A stretch of DNA of 64,000 nucleotides from Bacillus sp. (in: firmicutes) (GCA_031180405.1 JAPSLU010000002.1:1-64000), one strand, 5' to 3'; shown: positions 1-64,000, counted from the stretch's first letter. Translations and numbers: made by a program. The notes: a model not told the origin generated them from the letters alone.

Positions 1-12
1 TCAAAATAGTCG

Positions 13-56
13 AAAAAGAGAAGCTGTTTGCACATGTGCATGCAGCTTCTCTTTTT
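13..56. terminator. Bidirectional-looking intrinsic terminator downstream of the DUF421 gene
   Basis: AAAAAGAGAAGCTG ... CAGCTTCTCTTTTT inverted repeat with A/T-rich flanks. Confidence 0.75.
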
Positions 57-66
57 CCTAAACAAA

Positions 67-753
67 TTATTTCTCTTCGTCCTTTAAATCAATATAAAAT
101 ATCCCTTTTCCGTATGTACATAAAGAGATTTGTTTTGTTTCTTTATAACCTAATTTCCTAAGTTGTTGCCTTAACCAGAGATTATTTTTATTAATGATCT
201 GCAAATTATTTTCTTGGATCAACCCATCTACTATTAGTGGTAACTGAAGTTCCGGCTGTTTTTGATTTTGATCCTTTTTTTGATTCTGGTTTTGATTCTG
301 GTTTTGATTCTCAATAATTGATAATTTCCCAGATGGTTCAAGAATGGCAAATTCAACATCTGCTACATTATTAATGTTTTTATCACGAAGTTGTGTCATT
401 AAGTCATCAAAGTTATATCTTTGGGTCCTCATCGCATGCTCATCAACTTTCCCATGATTAATAATAATAGTAGGCTTTCCATCTAATAAATGTCTAATCT
501 TCTGATTCTTTAAGGATACATAGGCCAAGGAAATTTGGATGATCATTAAGACAAGCATTGGAATAATGGTATGTATTAACGGATCCTTCGGGTCTTCAAT
601 GGCGGTTACAGCCATTTCAGCAATCATAATAAAAACGACCAAATCCAGGATACTCAATTCTCCTATTTCTCGTTTACCCATTACCCTAAAGATAAAAACA
701 ATGAGGAAGTAAAGAAATAACGTTCGAACCAAGATGGTTAAGTAAAACTCCAC
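67..753 (-). CDS. yrbG: DUF421 (YrbG/YetF-like) membrane protein with an internal Asn-Gln repeat
   Basis: N-terminal TM helices, [24 protein letters not shown] motif typical of DUF421; position next to yrzE/yajC as in Bacillus. Confidence 0.8.
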
Positions 754-829
754 TATATGGCCTCCTTTCCTCCTAATTCCTTATCTCTTATTTTGAACGA
801 TAAGATCGCTTTTATGTAAGGATTTCATT

Positions 830-2122
830 TTACATCGTAAAGTTAAGCAAGTAACGAAAATAGACATAAACAGAGGATACTCCTAGTGAGATTAGCACAA
901 TTGGAAAGCCAACCTTTAGGAACTCTATAAACTTAATATTTTCCTTCTCCTTTGCTGCTAGTCCTGCAACAACTAAATTTGAACTAGCTCCCAATAATGT
1001 TCCATTTCCCCCTAAGCACGCACCTAAAGCCAATGACCACCATAATGGGTCTAGGTTAGTCATACCATAATCTTTAAACTCAAGAATCACAGGTATCATT
1101 GCAGCGACAAAAGGGATATTGTCAACAAACCCCGATAAAATCCCTGTCATCCATAAAATTAACATTGACGTTTTAGGCAAATCACCTTCTGTATATAATA
1201 CTAACCCTCTTGCAAGTTCATCTATAATCCCAACCTCTTCTAGTCCACCAATTAACATAAACAAGCCGATAAAGAAAAATAATGTTCCCCACTCCACCTG
1301 CTTAAATACCTCATCTGGCTTATACTCATCATGGGTAAGCAACAGCAATAGCAATGCCCCCGCTAAAGCAATACTTGTTAAATCAATATGAAGAAGTGGA
1401 TTTAACACAAAACCTGCAATCGTCAAAATTAATACTGAAACTGACTTTGGTAATGCTGGGGAAAGTTTTAAATAGTCACTTGCTTTAATGGAAGATAACT
1501 GCTTCTGATCAATATCATTTACTTTTAATTTATCCCAGTAAATCATAATTAAATAGCCTAATATAAGTGAATAGATCAGCAAAACAATTGGGCTTAAATG
1601 GATTAAAAATGCATTGAATGTTAAATGCTCTACAGCTTGGCCGATCATAATATTTGGGGGATCACCTATTAAAGTAGCTGTACCGCCGATATTTGAAGCA
1701 ATAATAATTGATATTAAATAAGGAATAGCTGGAATTTGAAGCATACGAACAATAGTTAAGATAATTGGAACAAGTAATAATACCATTGTGACATTAGCTA
1801 AAAAAGCCGAACCAACTGCTGTTAAAGTGGAAATAACAATTAATAATGGTATGGGTCGTCCTTTTACTGCTTTTGCCATAATGATCGCTGCATATTCAAA
1901 TACACCGGTTTGACTTGTAATAATAACAATTAGCATCATCGCAAACAATAAAGCAATTGTATTCCAGTCAATATAGGTTTCAAATGCTTTATTCACATCA
2001 TATATTCCCACGATTAACATGGCGATTCCACCTAAACCTGCCGCTAAAGCCCGATCAATTTTTTCTGTCATGATCACAATATATGTTATAAGGAAAATGA
2101 TAACAGTTAACGTGGTAAACAT
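830..2122 (-). CDS. ArsB/NhaD-type ion transporter family membrane protein
   Basis: 430 aa polytopic protein; GGTATLIGDPPNIMIG and GGNGTLLGASSNLVVAGLA motifs of the ArsB/NhaD (IT) superfamily. Confidence 0.85.
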   Translation of the reverse strand: MFTTLTVIIFLITYIVIMTEKIDRALAAGLGGIAMLIVGIYDVNKAFETYIDWNTIALLFAMMLIVIITSQTGVFEYAAIIMAKAVKGRPIPLLIVISTLTAVGSAFLANVTMVLLLVPIILTIVRMLQIPAIPYLISIIIASNIGGTATLIGDPPNIMIGQAVEHLTFNAFLIHLSPIVLLIYSLILGYLIMIYWDKLKVNDIDQKQLSSIKASDYLKLSPALPKSVSVLILTIAGFVLNPLLHIDLTSIALAGALLLLLLTHDEYKPDEVFKQVEWGTLFFFIGLFMLIGGLEEVGIIDELARGLVLYTEGDLPKTSMLILWMTGILSGFVDNIPFVAAMIPVILEFKDYGMTNLDPLWWSLALGACLGGNGTLLGASSNLVVAGLAAKEKENIKFIEFLKVGFPIVLISLGVSSVYVYFRYLLNFTM

Positions 2123-2348
2123 TCTTTCCCCCCCCTTGTTCGAGAAACATCCAATTAAAATTTATTCTTAGTTGTCAAATGATTAGACGATACGTTATTA
2201 CAGGTAACAAAAAGCAAGTCCTCTTTTACTATGATATGATGCAAGTCCATTAAAATATTTGTAGTCTATTTTTTTCTTCTATGAATAGTCTTTAATAAGA
2301 CGAGCGTAAGCAAGCTCGAACTTGTCTAGGTGGAAAGGGGGAAGCTTT

Positions 2349-2732
2349 GTGGAAACAAAAAAATGGGGGAAAGCGATCCTTTATGGTCTTATCACCATCT
2401 TTGTTTTTGCTATGGTGACGAGTCTAATATTTTCTCTACTTTTAAAATTTACAAACCTAACTGAGTCCTCAATAACATGGATCATTTTAGGTCTATCTCT
2501 TTTAGCATTGTTTATTGGTGGCTTTGTTGCCGGTGGCAATGGGAAAGAAAAGGGTTGGCTAGTTGGCGGCATTACCGCTCTTCTCTTCTCTCTCATCATT
2601 CTTCTATTTAAATTTTTAGGTTATGGTGAAATGTTTTCAATGCAAGAGTTAATGTATCACGGAGGATTTTTACTAATTGCGATGTTAGGTGGGGTATTTG
2701 GGGTTAACATGTCATCATCTAGAGCAAAATAA
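2349..2732 (+). CDS. yrzE: TIGR04086 / YrzE-like small membrane protein
   Basis: Multiple TM helices; GTG start at 2349 after an AAAGGGGGAAG RBS-like stretch (ORF track start is 2322). Confidence 0.7.
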   Translation: METKKWGKAILYGLITIFVFAMVTSLIFSLLLKFTNLTESSITWIILGLSLLALFIGGFVAGGNGKEKGWLVGGITALLFSLIILLFKFLGYGEMFSMQELMYHGGFLLIAMLGGVFGVNMSSSRAK

Positions 2733-2758
2733 AAAACCAGGGCAAAAACCCTGGTTTC
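2731..2758. terminator. Bidirectional terminator between convergent yrzE and yajC
   Basis: AAACCAGGG-CAAAAA-CCCTGGTTT hairpin with flanking A/T tracts. Confidence 0.8.
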
Positions 2759-2769
2759 ATATGTACTAG

Positions 2770-3030
2770 TTAGTCTTTATTAACTTCACGTACAGATTTA
2801 CGATCGAATGTTAAACGAGTTCCATCTCCGACCTTAAGAACGATTTTATTCTCGTCTATTGAATCAAGGATTCCGTGTAAACCACCGATTGTGACAATCT
2901 TGTCGCCCTTTGTAAGGCTATTTTGCATTTCACGAACCGCTTTTTGTTGTTTTTGTTGCGGACGAATCAGCAAGAAATAAAAGATTGCAAACATTAGTAC
3001 TAACGGTAATACTGTTCCTAACATTTCCAT
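2770..3030 (-). CDS. yajC: Preprotein translocase subunit YajC
   Basis: Single TM plus IRPQQKQQK motif; adjacent to tgt. Confidence 0.93.
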   Translation of the reverse strand: MEMLGTVLPLVLMFAIFYFLLIRPQQKQQKAVREMQNSLTKGDKIVTIGGLHGILDSIDENKIVLKVGDGTRLTFDRKSVREVNKD

Positions 3031-3055
3031 TTATATCACCCCTTTCATAAAGGTA

Positions 3056-4213
<1,158 letters not shown>

Positions 4214-4216
4214 TTA

Positions 4217-4366
4217 ACTAGAAAAGCGCAAGCGCCTTTTTAAAGCCCCGATCAGCAAAAGTCGCAAATGAATAGAAGATGTTCTGTCTTTCTTTTCATT
4301 CATGACCTTGAGGGGCTAAGCATCTTACTTTTTTCACAAAAAGTATGACTGCTAGAGCTAGACACC
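4217..4366 (-). repeat. Family-B intergenic hairpin repeat, copy 1 (between tgt and queA)
   Basis: Plus-strand GAAAAGCGCAAGCGCC ... GAGGGGCTAAGCATCTTAC ... GCTAGAGCTAGACACC, shared with copies at 19.6, 28.5 and 55.4 kb; a second truncated start (AGAAAGCGCGAGCGCC) follows near 4387. Confidence 0.75.
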
Positions 4367-4432
4367 TATTTTATTTCTGATCTTACTAGAAAGCGCGAGC
4401 GCCTTAAATTAAAGCAATTTTGTAAATTAAAA

Positions 4433-5470
4433 TTATATAATGAGCATAGCATCTCCAAAGCTAAAAAAGCGATACTTCTCTTTCACCGCTGTTTCATATG
4501 CTTGCATGACATATTCTCTTGAAGCTAGTGCACTTACTAACATAATGAGCGATGATTTAGGAAGATGAAAATTTGTTATCATGCCATCAATCCCTTTAAA
4601 CTCGTAGCCTGGATAGATGAAAATATTGGTCCATCCACTTTCTGCAACATACTGACCATTATGCTTAGAAGCAATTGTTTCTAGTGTTCTTGTTGAAGTT
4701 GTCCCGACAGAAACGATTCTTCCACCATTTGACCTAACTTCATTTAAAAGTGCCGCAGTACCATCTGTTACTTGGTAAAACTCAGCATGCATTTCATGTT
4801 CTTCAACTGTATCTGCACTTACCGGCCTGAAGGTACCTAATCCAACATGTAATGTAATAAAGGCAATATGGACTCCCTTTCCCTTTAGCTCTTCAAGGAT
4901 TTCCTCAGTAAAATGCAATCCTGCAGTTGGAGCAGCAGCTGAACCAATTTCTCGGGAAAAGACAGTTTGGTACCGTTCACGATCATCCAACTGTTCTTTA
5001 ATATAAGGGGGTAGAGGCATTTCTCCTAATTGCTCAAGAACTTCATAGAAGATTCCTTCATAGTCAAATTTCAGCAGACGACCACCATGATCACTCGTTC
5101 CAACACAAGTTGCTTTCAAGATACCCGAACCAAATGTGATAACTGTACCTTCTTTTACTCTTTTTGCTGGTTTTATCAATGTTTCCCACACATCAGCTTC
5201 ATATTGCTTTAATAACAGGATTTCAATGCTTGCACCAGTATCTTCCTTCATTCCAAATAGCCGGGCAGGCATCACCCTTGTATTATTTAAGACTAAACAA
5301 TCTCCAGCTTGTAAATAGTCAATAATGGATTTAAACGATTCATGTTTTATATCACCGTTATCTTTCTGAAGAACCATTAATCTTGATGCATCACGTTCCT
5401 TTAACGGAACCTGTGCTATTAATTCTTCAGGCAGATGGAAATCAAATAACTCTACTCTCAAAAAATTCAC
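4433..5470 (-). CDS. queA: S-adenosylmethionine:tRNA ribosyltransferase-isomerase
   Basis: Full-length Que[11 protein letters not shown] and [10 protein letters not shown] motifs. Confidence 0.97.
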
Positions 5471-5489
5471 CCAATTTCTATGTTACTTA

Positions 5490-5690
5490 TTATTTAAAAC
5501 GACCAAAAAATGAAAATACGAAAGAAAGGATAATGCTTATCACAATACAGGTCACAATTGGAAAGAAGACTGTCGTATTTCCTTTTTTGAACATAATATC
5601 TCCTGGTAGTTTCCCAATAAACTGCATAAAGAAACCCACAACAAGAAGGATAGCGCCAATGATCATTAAAACTTTAGGAAAATCAATCAT
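5490..5690 (-). CDS. DUF2905 small membrane protein
   Basis: [20 protein letters not shown]...[15 protein letters not shown]; start at 5690 preceded by GGAGG inside the 3' end of ruvB. Confidence 0.8.
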
Positions 5691-6687
5691 TTTGAGGAAC
5701 CTCCATTTGGAAATGTCGATAGACAAGATCTGTTACAATTCTACCTCTTGGTGTTCGTTGAAGGAAACCAATTTGTAATAAATAAGGCTCATAAACATCT
5801 TCAATCGTGTGAGATTCTTCTCCTATTGTTGCCGAAATTGTATCAATTCCAACCGGTCCACCACGAAATTTCTCTATTATTCCTAAAAGTAATTTATGAT
5901 CAATATGATCGAGACCAAGCTTATCCACTTGAAGTCTTTCAAGTGCATCAACTGCCAATTCAGTTGAAATAGAATCTACTCCTATCACTTGAGCAAAATC
6001 TCTTACTCTTTTTAATAAACGATTAGCTATCCTTGGGGTTCCCCTGGATCTTCTGGCCATCTCAATTGCGGCTTCATGTTCTAATCCAACATCCAATATA
6101 TCAGCTGTTCGTTCAATAATATAAGCAAGCTGATTCTCATTATAATATTCAAGTCTGCTTAGCACACCAAATCGATCTCGAAGTGGGGCCGTTAGGAGAC
6201 CAACTCTTGTCGTAGCACCGATTAACGTAAACGGAGGTAGCTCTAAACGGACAGATCTAGCAGTTGAACCCTTTCCTATTACAATATCTAAGCAGAAGTC
6301 TTCCATAGCTGGATACAAAACCTCTTCAATAGAACGATGCAATCGGTGAATTTCATCAATAAATAACACATCTCCAGGCTCAAGAGCCGTTAATACCGCA
6401 GCCAAATCACCAGGTCTTTCAATAGCTGGACCAGATGTTGTCCTTATATTTACGCCCATTTCATTTGCTATGATAGTGGCAAGAGTTGTTTTCCCTAAAC
6501 CTGGTGGTCCATATAAAAGAACATGATCAAGTGTTTCACTACGCATCTTAGCCGCTTCAATAAAGACACTTAGATTTTCCTTTACTTTATCTTGTCCAAT
6601 ATATTGTGCCAATGTTTGAGGTCTTAAGCTTTGTTCAATATACGATTCTTGTAAATCCGCTTCGCTTGATACAAGGCGTTCATCCAT
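5683..6687 (-). CDS. ruvB: Holliday junction DNA helicase RuvB
   Basis: Walker [12 protein letters not shown], RuvB signature. Confidence 0.98.
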
Positions 6688-6696
6688 GTTATCACC

Positions 6697-7305
6697 TTAC
6701 TTTAATAGCTTTTGCAATGCTTTTTTTACATATTGATCTGTTGTTAAATTTTCTTCTTGTAATGATGGTACGATCTTTTTTATTTCACGTTCAGCATACC
6801 CTAATACCCTTAAAGCCTCAATCGCTTCGGCTAAAGCGTGGTTTGCCGACTCTTTATATTCAATTTCATCATGATTAAATAAATCAGGAGAATATAAAGC
6901 TGCTACATCTCCAAGCTTCCCTTTAAGATCTAAAATAATTTGACGTGCTGTTTTTTTTCCAACGCCAGGAAATTTCACTAAAAACGTATCATTTTCATGT
7001 TCAATTGCTTCAATGACTTGGGCTGGATTACCTGATGCAAGGATGGCCAAGGCGCCCTTCGGTCCAATACCAGTCACATTTAATAGCTTCATAAACAATG
7101 CTTTTTCTTCTCTAGACTGAAAACCATATAAAGCAATGATATCTTCTCGCACATGCTGATATGTATAAACAACTATTTCATTTTTTTGACTTTTTGTATA
7201 ACTGAAAGGGTTTGGAGCATGAATTTGATAGCCTATACCTTTATGGTCTAATACAATATACTCCGGAGTTATATGGTCAACATACCCCTTTAAAAATTCA
7301 ATCAT
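6697..7305 (-). CDS. ruvA: Holliday junction DNA helicase subunit RuvA
   Basis: [13 protein letters not shown] and [19 protein letters not shown] helix-hairpin-helix motifs; adjacent to ruvB. Confidence 0.97.
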
Positions 7306-7477
7306 TTCTATTCACCTCTTTGTAACTGTACCTCATTTTATCAAATAATTTCTTTAATCAGAAGAAATTTTAAAATAATCCATATCCCTTACGTACAATT
7401 GTTCTCATCACCCTATCATACCATTAAAAAGAGTTAGTTTGTATCTAAAACACCCGAATTTCCTCAATCTAAATGAT

Positions 7478-7644
7478 TTACATAAGGCTCTTTTCTAAAA
7501 GATTGTTGCTATTTAACCTAATAATATGTTAAAAACAGTGTTTTTATCGTATAAAAGGTACGATACTAAGAATGAAAAGATGCTATAGTGCTGTTTCCTT
7601 CAAGTTATTAATAACAACAAAGTTTACGAAAATAGCCTTACATA
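7478..7644. repeat. Family-A MITE-like element (ruvA-bofC intergenic)
   Basis: Left end TTACATAAGGCTCTTTTCTAAAAGATTGTTGCTATT is an imperfect inverted repeat of right end ATAACAACAAAGTTTACGAAAATAGCCTTACATAA; same ends at 18.0-18.2 kb and 25.1-25.3 kb. Confidence 0.65.
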
Positions 7645-7687
7645 AAAAAGAAAAAGCTAATCTAAAGAATGGTTTCTAGAGATTAGC
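7645..7687 (-). terminator. Intrinsic terminator downstream of bofC
   Basis: GCTAATCT...AGATTAGC stem followed by TTTTTCTTTTTT on the minus strand. Confidence 0.75.
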
Positions 7688-7694
7688 AAGTTTA

Positions 7695-8231
7695 TTACTT
7701 CTTTTCAACTTTAGAGTATGTTTCATATGTTTTCAATACTTCCAAGTATTGATCTTTCGATTCAATCCTAATACCTTCGATTAATTCATCATGTTTACGA
7801 CTTTCTAACTTCTCAACATCCAATTGAAAAAAGGATTGAATGACTTCGTTGGTTTTTGGTCTTCCATTAAATATCGAAAGTGTACCATCACCTGTAATAC
7901 CAAAATATCCATTCGTTTTCAATAAAGGGGATATATCATCAATTTGTTTCTGAAACACAATTCTCTCTTCATTTTGGTCAAGAAGTTGCCAGTCAGCGTA
8001 ATTTCTCCACAAGTCTTGCATAGACGATATTGATTCACAAGATACTTCTTCACTAATATCCCCATCTAAATATTTTCTTTGTAAAATTACTTTTACTGAT
8101 AAAGAATCCTGCACACTAGTTTCTTCAGCTCTAATAGAAGATGGGGAATGGACGTTAAATAAACTTATAAGGACCAAAACTCCGACAAAACTCCACAGGG
8201 TAAGGATGCGACTGTGATGAAACATTCTCAC
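7695..8231 (-). CDS. bofC: BofC-like intercompartmental signalling factor (sporulation)
   Basis: Signal-peptide-like N-terminus, BofC-like body; next to ruvAB as in B. subtilis. Confidence 0.8.
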   Translation of the reverse strand: MRMFHHSRILTLWSFVGVLVLISLFNVHSPSSIRAEETSVQDSLSVKVILQRKYLDGDISEEVSCESISSMQDLWRNYADWQLLDQNEERIVFQKQIDDISPLLKTNGYFGITGDGTLSIFNGRPKTNEVIQSFFQLDVEKLESRKHDELIEGIRIESKDQYLEVLKTYETYSKVEKK

Positions 8232-8348
8232 CTATCTCACCTCGCTCATATGATTTCCACTAAATCATTTATTATTGTAGCCATTAATAGCAGTTTTAAC
8301 CAAAAAATAAATACTTATTAAAGTGTTCCATAAAGAGTTTGATAACAC

Positions 8349-8376
8349 TAAAAAACAAGGGGGAAAATCCCCTTGT
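8349..8376 (-). terminator. Intrinsic terminator downstream of the coxA-like gene
   Basis: ACAAGGGGATTTTCCCCCTTGT followed by TTTTTAG on the minus strand. Confidence 0.75.
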
Positions 8377-8378
8377 CA

Positions 8379-9104
8379 TTATCGGTTGTTATTATTAAAT
8401 GGACGTTGAATAGCATCCCCTAAATTATCCAGTAATTCATTTACATCTGTGTCTATAACATCTCGATCGACACCGTTTTGGATATCGTTATCAATGTTAC
8501 GAACACGTGTAAAAGTACCTTCATCTGTTACAACTTGCACATTTCTTCCATCAGACATTTTACGGGTTTGACGTGTGATTTTTTCTTTAATATCTTTGTC
8601 ATTTCGATTATTTGTATTAATAGCAACCAATACATTATCATCTGTTACGAGTACTCGTGCATCATCAACATTGTCCATTTTTTTTACTGAATTTTGGATT
8701 TTGCGAGCAATATCACCATCACCACGATTATAATACCCAACCTCATTTACATGTCTATGATAATTTGCATCTCCTCGACTATAACGGTTGTCTCTAACAA
8801 GACCGTTGTCTCTATTCCCCAATGGAACTGTCGGATTACTCATGTTTCGATTATCGTTACGATTGTTTACACGTTTAAAATAATTACTACTGTCGTCACC
8901 ATCATTCATCCCATCCATCATTTCTGTAACAGGACCTTCATTGTCCACACCATTATTGTCTTCGTTTGTATAGTATCCTATCGGTTGAGCTTGATTATTA
9001 TTATTGGTATTATCTATAGCACCTTCATTCCCGTTACAAGCAGTCAAACCTGTTGTTAGGAGTGCAATCGCCGTTAATGAAGTAGTCTTTTTACCTTTTA
9101 TCAA
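8379..9104 (-). CDS. coxA: YhcN/YlaJ-family sporulation lipoprotein (CoxA/YrbB-like)
   Basis: LLTTGLTAC lipobox, Asn-rich linker, YhcN/YlaJ-type domain (DNVDDARVLVTDDNVLVAI); next to safA as coxA is in B. subtilis. Confidence 0.65.
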   Translation of the reverse strand: MIKGKKTTSLTAIALLTTGLTACNGNEGAIDNTNNNNQAQPIGYYTNEDNNGVDNEGPVTEMMDGMNDGDDSSNYFKRVNNRNDNRNMSNPTVPLGNRDNGLVRDNRYSRGDANYHRHVNEVGYYNRGDGDIARKIQNSVKKMDNVDDARVLVTDDNVLVAINTNNRNDKDIKEKITRQTRKMSDGRNVQVVTDEGTFTRVRNIDNDIQNGVDRDVIDTDVNELLDNLGDAIQRPFNNNNR

Positions 9105-9251
9105 ATCAAAAACCTCCTAAAAGATACTATATTAAGCATGTTTAATTCCATGCTTACTCCTATGATGTACCTTTTAAGAGAGAATAACTCTGTTAGTTAT
9201 CGGAAACATTTTAAAATAATGGGGAATAGAAGTGAAATTTTATAAAAACAT

Positions 9252-9286
9252 AAAGAAAAGCAGGAGTTTTCAATACTCCTACTTTT
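9252..9286 (-). terminator. Intrinsic terminator downstream of safA
   Basis: AGTAGGAGT-ATTGAAA-ACTCCTGCT followed by TTTCTTT on the minus strand. Confidence 0.6.
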
Positions 9287-9296
9287 TAGTAATGCA

Positions 9297-10688
9297 TTAA
9301 TCCTCTTCTTCTTCACGTTCAAAGTTAGGCATTCCAAACATTTGCCCACCCGCACCTTGCATTTGTCCTTGCATTTGTCCCGGCATTTGTCCTTGCATTT
9401 GTCCTTGCATTTGTCCCGGCATTTGTCCCGGCATTTGCCCTTGCATTTGTTGAGCTGGATTAAATCCATATTGCCCATATGGTGCAAATGGTTGTTGAGC
9501 CATAAATGGTTGTTGACCATAATATGGTTGATGACCATAGTATGGCTGTTGAGGTGGATACCCACCATAAGGCTGTGCCATTGGATAACCATATGGATAT
9601 GGATTGCCAAATTGCGTTGCCGACGGTCCACCACAGCCACAATCTCTTTGATCATACACTGGCGCTACTGCTTGTGGATATGGTTGAGTAGACATGCTTG
9701 CTTGATCTCCATAATCGTAATCATCATCATCATCTGGAGCCTCTCCGTAAGCACCTAATACTTGATTTGGAAATCCTCCAAATCCTGGTCCTGGCATAAC
9801 AGGAGATACAGGCACACCAGCATATGGATTAACAGGGAAACTTGGTCCATAATGAGCGGGTGCTACAGCTTGTGGATAAGACGTCAAAGCTTGTGTTGCT
9901 TGATTTTCATAATCGTAATCATCATCATCGTCCTCAGCAGGGTTTACAGCTGTTGGATATGGCTGAATAGGTGCCATCATAGCTGGATTATATCCATAAG
10001 GCATTGGCGCTGGGTAGTATGGTGGGCATAACCCTGAGCCTGGTAAAACTGGTGATACTGGAACCATATACTGTGGTGAAACAAATTGCGGCTGATGCAT
10101 AGCAGCTTGATTAGGAATGTTCGGCATGTTTGGTACATTCGGCATATTTGCCATATCTTTTAAATCCTCCCCATGTTTTTCTTCTGGTAAGTAATATGGC
10201 TCTTCTTTTTCTTGTTCTGCCTCTACTTTTGTCATTTCTGGTAATACATTTGCTGGCTTCTGTGGAAGTGGTGGATTATCTATGTTCGGCATCATTGCCA
10301 TATTCACCGTATAATAATTATTCACATCCATCCCAGTATATACCGGATGTTGGGCATTAGGTACAGGTGGTATATAAGGTTTTGATGGTTTTTCTGTTAA
10401 AGGTTCTTTTGGAGCAGTATCCTCAACATCAAGTACTGACGTTGGTTTTTCTTTTGCAAATGGATGTTCAGCTATCGGCATTTCATTCTTTATTGGTGCG
10501 GCTTGCTGTAGTGGTGCTTCTTTTTTTACTGCAACGTTTCCAGAAGGTACTTTAATCTTCATACCTGGCATAATTAAATCTGGATTACTCAATTGTGTAT
10601 TCATGCTTTTTAACTCTTCAAAATCAACCCCATATTTTTTAGCAATTTTCCACAGCGTATCGCCTTTTTGGACAATATGAATTTTCAA
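9297..10688 (-). CDS. safA: SafA-like spore coat morphogenetic protein (N-terminal LysM, low-complexity C-terminus)
   Basis: LKIHIVQKGDTLWKIAKKYGVDFEELKSMNTQLSNPDLIMPGMKIKVP LysM; best start is TTG at 10688 with AGGAGGG RBS rather than the ORF-track start at 10751; next to nadA as in B. subtilis. Confidence 0.85.
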   Translation of the reverse strand: MKIHIVQKGDTLWKIAKKYGVDFEELKSMNTQLSNPDLIMPGMKIKVPSGNVAVKKEAPLQQAAPIKNEMPIAEHPFAKEKPTSVLDVEDTAPKEPLTEKPSKPYIPPVPNAQHPVYTGMDVNNYYTVNMAMMPNIDNPPLPQKPANVLPEMTKVEAEQEKEEPYYLPEEKHGEDLKDMANMPNVPNMPNIPNQAAMHQPQFVSPQYMVPVSPVLPGSGLCPPYYPAPMPYGYNPAMMAPIQPYPTAVNPAEDDDDDYDYENQATQALTSYPQAVAPAHYGPSFPVNPYAGVPVSPVMPGPGFGGFPNQVLGAYGEAPDDDDDYDYGDQASMSTQPYPQAVAPVYDQRDCGCGGPSATQFGNPYPYGYPMAQPYGGYPPQQPYYGHQPYYGQQPFMAQQPFAPYGQYGFNPAQQMQGQMPGQMPGQMQGQMQGQMPGQMQGQMQGAGGQMFGMPNFEREEEED

Positions 10689-10924
10689 TGCTTTCCCTCC
10701 TAAGCGTAAAGATAAATCACCATCACATGAACATGATGGAGGAATGAACATAATGAATTTCTATATGTAAAACAAGAACTCATTATGTTGAACCAACTTA
10801 TAAACAAATCGCATAATGCCATTAATCTTCATAACAATTTATGAGTAAGAAATGACGAATATGATAAAAATGCACATTAAAGTGGATAAACCTTGATGAA
10901 ACCTTTAGGGTTATTAACTTTAAA

Positions 10925-11040
10925 CTTGAACAAAGCGTTTTTGGTCAGCAACGGTCAATAACTCGTTCTAGAATTAAAGGCGTTCTGTGCCTTCAATTCT
11001 AAATTTGCTGGACCGTAAAGGGGTGCTGAGCTAAACACCA
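10925..11040 (-). repeat. Family-B intergenic hairpin repeat, diverged copy (between nadA and safA)
   Basis: AGAATTAAAGGCGTTCTGTGCCTTCAATTCT inner hairpin resembles the inner part of the other family-B copies. Confidence 0.45.
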
Positions 11041-11053
11041 AAACTTAACAATA

Positions 11054-11091
11054 AAAGGAACCTACCAATAATACGTGGTCGGTTCCTCCTA
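11054..11091 (-). terminator. Intrinsic terminator downstream of nadA
   Basis: GGAACCGACCACGTATTATTGGTAGGTTCC followed by TTTTATTG on the minus strand. Confidence 0.75.
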
Positions 11092-11099
11092 TTTATCCT

Positions 11100-12209
11100 C
11101 TATACATTTGCAAGCATTCGATCTAAAGCCAAAACAGCATCTTTCGTGATATGATCTGGTACTGTAATTTGATTGATTACTTCTCCTTTTTCTAACCCCT
11201 CTAAGGTCCATAAAAGATGAGGTAGATCAATTCGATTCATCGTTAAACAAGGGCACATATACGGATTTAACGAAACGATCTTTTTGTCTTGATGATGTTG
11301 AATTAATCGATTAACAAGGTTCATTTCTGTCCCAATTGCCCATTTTGTACCAGATTCAGCTGCTTCAATCATGTCAATAATATATTTAGTCGATCCAGCA
11401 AAATCAGATAAACCAACTACTTCCCGGCTGCATTCTGGATGAACAATAATGTTCATATCTGGCTCTGACTCCCGAATATATTCAATATTTTTTACAGTGA
11501 AATTTTCATGTACAGAACAATGCCCTTTCCAAAGAATCACAATAACATCTTCAACATTACCCTTATACTCAAGCTCATTACGAATCGGGTTCCATATTGC
11601 CATATGCTCTAAAGGAATACCAAGCTCATAGGCTGTATTTCTTCCTAAGTGCTGGTCAGGCAAGAACAGGATTCTTTGCTTTTGGGTAAAAGCCCACTTG
11701 AGCATTTTTTTGGCATTTGATGAAGTAACTGTAGCACCACCATTTTTCCCCACAAATGCTTTAATCGCTGCAGTTGAATTGACATAAGTTAATGGTAGCA
11801 TTGTATCACCAAAGATTCTTTGGAGCTTTTCCCAAGCACGATCTGTTTGTTCAATATCAGCCATATCGGCCATCGAGCAGCCTGCTCTCATATCCGGTAA
11901 AATCACTTTTTGATTTTCTGACGTTAACATATCTGCTGTCTCAGCCATAAAGTGAACACCACAGAAAACAATATACTCTGCTTCTTTGTTTAATGCTGCT
12001 GCCTGCGCTAGCTGTAATGAGTCTCCTGTTACATCCGAGAATTGCACAACCTCATCCTTTTGATAGTGATGTCCAGGAATATATAGCTTCGATCCAAATT
12101 TCTCCTTAATTTCTCGGACTCTTCGTTCCATTTCTTTCACTGTTAAATTTTTGTAGGATTCAGGCATCATTTCTTTTTTTTCATGTTCTAGAATATCTAT
12201 TAATTCCAT
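11100..12209 (-). CDS. nadA: Quinolinate synthase
   Basis: Full-length Nad[20 protein letters not shown] motifs. Confidence 0.97.
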
Positions 12210-12220
12210 CGTAAATCCCC

Positions 12221-13051
12221 CTATTTTACATTCAAACTAATATCCAATGATTGATATGAATGGGTCAACATTCCTAAGGAAATATAATCAACATTCGTCT
12301 CTCTATAGTCAGCTAGATTATGCAATCCAATGCCTCCAGAAGCTTCAGTGATAATTGATTTTGGTGTTAGTTCAACGAATTTTGCTACTTCTTCAGGTGT
12401 ACGATTGTCGAACATGATTACGTCAGCTCCTGCTTTAATGGCCTCAAAAAGCTGGTCCTCTGTTTCAATTTCCACTTCAATTTTCACCATATGACCTGTT
12501 TGGTCTTTCACTTTCTTAACAGCATTTAAAATAGAGCCTGCAAACGCAATATGGTTATCTTTAATCATGACACCATCATACAAACCAAAACGATGATTAA
12601 AGCCTCCACCACATCGAACTGCATATTTTTCAAACATTCTTAAACCAGGTGATGTTTTTCTCGTATCGCATATTCTAGTATGGTTTGATTTCAAAACTTG
12701 AACCGATTTTTTCGTTAAAGTAGCAATTCCGCTCATTCGTTGAAGTAAATTCAAAATTACACGTTCTCCACTTAAAATAACAGAAACAGGACCTGTTATT
12801 TCGGCGATGATATCACCTTTTCTAAGTTCTATTCCGTCCTGTTTTCTTACCCTTACTTCTAGGTCAGATTGAAATAAGGAATATCCAGCTTGAATAATAT
12901 CAGCTCCTGAAAAAACACCATCTTCCTTTGCAATTATGACAGCTTCGCCTTTAGTTTCCTGACCAAAAATTGTTTGGCTTGAAACATCAATCTCACCAAG
13001 ATCTTCTAAGAAGAACTCCTCCAGCTTTTTCTTTAATTTGATCGTATGCAT
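12221..13051 (-). CDS. nadC: Nicotinate-nucleotide pyrophosphorylase (carboxylating)
   Basis: [24 protein letters not shown] motifs; adjacent to nadA and nadB. Confidence 0.97.
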
Positions 13052-13054
13052 TCC

Positions 13055-14605
13055 TTACACCTCCACAAGCATTTCTAACTTCGTTCGTATTAATTGTTTT
13101 TTTCGCCAGTTAAGATCATCTTGTAATGGATAGTCAATCCGATAGTGTCCGCCTCTGCTCTCCGTTCTTTTTATGGCAGACGTTGCTATCACCCATCCAA
13201 CCGTTAGCATATTAATAACTTCTATATCATTGGTTGTGAAATCCTTCACATTAAAGTCTTGAAAAGAGATTTGTTCTCGAAAAGACTCAAGCCACTTAAT
13301 TGCATAAAGTAACCCTGTTTTCGTTCGTTGAATGCCAACATATGTTGTCATAATTTCTTGTATTTGCTTTTTTGTTGGCAATTCAAGCTTTCTTTTATTT
13401 GGTTTGTCAAATTGTTTTCCTTTTCCGAGCTTTCGAACCTCAAATGATAATGAAGATAGATGGACTGCAAGTCTTTTCCCAAAAATGAGTCCTTCTAATA
13501 GTGAATTACTCGCAAGTCGATTAGCACCATGTACACCTGTACATGCAGCTTCTCCAACTGCAAACAGATTTTTGATATTTGTCTCACCATTTTCATTCGT
13601 GTGTATTCCGCCCATTAAAAAATGCATTCCTGGTGCAACAGGTATCTTTCCATTCGCTAAATTAATTCCGTACCGCTCACATAACCTCGAGATCGTTGGA
13701 AATCTAATTGGAAAGTTTTTAATCATTGTGATATCAAGATATATTTGATTTCCTTTTTCCAGTTCGTAAAAAATCGCTCTTGAAACAATATCTCTCGGAG
13801 CCAGGTCAGCTAGATGATGCACTCTATGCATAAAAGCTTCGCCATCTTGATTCACCAAAATTGCACCTTCACCTCTAACGGCTTCAGAGACCAGTCCCAC
13901 ACACTTTCCATTTATGTGTAGCATTGTAGGATGAAATTGAATAAACTCCATGTCAGAAATCTCGGCTCCTGCCCGGAATGCCATTGCAATGCCATCACCT
14001 GTTATCACATCAACATTTGATGTATGACCATAAACAGCTCCGCAACCACCACTTGCGATAATGATTTTACTAGCAAAATATGACTCTATATCACCTTGAG
14101 CATTTTTTGTATATACACCTACACAAGCACCTTGATGAATCATCAAATCTATAGCCATTTCATTTTCAATCATTTGAATATAAGGCTTTGTTAACTGATA
14201 TAAAAATTGTGTAAGTTCTTTCCCTGTTGCATCTCCACCCGCATGAATCACTCGATTATGGCTATGTGCGCCTTCTTTACCAAGTAATAATTGTCCTTTT
14301 TGGTTGCAGTCAAACTGCATTCCTCTTTTTATCCATTCAATCATTTCTGCAGGACCTGCTTGAACAAGAAGCTCTACATTCGATTCGTTATTATGGTAAC
14401 AACCAGCAGCTAGTGTATCTTCAAGATGATGCTTCCATGAATCTTTTTTATCCACTGCAGCAGCAATTCCCCCTTGGGCGAGCATTGAATTACTCTCTAA
14501 CCACGAAGACTTCGTAATAATCGTCACTTGTTTATGACGGAGATGGTATGCAGCGGAAAGAGCCGCAAGTCCACTACCAATGATAATAACATCTGATTGA
14601 GGCAT
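13055..14605 (-). CDS. nadB: L-aspartate oxidase
   Basis: FAD-binding GSGLAALSAA, MEFIQFHPT, ESRGGHYR motifs. Confidence 0.97.
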   Translation of the reverse strand: MPQSDVIIIGSGLAALSAAYHLRHKQVTIITKSSWLESNSMLAQGGIAAAVDKKDSWKHHLEDTLAAGCYHNNESNVELLVQAGPAEMIEWIKRGMQFDCNQKGQLLLGKEGAHSHNRVIHAGGDATGKELTQFLYQLTKPYIQMIENEMAIDLMIHQGACVGVYTKNAQGDIESYFASKIIIASGGCGAVYGHTSNVDVITGDGIAMAFRAGAEISDMEFIQFHPTMLHINGKCVGLVSEAVRGEGAILVNQDGEAFMHRVHHLADLAPRDIVSRAIFYELEKGNQIYLDITMIKNFPIRFPTISRLCERYGINLANGKIPVAPGMHFLMGGIHTNENGETNIKNLFAVGEAACTGVHGANRLASNSLLEGLIFGKRLAVHLSSLSFEVRKLGKGKQFDKPNKRKLELPTKKQIQEIMTTYVGIQRTKTGLLYAIKWLESFREQISFQDFNVKDFTTNDIEVINMLTVGWVIATSAIKRTESRGGHYRIDYPLQDDLNWRKKQLIRTKLEMLVEV

Positions 14606-14620
14606 AACACCCTCCTGTAA

Positions 14621-14650
14621 TTTACACCTGTCTTGACACCTATATTTACA
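14621..14650. promoter_or_regulatory. Probable NiaR (YrxA) operator between divergent nadB and nifS
   Basis: TTTACACCTGTCTTGACACCTATATTTACA contains two spaced ACACCT motifs, as in known NiaR sites; niaR lies two genes away. Confidence 0.65.
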
Positions 14651-14721
14651 TAAATTTAAAATAATGACAAGAGTTTTTATTTTATAACTGTTAGATTAAA
14701 AGAATGCTAGGAGTGAAGGTA

Positions 14722-15846
14722 TTGATTTATTTAGATTACGCAGCAACTACACCAATGAGTGAAAATTCACTTAGTATATATGTCAAAGCCGCGAATAATG
14801 CCTTTGGCAATAGTAGTAGCCTCCATGATATCGGTGATATTTCAGCTAGAACCCTCACCGCCTCTAGGAAAATAATTGCCAATAGTATTAACGGGAATGA
14901 GAAGGGGATTTTTTTTACAAGTGGTGGAAGTGAAGCAAATATAGTAACGATTCAATCATTATTAAATGGTATTAATCCAAGCAAAAAACATATTATTACA
15001 TCCGGAAATGAACATTCCTCTCTTCATACCTTTTTTAAAAAACTTGAAGCAGTGGGTTATGATATCACTTTTTTACAATTAAATTACCAAGGAGTGATTT
15101 CGCTTGAACAGGTACAAAAAGCGTTAAAATATGAAACAGCTTTAGTTTCTATTCAGCATGGAAACTCTGAAATCGGTGCAATTAACCCTATCGAAGAAAT
15201 TGGTGCGTTTTTAAAAGAAAAAGAAGTTATTTTTCATAGTGATTGTGTTCAAACTTTCGGGAAAATTCCTCTTGATGTCAAACATATCGATGCTATTAGC
15301 ATCTCAAGCCATAAAATATATGGACCAAAAGGAGTGGGAGCAGCCTATATTAACCCGTCTGTACATTGGCTGCCTATGATTCAGGGAACAACACATGAAT
15401 CAGGCTTTCGCCCTGGAACTGTTGACGTGCCAGGTATAGCAGCTTTTGCAACTGCTGTGAAAGATATCCAGTTATCTCAACAACATTACTATAACCATTT
15501 TGTCAAATTAAAAAATCTCTTTACAGAGTTAATAGCACCTTATACAGATATAATTAAAATCGTAAGCTCACATTTACCTCAATCCTTACCAAACATTATC
15601 CCATTACTTGTTGAAGGGATTGAAGGTCAATATATTATGTTAGAATGCAATCGTTATGGCTTTGCGATCTCAACTGGAAGTGCCTGTCAAGTCGGCATGC
15701 AAGCCCCATCCCGCTCTTTACTGGCATTAGGTTATAATGAACAACAAGCAAAACAATATGTTAGAATTTCATTAGGGAAAGACACAACTTCTGAACAAAT
15801 AGAAGAATTTGTAAAAGTACTCATCAAAATAATAAACAACTACTAA
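14722..15846 (+). CDS. nifS: Cysteine desulfurase (NAD-cluster NifS paralogue)
   Basis: LDYAATTPMS, SSHKIYGPKGVG and STGSAC motifs; TTG start at 14722 with AGGAG 8 nt upstream (ORF track start 14704). Confidence 0.9.
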   Translation: MIYLDYAATTPMSENSLSIYVKAANNAFGNSSSLHDIGDISARTLTASRKIIANSINGNEKGIFFTSGGSEANIVTIQSLLNGINPSKKHIITSGNEHSSLHTFFKKLEAVGYDITFLQLNYQGVISLEQVQKALKYETALVSIQHGNSEIGAINPIEEIGAFLKEKEVIFHSDCVQTFGKIPLDVKHIDAISISSHKIYGPKGVGAAYINPSVHWLPMIQGTTHESGFRPGTVDVPGIAAFATAVKDIQLSQQHYYNHFVKLKNLFTELIAPYTDIIKIVSSHLPQSLPNIIPLLVEGIEGQYIMLECNRYGFAISTGSACQVGMQAPSRSLLALGYNEQQAKQYVRISLGKDTTSEQIEEFVKVLIKIINNY

Positions 15847-15881
15847 AAACATGATGGATACGATGGAAAGGAACTGTTTTA

Positions 15882-16427
15882 ATGAGCTCTGAAAAATTAT
15901 TAGGAGAAGAACGAAGAAATCTCTTATTAGATAAGTTAATGAAGGCTGACCAACCTATTACAGGAGGAGAACTTGCGACATTTGCCAGTGTAAGTAGGCA
16001 GGTTATTGTTCAAGATATTTCTCTATTAAAAGCAAAAAACCACCCCATCATCGCAACAAGTCAGGGGTATGTATACCTTGAGAATAACCAAAAGAAAAAT
16101 CAATTGATCGAACGGATCATTGCATGTAATCATATACCTGAACAAACAAAAGAAGAATTAACAATCATAGTCGATCACGGTGTATTTGTAAAGGATGTGA
16201 TTGTTGAGCATCCTGTATATGGTGACTTAACAGCTTCCATCAGGGTTGGAAACCGAAATGAAGTAGAAGAATTCATGAAAAAAATTAATCAGCATAATGC
16301 ATCCTATCTCTCGCAATTAACAGAAGGTTTGCATTTACACACGCTGCAAGCAGATACAATCGAAAAACTTGATCGTGCTTGTGCTGATTTAAGTAAAGCA
16401 GGCTTCTTGGTCAAGGAAGATTTTTAA
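15882..16427 (+). CDS. niaR: NiaR/YrxA transcriptional repressor of NAD biosynthesis (HTH_11 + 3H domain)
   Basis: HTH N-terminus and C-terminal 3H-domain-like region (VDHGVFVKDVIVEHPVYGDL); located after nifS. Confidence 0.9.
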   Translation: MSSEKLLGEERRNLLLDKLMKADQPITGGELATFASVSRQVIVQDISLLKAKNHPIIATSQGYVYLENNQKKNQLIERIIACNHIPEQTKEELTIIVDHGVFVKDVIVEHPVYGDLTASIRVGNRNEVEEFMKKINQHNASYLSQLTEGLHLHTLQADTIEKLDRACADLSKAGFLVKEDF

Positions 16428-16447
16428 GTATAATTAGTTAAAAGGTA

Positions 16448-16482
16448 ATAAGCCTCAAATAGCATCGACCCATTTGAGGCTC
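16448..16482. terminator. Terminator-like hairpin between convergent niaR and pheA
   Basis: AGCCTCAAAT...ATTTGAGGCT inverted repeat. Confidence 0.55.
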
Positions 16483-16515
16483 ATCTTGCCTATATACAAA
16501 TTCATTACGTTAAGA

Positions 16516-17400
16516 TTAAACCTCTTCTTCAATTCCTTGACGAATAAAATATGCTTCGTAAGTGCCCAGAAGTTTTACACCACATCCTAGTGCCTCTAAC
16601 TCTGCAATTGCTCCTGGTATGAGGACTTCATCTATTTTCATATCAATATCAATAATAAAAAAGTAATTTCCCAAACCAGTTTTCATAGGCCTAGATTCAA
16701 TTTTAGATAAGTTAAGCTTGCGCCAAGTGAAAGCTGATAAAACTTGATGCAATGCACCAGATTGATCAGATGGTAATGTGATCATTAATGTTGTTTTCTC
16801 TTTTTCTGGGGAGAGCTTTGTGCTTGGATATTTCCCATCAATGGTCGGATGTACGATCGCAAAACGGGTATGATTATAATGATAATCATGGATATTTGCT
16901 TGAACAATTTCTAATCCATATTCATTAGCAGCAAGTTTATTCGCGATTGCAGCCACTAATTCTTTAGGATGAGTGCTTACGTAATGAGCTGCCGCACCTG
17001 TAGATGTTGCATAATCATATGTAATTCCTTTAAAGCACTTATGTAGAAACTTATGACATTGCGCTATTGCATGAGAATGAGAATAAACTCGTGTAATGTT
17101 TTTCCAAGCTTCCTTATTTGTTGGATGTACCATAAAATGCTGTTCAATTGGTGAAACAATCTCACCTACGATATATAATGGCTGTTCATGGATTAAATAA
17201 TCAAGCGTTAAGTTAACCGATCCTTCAAGTGCATTTTCAGTCGGAACAACTGCAATATCGATCTCACCCTCTGCAACCGCATCAATACATTGAGGAATAG
17301 TCGAATAAGCAATCTGCTCGATATCCTCCCCAAAGTATGATTGCACAGCTAAGTGGGTAAATGTTGCTCTTGGGCCTAAAAACCCTACTTTAATTGACAA
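16516..17400 (-). CDS. pheA: Prephenate dehydratase
   Basis: VGFLGPRATFTHLA, ESRPMKTGLGNYFFIID (PDT + ACT). Confidence 0.97.
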   Translation of the reverse strand: MSIKVGFLGPRATFTHLAVQSYFGEDIEQIAYSTIPQCIDAVAEGEIDIAVVPTENALEGSVNLTLDYLIHEQPLYIVGEIVSPIEQHFMVHPTNKEAWKNITRVYSHSHAIAQCHKFLHKCFKGITYDYATSTGAAAHYVSTHPKELVAAIANKLAANEYGLEIVQANIHDYHYNHTRFAIVHPTIDGKYPSTKLSPEKEKTTLMITLPSDQSGALHQVLSAFTWRKLNLSKIESRPMKTGLGNYFFIIDIDMKIDEVLIPGAIAELEALGCGVKLLGTYEAYFIRQGIEEEV

Positions 17401-17414
17401 CTGTCTTCAACTCC

Positions 17415-17858
17415 TTATGCTCCCTGACCTAATATTTCTACTTTATCAACAAATTCTAAACGCCTTAACTTTGCCATCAGATGATTAATATCTTCATTCA
17501 TTCCATTTGTATTAAGAGATAATGTCACATTTGCTCTCCCCTGAATTGGAATCGTCTGATGTATAGTTAACACATTACAACCTGCATTTGCTACAACTGA
17601 TAATAGTTGTGAGAGTGTGCCACTTCGATCTTCTAAATGAAAAAAAAGAGTGATTAATTTTTCTTTTACAATTGTATGGAAAGGGAAGACAGCATCACGA
17701 TATTTATAAAAAGCACTTCGACTCATATCTACACGCTGAACCGCTTCAGCTACTGAGTCAACCTTGCCTCTTTCAATTAATTTTTTTACCTCGAGCGTTT
17801 TTTTCATCGCTTCAGGCAGTATATCTTCTCTTACTAAATAAAAGGTGTCATCCTTCAT
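17415..17858 (-). CDS. pheB: ACT domain protein PheB
   Basis: ACT domain and HTH-like [15 protein letters not shown]; between obg and pheA as in Bacillus. Confidence 0.92.
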
Positions 17859-17983
17859 GATTTCCCTCCCACATTTTTCTCAATGTAGATAATTTATCAC
17901 AATATTGGCTAAATTTCTTCTCTTTTTCTAAGAAAAACGTAAGATTTGTCTAAATTAAGTTGAATTTCAGTAAATCTTTGTTC

Positions 17984-18224
17984 TATGTAAAGGCTGTTTT
18001 CGCATACTTTGTTGTTTTTAATGGAGTTAATGGTGAAAATTTGTTCGTTCCATTGCGCTCCAGACACTCGCTTTCCGCGGGGAGGAAGCCAAGCCTCCTC
18101 AGCTTCTCCTGCGGGGTTTCGGCCTTTCCTCTTCTGCCACAGGAGTCGAGTGTCTTCCGCCCATTTCACTTTAGAGTAAAAAATAGTTTTCAAAAGAAAC
18201 AATCTTTGCGAAAACAGCCTATGT
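17984..18224. repeat. Family-A composite MITE-like element with internal GC-rich palindrome (pheB-obg intergenic)
   Basis: Outer inverted repeats TATGTAAAGGCTGTTTTCGCATACTTTGTTGTTTTTA / AAAAGAAACAATCTTTGCGAAAACAGCCTATGTA enclosing GACACTCGCTTTCCGCGGGGAGG...CCTGCGGGG...AGGAGTCGAGTGTC (about 18044-18172). Confidence 0.85.
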
Positions 18225-18250
18225 AAAAAAGAGAGCCTAATTTCAGCCCT
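18223..18250 (-). terminator. Intrinsic terminator downstream of obg
   Basis: AGAGGGCT-GAAATT-AGGCTCTCT followed by TTTTTAC on the minus strand. Confidence 0.6.
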
Positions 18251-18268
18251 CTTCATACATTTCTTATT

Positions 18269-19567
<1,299 letters not shown>

Positions 19568-19580
19568 CTAAATACCTGAT

Positions 19581-19704
19581 AAGAAAAGCGCAAGGCGCTA
19601 AGCTTCGGCGAATAGCATAAAGCGAATAGGGAAAGAATGTGTTCTTTGCCTTCAATTCCTATTTGACTTATGACCTCGAGCCGATGGCGCCTGGAGCTAG
19701 ACAC
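19581..19704 (-). repeat. Family-B intergenic hairpin repeat, copy 2 (obg-spo0B intergenic)
   Basis: GAAAAGCGCAAGGCGC...TTCTTTGCCTTCAATTC...GACCTCGAGCCGATGGCGCCTGGAGCTAGACAC. Confidence 0.75.
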
Positions 19705-20267
19705 TATATTTTTGACTCATCAAGTGAAATTGTTGCTGTTAATTGATATGTATGAACGTCATATTCATCAACACAAATTGAGCCATGATCTTCTCTTTGA
19801 AACCAGTTTATCACTAGTTCTTTATCGTTTATTATGCCTTCAAATTCGAAAATGAAACAGACTGTTTCGTTTTCTGAATGCCCTGTGTCTAATCTGACAC
19901 ATATATGATTATCTCCAGAATGCTGAACGACACCATCTAGTATATCCAAAAACTTCTTGCTCCAATGTGTGATTGGTTCATCAAACTGCTCAATATTTTT
20001 TTCCTCTCCTAAGACTTCATAGTCTAGTGAAAAGTGTCTGCTGCTCCAATTAAATGTCATAAGGTAGCTTGCAAATAAAGGCATTTTCAAATTACATAGC
20101 TTTGACTCTTGCTGTGCTTCAATTACAATCTCTTCTATAATATCTTGAACTCGATCGTATTTTTGTAAAGAAAGATTTCCCTTAATTAATTGCAGCTTGT
20201 TCATCCAGTCATGACGTGAATGACTCAAAATATTAACAATATTTATCTCATTTTGTTTAGTTTTCAT
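19704..20267 (-). CDS. spo0B: Sporulation initiation phosphotransferase Spo0B
   Basis: LSHSRHDWMNKLQLIKGNL phospho-acceptor motif; between obg and rpmA; start MKTKQNEINIV at 20267. Confidence 0.88.
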   Translation of the reverse strand: MKTKQNEINIVNILSHSRHDWMNKLQLIKGNLSLQKYDRVQDIIEEIVIEAQQESKLCNLKMPLFASYLMTFNWSSRHFSLDYEVLGEEKNIEQFDEPITHWSKKFLDILDGVVQHSGDNHICVRLDTGHSENETVCFIFEFEGIINDKELVINWFQREDHGSICVDEYDVHTYQLTATISLDESKI

Positions 20268-20632
20268 ACATTTTCTCCTACTATCTAAAAAAGTTATTTT
20301 CATTAAGGAGTTAATACTAATTTTTAGACTGTATTAAAAATTATAACAAACATTGTTATAGAACATAAGGAGTATTTTTTTCTTTCGTTAAATGGACGAG
20401 TCTAAAAGAGCTTCCATTCAACTTTAGGCGCTAGAAAAATTCATGTTGTAAGAATATCAATCTCATCTATAGTTAGATTTCAAATTGGAGCTAATAGAAG
20501 ATTAGTAATAGAAGCGTTTTGTAGAGTGTGAATGGTTAATTTTTTCTGTATCAACATTTATATTCACTTACATCTATTTTGAAGTTAGCTACTATAAAAC
20601 CCATTGAAAAACTACATCTAAAAAGAAGCCTT

Positions 20633-20670
20633 AAAAAAACTCTAACCTGATGTCAGGCTAGAGTTTTTAG
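20633..20670 (-). terminator. Intrinsic terminator downstream of rpmA
   Basis: AAAAACTCTAGCCTGACATCAGGTTAGAGTTTTTTT on the minus strand. Confidence 0.9.
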
Positions 20671-20675
20671 TAAAC

Positions 20676-20972
<297 letters not shown>

Positions 20973-21314
20973 TCACCTCCTGCTTTGTTCATATGATACC
21001 GAAATATATTGTCCATAGTCTCTTTCGATTGTTTGGAGAGATACGACCATTCCTTCTAACAATAATTGAACTTTATCACTCGTTGATTCGTCGAGGCCTG
21101 ACGGGATCTTCACTTGGAGAAACCCACCTTCACCTTGATCAATTTGTGGTTCAATATCTGTTAGTGAAAGAACTGCATTCACAGAACCAAAAGTTACAGC
21201 TGATGCTCCTGCACAAACAAGATCCTTGCCGTATTCATCGAATTCAGCATGTCCAGAGAGTGTGAACGATGTTATAAGTCCCTTATTTGAACGATAAATT
21301 TTTGCATTTATCAT
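20973..21314 (-). CDS. prp: Ribosomal-processing cysteine protease Prp (YsxB)
   Basis: SGHAEFDEYGKDLVCAGASA catalytic His/Cys; between rplU and rpmA. Confidence 0.95.
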   Translation of the reverse strand: MINAKIYRSNKGLITSFTLSGHAEFDEYGKDLVCAGASAVTFGSVNAVLSLTDIEPQIDQGEGGFLQVKIPSGLDESTSDKVQLLLEGMVVSLQTIERDYGQYISVSYEQSRR

Positions 21315-21325
21315 TTCAAATCGCC

Positions 21326-21643
21326 TTACGCGTTGATTTTTTCAATCACAACTTTTGTGTATGGCTGACGGTGACCTTGCTTTTTACGGTAGTTTTTCTT
21401 CGCTTTATATTTGAAGACAGTGATTTTCTTTTGACGACCTTGCTTTTCAACTTTCGCTGTTACAGTCGCACCGCTAACAGTTGGGCTACCAACTTGAACG
21501 TTTTCTCCACCTACAAATAAAACTTTGTCAAACGTTACCGATTCACCTTGATCAGCACCTAGTTTTTCAACGTAGATTACTTGACCTTCTTCAACCTTGA
21601 TTTGTTTTCCACCAGTTTCGATAATTGCGTACATTCTATGCAC
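21326..21643 (-). CDS. rplU: 50S ribosomal protein L21
   Basis: [18 protein letters not shown]...[20 protein letters not shown]. Confidence 0.98.
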
Positions 21644-21649
21644 CTCCTA

Positions 21650-21770
21650 TAAACTAAGACTCGCCAAAATCAGGTGAATGCTAGGCATTGCTTTAACCTT
21701 GATCTGAGCGGTTGTAGGCACGGGTGCGCTACAAGTCATAACATGTAACATAATATCAAATAACCATAGA
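21650..21770 (-). promoter_or_regulatory. L21 leader-type structured 5' UTR upstream of rplU
   Basis: Minus strand GACTTGTAGCGCACCCGTGCCTACAACCGCTCAGATCAAGGTTAAAGCAATGCC directly upstream of rplU; stem TTGTAG...CTACAA visible. Confidence 0.65.
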
Positions 21771-21807
21771 TTATGCAACTAATTTTTTTGGCAGTTAAAG
21801 GTCCGCG

Positions 21808-23262
21808 TTACTTTACTCTTTTGATAATTGATTGTTTATCACCAATTTGCTTAATCCGATAGCTTGGTAGGGAGGAGAAATTATCCGTGAAAATTAATTT
21901 GAATTTCAACACATCCTCAAGCTTGTCCATATGCGCACCATTTGTTCCCTTTACAAGCTCAATTACTTCACTTGAGGCTTCAATCCACATCGCTTCCTCG
22001 TCCATGAATTGATATTCCCACAATTCTCTTTCTAGCTTATACGCCACAGCTTCAGCTGACAAAGTTCGTCCTGTACCATTACATGTTTTACATCGATCTG
22101 TCAAATTCCTTACAAGGGGCTGACGAATTTTCTTTCTTGTTATCTGTAAAATATTCAATTCGGTAAAGCCAAGTATTTTGTGTTGAACACGATCCTTTTT
22201 CATTTCATGTACCATCGTATCAAGGATTTTTACTTGGTCTTCTTTGTTTTTCATATCAATAAAGTCAATTAAAATGATCCCACTAAGATTTCTTAATCGT
22301 ATTTGTTTTGCAATTTCGATTGCAGCTAATTGATTTGTTTTTAGGACAGTGTCACGCATCGATAATTTCCCGGAAAATTTCCCAGTATTCACGTCAATAG
22401 TCGTCATCGCTTCTGCAAGCTCAATCACAATATATGCACCATTTTTCAACCATACTATTGGCTTCAGTAAATTCTCTATTTCCTGTTCTACTTTATAAAT
22501 TGAGAAGATTCCTTCTTTTTCGTCATGGTATTTTATTGATGAATGAGGGTATAGATGTTTCAACTGTTGAACACGTTCAATTTGATCGCTTATTAAGGTA
22601 TCTTCTTCTTTTACTGCGATTTCGGTTAACATTCGGTCAACAAAGCTTTTGGCTTCAAACACACAAACAGGTTTATCACTTGTTTTGTACTTAACATTTA
22701 AGAACTTCTGCTTTAATGTCATATACTCATTTTCTATTTCCTCATTTAAGCGATCCTTTGAGTCTGTACGAAAAAGAATCCCCTCCTGTTCCTGACACAA
22801 TTTTTGAGCTAGTTGCAGAAGGCGATTTCTCTCTTTTTCATCATCTATTTTTTTCGATACAGCCTCATAGTTTCCAAAAGGCATATACACGAGTAAGCTC
22901 CCACCGAATTCAAGATTCATTGTTAGTTTGGGCCCTTTTTGTTCAGTACCCGTTTTTGTTACTTGAACAAGAATTTTTTCTCCTTCTCTTACATAATGAG
23001 AAATCGATGATTTTATTTCAGTTTGATTTGATTGTTTAAAACTTACAAGATCATTTCGATGAAGATATCCATTTTGCGATAAGCCGATATCGACAAATGC
23101 TGCTTGCATACCCGGAAGTACCTTTTTTACACGTCCAATATAAATATTTCCGACAATCTCATCTTGAGAAGAATAGCTTTGGTGTATTTCGGCAAGTTCA
23201 TCTTTTTCAAAAATAGCACAACGAACTTCATTTACTTTTTCATTTATGATAATTTTACGCAC
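21808..23262 (-). CDS. rng: Rne/Rng family ribonuclease (RNase E/G)
   Basis: S1-like N-terminus GNIYIGRVKKVLPGMQAAFVDIG, TTIDVNTGKF, LIDFIDMKNKEDQ, zinc-link CKTCNGTGRT. Confidence 0.92.
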   Translation of the reverse strand: MRKIIINEKVNEVRCAIFEKDELAEIHQSYSSQDEIVGNIYIGRVKKVLPGMQAAFVDIGLSQNGYLHRNDLVSFKQSNQTEIKSSISHYVREGEKILVQVTKTGTEQKGPKLTMNLEFGGSLLVYMPFGNYEAVSKKIDDEKERNRLLQLAQKLCQEQEGILFRTDSKDRLNEEIENEYMTLKQKFLNVKYKTSDKPVCVFEAKSFVDRMLTEIAVKEEDTLISDQIERVQQLKHLYPHSSIKYHDEKEGIFSIYKVEQEIENLLKPIVWLKNGAYIVIELAEAMTTIDVNTGKFSGKLSMRDTVLKTNQLAAIEIAKQIRLRNLSGIILIDFIDMKNKEDQVKILDTMVHEMKKDRVQHKILGFTELNILQITRKKIRQPLVRNLTDRCKTCNGTGRTLSAEAVAYKLERELWEYQFMDEEAMWIEASSEVIELVKGTNGAHMDKLEDVLKFKLIFTDNFSSLPSYRIKQIGDKQSIIKRVK

Positions 23263-23363
23263 GTTTTGTTATACTCTCTTTCTTTGTCTACAAATGGTTT
23301 ACGTTCATTTTACTACAACAACCTTTTTCTAGCATCTATCTTCCTTAGTTTTAACAAAGTGAT

Positions 23364-24230
23364 TCAGTAGTCATACACGAGATCACCTATTTTAGACTCT
23401 GTTAATTTATTTGCAAAAAAAGCATGCAAAAGTTCATTTTCGTCCAATTCAAATACCTTTATACCATTTCTCTCAACAATAATTAGATGCTTACACCCTC
23501 GTTGAAATTGTAACAGAACATCATAGACCAGCTCAGATTCCTCGACCACAATTGGTTTAATCCGATTGATAGGATTTTGTTTACCATAATACCTCGCCAT
23601 TAAAAATCTCATGCAACTGTACATTCTATTTTTATGCTCATGATAGAGACTGTAAATAAGAAAGCTAGTGATGATCCACATATTTAAATGGGTAGGAGAT
23701 AAAAAGAGAATAGCTGATACGTAAATGCATAAAAAGATAATCGACGTCACCATCATATAGGAATGAGCTTTTTGATATGACCAATGATTTGAAAATAAAA
23801 TAAATATTAATTTGCCCCCATCAAGTGGCCAAACAGGCAGTAAGTTAAACAGGAGAATCGAAACGTTGTAAAACGTGAACATATGATAATCAGAGGTGGT
23901 CATAATATGACTAGCATGTAGGAGAAAAACAGCCCCCTGTATCCATAGATGCTGAAGAGGTCCTGCCAAAATAACTATACACTCTTCCTTCAACGAGCGA
24001 TTACCATGTTCATCGACTTCTGCAACACCTCCAAACGGAAGGAGCATGATTGATTTTATCCTCCAAGAAAAAAAATGAGCGCTAAATGCATGGCCCATTT
24101 CATGTACAAAAATAATGATCATTAAAAAGAACAGTTGTTTAAAGTTAGCAGTTACAACGCTTATTGTAATCATGACCCATAACAAAGGATGTATATGAAT
24201 TTTTTGGAGAAGTGTTAGGTATCTATTCAA
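23364..24230 (-). CDS. spoIVFB: Sporulation intramembrane metalloprotease SpoIVFB
   Basis: HEMGH zinc motif, NLLPVWPLDGGK. Confidence 0.93.
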   Translation of the reverse strand: MNRYLTLLQKIHIHPLLWVMITISVVTANFKQLFFLMIIIFVHEMGHAFSAHFFSWRIKSIMLLPFGGVAEVDEHGNRSLKEECIVILAGPLQHLWIQGAVFLLHASHIMTTSDYHMFTFYNVSILLFNLLPVWPLDGGKLIFILFSNHWSYQKAHSYMMVTSIIFLCIYVSAILFLSPTHLNMWIITSFLIYSLYHEHKNRMYSCMRFLMARYYGKQNPINRIKPIVVEESELVYDVLLQFQRGCKHLIIVERNGIKVFELDENELLHAFFANKLTESKIGDLVYDY

Positions 24231-25038
24231 ATTGTATCACCTGTATTGGGTCAATAAAGGAATCACCCTTTTTAATGGCAAAATAATAAGTACCTTTTTG
24301 ATTATCGGATAGCTTTATTTTGCCTAACTCTTTCCCTTTTTCAACAAAATCATAGAGTGGAACATCAATTTTATCTAAGTTCCCGTACCATGATTTAGTA
24401 CCATCAGAATGTTGAAGGACAATTGTTAGACCCGTGTCTTCCTTTTCGCCAGCTTCGATGATGATCCCCTCGTTCATAGCTTCAACAGAAGGTCTATTGG
24501 TTTCAACCATAATGCCCTGGCCATTATCTTTGAACGATTCTAACACCTTTCCAGAAGCTGGGACTGCAAGTTCAGCAACCTGTGTGTCACTTTCTGTTTC
24601 TTTACTATCAGATGAATTTGTATTAAATAAGGCTAACGGCTCACCAAATTGATCTCGATACCACTTAGATACAGTAGCAAACTGAAACTCTTCTTCAAGT
24701 GAATAATGAACAGCCTTTTTTGCTTGGTCAAACATAGGGGAACCGTTTTTAAATACAATTGCTGATAATAAGACTAAGACAGCTGAAAATAAAATTTTAA
24801 ACATAAAGACCTCTGTACGAAAGAGTGGGTGAGCACCATTGTTTTTTCCCGGCCCACCTTCATAGGTTGGAGGTGAATATACACCACCATATCGTTCCTC
24901 ATCACTTATAAATAATGATGTTCTCTTTGATTTTTCTTCGCCATTACCACTTGGTAAACCGCGTTCTCGCTTTCGTTTAGCTATTCTTTTCCTTACTTCA
25001 TCCGCTCGATGACTCATCCCCATCCATCCTTTTGGCAA
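24223..25038 (-). CDS. spoIVFA: SpoIVFA-like regulator of SpoIVFB (M23-like domain)
   Basis: Overlaps spoIVFB start; TM plus peptidase-M23-like C-terminus (HSDGTKSWYGNLDKIDV). Confidence 0.88.
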   Translation of the reverse strand: MPKGWMGMSHRADEVRKRIAKRKRERGLPSGNGEEKSKRTSLFISDEERYGGVYSPPTYEGGPGKNNGAHPLFRTEVFMFKILFSAVLVLLSAIVFKNGSPMFDQAKKAVHYSLEEEFQFATVSKWYRDQFGEPLALFNTNSSDSKETESDTQVAELAVPASGKVLESFKDNGQGIMVETNRPSVEAMNEGIIIEAGEKEDTGLTIVLQHSDGTKSWYGNLDKIDVPLYDFVEKGKELGKIKLSDNQKGTYYFAIKKGDSFIDPIQVIQFE

Positions 25039-25086
25039 GTTTGTACAAGTATATGTCTTGTCCAGAAGGGATATGAATGTTTTCTT

Positions 25087-25264
25087 TAGAAAAAGCTGGT
25101 TTCAACTTTGTTGCTTTAAACTAAATCAGGTTGGTTGATTTATCCTCCAGGATGCAGCACCTTCCCGCAGCTTTTACAGGAATCTCACATACCATCTCAA
25201 CCTAATCAGTTTTATTCAAAGAACATCTTCTATAACAACAAATTATAGAAAAGAGCCTTAGAAA
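25087..25264. repeat. Family-A composite MITE-like element with degenerate inner palindrome (minD-spoIVFA intergenic)
   Basis: Left AAAAGCTGGTTTCAACTTTGTTGCTTTAAA and right ATAACAACAAATTATAGAAAAGAGCCTTAG match the ends at 18.0 and 7.6 kb; inner 25118-25213 forms a long stem. Confidence 0.65.
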
Positions 25265-25269
25265 AAGAA

Positions 25270-25332
25270 AAAAGACTAGTATCTCATCTAACCAACCTGA
25301 TTGGTTTTAGATATTGAAACTAGTCATTCTGA
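25270..25332 (-). terminator. Intrinsic terminator downstream of minD
   Basis: GACTAGT...ATCTAAAACCAATCAGGTTGGTTAGAT...ACTAGTC followed by TTTTTTCTTTTT on the minus strand. Confidence 0.8.
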
Positions 25333-25359
25333 TTTTACTATAAAACTATCAATCTAACT

Positions 25360-26163
25360 CTAAACGCGCACACCAAAGAATTTCTTTAATTTGACCAACA
25401 TACCTTTATTTGGTTCTTCTAGAGATTGTAATGGAACAGATTCACCTAAGATACGACGTGCAATATTCCGATATGCTATTGCAGCACGGTTGTTTGGATC
25501 CATTGCAATTGGTTCACCATTGTTTGATGCTTTGATAACATCATCATCATCAGCTACAATCCCAATAAGATCAATCGATAAATGAGTGACAATCTCATCG
25601 ACATCTAGCATGTCCCCATTTTTCACTAGGTGATTTCGGATACGATTTATGACTAGCTTTGGTGGTTCAATTTCTTCTTGTTCTAACAAACCAATAATTC
25701 GGTCTGCATCCCGAACAGCAGATATTTCAGGTGTTGTGACAACAATCGCTTTATCTGCTCCCGCTACTGCATTTTTATATCCCTGTTCAATTCCAGCTGG
25801 ACAGTCAATTACGATATAATCATAATCTTGTTTTAATTCATTAATTAGCTTTTTCATTTGTTCTGGTTTAACAGCAGTTTTATCACTTGTTTGTGCTGCT
25901 GGTAATAAGTACAGTAAATCTTCAAATCGTTTATCTTTTACAAGAGCTTGATGTATTTTACAACGTCCTTCTATCACATCAACCAAGTCATAGATAATTC
26001 TGTTTTCAAGTCCCATTACGACATCCAGGTTTCGAAGACCGATGTCTGTATCTACTAGACAAACACGTTTGCCTAATATAGCTAAAGCTGTCCCAATATT
26101 TGCTGACGTCGTTGTTTTCCCAACGCCACCTTTACCTGAGGTAATGACAATTGCTTCACCCAT
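25360..26163 (-). CDS. minD: Septum site-determining protein MinD
   Basis: Deviant Walker A SGKGGVGKTTTSAN, C-terminal amphipathic helix. Confidence 0.98.
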   Translation of the reverse strand: MGEAIVITSGKGGVGKTTTSANIGTALAILGKRVCLVDTDIGLRNLDVVMGLENRIIYDLVDVIEGRCKIHQALVKDKRFEDLLYLLPAAQTSDKTAVKPEQMKKLINELKQDYDYIVIDCPAGIEQGYKNAVAGADKAIVVTTPEISAVRDADRIIGLLEQEEIEPPKLVINRIRNHLVKNGDMLDVDEIVTHLSIDLIGIVADDDDVIKASNNGEPIAMDPNNRAAIAYRNIARRILGESVPLQSLEEPNKGMLVKLKKFFGVRV

Positions 26164-26165
26164 TG

Positions 26166-26858
26166 TTAGATTCCTCCCTCAAACCTTGTTAAATTTGGTC
26201 GTAGATGAGTAAGATGCTGTAATCTTTCAATTACCATTTCTTCATCTTCATTTATATAAGCACATTCCATTTCACTACCCTCATTTGGGATATGATCTGG
26301 AGCTCGATTGATAATATCACCAATTCTAAGCTGTGAGGGCTTCATTATCGAAGCAGCAATAACAGCATGTTGGTTTCCATCAACACCTGCGTGAGCAATC
26401 CCCTTTAACGCTCCTAGTATGAAAATATTTCCTGCGGCACTAACAGTTCCACCAGGATTTACATCACCAATTAGAAGTAAGTCGCCCTTAACCTTTAAAA
26501 TCTGTCCTGAGCGGACAATCTTTGCAACTGAAACAACCTCTGTTTCCCTTTTTAATCTTAGGGCCTCATCCTTAGTCATCACATTGCTTTCAATTGATTC
26601 AACTAAAAGATTACGCTTTTGTTTGATAACTGATTCTAGTTTTTCTCGCTGATTCGTATTAACAAAACGGTTTCCAACCTTAACATTTACTCCAATAACA
26701 GGACCAGTTTGTTGTACATACTGCTTTAATGACAGCATTTCTTCTAGTTCTTGGAGCAATTGGTCAAAAGAACATGAATCATCGAGATGCAACGTTAAGC
26801 CATCTTTCGTGCCTTTTATCGTAACATATTGTTGTTTTTGGACCTTCATGACGTTCAC
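26166..26858 (-). CDS. minC: Septum site-determining protein MinC
   Basis: C-terminal beta-helix GDVNPGGTVSAAGNIFILGALKG; adjacent to minD. Confidence 0.96.
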   Translation of the reverse strand: MNVMKVQKQQYVTIKGTKDGLTLHLDDSCSFDQLLQELEEMLSLKQYVQQTGPVIGVNVKVGNRFVNTNQREKLESVIKQKRNLLVESIESNVMTKDEALRLKRETEVVSVAKIVRSGQILKVKGDLLLIGDVNPGGTVSAAGNIFILGALKGIAHAGVDGNQHAVIAASIMKPSQLRIGDIINRAPDHIPNEGSEMECAYINEDEEMVIERLQHLTHLRPNLTRFEGGI

Positions 26859-26932
26859 CTCAACGATTTTACTATTCGACAGAACTGCCCTAAATCCTTT
26901 TTTTACGTGATAATAAAGTCATAGTTTTTAAA

Positions 26933-27469
26933 TTACTGTTTGAATGATCCATCTTCAGATTCAGCAATTTTTAATTTTGTTAAAAACGACTTCAATGGAA
27001 AAATAAATAACATTGCGAAAACCAGGTTAATGGCAAGTGTAGATAGCAACCTTTGTGTTGTAAATAAGTATAACGACATATTTGTCGTTCCGATCAAATA
27101 ATTTATACCGTATACATAAAACTCAAGTATAGCGATTGCGAGAATTGAAAGGAAAATAACGATAAATATTTGTCCATGTAGTACCTTCATCGCTTTTGAA
27201 ATAAGATACGCCAGAAACCCATAGGCAAATAAATAAATACCGATTACTTCAATATAGACAACATCATGTAGAAACCCAAAAATTAAACCAAATAACATTC
27301 CTTGTGTCCGGTTTAAATAAACGGTTATAAAAATGACAAGAATCAAGACAAATCTAGGTATATATACATAATCTTCTCCTAAAAAAGGAACATGCACAAG
27401 ATGTGCGAAGGAACTTTCACTAATAAATGCAAATAAAACAAGAAAAGGAAGAATGAAACGCCTCAACAT
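26933..27469 (-). CDS. mreD: Rod shape-determining protein MreD
   Basis: Small polytopic protein downstream of mreC. Confidence 0.92.
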   Translation of the reverse strand: MLRRFILPFLVLFAFISESSFAHLVHVPFLGEDYVYIPRFVLILVIFITVYLNRTQGMLFGLIFGFLHDVVYIEVIGIYLFAYGFLAYLISKAMKVLHGQIFIVIFLSILAIAILEFYVYGINYLIGTTNMSLYLFTTQRLLSTLAINLVFAMLFIFPLKSFLTKLKIAESEDGSFKQ

Positions 27470-28404
27470 TATTCCTCCTCTTCCTCTGTCATTGCCTCAA
27501 CTGGGTCCACTGACGGGGCAACACGATCCGCAACCCAAACACGATCAATATCATAAAAGTTAGCAGCTGGTTTTATATAAGCCATTTGTTCTAAACCATA
27601 CGAATCTGGCTCTACTTCCATGATTTCTCCAATCACAATTCCACCTGGAAAAACGCCACCAGTTCCAGCTGTTATGACTTTTTGACCTTCAACTAGCTTT
27701 ATATCAGATTCAATCCTACGAAGTAAAAGTGCCCCTTTTTCCTCATCATAGCCTTCTATTAATCCCGTTACTTTTTCGTTATTACTATTTTTTTTACTAT
27801 CTTCTTCTTTTCCGTCTTCACTCTCGTTTATTTCCAATGGTTGTACCTCAGCCGATATTCTATTCTTCAAATCTGTGGCACTTAATAACTGAACTGTTGA
27901 TGAGAATTGTGAGGTGGATTTTACTTTCCCAACTAACCCTTGTGCCGTGATAACCGCCATGTTTGGCTCAACGCCATCTTGTTCACCTTTATCAATTGAA
28001 ATATAGTCATACCATCTATCTGGATTTCGTCCAATAACAGCTGAAAAAATAGGATTATATTTTCGTATATCTGAAACTTCTCCAAGTTCAGTTTTTAATT
28101 TTTCATTTTCTACCTTATATTCTTGAAGATCTGCCTCAAGCTGCATATACTCATCAAGTCTACTTTTAAGCAATTCATTTTCTTCATATGTATTTTTAAG
28201 ATCTTTTACATTCCCAAAAAAATTTGTCACATATGTAGCAGGCTTATGAAAAATAGATTGAAAAACACTTACAGTATCTTGCAAGAATTGCTCTGGCCAT
28301 GACAGCTCTCGATTGTCCTTTAACGAAAAACCAATTAATGACACTAAAACAATAACACTAACTAGTAACAAGATAAGGCGTTTATTTAGAAAAAACTGTG
28401 GCAT
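27469..28404 (-). CDS. mreC: Rod shape-determining protein MreC
   Basis: Coiled coil plus VIGRNPDRWYDYISIDKG motif; downstream of mreB. Confidence 0.96.
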   Translation of the reverse strand: MPQFFLNKRLILLLVSVIVLVSLIGFSLKDNRELSWPEQFLQDTVSVFQSIFHKPATYVTNFFGNVKDLKNTYEENELLKSRLDEYMQLEADLQEYKVENEKLKTELGEVSDIRKYNPIFSAVIGRNPDRWYDYISIDKGEQDGVEPNMAVITAQGLVGKVKSTSQFSSTVQLLSATDLKNRISAEVQPLEINESEDGKEEDSKKNSNNEKVTGLIEGYDEEKGALLLRRIESDIKLVEGQKVITAGTGGVFPGGIVIGEIMEVEPDSYGLEQMAYIKPAANFYDIDRVWVADRVAPSVDPVEAMTEEEEE

Positions 28405-28434
28405 ATGAACACCCTCTTATCCAATTTAAAAACA

Positions 28435-28599
28435 CACCGGAAAAGTAATAAGTAGCACAGCACCTCGGTCAGCTCCGACTAGCATAAGACGCAATTGAAT
28501 AGAAGACGTTCTTTGTCTTCAATTCAATTGCGTCTAGACCCTAGAGGAGCCAGGTATCTTACTTTTTCCACAAAAGTAAGACTGCTGGAGCTAGACACC
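28435..28599 (-). repeat. Family-B intergenic hairpin repeat, copy 3 (mreB-mreC intergenic)
   Basis: AATTGAATAGAAGACGTTCTTTGTCTTCAATTCAATT inner hairpin; ends CAAAAGTAAGACTGCTGGAGCTAGACACC. Confidence 0.75.
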
Positions 28600-28693
28600 A
28601 AAACTAAGTACAGAATTTTATACTTCCTGATCTTAGAACAAAGTATCCTTACTTACATGTTACCGGTGTTTCACTATTATTGCGAACCTTTTG

Positions 28694-29788
28694 TTAACGA
28701 CTGTCTCTTGCTTTATTTTTAAATAAATGAATATGCTCTAATGCTTTACCTGTACCAATCGCAACACAATCCAGTGGATCTTCTGCAATTAATACTGGCA
28801 TATTTGTTTCTTCTCCAATGACTTTATCTAAGTTGCGGAGTAATGCTCCTCCACCCGTTAAAACAATTCCACGATCCATTATGTCTGCTGCAAGTTCTGG
28901 AGGTGTTTTTTCTAACGTATTTTTAACCGTATCTACAATTGTGTAAACTGTATCTTTTAACGCCTCAGCAATTTCTGCCGCTGTGATTTCAATTGTTTTT
29001 GGCAAGCCTGTAAGAAGGTCGCGACCTCTAATATCCATATTTTCCACACCATCAGGTGAACCCGCAGAACCAATTTCAACTTTAATGGCTTCGGATGTTC
29101 GATCACCAATCATTAAGTTATAGGTCTTTCTAATGTATGTAATGATGGCTTCGTCCATCTCATCACCCGCAACGCGAATCGACTGACTAGTTACAATTCC
29201 GCCAAGGGATATAATTGCTACTTCAGTTGTACCTCCACCAATATCAACCACCATACTTCCTGTTGGTTCCCATACTGGTAGATTTGCACCAATTGCTGCT
29301 GCGAAGGGCTCTTCAATCGTATATGCATCACGGGCACCAGCTTGTCTTGTCGCGTCAATAACAGCTCTTTCCTCAACCGCTGTTATACCTGATGGAACAC
29401 AAACCATCACATAAGGCTTTCTTGAAAAAACACCTTTCGTTTTCGTTGCCTGCTTAATATAATATTTCATCATTGTAGCCGTTGTTTCATAATCCGCAAT
29501 AACTCCATCTTTCATAGGTCTTAATGCGACAACATTTCCCGGTGTACGACCGATCATGTTTTTGGCATCATTCCCAACTGCCACAATCTGCTTTGTATCT
29601 GTTTGTAAAGCCACAACTGATGGCTCACGAACAACAATTCCTTTTCCTTTCACAAACACAAGTGTGTTTGCCGTCCCTAAATCTATCCCAAGGTCTCTTG
29701 TACCAATACCGAACATAGGGTGTATCTTCCTTTCCGAAACGAAATATACTTTATTACTTTTATTTTTAGGAAAGTTGACAGAATACAA
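28694..29788 (-). CDS. mreB: Rod shape-determining protein MreB
   Basis: [34 protein letters not shown]; likely start [10 protein letters not shown] downstream of the ORF-track start. Confidence 0.97.
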
Positions 29789-29947
29789 CTTTCTTCTTTA
29801 AGAGGGTAAGCTTGCTTGTCATAACGAACAGTGTCGATTTTACGTTCGTCACTACCTCTTCATTCTTCCATAAAAACGAAGAGTTTTTTTACTTCCCTAA
29901 AAAACTCATAAATCTTATTATATCGTAATTACTCAAAAAAAAAAGTA

Positions 29948-30637
29948 TTAGATATAGCCTTTTTCTTTTAGACTGACATATTTTTGTTCACCGATGATAA
30001 GATGATCCAAAAGTTCTATTCCTAAAACCTTCCCACATTCAGATAGACGTTTAGTCACTTCAATGTCTTCTCTACTTGGTGATGGGTCTCCTGATGGATG
30101 ATTATGTATACAAATTAATGAAGCGGCCGAGCGTTTTAAAGCTTCTTTGTATACCTCTCTCGGGTGAACGATGGATGCATTGAGACTTCCTATAAATACG
30201 GTTTGTTTATGCAGCACTTGATTTTTTGTATTTAAATATAAACAAACAAAATGCTCCTGACTTAAAAAACGCATCTCCTCCATGACATAATCAGCGCCAT
30301 CCTTTGGAGAGCGGATTACAAAACGGTCTTCATATGTCAAGCGGTTCATTCGACGACCTAGCTCAAGGGCAGATAATATTTGAACAGCTTTTGCCATTCC
30401 AATCCCAGAGATCGTCGTAATTTCCTCAACAGAGGCATCGTTTAACAACCTTAAACCTTCAAAATGCTTTAAAAGTTTTTGGGAGAGGTCTAATACTGAT
30501 TCTTTTTTTGTTCCAGTTCGTAATAAAATTGCTAATAATTCTTGATTCGATAGCTTGTCAGCGCCTTCACTCAACAAGCGTTCTCTAGGTCTTTCATCCT
30601 GTGGGAAGTCACGGATTTTAAAGGTTGATGGTTCCAT
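29948..30637 (-). CDS. radC: RadC family JAB-domain protein
   Basis: HNHPSGDPSPSREDIEVTKRL JAMM motif. Confidence 0.96.
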   Translation of the reverse strand: MEPSTFKIRDFPQDERPRERLLSEGADKLSNQELLAILLRTGTKKESVLDLSQKLLKHFEGLRLLNDASVEEITTISGIGMAKAVQILSALELGRRMNRLTYEDRFVIRSPKDGADYVMEEMRFLSQEHFVCLYLNTKNQVLHKQTVFIGSLNASIVHPREVYKEALKRSAASLICIHNHPSGDPSPSREDIEVTKRLSECGKVLGIELLDHLIIGEQKYVSLKEKGYI

Positions 30638-30738
30638 TTATCCTCCTTTGTTCCCTTTCTGCTCAAAACATTTTTTTCTCTATAATATCTTGTTCCTATC
30701 CTACTGTTTTATGCCATATAAGACAGTCTGTTTACATT

Positions 30739-31308
30739 TTACCATTTAAATCCAGAACGAATAAGTTCTCTTTTAGTTCTAGCGATAGGCAAGCCTACAA
30801 CTGTATAATAATCTCCCTTGATTTCTTTCACAAGAAGTGCACCAAAGCCTTGTATACCATAAGCACCTGCTTTATCCATCGGTTCTTTTGTGCTCACATA
30901 TTCTTCAATTTCCTTTTGTGTTAATGGGTAAAATGTCACACTTGTTTTTTCATAAAAGGAATGATATTTCTTGTTGTGAACGATAGACACACCCGTGTAC
31001 ACTTCATGCGTTTTACCGGAAAGCATTGTTAGTATTTCGATAGCCTCTCGTTCGTTCTTCGGCTTTCCTAACATTTTCCCTTCGTAAACGACAAGTGTAT
31101 CAGACCCTAACACATAAGCATCTTGATACGATTTGGCGACATTTTCCGCTTTTTGCTGAGCTAAAGATTGAACCATTTCTGAAGGATGAAGATTTTCATC
31201 AACAACCTCCTCTACCTCACTAACAATTACTTCAAAGGAAAGTTTGAGGAGCTCTAGAAGTTCTTTTCTACGGGGAGAAGCTGAAGCTAAAATGAGGTTT
31301 GTATCCAT
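30739..31308 (-). CDS. maf: Maf family nucleoside triphosphate pyrophosphatase
   Basis: [31 protein letters not shown]. Confidence 0.96.
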
Positions 31309-31429
31309 TTTAAAAACACCCTTTCTTCGTTTCAGATTAGAAGATACTTCTATATCTTACCAAAGGAGTATTTTTTGGACAATTTATCAATTTTTAATTT
31401 TCTGTAGAACAACAGAAAAAATATGTTAA

Positions 31430-31464
31430 GAAACCCTTTCCTCATGAATAGAGTGAAAGGGTTA
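31430..31464 (-). terminator. Intrinsic terminator downstream of spoIIB
   Basis: AACCCTTTC...GAAAGGGTT stem followed by TCTTAAC on the minus strand. Confidence 0.6.
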
Positions 31465-31474
31465 CACGACTTCT

Positions 31475-32530
31475 CTACTTAGATTGTAATAATTGCACAA
31501 CTTCTAGTAATATTTGCTGAGCTTCCCAACCTTGGTTACCCTTTATTTTCGTTGATGCCTCTAAAAGCTTTTCAATTGAAGCTGTTTCTTTTTCAGTACC
31601 TGTTTTTATTGCTTTTAGTTGTTCTTCAACTTCTGTTAATTCATCAGGATTCATTACTTCACCATTAATAACAGAAGCAGATCGTTCAGTTAAAGAAGTA
31701 ATGGAATTTATCCATTGATCAGGTGTTTGTGTCGTTTCAATCGAAAGAGAGAGCTGCTTTCCTCCCCAAAAATCACTGAATTGTTGCTCTTTATATTTTT
31801 CATTCATCGCATTTGTCTGAGTCTTTTCCTTTCCTAATCCAGCTAAAACAGTAAAAGACCCATCTGTTTCAATAACGGCAGAAGCAAAGCCTTTTTGCTG
31901 GATATCAGCTGCAACAGTGTCAGCACCTTCTTTTGCTGAGAAAATTCCTCCCTGTACAGCATAAAGGTTGAGAGTAGCAGCCTGAGTTGCACTTGATGGA
32001 GGTTCCTGAGAATTTTGATCAGGTGTATCAGTTGCTGTTGGTTCTTCTGTGACCACCTCATCGATAGGTGTTGCTGTTGCTGGTAAATCTTCATTTGACA
32101 AAAAGTTTAGCGCTATATATCCAAAGCCCACTCCTAAACCCACAGCTAAGGTGACAACCGTTACGATTTGCTTCATAGGAAACGGAACGACGTTTCGTTT
32201 TCTATTCGTTTTATTTGAATATTGAAATGGTGTGACGTTTTGATTAGAATATATTTTCTTTTTCTTAGTAGAACTTACCACCTTCGGATCTTCTTCAAAG
32301 ATTGGTTCTTCATCAGGTAAAAGCCAAGGAAACTCGTCTTCTTCCTTTTTAGCAGAAGCCATTTCCTTTTCTGCCTTTAGTTTTTCTTCCCATGAAGATA
32401 TCTGGTATTCATTTGTTGACTCTCTTTTTTCTGTTAAAGGACGGTCCTTTCCATTTATTTTAATTTTAACTGTATCTGAGGTCTGCTTGTCCATATGCCT
32501 ACCACCCTTCTTTATTGCACGATCATTCAT
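31475..32530 (-). CDS. spoIIB: SpoIIB-like sporulation protein (TM + SPOR-like domain)
   Basis: Single TM, C-terminal SPOR-like LNLYAVQGGIFSAKEGADTVAADIQQKGFASAV; upstream of maf as in B. subtilis. Confidence 0.8.
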   Translation of the reverse strand: MNDRAIKKGGRHMDKQTSDTVKIKINGKDRPLTEKRESTNEYQISSWEEKLKAEKEMASAKKEEDEFPWLLPDEEPIFEEDPKVVSSTKKKKIYSNQNVTPFQYSNKTNRKRNVVPFPMKQIVTVVTLAVGLGVGFGYIALNFLSNEDLPATATPIDEVVTEEPTATDTPDQNSQEPPSSATQAATLNLYAVQGGIFSAKEGADTVAADIQQKGFASAVIETDGSFTVLAGLGKEKTQTNAMNEKYKEQQFSDFWGGKQLSLSIETTQTPDQWINSITSLTERSASVINGEVMNPDELTEVEEQLKAIKTGTEKETASIEKLLEASTKIKGNQGWEAQQILLEVVQLLQSK

Positions 32531-32645
32531 ATTGATCTAATGCTAACAGAAGGATAAAAAAAAAGAACAAGACATTTGTCGTCTCATCCTTAATACTTTT
32601 CGCCATTTTTTGACAGCATTTACTCATCTTCTTCATCTTCTTCAT

Positions 32646-33401
32646 CTACTTTTCATTAGTAAATGGATTTTCTTTGTCACTTGGTTCAGGTGTGAAAAAG
32701 GGTGGGAGCTGTTCACGAAGTGCTTCTAGATTTGGTAAATAAAAAGTCGAAACAACAACATTGTAAACAAATTGACCATCTTCATTATTTTCTTCTAGTA
32801 GATGAATTACTTCTGGCTTTCCTTCTACTTGGACTGATTCAATTTGTGTCAATCGTTTAGAATTTTCTAATTGTCTAAGAAATTCTTCTAATTCATAATA
32901 GCTAGGAGAGGTAACAGTCAAATCTACCGTTAATTTCTCTAAGCCCTCTGGCATTACTTCTTCCTTTGCCGCTTCAGTGTTTACGTCTCCTCCATCTTCT
33001 TCATCATCCGCATCTAATTCTTCCTCATCTGTCTCAATGAGTTCATTATCTTCTTCCTCTACTGAAACTGTTTCCCCATCTTGAAATGCTAAAGTAGTAA
33101 TCAGACTGTTTGAAATGGTTTCTGCTTTTTCTAAATCTAATAGAAACTGTTCTTCAAACGGACTAACAGGTAATATTTTTTGTAATTCAACAGCTGATAA
33201 TAATGTACCTTCACTACTTCCTTTATTAGACTTCTGTAATGTTTGAATAAACGTGTTTTCCGTTTCTATTTGATTTTGTAAGCTTTGTATTTCCAGCGTT
33301 TTCGGCTGAAGGAGAATTAAATACGAAAAATAAGCGATTAACCCAGAAAAAACAATGATAAGACCAAGGAGGATTGTATGTTTTTTTCTCCATTTAATCA
33401 T
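32646..33401 (-). CDS. pilO: Type IV pilus inner-membrane protein PilO-like
   Basis: N-terminal TM, coiled coil, YELEEFLRQLENSKRLTQIESV ferredoxin-like region; position after pilM-pilN. Confidence 0.8.
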   Translation of the reverse strand: MIKWRKKHTILLGLIIVFSGLIAYFSYLILLQPKTLEIQSLQNQIETENTFIQTLQKSNKGSSEGTLLSAVELQKILPVSPFEEQFLLDLEKAETISNSLITTLAFQDGETVSVEEEDNELIETDEEELDADDEEDGGDVNTEAAKEEVMPEGLEKLTVDLTVTSPSYYELEEFLRQLENSKRLTQIESVQVEGKPEVIHLLEENNEDGQFVYNVVVSTFYLPNLEALREQLPPFFTPEPSDKENPFTNEK

Positions 33402-33979
33402 TGCTCTTCATCCTCCTCTTCAACCGCTTTTAAGGCATTTCGATCAATTTGTAGTTGATATGTTGCAAGATAGCGAGGAACAGCATCTTCCGCGTCTTCA
33501 AGTGGAACTGCTTCTACTGTTAATAACTTCACTTCTGTCATCAACTCTGAACTCTTTAAACGACTTAAATAATACGCCGCTTCTCTAGATGATTCAAATT
33601 GAACAACTAAGTTTAATGATGCATTATTAACATAGTCTAGACTATAAAATAAACCTTTGTCAGGTAGCTTTTTAGTCAATTCCTGTAAGAGTGGAACAAA
33701 ATCCACTGGGAACTCTTCAGACCATTTAATCGCTTCTTCCAATTCGGCAACTGCCTTAGAACTACTTTCTTGACTAGCTTGCTGTTGAAGAACATTTGAT
33801 TGTTGCTGTAGCTGCTGATATGTTTGCTCAAGTTCTGCAAATTGTTGATTTTTCTGTGAGATGAATGTAAATATGGTCGAACATACCCCTGATAAAATAA
33901 TCGCCATAACAAGTACAACGACTAAATTGGTGTAATTTCGTTGTTGTTTTTGTGGGAGTAAATTAATTTCCGCTAACAT
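33398..33979 (-). CDS. pilN: Type IV pilus assembly protein PilN-like
   Basis: INLLPQKQ N-terminal motif followed by TM and coiled coil. Confidence 0.85.
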   Translation of the reverse strand: MLAEINLLPQKQQRNYTNLVVVLVMAIILSGVCSTIFTFISQKNQQFAELEQTYQQLQQQSNVLQQQASQESSSKAVAELEEAIKWSEEFPVDFVPLLQELTKKLPDKGLFYSLDYVNNASLNLVVQFESSREAAYYLSRLKSSELMTEVKLLTVEAVPLEDAEDAVPRYLATYQLQIDRNALKAVEEEDEEQ

Positions 33980-33986
33980 GATTACT

Positions 33987-34982
33987 TTACACCTCTTTTA
34001 ATGCTAATCCAAGCACTCTATGAAACTTATTAGGAACAGCGATGTTTTTATTTGTGTAGACCTTCGTTTGTGGATAAGAAATTTTTATTGTTGTAACCGA
34101 CTCTTGTAAAGTTTTCATGAATTCATTTATATATGGATTATCACCTAACAAAACAATTTGTGTGATTTGGTGGTCTCCTTGATGAAGGCTGAAACGATAA
34201 AAATTAATAATTTTTTCGATTTCTTTTGCCATATCTTGAAAATGAACTGAGAGTAAGTCTTTGTCCTTTATTTCATATTGATAATAGATTTGAGTTTCAG
34301 GTTCAAGTTTATAAGACCAGTTTTTAATCATTCCATCTAATTGTAGATGACGAGTAAAAATAGGCTTTAACTTTTCAAAGATACTAAAAATAATAGAGTC
34401 AAGCTTTACTTCAACCATAAGCGTGTTATCTTTTTCCGAAACAAACTTTTGGTTATAAAGTAATCTATAATTAGAAAGTGCTGACAAATCTGCTGCACTT
34501 GCATCTAATTTAAGATCATCTAGTAAGTCTGTATATTCGTTTATTACTGATTCAGGTGCAGCAAATAATAGGATTTCCTTGTGCATTTCTGTTTCTTGAA
34601 GAGAAACGAAATCAAATACAGGTTCTTCAAATGGAAGATGAATATTATGACCGAGTTCCAAGTAAAGATACCCTTTTATTTCATCATCCTTTAAATCATT
34701 TGGAACCTTAACTTTTCGGACACTTACAAAGGCATCTGGTGTAATAAAGCGAACCTGCTTCCTTTTCACGCCCCAATCATGAATAAGTTGCTCTAAAATC
34801 ATCGACAGCTTTTCAGGATCCTTTATACTGCCACCCACTACTATGCCTTCAGGAAGGTAGGATTCCACAAAACGATTGACGACAAGAGGTTCTACACTTT
34901 TCAGTTCAAGTAATTGAATAGAGTAATTCGATATATATAAGTTCACTGCATGTTGTTTTTGAGAAAAAAAACGAATAGCCAC
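33987..34982 (-). CDS. pilM: Type IV pilus assembly ATPase-fold protein PilM
   Basis: PilM-like actin fold; directly upstream of pilN. Confidence 0.88.
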   Translation of the reverse strand: MAIRFFSQKQHAVNLYISNYSIQLLELKSVEPLVVNRFVESYLPEGIVVGGSIKDPEKLSMILEQLIHDWGVKRKQVRFITPDAFVSVRKVKVPNDLKDDEIKGYLYLELGHNIHLPFEEPVFDFVSLQETEMHKEILLFAAPESVINEYTDLLDDLKLDASAADLSALSNYRLLYNQKFVSEKDNTLMVEVKLDSIIFSIFEKLKPIFTRHLQLDGMIKNWSYKLEPETQIYYQYEIKDKDLLSVHFQDMAKEIEKIINFYRFSLHQGDHQITQIVLLGDNPYINEFMKTLQESVTTIKISYPQTKVYTNKNIAVPNKFHRVLGLALKEV

Positions 34983-34997
34983 CTAAAAACCCCCTTC

Positions 34998-35771
34998 TTA
35001 ATATAAGTAAGAAAAGAAATACGTTATATACAAATCAATCAAATCCTTGCCAAAGAAATAGGCAATAAGTGCACCCATCACAAGGAATGGTCCAAAAGGA
35101 AATGGCTTCCCTTTTTTAATGAAGCCCATCATCATGCCGATTATACCTACAACTGTTCCGAATAATGTTGCTAGAAAAAAGCTTAGTAAAACTAGTTTCC
35201 AGCCCAACAAAATTCCAAATACGGCTAGTAGCTTCATATCACCACCACCCATGCCACCTCGGCTGACTAAAATAATTACAAGCGGCACAGCTATTCCAAC
35301 AAGTAATCCAGCAAGTGGATCCCACCAAGACTCTGTTTGGATAAACATTAATTCTATCAAAAATAGGATAAGAAAAAACAGATTCACCCTGTCAGGGATT
35401 ATCATATATTTTATATCAGACACAATCACAATCATACACAGTGAGATAAGTGACCAAGCAATAATCAATTCTTTTGACCATCCCACCAAAAATGGTGAAA
35501 TCGTAAAAAGAATCGCTGTCATAAGCTCCACTAAAGGATATAAAACAGAAATCGGTGTTTTGCAATGTCTACATTTACCATTTTGAAAAAGATAAGATAA
35601 GATAGGAATTAATTCTAAAGTGGATAGTCTGTTGTTGCATACAGGGCAAGCTGAGCTTGGGTATGCAATCGATTTTTTTAATGGTACACGTAAGCCCACG
35701 ACATTATAAAAGGAGCCTAGTACTGCTCCTAGGATGAAAATATAGATGTGTAGGGTAATAATTGTCAGCAT
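34998..35771 (-). CDS. comC: Prepilin peptidase (PilD/ComC family)
   Basis: GSFYNVVGLRVP, paired CxxC (CPVCNNRLS, CRHCKTPIS), GGGDMKLLAVFG active-site motifs. Confidence 0.96.
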   Translation of the reverse strand: MLTIITLHIYIFILGAVLGSFYNVVGLRVPLKKSIAYPSSACPVCNNRLSTLELIPILSYLFQNGKCRHCKTPISVLYPLVELMTAILFTISPFLVGWSKELIIAWSLISLCMIVIVSDIKYMIIPDRVNLFFLILFLIELMFIQTESWWDPLAGLLVGIAVPLVIILVSRGGMGGGDMKLLAVFGILLGWKLVLLSFFLATLFGTVVGIIGMMMGFIKKGKPFPFGPFLVMGALIAYFFGKDLIDLYITYFFSYLY

Positions 35772-35793
35772 TGTGCTTACTCCTTTTATAGAA

Positions 35794-35826
35794 AGATAGA
35801 TAGTCCTACGGGAGGACTATCTATCT
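35794..35826. terminator. Perfect 14-bp stem-loop between the major pilin and comC; possible partial terminator or mRNA stabiliser
   Basis: AGATAGATAGTCCT-ACGGG-AGGACTATCTATCT; only a weak T-tract on the minus strand. Confidence 0.7.
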
Positions 35827-35850
35827 TTTCTCATTCTTTATTAAAATGAA

Positions 35851-36318
35851 TTATGGTAGATCAATATTTTTTCTTTGTAAGTTAGTTGCGTCTGGTATAG
35901 TAGTTTGTCCAGTCGCTAGAATAACATAATCATGATCATTTGCTTTATTTACTAATTCTACACGATATTCAATATTACCAGCAGTATTTTCAATAACATT
36001 TACAACTGTCTCATCAACATTATAGGAGTCATCAGTACTAGGATCTTGGATATCTTCTAGTTGACCATCTTCTATAAGGTCATCTAGAGTGATCTTAGTA
36101 GCAGTAGTAGTGATCTCAATGTTATTTGTGTTTACCATCATTCTAGCAGAACTTGCTATCTGCTTTGCATTCGCAATATGAGCATCAATTTTCGAGTTAT
36201 TAATTAGCCCGCCGATTGCAGGAATCGCAATTGCAGCAATAATTCCTAAAATAACAACAACTGCAAGTAGCTCAATTAACGTCAAACCTCTCTCATTTTT
36301 CACTAGTTTTTTTAACAT
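35851..36318 (-). CDS. Major-type type IV prepilin
   Basis: MLKKLVKNERG|LTLIELLAVVVILGIIAAIAIPAI class III signal; start 36318 with GGAGGAG RBS (ORF track start 36339). Confidence 0.94.
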   Translation of the reverse strand: MLKKLVKNERGLTLIELLAVVVILGIIAAIAIPAIGGLINNSKIDAHIANAKQIASSARMMVNTNNIEITTTATKITLDDLIEDGQLEDIQDPSTDDSYNVDETVVNVIENTAGNIEYRVELVNKANDHDYVILATGQTTIPDATNLQRKNIDLP

Positions 36319-36413
36319 TTTCTCTCCTCCTATAATCATAGTACCTTTTCCCTAATCTCAATTCCATTATACACGAATAATTGAATCTATGAATATAAAA
36401 ATTTGTAAAATAT

Positions 36414-37622
36414 CTACATCTGAACATGATTAAATATATCAAACATTGGAACAATAATCGCGATGACTATAGTTCCTACGATCCCTGCTAAAAGAACGAT
36501 CATTAATGGTTCAATTAATGACTTTAAACGATCTGCACTGTTCTCAACCTCTTCTTCATAGAAATCTGCTACTTTTCCTAGCATTTCATCTAAAGAACCT
36601 GTTTCTTCACCAATCATAATCATCTGTGTTACAAGAGGTGGAAAAGCCCAATGGTTTTTCATTGGTTCTGTTAAAGAAAGTCCATTTTCAAGAGAAGTTC
36701 GGGAATTAGCTATTACTTTAGCGATAACTTCATTTTCCACAATCTTCTCCACAATTGTCAACGACTGTAGAATGGGAACAGAACTTGAAAATAAAGAACT
36801 AAGTGTTCTCGTCATTCTCGCAAGCACTGCTTTTTGAATCATACTTCCAAAAATCGGCATCTTTAGTGCCATAACATCTAAATAATACTTTGTTTGTTTA
36901 TTTTTACGTAAGACATAAAAACCAGAAAAAATTACAACAAAAAATAACAGCACCACAAACCAATACTCCTGCAGATAAATACTTGAATTTAAGACAAATA
37001 ATGTAATCGCTGGTAGCTGCGCTCCAAAGCCTTCAAACATGGAAACAAAGGTTGGTACAACCGAAATTAATAAGAAAATAACCACGAAAACTGCAACAAT
37101 AGCAACTGCCATTGGATAAGCTAAAGCTGATTGTATTTTTTGTTTTGTTCGATGCTGTTTTTCATATTGAATTGCGAGTCGTTCAAGAGTTTCTTCCATA
37201 CTACCGCTTGCTTCACCAGCCTTAATCATATTCACGAACATTGCTGAGAATATTCGCTTATGCTTTGCCGCACTGACTGATAACGCATGGCCTGATTTTA
37301 GATCTTCTTCCATTTGCTCCAAAGCTAGGCGTAATGCCTTACTACTTGTTTGCTTTGAGAGAATATTAGTTGCATCAACAATGGTGACGCCTGCTCGAAG
37401 TAAAGTAGCAAATTGTCTTAAGTAAATAACAAAGTCCTGAAGCTTAACAGGATTTCCTATTGCTATATCTTTTGTAAGCATCGATTCAGGAATTTCTTCG
37501 ATTTTGGTCACACGAATTCCTTGTTCACTAAGCTTTAAGACTGCATCACGTTTCGAATTAGCTACAATTTTCCCAGACTTTTTCCCAGTGCGGTCACGAC
37601 CTTCATATTTAAACCTTGGCAT
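36414..37622 (-). CDS. pilC: Type II secretion/type IV pilus platform protein PilC
   Basis: FKYEGRDRTGKKSGKIVA, F-domain repeats, GEETGSLDEML. Confidence 0.96.
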   Translation of the reverse strand: MPRFKYEGRDRTGKKSGKIVANSKRDAVLKLSEQGIRVTKIEEIPESMLTKDIAIGNPVKLQDFVIYLRQFATLLRAGVTIVDATNILSKQTSSKALRLALEQMEEDLKSGHALSVSAAKHKRIFSAMFVNMIKAGEASGSMEETLERLAIQYEKQHRTKQKIQSALAYPMAVAIVAVFVVIFLLISVVPTFVSMFEGFGAQLPAITLFVLNSSIYLQEYWFVVLLFFVVIFSGFYVLRKNKQTKYYLDVMALKMPIFGSMIQKAVLARMTRTLSSLFSSSVPILQSLTIVEKIVENEVIAKVIANSRTSLENGLSLTEPMKNHWAFPPLVTQMIMIGEETGSLDEMLGKVADFYEEEVENSADRLKSLIEPLMIVLLAGIVGTIVIAIIVPMFDIFNHVQM

Positions 37623-38671
37623 TATTCTTTCATCCCTTGTTTATATGGTAATGCACTTTCTGCAGAGATAATACCCGCGTCTACATATTCTGATAAGGAA
37701 CTCTCAAAGGATTGCATTCCCTGTGCTCGACTTGTTTGAATAACACTAGGTATTTGATAGGTTTTTTCATTACGAATCAAACTTGAAACTGCAGAATTAT
37801 TAAGTAAAATTTCAATAACAGCTCTCCGTCCTGATTTATCCACTGTTGGAAATAACCTCTGGGACAGGATCCCAATGAGTACTGAAGCTAGTTGCAGCCT
37901 AATTTGCGGTTGCTGATTGGCTGGAAACACATCAATCATTCGGTCTACAGTTGATGAAGCTGACGAGGTATGAAGAGTTCCTAATACAAGGTGCCCAGTT
38001 TCAGCCGCAGTGATTGCGGTATGAATTGTTTCCAGATCACGCATTTCACCTACTAAGATAATGTCAGGATCCTGTCGTAATGCCGATTTTAATCCTGAGG
38101 CGAAGCTCACTGTATCAAACCCGACTTCACGTTGATCAATGACACATCGTTGATGCTTATGCAAATACTCGATAGGATCTTCCAGAGTTATAATATGACG
38201 CTTCATATTCTGATTTATATAATGAATCATTGAAGCAAGTGTTGTTGATTTTCCACTTCCAGTCGGTCCTGTCACTAAAACCAGACCATGAGGCTTTTCA
38301 ACAATCGTCTTTAAAATAGGTGGCAAATGTAATTCATCTAGAGAAGGGATATTCCTAGGAACAATCCGGATAGCTAATGAGATACATGAGCGTTGTTTAA
38401 ATGCGTTAATACGAAAGCGAGAAACACCTGGTATACCATATGAAAAGTCTAGTTCACCTTTCTCTACAAAGATGGACCATTTTGATGTAGAAATAACCGC
38501 TTTTGCCATTTCCTCGGTATCAGCTGGTAGTAAAATTTCCTCTCCAATTTTCAATAGGTCACCGTTCACACGCATGACTGGTGGAACTCCAACTGACAAA
38601 TGAATATCAGAAGCATACTTCTGATAAGCATGCTTTAAAATAGAATCAAACTTTGCTTTCAATATTTTCAC
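37622..38671 (-). CDS. pilT: Type IV pilus retraction ATPase PilT
   Basis: SDIHLSVGVPPVMRVNGDL, VTGPTGSGKSTTLASMIHYIN, AITAAETGHLVLGTLHT. Confidence 0.96.
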   Translation of the reverse strand: MKILKAKFDSILKHAYQKYASDIHLSVGVPPVMRVNGDLLKIGEEILLPADTEEMAKAVISTSKWSIFVEKGELDFSYGIPGVSRFRINAFKQRSCISLAIRIVPRNIPSLDELHLPPILKTIVEKPHGLVLVTGPTGSGKSTTLASMIHYINQNMKRHIITLEDPIEYLHKHQRCVIDQREVGFDTVSFASGLKSALRQDPDIILVGEMRDLETIHTAITAAETGHLVLGTLHTSSASSTVDRMIDVFPANQQPQIRLQLASVLIGILSQRLFPTVDKSGRRAVIEILLNNSAVSSLIRNEKTYQIPSVIQTSRAQGMQSFESSLSEYVDAGIISAESALPYKQGMKE

Positions 38672-40333
38672 CTACTCAGTTACTGCCACACGCAGGATTT
38701 CTTCTGTTGTTGTGAACCCTTGCTTTACCTTTAGTAATCCATCATCAATTAAAAAAATTGTTTTATTTTTTATTGCTAGCTCACGAAGCTTTGAAAATGG
38801 TTCATTATTCATAATGACTCGCTTCATTTCATCATTCAAAACTAGTAATTCATGGATGGCAATTCTCCCTTTATACCCTGTCATATTACATGTCCCGCAG
38901 CCTTTACCTCTAACAATGCGATTAATAGATAGTCTCCGTTTTGCAAAAATCTCAATTTCCCTTTTTGTTGGTGTTTGTTCGTCAGCACAATCTCTGCACA
39001 CTTTTCGAACAAGTCTTTGAGCAACTACACCCGTTAGGGAAGAAGCAACTAAAAAGGGATCTACCCCCATATCTATTAAACGAGTAATTGTTCCTAGCGA
39101 GTCGTTAGTATGAAGTGTACTTAAAACCAAATGACCTGTTAAGGATGCACGAACTGCCACATCTGCTGTTTCGCGATCACGGATCTCTCCAACCATAATA
39201 ATATTTGGATCTTGACGTAATATGGAACGCAGCCCTTTTGCAAAAGTCATGCCGACATTAGAATTTACTTGAATCTGATTTATACCTTCAAGCTGATATT
39301 CAACAGGATCCTCAATTGTAATAATGTTCACTTCTTCTGAATTCAAGTGGTTTAAAGCTGCATACAAGGTCGAAGACTTTCCTGACCCAGTTGGACCTGT
39401 AATGAGCATAATGCCTGTTGGACTTTCTATTAACTCTTTAAATCTCTTTAAATTTAAATTATTAAACCCTAATTTATTTAGATCATTTAATGTACTACCA
39501 AGATCTAATATTCGCATTACAATTTTTTCACCGTAAATCGTTGGAAGTGTAGAAACACGTAAATCAATAGGATGAAACTCTACATGCATTTTTATTCGTC
39601 CATCTTGTGGTACTCGGTGCTCAGTAATATCTAAATTTGCCATAATTTTCAGACGGGCGATCAAGACGCTTTGCATATGCTTTGGAAAAGTACGCTCATT
39701 TTTTAATATTCCATCCACACGGAATCGGATGAGTACTTTTGTTTCTTGAGGATCAATATGAATATCACTTGCCTTTTGTTGAACAGCATTCTGAAGAATT
39801 TGATTGACAAGTCTGACTATTGGTGAATCATCTGATGTGATTTTCTCTTCCTGGACATCTTCTTGAACAGTTAACTGATTCATAATATCTAACATGCCAT
39901 CATCAGTTTCATAATATTTGTTAATTACTCTTAGAATATCATCCTTTGAAGCAATAGCTGTTTCAATTTGAAAGCCTGTTGCAAGCCGTAAATCGTCAAT
40001 GACATAAAAATCCATTGGGTCGGCCATTGCAACAAATAGCTTCTCACCTTCCACTTTTATTGGTATTAATAAATTTCGTTTTGCCATTTCTTTAGGTACT
40101 AATTTAATTAGATTTTGATCGAAAGGAAAACGATATAAGCTTACATGCGGGATACCTAATTGAAACTCTAAGACCTCAATTAATTGCTGCTCGGTAATAT
40201 AACCCCTTTCAAGTAACGCATCACCTAAACGTTGACCTTTTCGTTTTTCAGCTAACGCCAATTTTAACTGTTCATCTGTAATGAGTCCTGAATCTAAAAG
40301 TAAATCTCCTAATCTCTTTCTCGAATCATTCAT
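38672..40333 (-). CDS. pilB: Type IV pilus extension ATPase PilB (MshEN N-terminus)
   Basis: RLGDLLLDSGLITDEQL repeats, ITGPTGSGKSSTLYAAL, tetracysteine CRDCADE...CGTCNMTGYKGR. Confidence 0.96.
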   Translation of the reverse strand: MNDSRKRLGDLLLDSGLITDEQLKLALAEKRKGQRLGDALLERGYITEQQLIEVLEFQLGIPHVSLYRFPFDQNLIKLVPKEMAKRNLLIPIKVEGEKLFVAMADPMDFYVIDDLRLATGFQIETAIASKDDILRVINKYYETDDGMLDIMNQLTVQEDVQEEKITSDDSPIVRLVNQILQNAVQQKASDIHIDPQETKVLIRFRVDGILKNERTFPKHMQSVLIARLKIMANLDITEHRVPQDGRIKMHVEFHPIDLRVSTLPTIYGEKIVMRILDLGSTLNDLNKLGFNNLNLKRFKELIESPTGIMLITGPTGSGKSSTLYAALNHLNSEEVNIITIEDPVEYQLEGINQIQVNSNVGMTFAKGLRSILRQDPNIIMVGEIRDRETADVAVRASLTGHLVLSTLHTNDSLGTITRLIDMGVDPFLVASSLTGVVAQRLVRKVCRDCADEQTPTKREIEIFAKRRLSINRIVRGKGCGTCNMTGYKGRIAIHELLVLNDEMKRVIMNNEPFSKLRELAIKNKTIFLIDDGLLKVKQGFTTTEEILRVAVTE

Positions 40334-40357
40334 AAAATTACCTTCTTTTATATGAGG

Positions 40358-41704
40358 TTATTTTTCAAGTCCTTTAGTGGGAGTTTCCCAAATTCCATTA
40401 TCGTCAATTTCATCGTGCTGACTAACAGAAGACTTACCAGCACCACTTTCATCGACTTGCTTTTCAGAGGGGTCATATTCCTCTTCAGGAATGTTTGGAT
40501 CATTTTCCTCTTCTGCTGAACTCTGTGAATAATCATTTTCAACAATTGCTGGGTTCTCATTAGTTATTATTCTATTAATCAAGCCTGTTTCAATTATTTT
40601 ATGAGTAGGAGGATAAAAGTCTTCTGAAATCTTTTCTGATTCAACAAGGGCACCACTCGTGTCATAAATCTCTCTGGTTACTTTAACGAATAATCCATCC
40701 CGCCCATCTACTTTTACCACTTCTTCCCCTTCTTCTAGCAAGCTGGTAAATCGTACAATTGTCTTAAAAGCATATGAAGTTTGGTCTTTAAACTTAATAG
40801 TGTAGCTTTGTAAAAAAGGTGCACCACTTACTCTACTATATAAGCCTTCTTCAGTTAATTGAAAGGTAATGTTGTAGTCTGTTTGGTTGGGATTGAACCA
40901 CTTCAGATCAGATTTTTCGGGGACAATACTTGCCTCAAGCCCTAATTCAATAAAGTCAGGTAATGTTTGACTCGTATGTCTCTCAATTACAACAAAATTA
41001 GTTAGTAAAATCGTTTTATATAGAGATGAAGAAACAACACTTAGCGCTTCTTGTGGAAGCTTGCCTTTTTCCTTAATAAGATCAAGAAAAGAGACTTGTG
41101 ACTGAGCCGGAACCACTACTGTTCCAAGCGCATCAAGCACCTTTTGAACATCATTTCGGTTAAAAGATGTTGTCAGATTATTTTCGGCAGCTATTGAATT
41201 TAAGTCATTTTTCATAAAAGCTTGTATGGTGAAAAATTGCTTTTCATTTGCCATATTGTTCACGGAATTTACAAGTATCTCCTGTAATTGATTATGGTCA
41301 ATTAAATTAAATTGTTCATTTAGCCTACTTTTTAATTCCGCTTCATAAATAGCTTGATTTATACGTACATTAAACTTGTTATCTTTACCATCTTTAGCTT
41401 TTTCGACGGTATCTGGCAAATCCATAATAAAATAATCCTGACCAATGACCAGGTTTTCTTCATTAATAGTAACCTGAAGGTTTTCTTCACTAAACCATGT
41501 TGCTAGTCTTTTTTCTAATTTCGTCACAGCCTCAGCTTTTGTCATTTTTTCTATATTGACCGAAGCGATTTGTGTTCCAGGCTTAAATGCCCCCTTGTAA
41601 AGAAAGGCATCAAATGCCATTACACCGTAATGAGAGAAGGTGATTAGATAAACAGTGGAAATCATTAATATACAAGTTATTCTCAACCATCTGTTTGCGA
41701 TCAA
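40358..41704 (-). CDS. VanW-like / G5-domain-like membrane-anchored extracellular protein of the pilus operon
   Basis: N-terminal signal/TM; FKPGTQIASVNIEKMTKAEAVTKLEKRL VanW-N-like region; C-terminal G5-like TIVRFTSLLEEGEEVVKVDGRDGLFVKVTREIYDTSGALVESEKIS. Confidence 0.65.
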   Translation of the reverse strand: MIANRWLRITCILMISTVYLITFSHYGVMAFDAFLYKGAFKPGTQIASVNIEKMTKAEAVTKLEKRLATWFSEENLQVTINEENLVIGQDYFIMDLPDTVEKAKDGKDNKFNVRINQAIYEAELKSRLNEQFNLIDHNQLQEILVNSVNNMANEKQFFTIQAFMKNDLNSIAAENNLTTSFNRNDVQKVLDALGTVVVPAQSQVSFLDLIKEKGKLPQEALSVVSSSLYKTILLTNFVVIERHTSQTLPDFIELGLEASIVPEKSDLKWFNPNQTDYNITFQLTEEGLYSRVSGAPFLQSYTIKFKDQTSYAFKTIVRFTSLLEEGEEVVKVDGRDGLFVKVTREIYDTSGALVESEKISEDFYPPTHKIIETGLINRIITNENPAIVENDYSQSSAEEENDPNIPEEEYDPSEKQVDESGAGKSSVSQHDEIDDNGIWETPTKGLEK

Positions 41705-41720
41705 AAGCGGTTACTCCTTT

Positions 41721-42566
41721 TTACATTTCTGTATTCATAGACAATTCAACAAACGTACTTGGACCTTCATCCTGTGCCTTTTTTATATCATCAATGGTTA
41801 AAATTGTCCCTTTTGGGATTATTACTTGTTGAGCAGCACCATAAATATCCTTAATAACTGTCTTACCCTCGAGTAAATTAATTTGTTTTTCTTTAATTGT
41901 ATCAATGACCTCACTATTTATGTCTTCTACCTGACTATTAAAATCCTCTACCTTATTCTCAGTCGAGGCTTTGCTAATTTCGTTCGATTCTTTAGGTTCA
42001 TTCTCATACGATTCTTTGGTTTCAATCTCATACAATTCTTTAATTTCATTCTTCTCTTCTAGCTTTTCTGCAGATTCTAGTAAAGCAGATGATGCTTCTT
42101 CTTTTACAACAAGTATGTCTTTTCCGAACGTTAGAACATATTCTGATTTAATAAAGACATTTTGGTTATTTACAAGCAAATGTAATCCAATAATTAATCC
42201 CGTATCTTCATTAACATAAAATTCTTTCGCTTCCCCTAGTAACTGTCCTTTTCGGGTAATAACTCTGGTATCAGTAATTTTAATACGTTTGTTTACAAGC
42301 TGATTGGCAATTGGGATTTCATTTAGGTCGATAATGACATTATCGGAATCAATTGTCACAGCAAATTCTCCAATTCCTATTACTTTACTAAACGGAATTG
42401 CCTTTACACTCACTTGCCAATCATCATGCTCAACAGTTAAGAAATCAACTGTGCCTTTTTCCGGATTCACTACAAGTGATTTAACACTTCCAAGTTCTAA
42501 ACCAGCTGAAATACTTATGATTGGTAAACTTATGATTTCAGTACTCTTTTTCATATTGAAACACAC
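41721..42566 (-). CDS. PRC-barrel-like protein of the pilus operon
   Basis: Two PRC-barrel-like segments (GLELGSVKSLVVNPEKGTVDFLTVEHDDW; KGQLLGEAKEFYVNEDTGLIIGLHLLV) and an acidic linker; start may be MKKSTEIIS at 42554. Confidence 0.6.
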   Translation of the reverse strand: MCFNMKKSTEIISLPIISISAGLELGSVKSLVVNPEKGTVDFLTVEHDDWQVSVKAIPFSKVIGIGEFAVTIDSDNVIIDLNEIPIANQLVNKRIKITDTRVITRKGQLLGEAKEFYVNEDTGLIIGLHLLVNNQNVFIKSEYVLTFGKDILVVKEEASSALLESAEKLEEKNEIKELYEIETKESYENEPKESNEISKASTENKVEDFNSQVEDINSEVIDTIKEKQINLLEGKTVIKDIYGAAQQVIIPKGTILTIDDIKKAQDEGPSTFVELSMNTEM

Positions 42567-44153
42567 CTATTCTCTATATTTTTTAGTTGATAAATTAACC
42601 CATGATAATTGTTCAATCAAAATTGGGTAATGCTTTAACTTTTCATTCATCATTTCAGATAATTCTTCAAATTTCTTTACATTTTCTGTTTGGAGATAAT
42701 AAAATAATAGCTCTTTAGCAAATAAAAAGTAGTCTTTTTCAGACGTTGCCTTGTTAATGGCCTGTTGTAAAATCTGTTCAAATTGTTTTGCAGGTAATAC
42801 TTTTTTATATTCTATAAATTGTTCCAAGAGCATATCCAACAAGTCATTAGACAATTCACGTCGGTTACCTTCATTTTGGCTTTCACTGTCATCGATTAAG
42901 CTCTCTACCATTTCTTTTGATAAAACTTCTTCTGGAATTTCCGTAGCATCTTCTTCTTTAGCAGGGCTCTCTACATTTTCTTCTGATAAAACTTCTTCTG
43001 GAATCTCCGTGTCATCTTCTACTTTAACAAGGCTCTCTACATCTTCTTCTAATAAAACTTCTTCTGGAATCTCTGTGTCATCCTCTTCTTTAACAAGGCT
43101 CTCTACATTTTCTTCTGATAAAACTTCTTCTGGAATCTCCGTGTCAACCTCTTCTTTAACAAGGCTCTCTACATCTTCTTCTGATAAAACTTCTTCTGGA
43201 ATCTCCGTGTCATCCTCTTCTTTAACAAGGCTCTCTACATTTTCTTCTGATAAAACTTCTTCTGGAATCTCCGTGTCATCCTCTTCTTTAACAAGGCTCT
43301 CTACATTTTCTTCTGATAAAACTTCCTCTTTAATTTCCGTGTCATCCTCTTCATTGTAGATTGACCGGAGGTTATCTTTTTCAGTAACATCTTCGTCCAG
43401 TTGTCCCTCAACTTGATCATTATTCATTAAGCTCTCAAAGAGGTCATTTAAATCTGAGGACTCTTCTTCTAAGACTAAGTCTCTTCTTTCCTCATTTATT
43501 TGCTGGAGCTCTGCTGGAACTGTGCCTGTTTCGGTAATTCCTTCAATTTCTCGACCTTCAAAAAGTTCTAGTAAATAGTCATCCGACAAAGTTTCTTTAA
43601 GTTGCTGCGAATATTTTTCTTCTTCCCCTGTTGTAGCAACCTCTGAGAATGAATTCAATACTACTTTATGCTCTTCCATTTCATCGTCCTTAGAAGAGCT
43701 TGAGTCAAGTTGACTATAAAATTCCTCAAAATAGTCTACTTCTTCCTTATTGGGTAAAACGTCGATCTCAGATTCGTTTGTATCCATTACTTCCTGAACT
43801 TCTGCTTCAATTGGCTCAAGTTCATTTTGAGTATCGTTTACTTGAATAACTTGTTTTTCTACTGGTGTTAACACTTCTTCATTATTCGTATCAATTGCAT
43901 CATGTGCTTCATTCAACTCAAATAACATTTGTTTTTTACTCAATAAATAGCCTAGTGCGACCAGTAAGACCAGGATCGCAGATGCAGCTTGCCAAGTCGG
44001 CATTATTTGAACTGTAAAGAAAAATAACGCCGCAAATAATATAGCAACTCCTGCAAGAATCATTTTGCCAACATTATGTATTCCAAACGGAAGAATATAC
44101 ATAATTGGAACTAGGAGTATAAAGCCAATTATGAGCATAATATATGTTTTCAA
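42567..44153 (-). CDS. Membrane protein with long acidic region and seven tandem 22-aa repeats
   Basis: N-terminal hydrophobic segments; repeats EEDDTEIPEEVLSEENVESLVK; first gene of the minus-strand pilus gene cluster. Confidence 0.75.
   Translation of the reverse strand: MKTYIMLIIGFILLVPIMYILPFGIHNVGKMILAGVAILFAALFFFTVQIMPTWQAASAILVLLVALGYLLSKKQMLFELNEAHDAIDTNNEEVLTPVEKQVIQVNDTQNELEPIEAEVQEVMDTNESEIDVLPNKEEVDYFEEFYSQLDSSSSKDDEMEEHKVVLNSFSEVATTGEEEKYSQQLKETLSDDYLLELFEGREIEGITETGTVPAELQQINEERRDLVLEEESSDLNDLFESLMNNDQVEGQLDEDVTEKDNLRSIYNEEDDTEIKEEVLSEENVESLVKEEDDTEIPEEVLSEENVESLVKEEDDTEIPEEVLSEEDVESLVKEEVDTEIPEEVLSEENVESLVKEEDDTEIPEEVLLEEDVESLVKVEDDTEIPEEVLSEENVESPAKEEDATEIPEEVLSKEMVESLIDDSESQNEGNRRELSNDLLDMLLEQFIEYKKVLPAKQFEQILQQAINKATSEKDYFLFAKELLFYYLQTENVKKFEELSEMMNEKLKHYPILIEQLSWVNLSTKKYRE
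42891..43352 (-). repeat. In-frame tandem repeat, 7 x 66 bp
   Basis: Seven 22-aa units from EEDDTEIKEEVLSEENVESLVK to EEDATEIPEEVLSKEMVESLID; repeat boundaries coincide with 462 bp. Confidence 0.9.
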
Positions 44154-44395
44154 ACCATCACCCCACTAGGATTAAGTAATTCTTCCTATTTTTCTATCAT
44201 TTATTCCCTTAATACTGCTAAAAAACCAAAAAATCGACTTCAACTTATTGTATAATAAAGTCGACCTATTTAAAAGAAGGTAATGCTTGATAACCTAAAA
44301 TCTTTTGACTTATTTAAATAGGATTTTACACCTATTTCCTAACAATAGTGAAATATTCGTTAAAATCATTCCATTAATATAATGAGAGGTGAATC

Positions 44396-44830
44396 ATGAA
44401 CCATTTCATACGTTCACAAAAGGGGTTAACTTTAATAGAAGTATTAGTAGCAATCGTTCTTCTTGGAGTTATCGTTGTTTCCTTTATACCATTATTTATC
44501 CAATCAAATCGTATAAATACTCATTCCAAAGACATGATTAATGCTACCTATGTTGCTCAAACGCTTTTAGAAGATATACATTTTATTAGTAAAAAAACAG
44601 ATGATGATTTCAAAATTAAGCTTATCAGTATGGGGTATGAGGAAGTTGTAAATAATTGCCCAACTAGTTTTTGCTTCCAACAAGAAAATAGCGGATATTA
44701 TATCTGGACAGAATTTACCAACTTAAACTCTCAGGAGTCACTACCACACGCCATAATAAAAGTATATGAGGATCATTCTAAAGAACAATTAGAAGCACAA
44801 ATGGAGACAATTTTACCCTTAAAAAATTAG
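44396..44830 (+). CDS. Minor type IV prepilin (PilV/PulJ-like N-terminus)
   Basis: MNHFIRSQKG|LTLIEVLVAIVLLGVIVVSFIPLF class III signal. Confidence 0.88.
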   Translation: MNHFIRSQKGLTLIEVLVAIVLLGVIVVSFIPLFIQSNRINTHSKDMINATYVAQTLLEDIHFISKKTDDDFKIKLISMGYEEVVNNCPTSFCFQQENSGYYIWTEFTNLNSQESLPHAIIKVYEDHSKEQLEAQMETILPLKN

Positions 44831-44844
44831 AAGGTGAAAAAGAT

Positions 44845-45267
44845 ATGAAAAACCAACGCGGTATTAGTTTGTTAGAGGTAATTGCATCTATTTCTCTCTT
44901 TTCAATTATTCTTCTCATGCTTAATTCCTTTCATCTATTTAGTCAAAAACAGATGATTAGCCAAGCGGAAGAAATTCAAAATCAGTCAAATACAAGAATT
45001 GCTTTAAATGTGATTACGAAAGAACTTAGAACAGCAGAAAATGTAATTATTCAAGGTGATGAATTAGTTATTAATCAAACAGATACATACAAGCATGTAT
45101 CAAACACTATTACCAAGAATAATGTAGCTTACATCAAGAATATTAAAAAATTCACTTTTGCTTTTGATGAGGATGAAGAAAAAAAAATCAATATATTTAT
45201 TGAAAGTCTTCCCTCCAAAGAAGAAAAAGCACTTAAGCTTTCAACTTCAATATATATTAGAAACTAG
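44845..45267 (+). CDS. Minor type IV prepilin (PilW-like N-terminus)
   Basis: MKNQRG|ISLLEVIASISLFSIILLMLNSF class III signal. Confidence 0.85.
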   Translation: MKNQRGISLLEVIASISLFSIILLMLNSFHLFSQKQMISQAEEIQNQSNTRIALNVITKELRTAENVIIQGDELVINQTDTYKHVSNTITKNNVAYIKNIKKFTFAFDEDEEKKINIFIESLPSKEEKALKLSTSIYIRN

Positions 45268-45277
45268 GTGAAAAACA

Positions 45278-46729
45278 GTGGGCGTTCTCAATAAATTAAG
45301 ACTGATAAAAAATGAAAATAGTGGATTTGCCTTACTCTCTGTCCTAATTGTTTTACTAGTCGTTTCATTATTAGGAATAACTTTAATAGGTACAACAACT
45401 GCAAATCTAAAATTAACCTCTGTTGAACGAGATTATCAAGCAACATATTATATAGCTGAGTCTGGTTCCACTTATGTCTTAAATGAAGTTACAAAAATAA
45501 TTAATGAAACTCAAGCAATAAACGCAAATGACTTTTTCACAAAAATAAATGAAAAATTAGCTGAAATTCCTAATACTTATAGTGACTTCGAAGAATCATT
45601 TGGTCAAATACCCAAAGCACATTTGCAGATTTTCAAACTATCTTCTATTGATTCTAGTCAGCTATGTGGTAATCACGTTGATAAACAATCACAAGGATAT
45701 AAAGTAATCTCTGAAGGTGAGATTGGGAAGAGAAGTAGAATAGTAGAAAGATCTTTTTGTGTAAACTGGAATATAAATCAAAATGGAAACTTACCTTTTG
45801 TTCTACTAGAAAATAACGCTGTATTTAGTCACGATAAAATTCTACTCGGATCATCAATTACTGGAAATATCGGTACAAATTCTACTATACCCGGTTCAAT
45901 TTATGTGAATTCGGGTGGAACATTGACGGGTAGTATTTATAAGGTACAGGAAGCAAGTAGTAATATTGTAGAAAAACCTCAAAACAAGAATTTTAATAGA
46001 CCATTTATTGATCTCCCAAATGCAATGAATTATAAAGGTTTCTTAGACTTTCCAAGTTTTCCAGAGGGACTTCCAACCTTTAATAATTTAAGAATCGAAG
46101 GTGACGCGATAAATGATAAAACCATCAGCAGTAATGGTTATTATCAAAATATCACTGTTACCAGTGGACGTACATTAACAATAGATGTAGGAAATGAAAA
46201 TAGAATTATTAGAGTAGCTGATTTAGTAATTAATCAAGGAAACATAAATATTATAGGTTCTGGTACATTAACTCTCTATATTGAAAACTCTTTACTTATC
46301 ACTGGTGGTAGCAAAGTGAATGCTACCTCCTCATACAACCCAGAGATTCTTTCTATCTATCTCAAAGGTACTACTCCCCTTGATATGGGTGGAAAAAGTA
46401 AACTTGTGGGTTCCATATTTTCAGCATCTGCAGACATAAATATCAAAGGTAGTGCAGAGGTGAATGGACATATTTTAACTGGAGGAAATAATGTTGTTAT
46501 TGACGGACAGGGAAGTGCAGCTAACGGTCTTGTGTTTTCGCCTAATGCGCATGTCCAGTTAACTGGGAGTGGTTCTGTCGTTGGATCGGTTATTTCCAAT
46601 AACTTTTCTATGGGTGGTGGAAGTAAGGTAACATACAAGGAAATTGACGAATTAACTCTATCACCATTTTTTAAAGCGAAGGTTGAGGCACCTGATCTAT
46701 CAACTGGGCCAATAAAGGAAACAAATTAA
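45278..46729 (+). CDS. PilX/GspK-like minor pilin with a long C-terminal repetitive, beta-rich region
   Basis: NENSG|FALLSVLIVLLVVSLLGITLIGTTTANLKLTSVERDYQATYYIAESG PilX-type N-terminus; glycine/serine-rich beta-repeat C-terminus. Confidence 0.78.
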   Translation: MGVLNKLRLIKNENSGFALLSVLIVLLVVSLLGITLIGTTTANLKLTSVERDYQATYYIAESGSTYVLNEVTKIINETQAINANDFFTKINEKLAEIPNTYSDFEESFGQIPKAHLQIFKLSSIDSSQLCGNHVDKQSQGYKVISEGEIGKRSRIVERSFCVNWNINQNGNLPFVLLENNAVFSHDKILLGSSITGNIGTNSTIPGSIYVNSGGTLTGSIYKVQEASSNIVEKPQNKNFNRPFIDLPNAMNYKGFLDFPSFPEGLPTFNNLRIEGDAINDKTISSNGYYQNITVTSGRTLTIDVGNENRIIRVADLVINQGNINIIGSGTLTLYIENSLLITGGSKVNATSSYNPEILSIYLKGTTPLDMGGKSKLVGSIFSASADINIKGSAEVNGHILTGGNNVVIDGQGSAANGLVFSPNAHVQLTGSGSVVGSVISNNFSMGGGSKVTYKEIDELTLSPFFKAKVEAPDLSTGPIKETN

Positions 46730-46762
46730 ACAAGAGCTTGGAACCCTAGCTCTTGTTTTTAT
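46730..46762 (+). terminator. Intrinsic terminator of the minor-pilin cassette
   Basis: ACAAGAGCT-TGGAACCCT-AGCTCTTGT followed by TTTTATTTA. Confidence 0.88.
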
Positions 46763-46790
46763 TTATCGACAATTATTTCACCGGAAATAA

Positions 46791-48089
46791 TTATTTCATG
46801 AGGTAATTCCTTATTTCTGAAATAAAATATAACGAACCCGTAACTATTAGTACATCATCATTATTCCTATAAGATACCAACAACTCTTTCAATATATTCC
46901 GCCATGATTCCGAATAGGTCTTCTCTTCTAATTCACATACAGAAAAAAGCTCTTCAGCTCTAGCAGCCCTAGGAAAGTCAAACGATGTAAAATGCATAGT
47001 GGTCGCAACAGAAGTGAGCCGTTTGATCATTTTTTCGTAATTTTTATCACTTAATGCACTAAATAGAAAATGAACACGTTTATGTGAATAATGTCTATTA
47101 ATTGTATCAATTAAACTTTCAATACCCTCATCATTGTGAGCACCATCAATAATAACAAGCGGGTTGTGATTAACTATTTCAAAACGGCCTTTCCAAATTG
47201 ATTTTTTTATTCCATTATATAATTGTTCATCAGATAGGCTAATTATCTTATGTAACCTTAGATAGTCTAAAGCTGCAATGGCCAGTGCTGCATTATTTAT
47301 TTGATGTTTTCCTTTCATCACAATTTTAATATCTTGGTACAAATGGTGAGGGGTTTGTACCGAAAATTTTTCACCTTGCTCCCACGCGGATTGATCAATC
47401 ACCTTTATATCAAATCCAAGCGAATAAAAGGGCGCTTCTTTTTCTAATGCTGTTTGAGACAACACTTGAAGTGCGTCCTCTTTTTCTGCTGCTGTGAAAA
47501 TCGCTCTTCCCCTTTTAATAATCCCCGCTTTTTCACTCGCAATCTTAGCAATTGAATCACCAAGAATATTCATGTGATCATAGCCAATGTTTGTGATAAC
47601 GGATAAAATCGGATCAATGATGTTGGTAGAATCTAAACGTCCACCAAGCCCTGTTTCTAGTAAAAGAATATCAGGCTTGTTGATCTTCCCGAAGTACATA
47701 AACATCATGGTTGTGATTATTTCAAATTCAGTTGGTCCACCAAGCTCTGTTTCTTCAATTTTATCAACATATGGCTTTATTTCATTAACAAGTAATAACA
47801 TGTCGTCGTCTGAAATTGGCTGTCCATTCATACTTATTCGCTCATTAAACGTTTCTATGTATGGAGAGGTAAAGGTCCCTACCTTATAGTTTGCTTCCAA
47901 CAGCATATGGAGCATATATGAAATGGTTGATCCTTTCCCATTGGTTCCTGCTACATGAATTGTCGGGATATTTTTTTCAGGATGGCCTAATTCCTCTAAA
48001 AGCCATTCCATTCTCTTTAATCCAGGCTTTACCCCAAATTTTAATCGACTATGGATCCAATCTATCGCCTCATCATATTGAATAAACAA
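46791..48089 (-). CDS. folC: Bifunctional folylpolyglutamate/dihydrofolate synthase
   Basis: HVAGTNGKGSTISYML, LLETGLGGRLDSTN. Confidence 0.96.
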   Translation of the reverse strand: MFIQYDEAIDWIHSRLKFGVKPGLKRMEWLLEELGHPEKNIPTIHVAGTNGKGSTISYMLHMLLEANYKVGTFTSPYIETFNERISMNGQPISDDDMLLLVNEIKPYVDKIEETELGGPTEFEIITTMMFMYFGKINKPDILLLETGLGGRLDSTNIIDPILSVITNIGYDHMNILGDSIAKIASEKAGIIKRGRAIFTAAEKEDALQVLSQTALEKEAPFYSLGFDIKVIDQSAWEQGEKFSVQTPHHLYQDIKIVMKGKHQINNAALAIAALDYLRLHKIISLSDEQLYNGIKKSIWKGRFEIVNHNPLVIIDGAHNDEGIESLIDTINRHYSHKRVHFLFSALSDKNYEKMIKRLTSVATTMHFTSFDFPRAARAEELFSVCELEEKTYSESWRNILKELLVSYRNNDDVLIVTGSLYFISEIRNYLMK

Positions 48090-48115
48090 TCGTGTTTACC
48101 TCCTTTTAACCATGT

Positions 48116-48152
48116 AAAAACTCGGGGGAACTATACTTAGCACCACCCGAGT
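48116..48152 (-). terminator. Terminator-like hairpin between valS and folC
   Basis: ACTCGGG...CCCCGAGT followed by TTTTTAC on the minus strand. Confidence 0.65.
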
Positions 48153-48159
48153 CAAATTA

Positions 48160-50808
48160 CTATCCTCTTAGCTCTTGAATTCTCGCTTGAACGATCTCTC
48201 GTTTTTCAAGATAATCTTTTTCTTTTGCTTTCTCTTCTTCAATAACCTTTTCAGGAGCTTTCTTTAGGAATCCTTCGTTTCCAAGTTTCTTCTGAACACG
48301 TTCCACTTCTTTATCAAGTTTCTCACGTTCTTTTTCTAACCGTTTAATTTCTTCTTCTATGTTGATTAATCCTTCGATCGGCAGAATGATTTCAGCACCT
48401 GTTACAACGGCAGTCATGGATTTTTCGTTAGACATTAGGTCAGTAACTACTTTAAATGTACTCGTGTTACAAAATTTCTCGATATATGCACGGTTACGTT
48501 CAAGTTGATTTAACACATCTTGATCTTTCGCTTTGATTTGCATTGGAATTTGCTTGCTCATCGGCGTGTTTACCTCAGAACGGATATTTCGAACTGCCCG
48601 GATCACTTCAACTAAAAGTTTCATTTCTGTTGCCGCTTCACGATCTGTTAATTGTTCATTTACGGTTGGCCATGCTGCAACTGTAATTGATTCACCTTCG
48701 TGTGGTAGGGATTGCCAAATTTCTTCAGTTATAAACGGCATAAATGGGTGTAATAATCTCATTGTGTTATCTAGTACATAGGCAAGGATTGAACGTGTTG
48801 TTTTCTTTGCAGCTTCGTCTTCACCGTATAATGGAAGCTTTGCCATTTCAATGTACCAATCACAAAAATCATCCCAAATGAAGTTATAAAGAAGACGTCC
48901 TACTTCCCCAAATTCATATTTATCAGCTAATTTTGTTACATTTTCAATCGTTTCATTTAAACGAGTTAGAATCCATTTATCTGCAACAGATTTTTCACCA
49001 GTTATATCTATTTCTTCAAATGATAAGCCATCCATATTCATTAAGGCAAAACGTGATGCATTCCATATTTTGTTTGCAAAGTTCCAAGTAGCTTCGACTT
49101 TTTCATAGCTGAAACGTAAATCTTGACCAGGTGAGCTACCAGTTGAAAGGAAGAATCGTAATGAATCCGCCCCATACTGATCGATGACTTCCATCGGATC
49201 AACGCCATTACCCAATGATTTACTCATTTTACGCCCTTGCTCATCACGTACAAGTCCATGAATTAAGACATCTTTAAATGGACGTTTACCTGTGAATTCA
49301 AGGCCTTGGAAGATCATTCGAGACACCCAGAAGAAGATAATATCATAGCCTGTAACAAGAACATCCGTCGGATAGTAACGTTTAAAGTCAGCTGATTCTG
49401 TATCAGGCCAACCCATTGTGGAAAATGGCCATAATGCAGAACTAAACCAAGTATCAAGCACATCATTGTCTTGATTCCAGTTTTCAATATCAGTTGGTGG
49501 CTCTTGATTTACATAAACCTCTCCTGTTTCTTTATGATACCAAGCAGGAATTCGGTGTCCCCACCAAAGCTGACGGGAAATACACCAATCACGGATATTT
49601 TCCATCCAACGTAAATAGGTTTTCTCAAAACGATCTGGTACAAAATTCACTTTTTCATCAGCTTCTTGAAGCTTAATTGCTTCATCAGCAAGTGGTTGCA
49701 TTTTGACAAACCATTGCGTTGAAAGATAGGGTTCAACTACTGCACCACTTCTTTCACTATGACCAACAGAGTGCATATGTTCTTCAATTTTAAATAGTAC
49801 GCCCTGTTCTTGGAGATCCTTAACGATTTTCTTTCTACACTCAAAACGATCTAAACCGTTATAGCTACCAGCTTTTTCATTCATTGTTCCATCTTCATTC
49901 ATGACAAGGATGCGCTCAAGATTATGGCGATTTCCTAGTTCAAAGTCATTTGGATCATGTGCTGGTGTAATTTTAACAGCTCCTGAGCCAAATTCCATAT
50001 CAACATAATCATCCCCAACAATTGGAATCTCACGACCTACAATCGGTAAAATGACTTTTTTCCCAATTAGATGCTTGTAACGTTCATCTTCAGGATGCAC
50101 TGCTACAGCCGTATCTCCTAGCATTGTTTCTGGGCGAGTTGTCGCTACTTCAATCGAACCAGAACCATCAGCAAGTGGGTAACTCATATGATAAAAAGCA
50201 CCTTGTACATCTTTGTATATAACTTCAATATCCGATAGTGCTGTTTTTGTTTGTGGATCCCAGTTAATAATATATTCTCCACGATAGATAAAACCTTTAT
50301 TATACAGGGTTACAAACACTTCACGAACAGCTTTTGATAAACCTTCATCAAGGGTAAATCTTTCGCGTGTATAATCTAAGCCCAGACCTACCTTTGCCCA
50401 TTGCTCTCGGATATGGCCTGCGTACTCTTCTTTCCACTTCCAGGTTTCTTCCACAAATTTTTCGCGACCTAAGTCATAGCGAGATTTGCCTTCTTCACGA
50501 AGTTTCGCCTCAACTTTAGCTTGAGTAGCAATACCAGCATGGTCCATTCCTGGGAGCCATAAGACATCAAAGCCTTGCATTCTCTTCATGCGCGTAACAA
50601 TGTCTTGTAATGTAGTATCCCATGCGTGACCTAAGTGTAGCTTCCCTGTGACGTTTGGAGGTGGAATAACGATTGTATAAGGTTGTTTCTGCTCATCCCC
50701 TGTTGCCTCAAAGTATTTTCCTTCTAACCAAAATGAATAACGATTTTTTTCGATTGCATTTGGATCATATTTTGTTGGTAATGATAATTGTTGTTCATTG
50801 TTTTCCAT
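48160..50808 (-). CDS. valS: Valyl-tRNA synthetase
   Basis: [26 protein letters not shown]; start [16 protein letters not shown] at 50808 (ORF-track start 50889 runs into the T-box terminator). Confidence 0.97.
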
Positions 50809-50864
50809 TTTATTTGCTCCTTCACAGCTATTGTTATACCAATTTCCTTGGATATCCTGATAGT

Positions 50865-51150
50865 AAAAAAAAAAACTCCCTTCATCCATAAAAGGACGAA
50901 AGGAGAAAATTTCGCGGTACCACCTTTTTTTATAGACTTAATAAGATCGCTTGCAACGTCAGCAAGGACCAAGCCTATACACTTAATATGATAACGGTTT
51001 TCACCGACCTCTTCTACTATTCTTCAAGGAAGTAACTCCTGGGCGACCTTCCAATGCCTCTACTTAAGAAATCTCCCAGCAAATGATCTCTCTCTCTGTA
51101 AAGTGACGACAATGTACTCTTCCCATTCTACGTTTACATATATGTAGTTT
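50865..51150 (-). promoter_or_regulatory. T-box leader of valS
   Basis: T-box AAGGTGGTACCGCG (minus strand of 50913-50926) followed by CTCCTTTCGTCC-TTTTAT-GGATGAAGGGAG + T10 terminator. Confidence 0.93.
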
Positions 51151-51351
51151 TAATTAACATCTATTATATATTACTAAACATTTCTTTTTTTCGTCAATAT
51201 TTTCACCATTTTTCTTAACTTTCATACAGGCACCTAATAAGGTTTTTTACATATTTTACATTAGTGGACGCTTTGAACGAATATCATTCCTTGTTAGAAG
51301 TTATTTTCTGAACTTTTTCTAAAGAGGGCTTGAATAAGGAGGTTTTATCAT

Positions 51352-51543
51352 ATGAAAAGGCGTTATAATCCATATTCACTACCACCTTGGGTCAGACAAA
51401 TTCGAGAGATCGGTATACAAATAATTATTCCACTTACGATCTTTCAAGGTATACGAACAGTATTTTTTCCTACATCCTTTGATGTTCTTCTTCTAGGAAT
51501 TTTAATTGGCTTAGCCATAGGATTACGTTATGACTGGATATAA
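51352..51543 (+). CDS. Small (63 aa) membrane protein of unknown function
   Basis: AAGGAGG RBS 8-9 nt before ATG; basic N-terminus and hydrophobic helix; divergent from valS. Confidence 0.7.
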   Translation: MKRRYNPYSLPPWVRQIREIGIQIIIPLTIFQGIRTVFFPTSFDVLLLGILIGLAIGLRYDWI

Positions 51544-51615
51544 ATTGTAATAAATGATCTACTAAAAAGCGAGGGAGGAGGGCGATGATTCAATTCCTCT
51601 CCCTCTATCTTTTAC

Positions 51616-52668
51616 CTATGTTTGTGATTGAGATTGTGCTTCTGATTCCATTTTCTTTTTGTCCTCGATCTCAGATACTTTCATCACAAAGTATTCAATG
51701 TTTTTGAATTGCCAGTAGGATTTAACCAATTGTTTGTTTCGATCAAGTTCTGAACGATTTTTATCTTTCTTCACATAGCTTTTAATTATGTTGCAAATTC
51801 GTTCAGGATAGGCTAAATAACTTAAAAACAAAGTCATTTCCTCAAGTGTATAAGGATAATCCTTTTGGTAAGAATAAAACCAATTTAGGCAATCATCACT
51901 TTGAATAGGGTAAGTCTTTGCAGTTCGATTCATGAACAATAAAAAATCATCTATGGGTGAAGCATAAACTGAGTTTTCAAAGTTGGTTAAATAACCTGTT
52001 CCTTCATCATCATATAAAAAGTGGCGTGCTGATATCTTCCCATGAATTAACACAACTCTTGAAGACTTTTTCCCTCTCATCAGTTCAGACCATTCTTCAA
52101 GCTTTTTCCTAGAGTAATTAATCGCACGGGTCACCTCAATATAATAGGTCACAGCTTGTAACTCAAATGGGGACAAGTAGATTTTTTGCTCACACTGATC
52201 AACAAATGCCTCATACATAGCTTTCTCTTCATCCAAACGTTTAAGCATCTTTTCGTAGTGATCAGTTACTTCCTGACCTTTTAGCTCCACTGTTGTTTCC
52301 GTCTTCTTGTGAAGGCTTGCTACCTCTTTAAATAAATATTGATGTCTAGCATCTCGTTCCTCTTCCATTTCATTTGTAAGCCATGGCATTAAATAATAAT
52401 AATCTCCATTAAATTGTGAAAAAAGTTGCTGTTTTTTGTTGCTGACAAGTGGAACATAATGTGAGTATTTTTTTTCATTTAACATTCTTAAAGTGTCAAA
52501 AAAATAGGGATTAAAACCTTTGTTCAACTTTTTTAATACAAAGGAACCTGTATCGGTATAAACCTTTAACGCCTTTTTACTCAGTTCTTCAGTATATTCT
52601 GGATAAAGATTATAATCACGTAACAACAGCTGAAGTTCACTTACTTGCATTTGCACAGCTAACATCAC
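51616..52668 (-). CDS. ysxE: YsxE-like CotS-family spore coat kinase-like protein
   Basis: Aminoglycoside-phosphotransferase-like (VLIHGKISARHFLYDDEGTGYLTNFENSVYASPIDDF); downstream of spoVID. Confidence 0.85.
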   Translation of the reverse strand: MMLAVQMQVSELQLLLRDYNLYPEYTEELSKKALKVYTDTGSFVLKKLNKGFNPYFFDTLRMLNEKKYSHYVPLVSNKKQQLFSQFNGDYYYLMPWLTNEMEEERDARHQYLFKEVASLHKKTETTVELKGQEVTDHYEKMLKRLDEEKAMYEAFVDQCEQKIYLSPFELQAVTYYIEVTRAINYSRKKLEEWSELMRGKKSSRVVLIHGKISARHFLYDDEGTGYLTNFENSVYASPIDDFLLFMNRTAKTYPIQSDDCLNWFYSYQKDYPYTLEEMTLFLSYLAYPERICNIIKSYVKKDKNRSELDRNKQLVKSYWQFKNIEYFVMKVSEIEDKKKMESEAQSQSQT

Positions 52669-52688
52669 CTCAAATCCTTATCTGGTGA

Positions 52689-52733
52689 ATTTAAAAAAAC
52701 AGCTGAGGATTTATAGCCCCCATGCTGTTTTTA
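52689..52733 (-). terminator. Terminator-like hairpin downstream of spoVID
   Basis: AACAGC...GCTGTT stem followed by TTTTTT on the minus strand. Confidence 0.6.
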
Positions 52734-52756
52734 AAACACCATACTCACTGTCTGGT

Positions 52757-53911
52757 TTACTTACTCGCCGAATATGCAGGTATATAGAGAATTTGACCTT
52801 CATAGACATCTTGATCTGCATGAAACTCATTTACTCTAAGAATTTGCTGAATTGGAATTTCATATCTTTCACTGATTGAATTAAGTGTTTCACCTTGTTG
52901 AACGATACATATCTTTAGACGGGTGAAGTCTTCCTCATCATCTCTTGCAAATAAACTCGTTAAGTAATGCGAATCTTTTGGATTATGTTCATCTCTATCC
53001 ACTGATTCTTCCACTTCTTCACTAATGTCTAACTGTTCAACATCCGATTTAGAAAAGAATGAGTACTGAACTTCTTTTGGTTCAGGGCTTGGTTCTTCTT
53101 TTCTCACTTCAACAATAAACGGATCGTAGAGATCTTCTTGTTCTTCTTGTTCTTCTTGTTCTTCTTGTATCGACTCATTAGATGTGTCCTGATCGACCTG
53201 TTTCTCTACAAGTGAAGGTTCTTCAGAAGATGGGATTTCAGCCATTTCTTCCTCTTCACGACTTTCCACATCATCTGATTTTTGCTCAGATGAAGACAAT
53301 GGTGATAATTTGTCCATGTCTAAATCAACCGATTCTTCATTTACTTCATAGAATGAAGAAAAAGGAGATACCGGAGTTCTCTCTACATAAGGTGATGGCT
53401 CTTCAACCAGATCCTCTTGTTCTTCTCGGTATAATGCCTCAACAACCTCTTCTCTAGGTGTTTCAATTTCTTCATTTTGCACTGACTCACCATTTGAAAT
53501 ACCACTAATTGATAGGTCTGCGATTAATCTTAGACATTTTAGCTCTGGAAGCTCGTAATCAAAAGACTCGATGGATACGTAGACCTCATCTAATTGTTGA
53601 ATTCGATTTTTAGGAATTGTAATATCAACCGGAAAACGATGGTTTAATATGCTCACACCATCTTCGCGTGTTTCAACCTCATTTACATACCGTACGTTCG
53701 CATATTCGAAGGATTCCCTTGCATTACTCTCATGATCTATTTTGTATTCTCCAGTTAGCTGTAATGCACCGCGAATTGAAATATACTGATCATGTTCATG
53801 AATTGAAATATCAGGATCTAATGAGATAGATAAAAGTTCAGATACTTCCTGTCCTTTTTGAAACCAAACAGATTCTTCTACAGAAAAACGTAGTTGCTGT
53901 TCCTGTGACAA
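52757..53911 (-). CDS. spoVID: Spore morphogenesis protein SpoVID (C-terminal LysM)
   Basis: LSQEQQLRFSVEESVWFQKGQEVSELLSISLDPDISI; LysM ICIVQQGETLNSISERYEIPIQQILRVN; TTG start at 53911 with AGGAGG (ORF track start 54007). Confidence 0.93.
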   Translation of the reverse strand: MSQEQQLRFSVEESVWFQKGQEVSELLSISLDPDISIHEHDQYISIRGALQLTGEYKIDHESNARESFEYANVRYVNEVETREDGVSILNHRFPVDITIPKNRIQQLDEVYVSIESFDYELPELKCLRLIADLSISGISNGESVQNEEIETPREEVVEALYREEQEDLVEEPSPYVERTPVSPFSSFYEVNEESVDLDMDKLSPLSSSEQKSDDVESREEEEMAEIPSSEEPSLVEKQVDQDTSNESIQEEQEEQEEQEDLYDPFIVEVRKEEPSPEPKEVQYSFFSKSDVEQLDISEEVEESVDRDEHNPKDSHYLTSLFARDDEEDFTRLKICIVQQGETLNSISERYEIPIQQILRVNEFHADQDVYEGQILYIPAYSASK

Positions 53912-54029
53912 AATATTTCCTCCTTTCAAATAGCCTAGTAAAATAACTATGACATTACAGATGTATGTCTGAAAGGAGGAAAATATGATTAAATTTTGTA
54001 TATTCACTTAATTTCACTGGTTGAATACA

Positions 54030-54061
54030 AAAAAGATTCACCACAAATCGTGATGAATCTT
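54030..54061 (-). terminator. Intrinsic terminator downstream of hemL
   Basis: AAGATTCATCACGATTTGTGGTGAATCTT followed by TTTTG on the minus strand. Confidence 0.8.
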
Positions 54062-54068
54062 ACCCCAT

Positions 54069-55355
54069 TTATTTTAATAGTGAAAATGCCTTTCTAGCTG
54101 CTTTAATTGTAAGATCTAGATCCTCATCTGAATGCGCTGTAGACAGGAACAATCCTTCAAATTGCGAAGGAGGAAGGAAAACTCCTTCATTTGCCATTGT
54201 TCGATAATAGCTAGCAAAAAACTCAAGATTTGATGATTTTGCCTTTTCATAGTTTGTCACTTCTTCATTTGTAAAGAAGAAGCCAATCATTGAACCAGCA
54301 CGATTGATTGTATGAGGAATTTCGTATTCCTTCGCAGCACCAGATAACCCTTCCTCAAGACGATCTGCTTTACGTTGGAATTCCTTATACGATTCTCTTG
54401 TTAGTTGCTTTAAAGTTTCTAACCCCGCTGTCATCGCTAACGGATTTCCTGATAAAGTTCCTGCTTGATAAATTGGACCACTTGGTGCAATTTGCTGCAT
54501 AATTTCTGCTTTTCCACCATATGCACCAACAGGTAGCCCTCCTCCAATGACTTTTCCTAAGCATGTTAAATCAGGTATAACTCCATAGAAATCTTGAGCA
54601 CAACCATAATCAACACGGAAGCCTGTCATCACTTCATCAAAAATTAATACTGAACCATATTGTTCTGTTATAGCGCGCAATCCTTCAAGAAATCCAGGCT
54701 GTGGAGGGACAACACCCATATTACCAGCTACTGGTTCAACAATGACACCTGCAATATCTTCTCCAAATTGTTCGAATGCAAATTGTATACTCTCAAGATC
54801 ATTATAAGGGACAGTAATTGTATTTTTTGCGATGCCTTCTGGGACCCCTGGACTATCAGGTAAACCAAGTGTCGCCACCCCAGATCCTGCCTTGATTAAT
54901 AAAGAATCACCATGACCATGATAACATCCTTCAAATTTTAGAATCTTATTTCTACCAGTATATCCTCTTGCTAAACGCAGGGCACTCATCGTAGCCTCAG
55001 TTCCCGAGCTTACCATTCTAACAACTTCGATTGAAGGGACACGATCAATCACAAGCTTTGCTAATTCATTCTCTATTAACGTAGGCGCTCCGAAGCTTGT
55101 GCCTGATTCCACAACTTTTTTTATGGCTTCTACAACCGTGTCGTTTGAATGACCATGAATTAGAGGTCCCCATGATAAAACATAATCAATATACTCATTT
55201 CCATCTATATCATATATTTTAGAGCCTTTACCACGTTCCATAAAAATAGGATTCATGCCAACTGATTTAAATGCTCTAACAGGACTATTTACGCCCCCAG
55301 GCATTAAGTTTTGAGCCACTTTAAATGCTGATTCACTTTTTTGATAATTATTCAT
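54069..55355 (-). CDS. hemL: Glutamate-1-semialdehyde 2,1-aminomutase
   Basis: [28 protein letters not shown]. Confidence 0.97.
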
Positions 55356-55374
55356 TGAACCGTTCCCCTTTCAA

Positions 55375-55522
55375 AAGAAAAGCGTAAGCACCTTGGTCAG
55401 CCTCGGACAAATAAGACGAAAATGAATGTGTTATGTCTTCAATTCATTTGTGGCTTATGACCTCGAGGGGCCAGGCATCTTACTTTTTTTACAATAAGCA
55501 AGACTGCTAGAGCTAGACACCC
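55375..55522 (-). repeat. Family-B intergenic hairpin repeat, copy 4 (hemB-hemL intergenic)
   Basis: AAAAGCGTAAGCACC...GTCTTCAATTCATT...GACCTCGAGGGGCCAGGCATCTTAC...GACTGCTAGAGCTAGACACC. Confidence 0.75.
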
Positions 55523-55572
55523 ACTCTAAGTACAAAATTTATGCTTTCTTACTTTACGTAAAAAGATGCAGT

Positions 55573-56553
55573 TTAGTTTTCTTCTTTAAGCCAGCGAGCA
55601 ACGTCTTTTGCAAAGTATGTAATCATTAAATCTACACCAGCACGCTTCATACCGACTAGCATTTCCATCACAATTGCTTTTTCATCTACCCATCCATTTT
55701 GGGCAGCAGCTTTAATCATAGAATATTCACCGCTAACATTATAAGCAACAACTGGCACATTAAATTGATTTTTCACATCCCGAATAATATCGAGATATGC
55801 TAATGCTGGTTTCACGATTAAGAAATCAGCGCCCTCTTCAAGATCTGATTGTGCTTCTCGTAATGCCTCATCCCGGTTAGCAGGATCCATTTGATATGTT
55901 TTGCGGTCCCCAAACTGTGGTGAACTATGAGCCGCATCTCGGAACGGACCGTAAAAAGCGCTAGCGTATTTGACGGCATAAGACATAATTGGGATATGTT
56001 CGAAGCCTGCTTCATCTAAACCATGTCTTATTGCTGCTACAAATCCATCCATCATATTAGAAGGGGCAATAATATCCGCACCTGCTTTAGCTTGGCTAAT
56101 AGCGGTACGAGCAAGCAAATCAAGAGTTGGATCATTTAACACTTGTCCGTTTTCAACGATCCCACAATGACCATGATCGGTATATTGACACAGACATGTG
56201 TCAGCTACCACAACTAGATCAGGGAACACTTCTTTAACCTGTCTTGTTGCTCGTTGAACGATCCCATTATCATGATACGCTTGTGTCCCAACTTCATCCT
56301 TATGGTCAGGTACACCAAAAAGAATAATAGACTTAATACCCAATGAAACAATCTCTTCAATTTCCTTGTTTAATAGATCTAATGATAAATGAAAAACACC
56401 TGGCATTGAAGTAACTTCATTTTTCTTATTTTCACCTTCAACAACGAAAATTGGATAGATAAAATCCTCTGCGCGAAGATATGTCTCTCTCAACATTGCT
56501 CTTATGTTATCACTGCTACGTAATCTTCTATGTCTTGTAAATTGAATATTCAT
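55573..56553 (-). CDS. hemB: Delta-aminolevulinic acid dehydratase
   Basis: [35 protein letters not shown]. Confidence 0.97.
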
Positions 56554-57350
56554 TGAATATCCTCCTTATTTTTCGCTTGTTCTATCATGACCTTTACCAT
56601 ATCCTCGATTGTATAGGAATCTGGCATCACACCAGTAAACCCATACTCCATTAATGTCTTATTTGTTATAGGACCTATGCAGATAAAGGTGACCTTATTA
56701 AGATTATCGAATAATTCCCTTTGATGAAGGATCTTCATAAAGCTATCGACAGTTGAGGAACTTGTAAACGTTATAAAATCAACTTCATTATTTTCAATAT
56801 ATGATTTTAGTTTCGTTGCTTCAGCCTCGTTATGTACTGTCTCGTAGACAATTAAATCTTTTACGGAAAATCCACGTTCTATTAATTCTTGAACTAGGAT
56901 AGGTCGGGAAAGGTTACCTCGAATGACAAGTACCTTTGAATCTTGACTAAGCTGCTCTTTTATACTCTCAGCTAGCTTTTCTGCAACAAATTCCTCAGGT
57001 ATTACGGAAACTGATAAATTTAGTTTTTCCATTTGCTTACTTGTTTTTCTGCCCACAGAGGCTGCAACCATATGTTGTAATTGTGTATAAGGCACATTCC
57101 AATCATCGAGATACTTTCTAAAAAACGTTACACCATTGGCACTCGTAAAGACAATACAATCAAAATCTTTTAAGCTTAAAAGCACTTGTTTTATTTCAGC
57201 TTCATTTGACTTTTTAGGTTTTATTTCAAGTAACGGAGTAGATAGCGCCACACCACCTACTTCCTCTATCTTTTCAATAAATTCTTCAACCTGAGCTTTT
57301 GCTCTAGTAATTAAAACCCTCTTCCCTTGCAAAGGAAGGTACTTCCCCAT
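56550..57350 (-). CDS. hemD: Uroporphyrinogen-III synthase
   Basis: [10 protein letters not shown]-terminus, [11 protein letters not shown]; between hemC and hemB. Confidence 0.93.
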
Positions 57351-58282
57351 TATTGATCAAGCTCCTCTTTCACTCGATCAATTAAAGCTTTTGCACCTTG
57401 CTTTGTTAAAATTTCAGCTACTTTTTCTCCTATTTCTTTAGGATCACTACCAGTAACTTGCTCTTTATACACTTCTTTCCCATCAGGTGCTGCAATCAGA
57501 CCTGTGAATGTTAATTCTTTATCACTGTTAATTGTAGCAAATCCAGCGATAGGAACCTGACATCCACCTTCCATCTTCGTTAGAAAAGTTCTTTCTGCTA
57601 TCACCGCTAATTGTGTTGGTTGATCGGTAAAGTTTGCTAGTAATTCTAACAGATCATGATCATTTTCACGGCATTCAATTGCCAACGCTCCTTGACCAAC
57701 TGCAGGTAAACAAATTTCAGGCTCCAAAAATTCCGTTATGACCTCTTTACTCCAGCCCATTCTTGATAATCCAGCTGCAGCTAGTATGATGGCATCATAA
57801 TCCTCTGTTTTAAGCTTCTCAAGCCTTGTGTCAATATTTCCTCTAATCCATTTAATCTCAAGATCAGGCCTCTCCATTAATAGTTGAGCACTTCTTCGTA
57901 AACTACTCGTTCCTACCACAGCTCCACTTGGTAGTTCAGAAAGTTTTTTATGGTCTTTTGAAATCAGAACATCTCGATGATCTTCTCTATGTGGAATACA
58001 TCCAATTGTTAAACCCTGAGGGAGGACTCCAGGCATATCCTTCATACTATGAACAGCCATATCTATTTCACCATCTAACAAAGCTTGTTCTATTTCTTTT
58101 ACAAACAATCCTTTTCCACCGACTTTTGATAGCGTAACATCTAGGATTTTGTCTCCTTTTGTGACAATTTCCTTTATCTCAAACTCGAAAGGTAAACCAA
58201 AAGATTTTAACTGATTGATTACCCAATTAGTTTGAGTTAATGCTAATTTACTTCGTCTAGAACCTACAACTATTTTCCGCAT
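57350..58282 (-). CDS. hemC: Porphobilinogen deaminase
   Basis: [37 protein letters not shown]. Confidence 0.97.
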
Positions 58283-58297
58283 AATTTCCTCCTACTA

Positions 58298-58345
58298 TAA
58301 GAAATGCGCAAGGGCCTTAATCCGCCCCTTGAGCTGAATAGCAAA
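58298..58345 (-). repeat. Truncated family-B repeat fragment (hemX-hemC intergenic)
   Basis: AAGAAATGCGCAAGGGCC...CCCCTTGAGCTGAATAGC resembles the repeat edge only. Confidence 0.35.
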
Positions 58346-58379
58346 ACTTAATAAAGAATAAGATATTTTTCAAACCAAA

Positions 58380-59210
58380 TTATGAATCCCAAAAATGAAA
58401 TCTTGATAAACTTCCAAACAAGAAAAAGTTAATTAATAAAACAAGAAATGACGCTAAGTTAAGTAAAGCCACAGATCGCCCTTGTAATTCCTTTACAATT
58501 CGCATATACAAAAAGATACCATATGTAATAATTACCATGAATGTTCCTAGTACCTTTGCATCATACCAGTGAAAACTCTCAACTTTAATGTATGCCCAAA
58601 TAATACCTAAAATCATACTTAATAAAAGAATTGGTACCCCAATGACATTTAATACATAAGACATATGATCAAGCTTTGAAAGATCCTCAATTCGAAGAAG
58701 GCGCTTTCCCCACTTCTTCTTTTTTAACAAATTATATTGAATCGTATAAAGGGTAGAGAAAACAAACGACAATGAAAAAGCACCATATGATAGGATTGCC
58801 ATTGTAATATGAATCAACAATAATTCCGATACAAGCTTGCTAGAAACAGCTGCTGATTCATATTGTGTTGGTGCAAATGTATGTAGCGCCATCATGATAA
58901 ACCCGATTACATTCGTAAAAAAAATAATAAACTCTGCTTTAAGAAACCGATTTAATACAACTGACAAGGTGACTAATACCCATGTATAGAAATACAAGCC
59001 CTCAAACACATTTAACACAGGAAATCTCCCTGTCTCAAACATGCGTACAAATAAAAAAATTGTTTGTAAGAGCCAAACAATAGAAAGCAACCAGAAGGCA
59101 GCTTGTTTCGCCTTCCGGTTATTATTTAAAAAATCTATAAAATATAAAAGTACACAAACAGCATAAAGAATAATTGTTAGTTCATTTATTCTACTTAAGC
59201 TCATTTCCAT
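58380..59210 (-). CDS. hemX: HemX, cytochrome c assembly-type membrane protein
   Basis: Polytopic CcsA-like protein between hemA and hemC. Confidence 0.93.
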   Translation of the reverse strand: MEMSLSRINELTIILYAVCVLLYFIDFLNNNRKAKQAAFWLLSIVWLLQTIFLFVRMFETGRFPVLNVFEGLYFYTWVLVTLSVVLNRFLKAEFIIFFTNVIGFIMMALHTFAPTQYESAAVSSKLVSELLLIHITMAILSYGAFSLSFVFSTLYTIQYNLLKKKKWGKRLLRIEDLSKLDHMSYVLNVIGVPILLLSMILGIIWAYIKVESFHWYDAKVLGTFMVIITYGIFLYMRIVKELQGRSVALLNLASFLVLLINFFLFGSLSRFHFWDS

Positions 59211-59229
59211 AAAAGAAAAGTCCTCTCAC

Positions 59230-60606
59230 TTACGATTGAAGTGAAGCACGATAAATCTGCTGGTTTGCACCAACTTCTAGTTTTTCTGATTTATCTATAT
59301 TCATTTGCTCTTCAACAGCATCTTCAATATTAAAGATTTTCATAAATAATTCCAATGAGTCCTGGGCATTTGCTTCTGACGAAAGTTCTTTTACTTTCAC
59401 AATTGGATCTCTAAGTAACTGATTAATAATACTCTTTGTATGCTTACTTAGCACTTTTCTTTCACGATCAGTTAAATTAGGCATTTTACGTTCTATGCTT
59501 TCCATTGTCTCAGCTTGAATCGTTAATGCCTTTTGGCGAAGAGCTGCAATGACTGGTACTACTCCAAGCGTATTAATCCATTGTTTAAATTGAACAATTT
59601 CTTCCTCAATCATGAGTTCAATTTTTTCTGCAGCTATTTTCCGTTCCTGCAGGTTTGCTTCTACAATTCCTTGCAAATCATCAATATCATATAAAAATAC
59701 ACTATCCAACTCAGCTAGCTTCGGATCTAAATCACGTGGAACAGCGATATCAACCATGAATAATGGTCGCCCTTTTCTCAGTTTTTCAACATGTGTCATC
59801 ATGTCCTTTGTTATAACAAAATCTTTTGCACCTGTTGAACTAATGAGAATATCCGCTTCCACTAGACCACATTGAAGTTCATTGATTGCTTTTGCCTTTC
59901 CATCAAATCGATGTGCTAGCTCCTCTGCCTTTTTCAAGGTTCTATTCATAACGGTTACTTTTCCTACACCACTACCGTGTAGATTTTGAACAGCTAGCTC
60001 TCCCATTTTCCCAGCACCTAATATTAGGACATGCTTTGAACGTAAATCACCAAAAATTTTCTTCGCAAGCTCAACAGCAGCATAACTTACTGAAACTGCG
60101 TTTGCCCCGATATCAGTTTCTGAGTGTGAACGCTTAGCTAACGTAATAACCTGCTTAAATAACTGATTAAAAACCGTTCCAATTGTATCGTTTTCTTGTG
60201 CTAGTAAAAAGCTCGAGCGAACCTGTCCTAGAATCTGTGTTTCTCCTAAGATCATTGAATCTAGTCCACAAGCAACTTTGCATAGATGTTCAAGTGCGCC
60301 ATCTTGCTCATAGATTGTCAGAAATGGTGAAACATCTTCTTTATTTAATCCGAACCAATCTGCCAAGAATGCTTTAATATAGTAACGTCCTGTATGAAGT
60401 TGATCTACAACAGCGTAAATCTCGGTACGATTGCACGTAGATACGATGACATTTTCAAGTATACTTTTTTGTTCTTTTAACTGTTTCATCGCGTCAGTAA
60501 GCTCATCTGGTTGAAACGAAAGCTTTTCGCGAATTTCAACAGGGGCTGTTTTATAGTTTAAGCCAACAACAAGTATATGCATTTTCTTATACACCCCCAT
60601 GTACAA
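59230..60606 (-). CDS. hemA: Glutamyl-tRNA reductase
   Basis: [40 protein letters not shown]; likely start [10 protein letters not shown] downstream of the ORF-track start. Confidence 0.97.
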
Positions 60607-60879
60607 GGATCTCTATTTATAGTATATCACTCTAAATTTTATTTCCTTCAAAAAAATGTGAACAGTCTTTGAAACTCTATGTTATGATAAAATATGTTTG
60701 TTATTATGACTGTTTTTTGTCTGTGTAATGATTCACAATTAACTTTCTACAGACTATGACACGATTCTCATACTATTCACTCTGTACAATATCAAATAAT
60801 AAGCTGTTAATCAAGTTATTGGTTGGATAATCCGGCAAGAATTATTACTAAATATTATTATTCATACAAGAGGTGGACA

Positions 60880-61368
60880 ATGAAAAAAATTTCATTATTA
60901 CCTGTCATCATATTGTTAGGTATTGGCATTTTTTATTCTATCCAAAAATTAAATATTCATTTATTTGAAGGGCAAAGCAGTTGGCAATTTTTATTAATGA
61001 TACTTGGACTAGCATTTTTAATTAGCGGCCATTTAGAACAAGATGCAACAGCCATTTTACCAGGATTAATCTTGGTAGGAGTCGGAGCTCATTTTTACTT
61101 TTATGAGAAGCTTCCTTCCTGGCCAGACCATTCGGCTTCATTTTTATTTATTATTTCGATTGGTCTTATTTTAACAGCTATTAAAACGAAATCAGGATAT
61201 CCTCAGGGTATGATTCTTTTAGCGATTGGATTGTTTTTGCATTTTTTCCCTACAATAATGGCATCCCTAACGATTGTAGAGAATGGCGTCAATCTTATTG
61301 AAACTTATTGGCCCCTTCTATTTGTATTAATCAGCGGCTTCCTGTTAGTTGCTAAACGAAAAAAATAA
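60880..61368 (+). CDS. Small polytopic membrane protein (LiaF/LiaI TM-domain-like)
   Basis: MKKISLLPVIILLGIGIFY..., four or more TM segments; GAGGTGG RBS before ATG at 60880 (ORF track start 60823). Confidence 0.65.
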   Translation: MKKISLLPVIILLGIGIFYSIQKLNIHLFEGQSSWQFLLMILGLAFLISGHLEQDATAILPGLILVGVGAHFYFYEKLPSWPDHSASFLFIISIGLILTAIKTKSGYPQGMILLAIGLFLHFFPTIMASLTIVENGVNLIETYWPLLFVLISGFLLVAKRKK

Positions 61369-61374
61369 CTTTTT

Positions 61375-61412
61375 AAAAAGAGACTGTGGATTTATATCCA
61401 CAGTCTCTTTTT
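61375..61412. terminator. Strong bidirectional terminator between convergent genes
   Basis: AAAAAGAGACTGTGGAT-TTAT-ATCCACAGTCTCTTTTT, near-perfect 17-bp stem. Confidence 0.93.
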
Positions 61413-61423
61413 AGTAATGCTCC

Positions 61424-62008
61424 TTATGATGTATAATGCTGAATTAATTTCCAAGCTTCATCTTTTCCTAATCCAGTCTCAGATGAGAACACAACAAATG
61501 AATCGCCTTTATCCATATTTAACGCGTCTTTAATTACTTTTGCATGCTTTTGCCATTTACCCTTTGGGATTTTATCAGCTTTTGTACCAACAATAATTGC
61601 TGGAATTCCATAATGTTTCAAAAAGTCATACATGAGCATGTCATCATTCGTTGGTGGATGACGGAGGTCAATTAATAAAACAACTGCACGAAGCTGTTCT
61701 CGAGTCGTGATATACGTTTCAATCATCTTCCCCCATGCTTCTCGTTCTTTCTTACTGACTTTTGCATATCCGTAACCTGGTACATCAACAAAATGGAGGA
61801 TTTCATTTATAATATAAAAATTCAATGTTTGAGTTTTACCTGGTTTTGATGAGATACGTGCTAATGCCTTCCTAGCAAGCATTTTATTAATGAAGGAAGA
61901 CTTTCCAACATTTGAGCGGCCCGCTAATGCAATCTCAGGTAAATCTCCCTCTGGATATTGTTCTGGCTTAACGGCACTAATTACGATTTCTGAGCTTGTT
62001 ACTTTCAT
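61424..62008 (-). CDS. ysxC: Ribosome biogenesis GTPase YsxC/EngB
   Basis: [31 protein letters not shown]. Confidence 0.97.
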
Positions 62009-64000
62009 TCTTTCTCCTCTGTTAATGCATGTTTTAATACTTCGTCTAAGTGTGAGACAAGGACAAATGTCAACTCGTTTCGAACACTTTCAGGAATATC
62101 ATCTAAGTCTTTTTCATTATCCTTTGGTGCAATAATTTTAGTTAGACCTGCTCGATGTGCACTAAGTGTTTTTTCTTTTAAACCGCCAATTGGGAGTACC
62201 CGACCACGTAATGTAATCTCTCCCGTCATTCCTACTTCTTTTCGAACAGCTCTGCCAGTTAATGCTGAAATCAAGGCTGTTGCCATTGTAATACCTGCTG
62301 AAGGGCCATCTTTCGGTACAGCACCTTCTGGGACATGGATGTGGATGTCGTTCTTCTCATGAAAATCACGGTCAATATGAAGGTCCTCAGCACGGGACCG
62401 AATATAGCTAAATGCTGCTTGCGCTGATTCCTTCATCACATCACCAAGCTTCCCGGTAAGAATTAGCTTGCCTTTACCGGGTGTGACTGATACTTCTATT
62501 GATAAAGTATCCCCGCCTACAGTTGTATATGCCAATCCAGTTGCCACTCCAACCTGATCCTCCAGCTCCGCTTGTCCGTATCTAAAACGTTTTTTTCCAA
62601 TAAAGTCTTCAATGTTTTTATCCGTAACGATGATCTTCTTACGTTCTTGTTTTACAATCATTTTCGCGGCTTTTCGGCAAACACCTGCTAATTGTCGTTC
62701 TAATCCACGAACTCCAGCTTCTCTTGTGTAATATCGAATAATGCTTTGAATCGCATCTTCCCGAATTTGTAAGTGGGATTTTTTCAGACCATGTTCATTT
62801 AGTTGCTTTGGCAGTAAATGATCTTTAGCTATATGGACCTTTTCAAGTTCAGTATAACCAGCTATATTGATAATCTCCATACGGTCACGTAACGGTCCCG
62901 GAATCGTTGCAAGATTATTTGCAGTTGCTATAAACATAACCTTTGAGAGGTCATAGGTCTCTTCAATATAGTGGTCACTAAAATTATGATTTTGTTCTGG
63001 ATCTAATACCTCAAGCAATGCAGCAGAAGGATCCCCTCTAAAATCACTAGACATTTTGTCTATCTCATCTAATAAGAAAACCGGGTTAATTGTTCCTGCT
63101 TTCTTCATACCTTGAATAATTCTTCCTGGCATGGCACCAACATATGTCCGGCGATGGCCTCGAATCTCTGACTCATCTCTTACACCACCAAGTGATATTC
63201 TTACAAAATGGCGATTTAATGACTTAGCAACCGATTTTGCTAACGATGTTTTCCCAACACCTGGTGGTCCTGCTAAGCAGAGAATCGGACCTTTAAGAGA
63301 GTTTGTTAGTTGTTGGACTGCCAAATATTCAATTACACGGTCCTTTACCTTCTCTAGCCCATAATGCTCTTCATTTAGTATTTCTTCAGCAACATTAACA
63401 TCAAGTCGGTCCTCTGTTGCTTTCGTCCACGGTAAAGAAATAAGCCACTCAATGTAGTTTCGAATAACTGCACTTTCCGCAGAGCTCGAAGGTACCTTTT
63501 CATAACGATCAAGTTCTTTTAGAGCAACTGTTTTAACATGTTCAGGCATCCCTACTTCATCTAAGCGCTCTTTAAGAGTCGAAACTTCTCCAAGTTTTCC
63601 TTCTTTTTCACCAAGCTCTTTTTGGATCGCTTTCATCTGTTCACGTAAATAGTATTCTTTTTGTGTACGTTCCATTGACTTTTTAACACGTTGACCTATT
63701 TTTTTCTCAAGCTGTACGACTTCTTTTTCATTATGAAGAATAGAAATGACTTTATTTAAGCGTTCTGTCACATCAAGGGTCTCTAATACCTCTTGTTTTT
63801 CTTTCAATTTTAACGGCAAATGTGAAGTGATAATGTCAGCCATTCTTCCTGGTTCAGTAATATCTGACACTGTTGCATATGTTTCTGCTGAAATTTTTTT
63901 AGAAAGCTTTATGTATTGCTCAAAATATTCCAACATCGTTCTCATTAACGCTTCATCTTCAACACTTTTTTCTTCAGCGTCATTATAAATGGCAACCTCT
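62005..64000 (-). CDS. lonA: ATP-dependent protease LonA (N-terminus truncated by window edge)
   Basis: [18 protein letters not shown], catalytic [10 protein letters not shown]; reading frame stays open past the ORF-track start to position 64000. Confidence 0.96.

What the first reader, a model, noticed from the sequence alone, without database searches (positions are those of the whole stretch)
40358..44153. Three uncharacterised pilus-operon genes: VanW/G5-like, PRC-barrel-like and acidic-repeat membrane proteins
Seen: three consecutive minus-strand genes lie directly upstream of pilB with short gaps, and none is a canonical T4P component. One is membrane-anchored with a VanW-like N-terminal region and a G5-like C-terminus. 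One has two PRC-barrel-like segments. One is a membrane protein with a long acidic repeat arm. Inference: they may be Gram-positive-specific adaptors that anchor or gate the pilus through thick peptidoglycan, since G5 domains are associated with cell-wall or glycan binding. This is my best candidate for an under-described functional module in the window.
Basis: partly seen in the sequence, partly recalled or inferred. Interest (0 to 1): 0.65.

Follow-up and report, generated by a model that had tools for sequence, protein, structure and literature searches.

The report
Dead wall-enzyme in Bacillus pilus operon
Next to the pilus-motor gene, most pilus-bearing relatives of Bacillus carry a membrane-anchored protein derived from a cell-wall cross-linking enzyme that has lost its active-site cysteine, often with a separate two-gene pair for an acidic membrane protein and its PRC-barrel partner; both look like undescribed pilus accessory parts.

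Summary
The three genes are real and lie where stated, but they are not one module. (1) The VanW/G5 protein is a core accessory of type IV pilus (T4P) clusters in class Bacilli: 50 of 62 sampled clusters have it, usually directly 5' of pilB. In the window's family it occurs only in genomes with pilM. It was absent from 20 clusters of other classes in the phylum. Canonical VanW domains are L,D-transpeptidases; the pilus form has lost the GGGxCQ cysteine motif in 44/44 sequences. It is probably a non-catalytic, wall-contacting T4P part. (2) The acidic membrane protein and the PRC-barrel protein form a separate two-gene unit. The PRC gene and the acidic protein's C-terminal helical domain are both present or both absent in 62/62 clusters. 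The pair relocates together, and one species has them fused in frame. Its predicted location is cytoplasmic, not in the wall, and five genomes without T4aP carry it. I found no paper describing either in T4P. Function is inferred, not shown; a linked-fold test gave no confident interface.

The parts
40358..41704 (-). VanW/G5-like pilus protein (448 aa), here called pil-VanW
   Evidence: Pfam VanW and G5 over cut-off; orthologues directly 5' of pilB; AlphaFold2 pLDDT 85
41600..41698 (-). N-terminal membrane helix of pil-VanW (residues 3-35)
   Evidence: DSSP helix 3-35 in the model, hydrophobic; anchor inferred
40835..41041 (-). C-terminal half of a VanW domain (residues 222-290); the preceding catalytic GGGxCQ block is missing
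40583..40783 (-). G5 domain (residues 308-374)
   Evidence: Pfam; Foldseek hits to G5 domains of HP0197, IgA1 protease, SasG, Aap
41721..42566 (-). Double PRC-barrel protein (281 aa, likely start ATG at 42554), predicted cytoplasmic
   Evidence: Pfam PRC, two stretches; alignments A2, A5; Foldseek to CdpB1/CdpB2
41724..41903 (-). Conserved C-terminal module of the PRC protein (KQxxLLxGKxVxKDI...VELSMN), outside both PRC domains
   Evidence: near-invariant columns in A2/A5; weak likeness to the N-terminus of an HD-GYP-type protein
42567..44153 (-). Acidic membrane protein (528 aa): 3 TM helices, acidic repeat arm, C-terminal helical domain
42900..43352 (-). 66-nt (22-aa) acidic tandem repeats of the arm
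42594..42866 (-). C-terminal five-helix domain of the acidic protein ('ACIDc'), found in sampled clusters only where PRC is present
38672..40333 (-). pilB, the gene that pil-VanW stays next to
33987..34982 (-). pilM, used as the marker of the T4aP system
   Evidence: NCBIfam pilM subfamily match, E 4.6e-25, below that model's own cut-off; place in the cluster

Best explanation
Two accessory units are stacked in front of pilB. Unit 1 (pil-VanW): a membrane-anchored, extracytoplasmic protein that descends from YoaR-type VanW L,D-transpeptidases (PG_binding_4 - VanW - G5) but has lost the catalytic cysteine block. I propose that it works as a non-catalytic wall-contact part of the T4P machine in Bacilli. 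It would hold the PilM/N/O/C platform against peptidoglycan, or keep a pore in the wall lined up with the pilus, taking the place that PilP/PilQ and LysM-type proteins have in diderms. Unit 2: the acidic three-TM protein and the double PRC-barrel protein act as a pair. The PRC protein would be held at the inner face of the membrane by the C-terminal helical domain on the acidic cytoplasmic arm, as an adaptor or localisation unit near the pilus ATPases. This pair is optional and not exclusive to T4P. Shown: conservation, adjacency, loss of the Cys motif, co-presence of PRC with ACIDc, joint relocation. Inferred: wall binding, contact with PilN/O/C, complex formation, cytoplasmic topology (from the charge pattern).
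For: In the family, pil-VanW occurs in 24 of 80 genomes, all with pilM. The two pilM+ genomes without it have a block deletion pilA...acidic gene (L081) or a decayed cluster (L082). Class sample: VanW in 50/62 clusters, within 250 nt 5' of pilB in 23/23, 21/27 and 78/79 clusters of three sets. None of 44 pil-VanW proteins has GGGxCQ, while both canonical VanW paralogues of the same genome keep it. Across the named and extra loci only 1 of 78 strong VanW proteins has the motif, and it is one (L204) without pil genes around it. L112 is an intermediate: full VanW domain, Cys replaced (GGAATQ). VanW is a catalytic L,D-transpeptidase domain with a Cys-His-small triad in C. difficile LdtCd4/5, and some VanW proteins lack activity and have unknown roles (PMC12729407). 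PRC and ACIDc are together or both absent in 62/62 clusters and together in 80/80 named loci. The pair moves as a unit to a place after pilO in 7 loci. One in-frame fusion exists in L192.
Against: 12 of 62 Bacilli clusters and 20 of 20 clusters of other classes have no pil-VanW, so T4P can do without it. L203 keeps acidic-PRC-VanW where no pil genes are, though a pil cluster lies elsewhere in that genome. Five genomes without PilC/PilM of the T4aP kind carry a PRC gene of this kind, with an acidic membrane partner in the three whose neighbourhoods were read. The joint fold of ACIDc with PRC had pTM 0.37, with no confident interface. On the tree only three independent changes of PRC are resolved, all matched by ACIDc, p = 0.25. 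Wall binding by G5 or the N-terminal domain was not tested.
Confidence: 0.55

Rival explanations
1. The three genes form one adaptor that anchors or gates the pilus through the wall.
For: All three are adjacent and co-directional in the window, and the pair lies 5' of VanW/pilB in 73 of 80 named loci; block deletion together in L081.
Against: The pair is absent from 28 of 50 VanW-positive clusters, relocates without VanW, and exists without T4P. Predicted location of PRC and the acidic arm is cytoplasmic.
Confidence: 0.1
2. Pil-VanW is still an enzyme, using another residue, and remodels peptidoglycan to open a passage for the pilus.
For: It descends from an L,D-transpeptidase family; a passage through thick wall must exist.
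Against: The Cys block is absent in 44/44 and, in most, the whole segment is deleted. The ectodomain has no Cys at all in 65 of 78 further proteins and in the window's protein.
Confidence: 0.1
3. These genes serve the chromosomal slot folC-spoIIB/maf (cell envelope or sporulation), and the pil cluster merely sits there.
For: L203 keeps acidic-PRC-VanW between folC and maf with no pil genes; L204 has a similar trio with a Cys-bearing VanW there.
Against: No pilM-negative genome of the family has pil-VanW, and nearly all of these genomes are at least 99% complete. Both L203 and L204 genomes have a pil-type cluster elsewhere. Clusters outside the slot (for example L097, L103) still carry VanW.
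Confidence: 0.15
4. The acidic-PRC pair is a c-di-GMP-linked regulator of the pilus ATPases rather than a structural adaptor.
For: The PRC protein's C-terminal module resembles the N-terminus of an HD-GYP-type protein (E 2.7e-4 among 9950 ORFs; two best non-PRC hits), encoded near PRC in L206/L207.
Against: Weak similarity over about 32 residues; no ligand data; no such neighbour seen in the pil clusters.
Confidence: 0.1

Closest known systems
VanW-family L,D-transpeptidases (LdtCd4/LdtCd5 of C. difficile) and YoaR-type PG_binding_4-VanW-G5 proteins
   Same: Membrane-anchored; same domain order; VanW C-half and G5 over Pfam cut-offs
   Different: Catalytic Cys motif lost in all pil members; in most the GGGxCQ block itself is gone; genetically tied to pilB
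PilP/PilQ and TsaP/FimV (wall and outer-membrane partners of diderm T4aP)
   Same: Proposed place and role: link of the inner-membrane platform to the wall
   Different: No sequence relation claimed; the comparison is functional only and from general knowledge
Archaeal CdpB1/CdpB2 PRC-barrel proteins (PDB 8qzo, 8onw)
   Same: Best PRC fold and sequence neighbours with solved structures
   Different: Archaeal proteins solved as a heterodimer; here two barrels plus a C-terminal module are in one chain. Their cell-division role is from general knowledge
Other pil operons of Gram-positives (Imam 2011 PMC3244431; Paenibacillus thiaminolyticus PMC9765702)
   Same: Same core set pilB, pilT, pilC, pilD, pilM, pilN
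   Different: VanW and PRC-barrel are not mentioned in either main text

Membership tests
VanW-type L,D-transpeptidase | VanW domain over Pfam gathering score | tested here: met
   30.9 vs 27 bits, C-terminal half only; matched in 44/44 homologues at E<=0.01
VanW-type L,D-transpeptidase | Catalytic cysteine in GGGxCQ | tested here: not met
   0/44; no Cys beyond residue 11 in the window protein
VanW-type L,D-transpeptidase | Catalytic histidine of the triad | tested here: inconclusive
   The His of the canonical SHS motif is replaced in most but kept in a few rows such as L092, L113, L122; its catalytic role was inferred, not read from the primary paper
VanW-type L,D-transpeptidase | Transpeptidase activity | not testable with these tools
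   needs biochemistry
G5 domain | Sequence and fold | tested here: met
   30.8 vs 23 bits; Foldseek E 5.7e-7 to Aap, 1.2e-6 to HP0197-G5
PRC-barrel protein | PRC domain over cut-off | tested here: met
   37.1 vs 21.2 bits, two stretches
Core T4aP component | Present in all T4aP clusters | tested here: not met
   pil-VanW 50/62 in Bacilli, 0/20 outside
T4aP accessory component of Bacilli (pil-VanW) | Restricted to T4aP-bearing genomes and linked to pil genes | tested here: met
   Family scan; adjacency. Not tested genome-wide at class level
T4aP accessory component of Bacilli (acidic-PRC pair) | Restricted to T4aP-bearing genomes | tested here: not met
   PRC of this kind in G438, G456, G226, G237, G258 without T4aP PilC/PilM; acidic partner seen in G438, G456, G226

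The most novel reading that the evidence does not exclude
A cell-wall cross-linking enzyme was turned into a structural, non-catalytic wall-contact part of the type IV pilus in Bacilli, giving monoderms their own counterpart of the PilP/PilQ connection. The series from Cys-bearing (L204) to Cys-replaced with full domain (L112) to shrunken domain (window) is still visible among living relatives.
Probability: 0.35. Interest if true: 0.75.

Novelty: new variant of a known kind. Interest (0 to 1): 0.6.

Why it matters
How a retractable pilus crosses thick peptidoglycan in monoderm bacteria is open. A conserved, membrane-anchored protein of wall-enzyme descent placed next to pilB is a direct, testable candidate. 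It would also give a role to a subset of the VanW proteins that show no transpeptidase activity and whose role is unknown (PMC12729407). The acidic-PRC pair is a second, independent two-gene unit that seems undescribed.

Tried and rejected
One three-gene module: rejected. Gram-positive-wide conservation: rejected. Strict T4P specificity of the pair: rejected. Fold of ACIDc joined to PRC through the natural in-frame stop, as a makeshift complex test: pTM 0.37, no interface claim. Unpaired alignment on the L192 fusion: misaligned and dropped. First genome-contig scan with the VanW protein alone found nothing. Foldseek found no PDB relative for the VanW part. PRC C-terminus and HD-GYP-type protein: weak lead only. 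Paper searches for VanW, PRC-barrel or G5 together with T4P found no description. Phylogenetic test of PRC with ACIDc: only 3 independent pairs, not significant.

Full report
Observation. The window carries a type IV pilus cluster on the minus strand between folC/valS and a SPOR-domain gene, maf and radC (SPOR). Directly 5' of pilB lie a VanW/G5 protein, a double PRC-barrel protein and an acidic-repeat membrane protein. Pfam supports VanW, G5 and PRC over their cut-offs. The acidic protein has a 66-nt repeat of 6.9 copies and an arm of 36% D+E.

Genome context. The window belongs to a Bacillaceae genome close to Metabacillus by its nearest named relatives (together with the contig lengths; inference). 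The cluster sits at the same chromosomal slot (folC ... SPOR/maf) in the intact family clusters, as far as the fetched stretches show. One genus of the family (44 genomes in the scan) has no pilM at all. From general knowledge, B. subtilis has only comC at this slot.

Conservation within the family. Among 80 genomes, pil-VanW is found in 24 and pilM in 26; no genome has pil-VanW without pilM. The two pilM+ genomes without it are informative: in L081 the whole block from pilA to the acidic gene is gone, and in L082 the cluster is in decay. So in the family every intact cluster has pil-VanW. These genomes are related, so the counts are not independent events.

Conservation beyond. In 65 neighbourhoods of the family and class, 62 have pilB; the combinations are VanW+PRC+long acidic 22, VanW alone 18, VanW + short three-TM protein 10, none 12. 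VanW lies within 250 nt 5' of pilB in 23/23, 21/27 and 78/79 clusters of three sets. Of the six exceptions in the class set, three (L083, L096, L108) are overlaps with a longer-called pilB ORF and two have gaps of 279-351 nt. In 20 T4P clusters from other classes of the phylum none of the three was detected. Pil-VanW thus looks specific to Bacilli.

What pil-VanW is. Canonical VanW domains were recently shown to be L,D-transpeptidases with a Cys-His-small triad (LdtCd4/5 of C. difficile), and some VanW proteins show no activity and have unknown roles (PMC12729407). The same genome as the window has two canonical VanW proteins with GGGICQ. All 44 pil-VanW proteins of alignment A6 lack the motif; in nearly all, the block with it is deleted. 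L112, from a pil cluster, keeps the full domain with the Cys replaced (GGAATQ) and a PG_binding_4 domain. L204, a trio without adjacent pil genes, keeps PG_binding_4, a full VanW with GGGVCQ, and G5. This makes a plausible series from active enzyme to non-catalytic pilus protein; direction of change is inferred. The AlphaFold2 model has pLDDT 85, with a long N-terminal helix, an alpha/beta ectodomain, G5 and a disordered tail. Foldseek finds G5 domains and nothing for the VanW part. One member (L092) has a lipobox-like start (LTGC), which fits membrane anchoring outside the cell.

What the pair is. PRC is highly conserved (67% mean identity in A2), including a C-terminal module outside the two barrels ending in VELSMN. 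The acidic protein has conserved ends and a variable middle. Its C-terminal domain (ACIDc, five helices in the model) is present exactly where PRC is present: 22 with both, 40 with neither, 0 with one, and both in all 80 named loci. The short form without ACIDc is found only where PRC is missing. In 7 loci the pair sits after pilO, away from VanW. In Peribacillus glennii (L192) both are in one reading frame as a 767-aa protein; this is one draft genome, and an internal start cannot be excluded. Positive residues after TM3 and between TM1 and TM2 suggest that the acidic arm is cytoplasmic (sequence reading, inference).

Not only T4P. Full-length PRC relatives occur away from pil genes with an adjacent acidic TM protein (L205-L209, L217; L218 similar by inspection), and G438, G456, G226, G237 and G258 have no T4aP-type PilC and no convincing PilM. 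The gene 5' of PRC has at least 2 TM segments and at least 20% D+E in 92 of 100 cases. Real exceptions are L213-L216, where PRC relatives stand alone. My acidic-protein profiles miss divergent partners (L210-L212), so the 62/62 figure holds for the sample in which both profiles work.

Limits. The tree resolves few independent changes (PRC 4, VanW 6; three usable pairs, p = 0.25). The joint fold of ACIDc and PRC used a read-through of the natural stop between in-frame genes as a linker; it is a computational device, not a claimed protein, and it gave no interface. No expression, binding or phenotype data exist for these genes in what I could search.

Verdict. The wall-adaptor idea is a fair guess for one of the three genes, now sharpened to a Cys-less relative of an L,D-transpeptidase family kept next to pilB in Bacilli. 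The other two are a separate, probably cytoplasm-facing pair.

Noticed in passing
44396-46729 (+): Three minor-pilin-like genes (pilV, pilW, pilX types) are divergent from the pil operon; in some relatives they are replaced by larger versions with little similarity.
   Followed up: partly
31475-32530 (-): SPOR-domain protein in the spoIIB position directly after pilO; stays with the slot even where pil genes are lost (L081, L082).
   Followed up: partly
L192:8435-10738: In-frame fusion of the acidic protein and the PRC protein in Peribacillus glennii.
   Followed up: yes
L203, L204: Acidic-PRC-VanW trio between folC and maf without pil genes; the L204 VanW keeps the catalytic Cys motif and a murC-like gene lies next door.
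   Followed up: partly
L206, L207: HD-GYP-type protein near an acidic-PRC pair; its N-terminus resembles the PRC protein's C-terminal module.
   Followed up: partly
L113, L122 and relatives (families f31, f19): PilM ORFs of about 520-590 aa, longer than the usual 330-350 aa; perhaps PilM-PilN fusions.
   Followed up: no
L213, L214: Stand-alone PRC relatives with the C-terminal module but no acidic partner.
   Followed up: no
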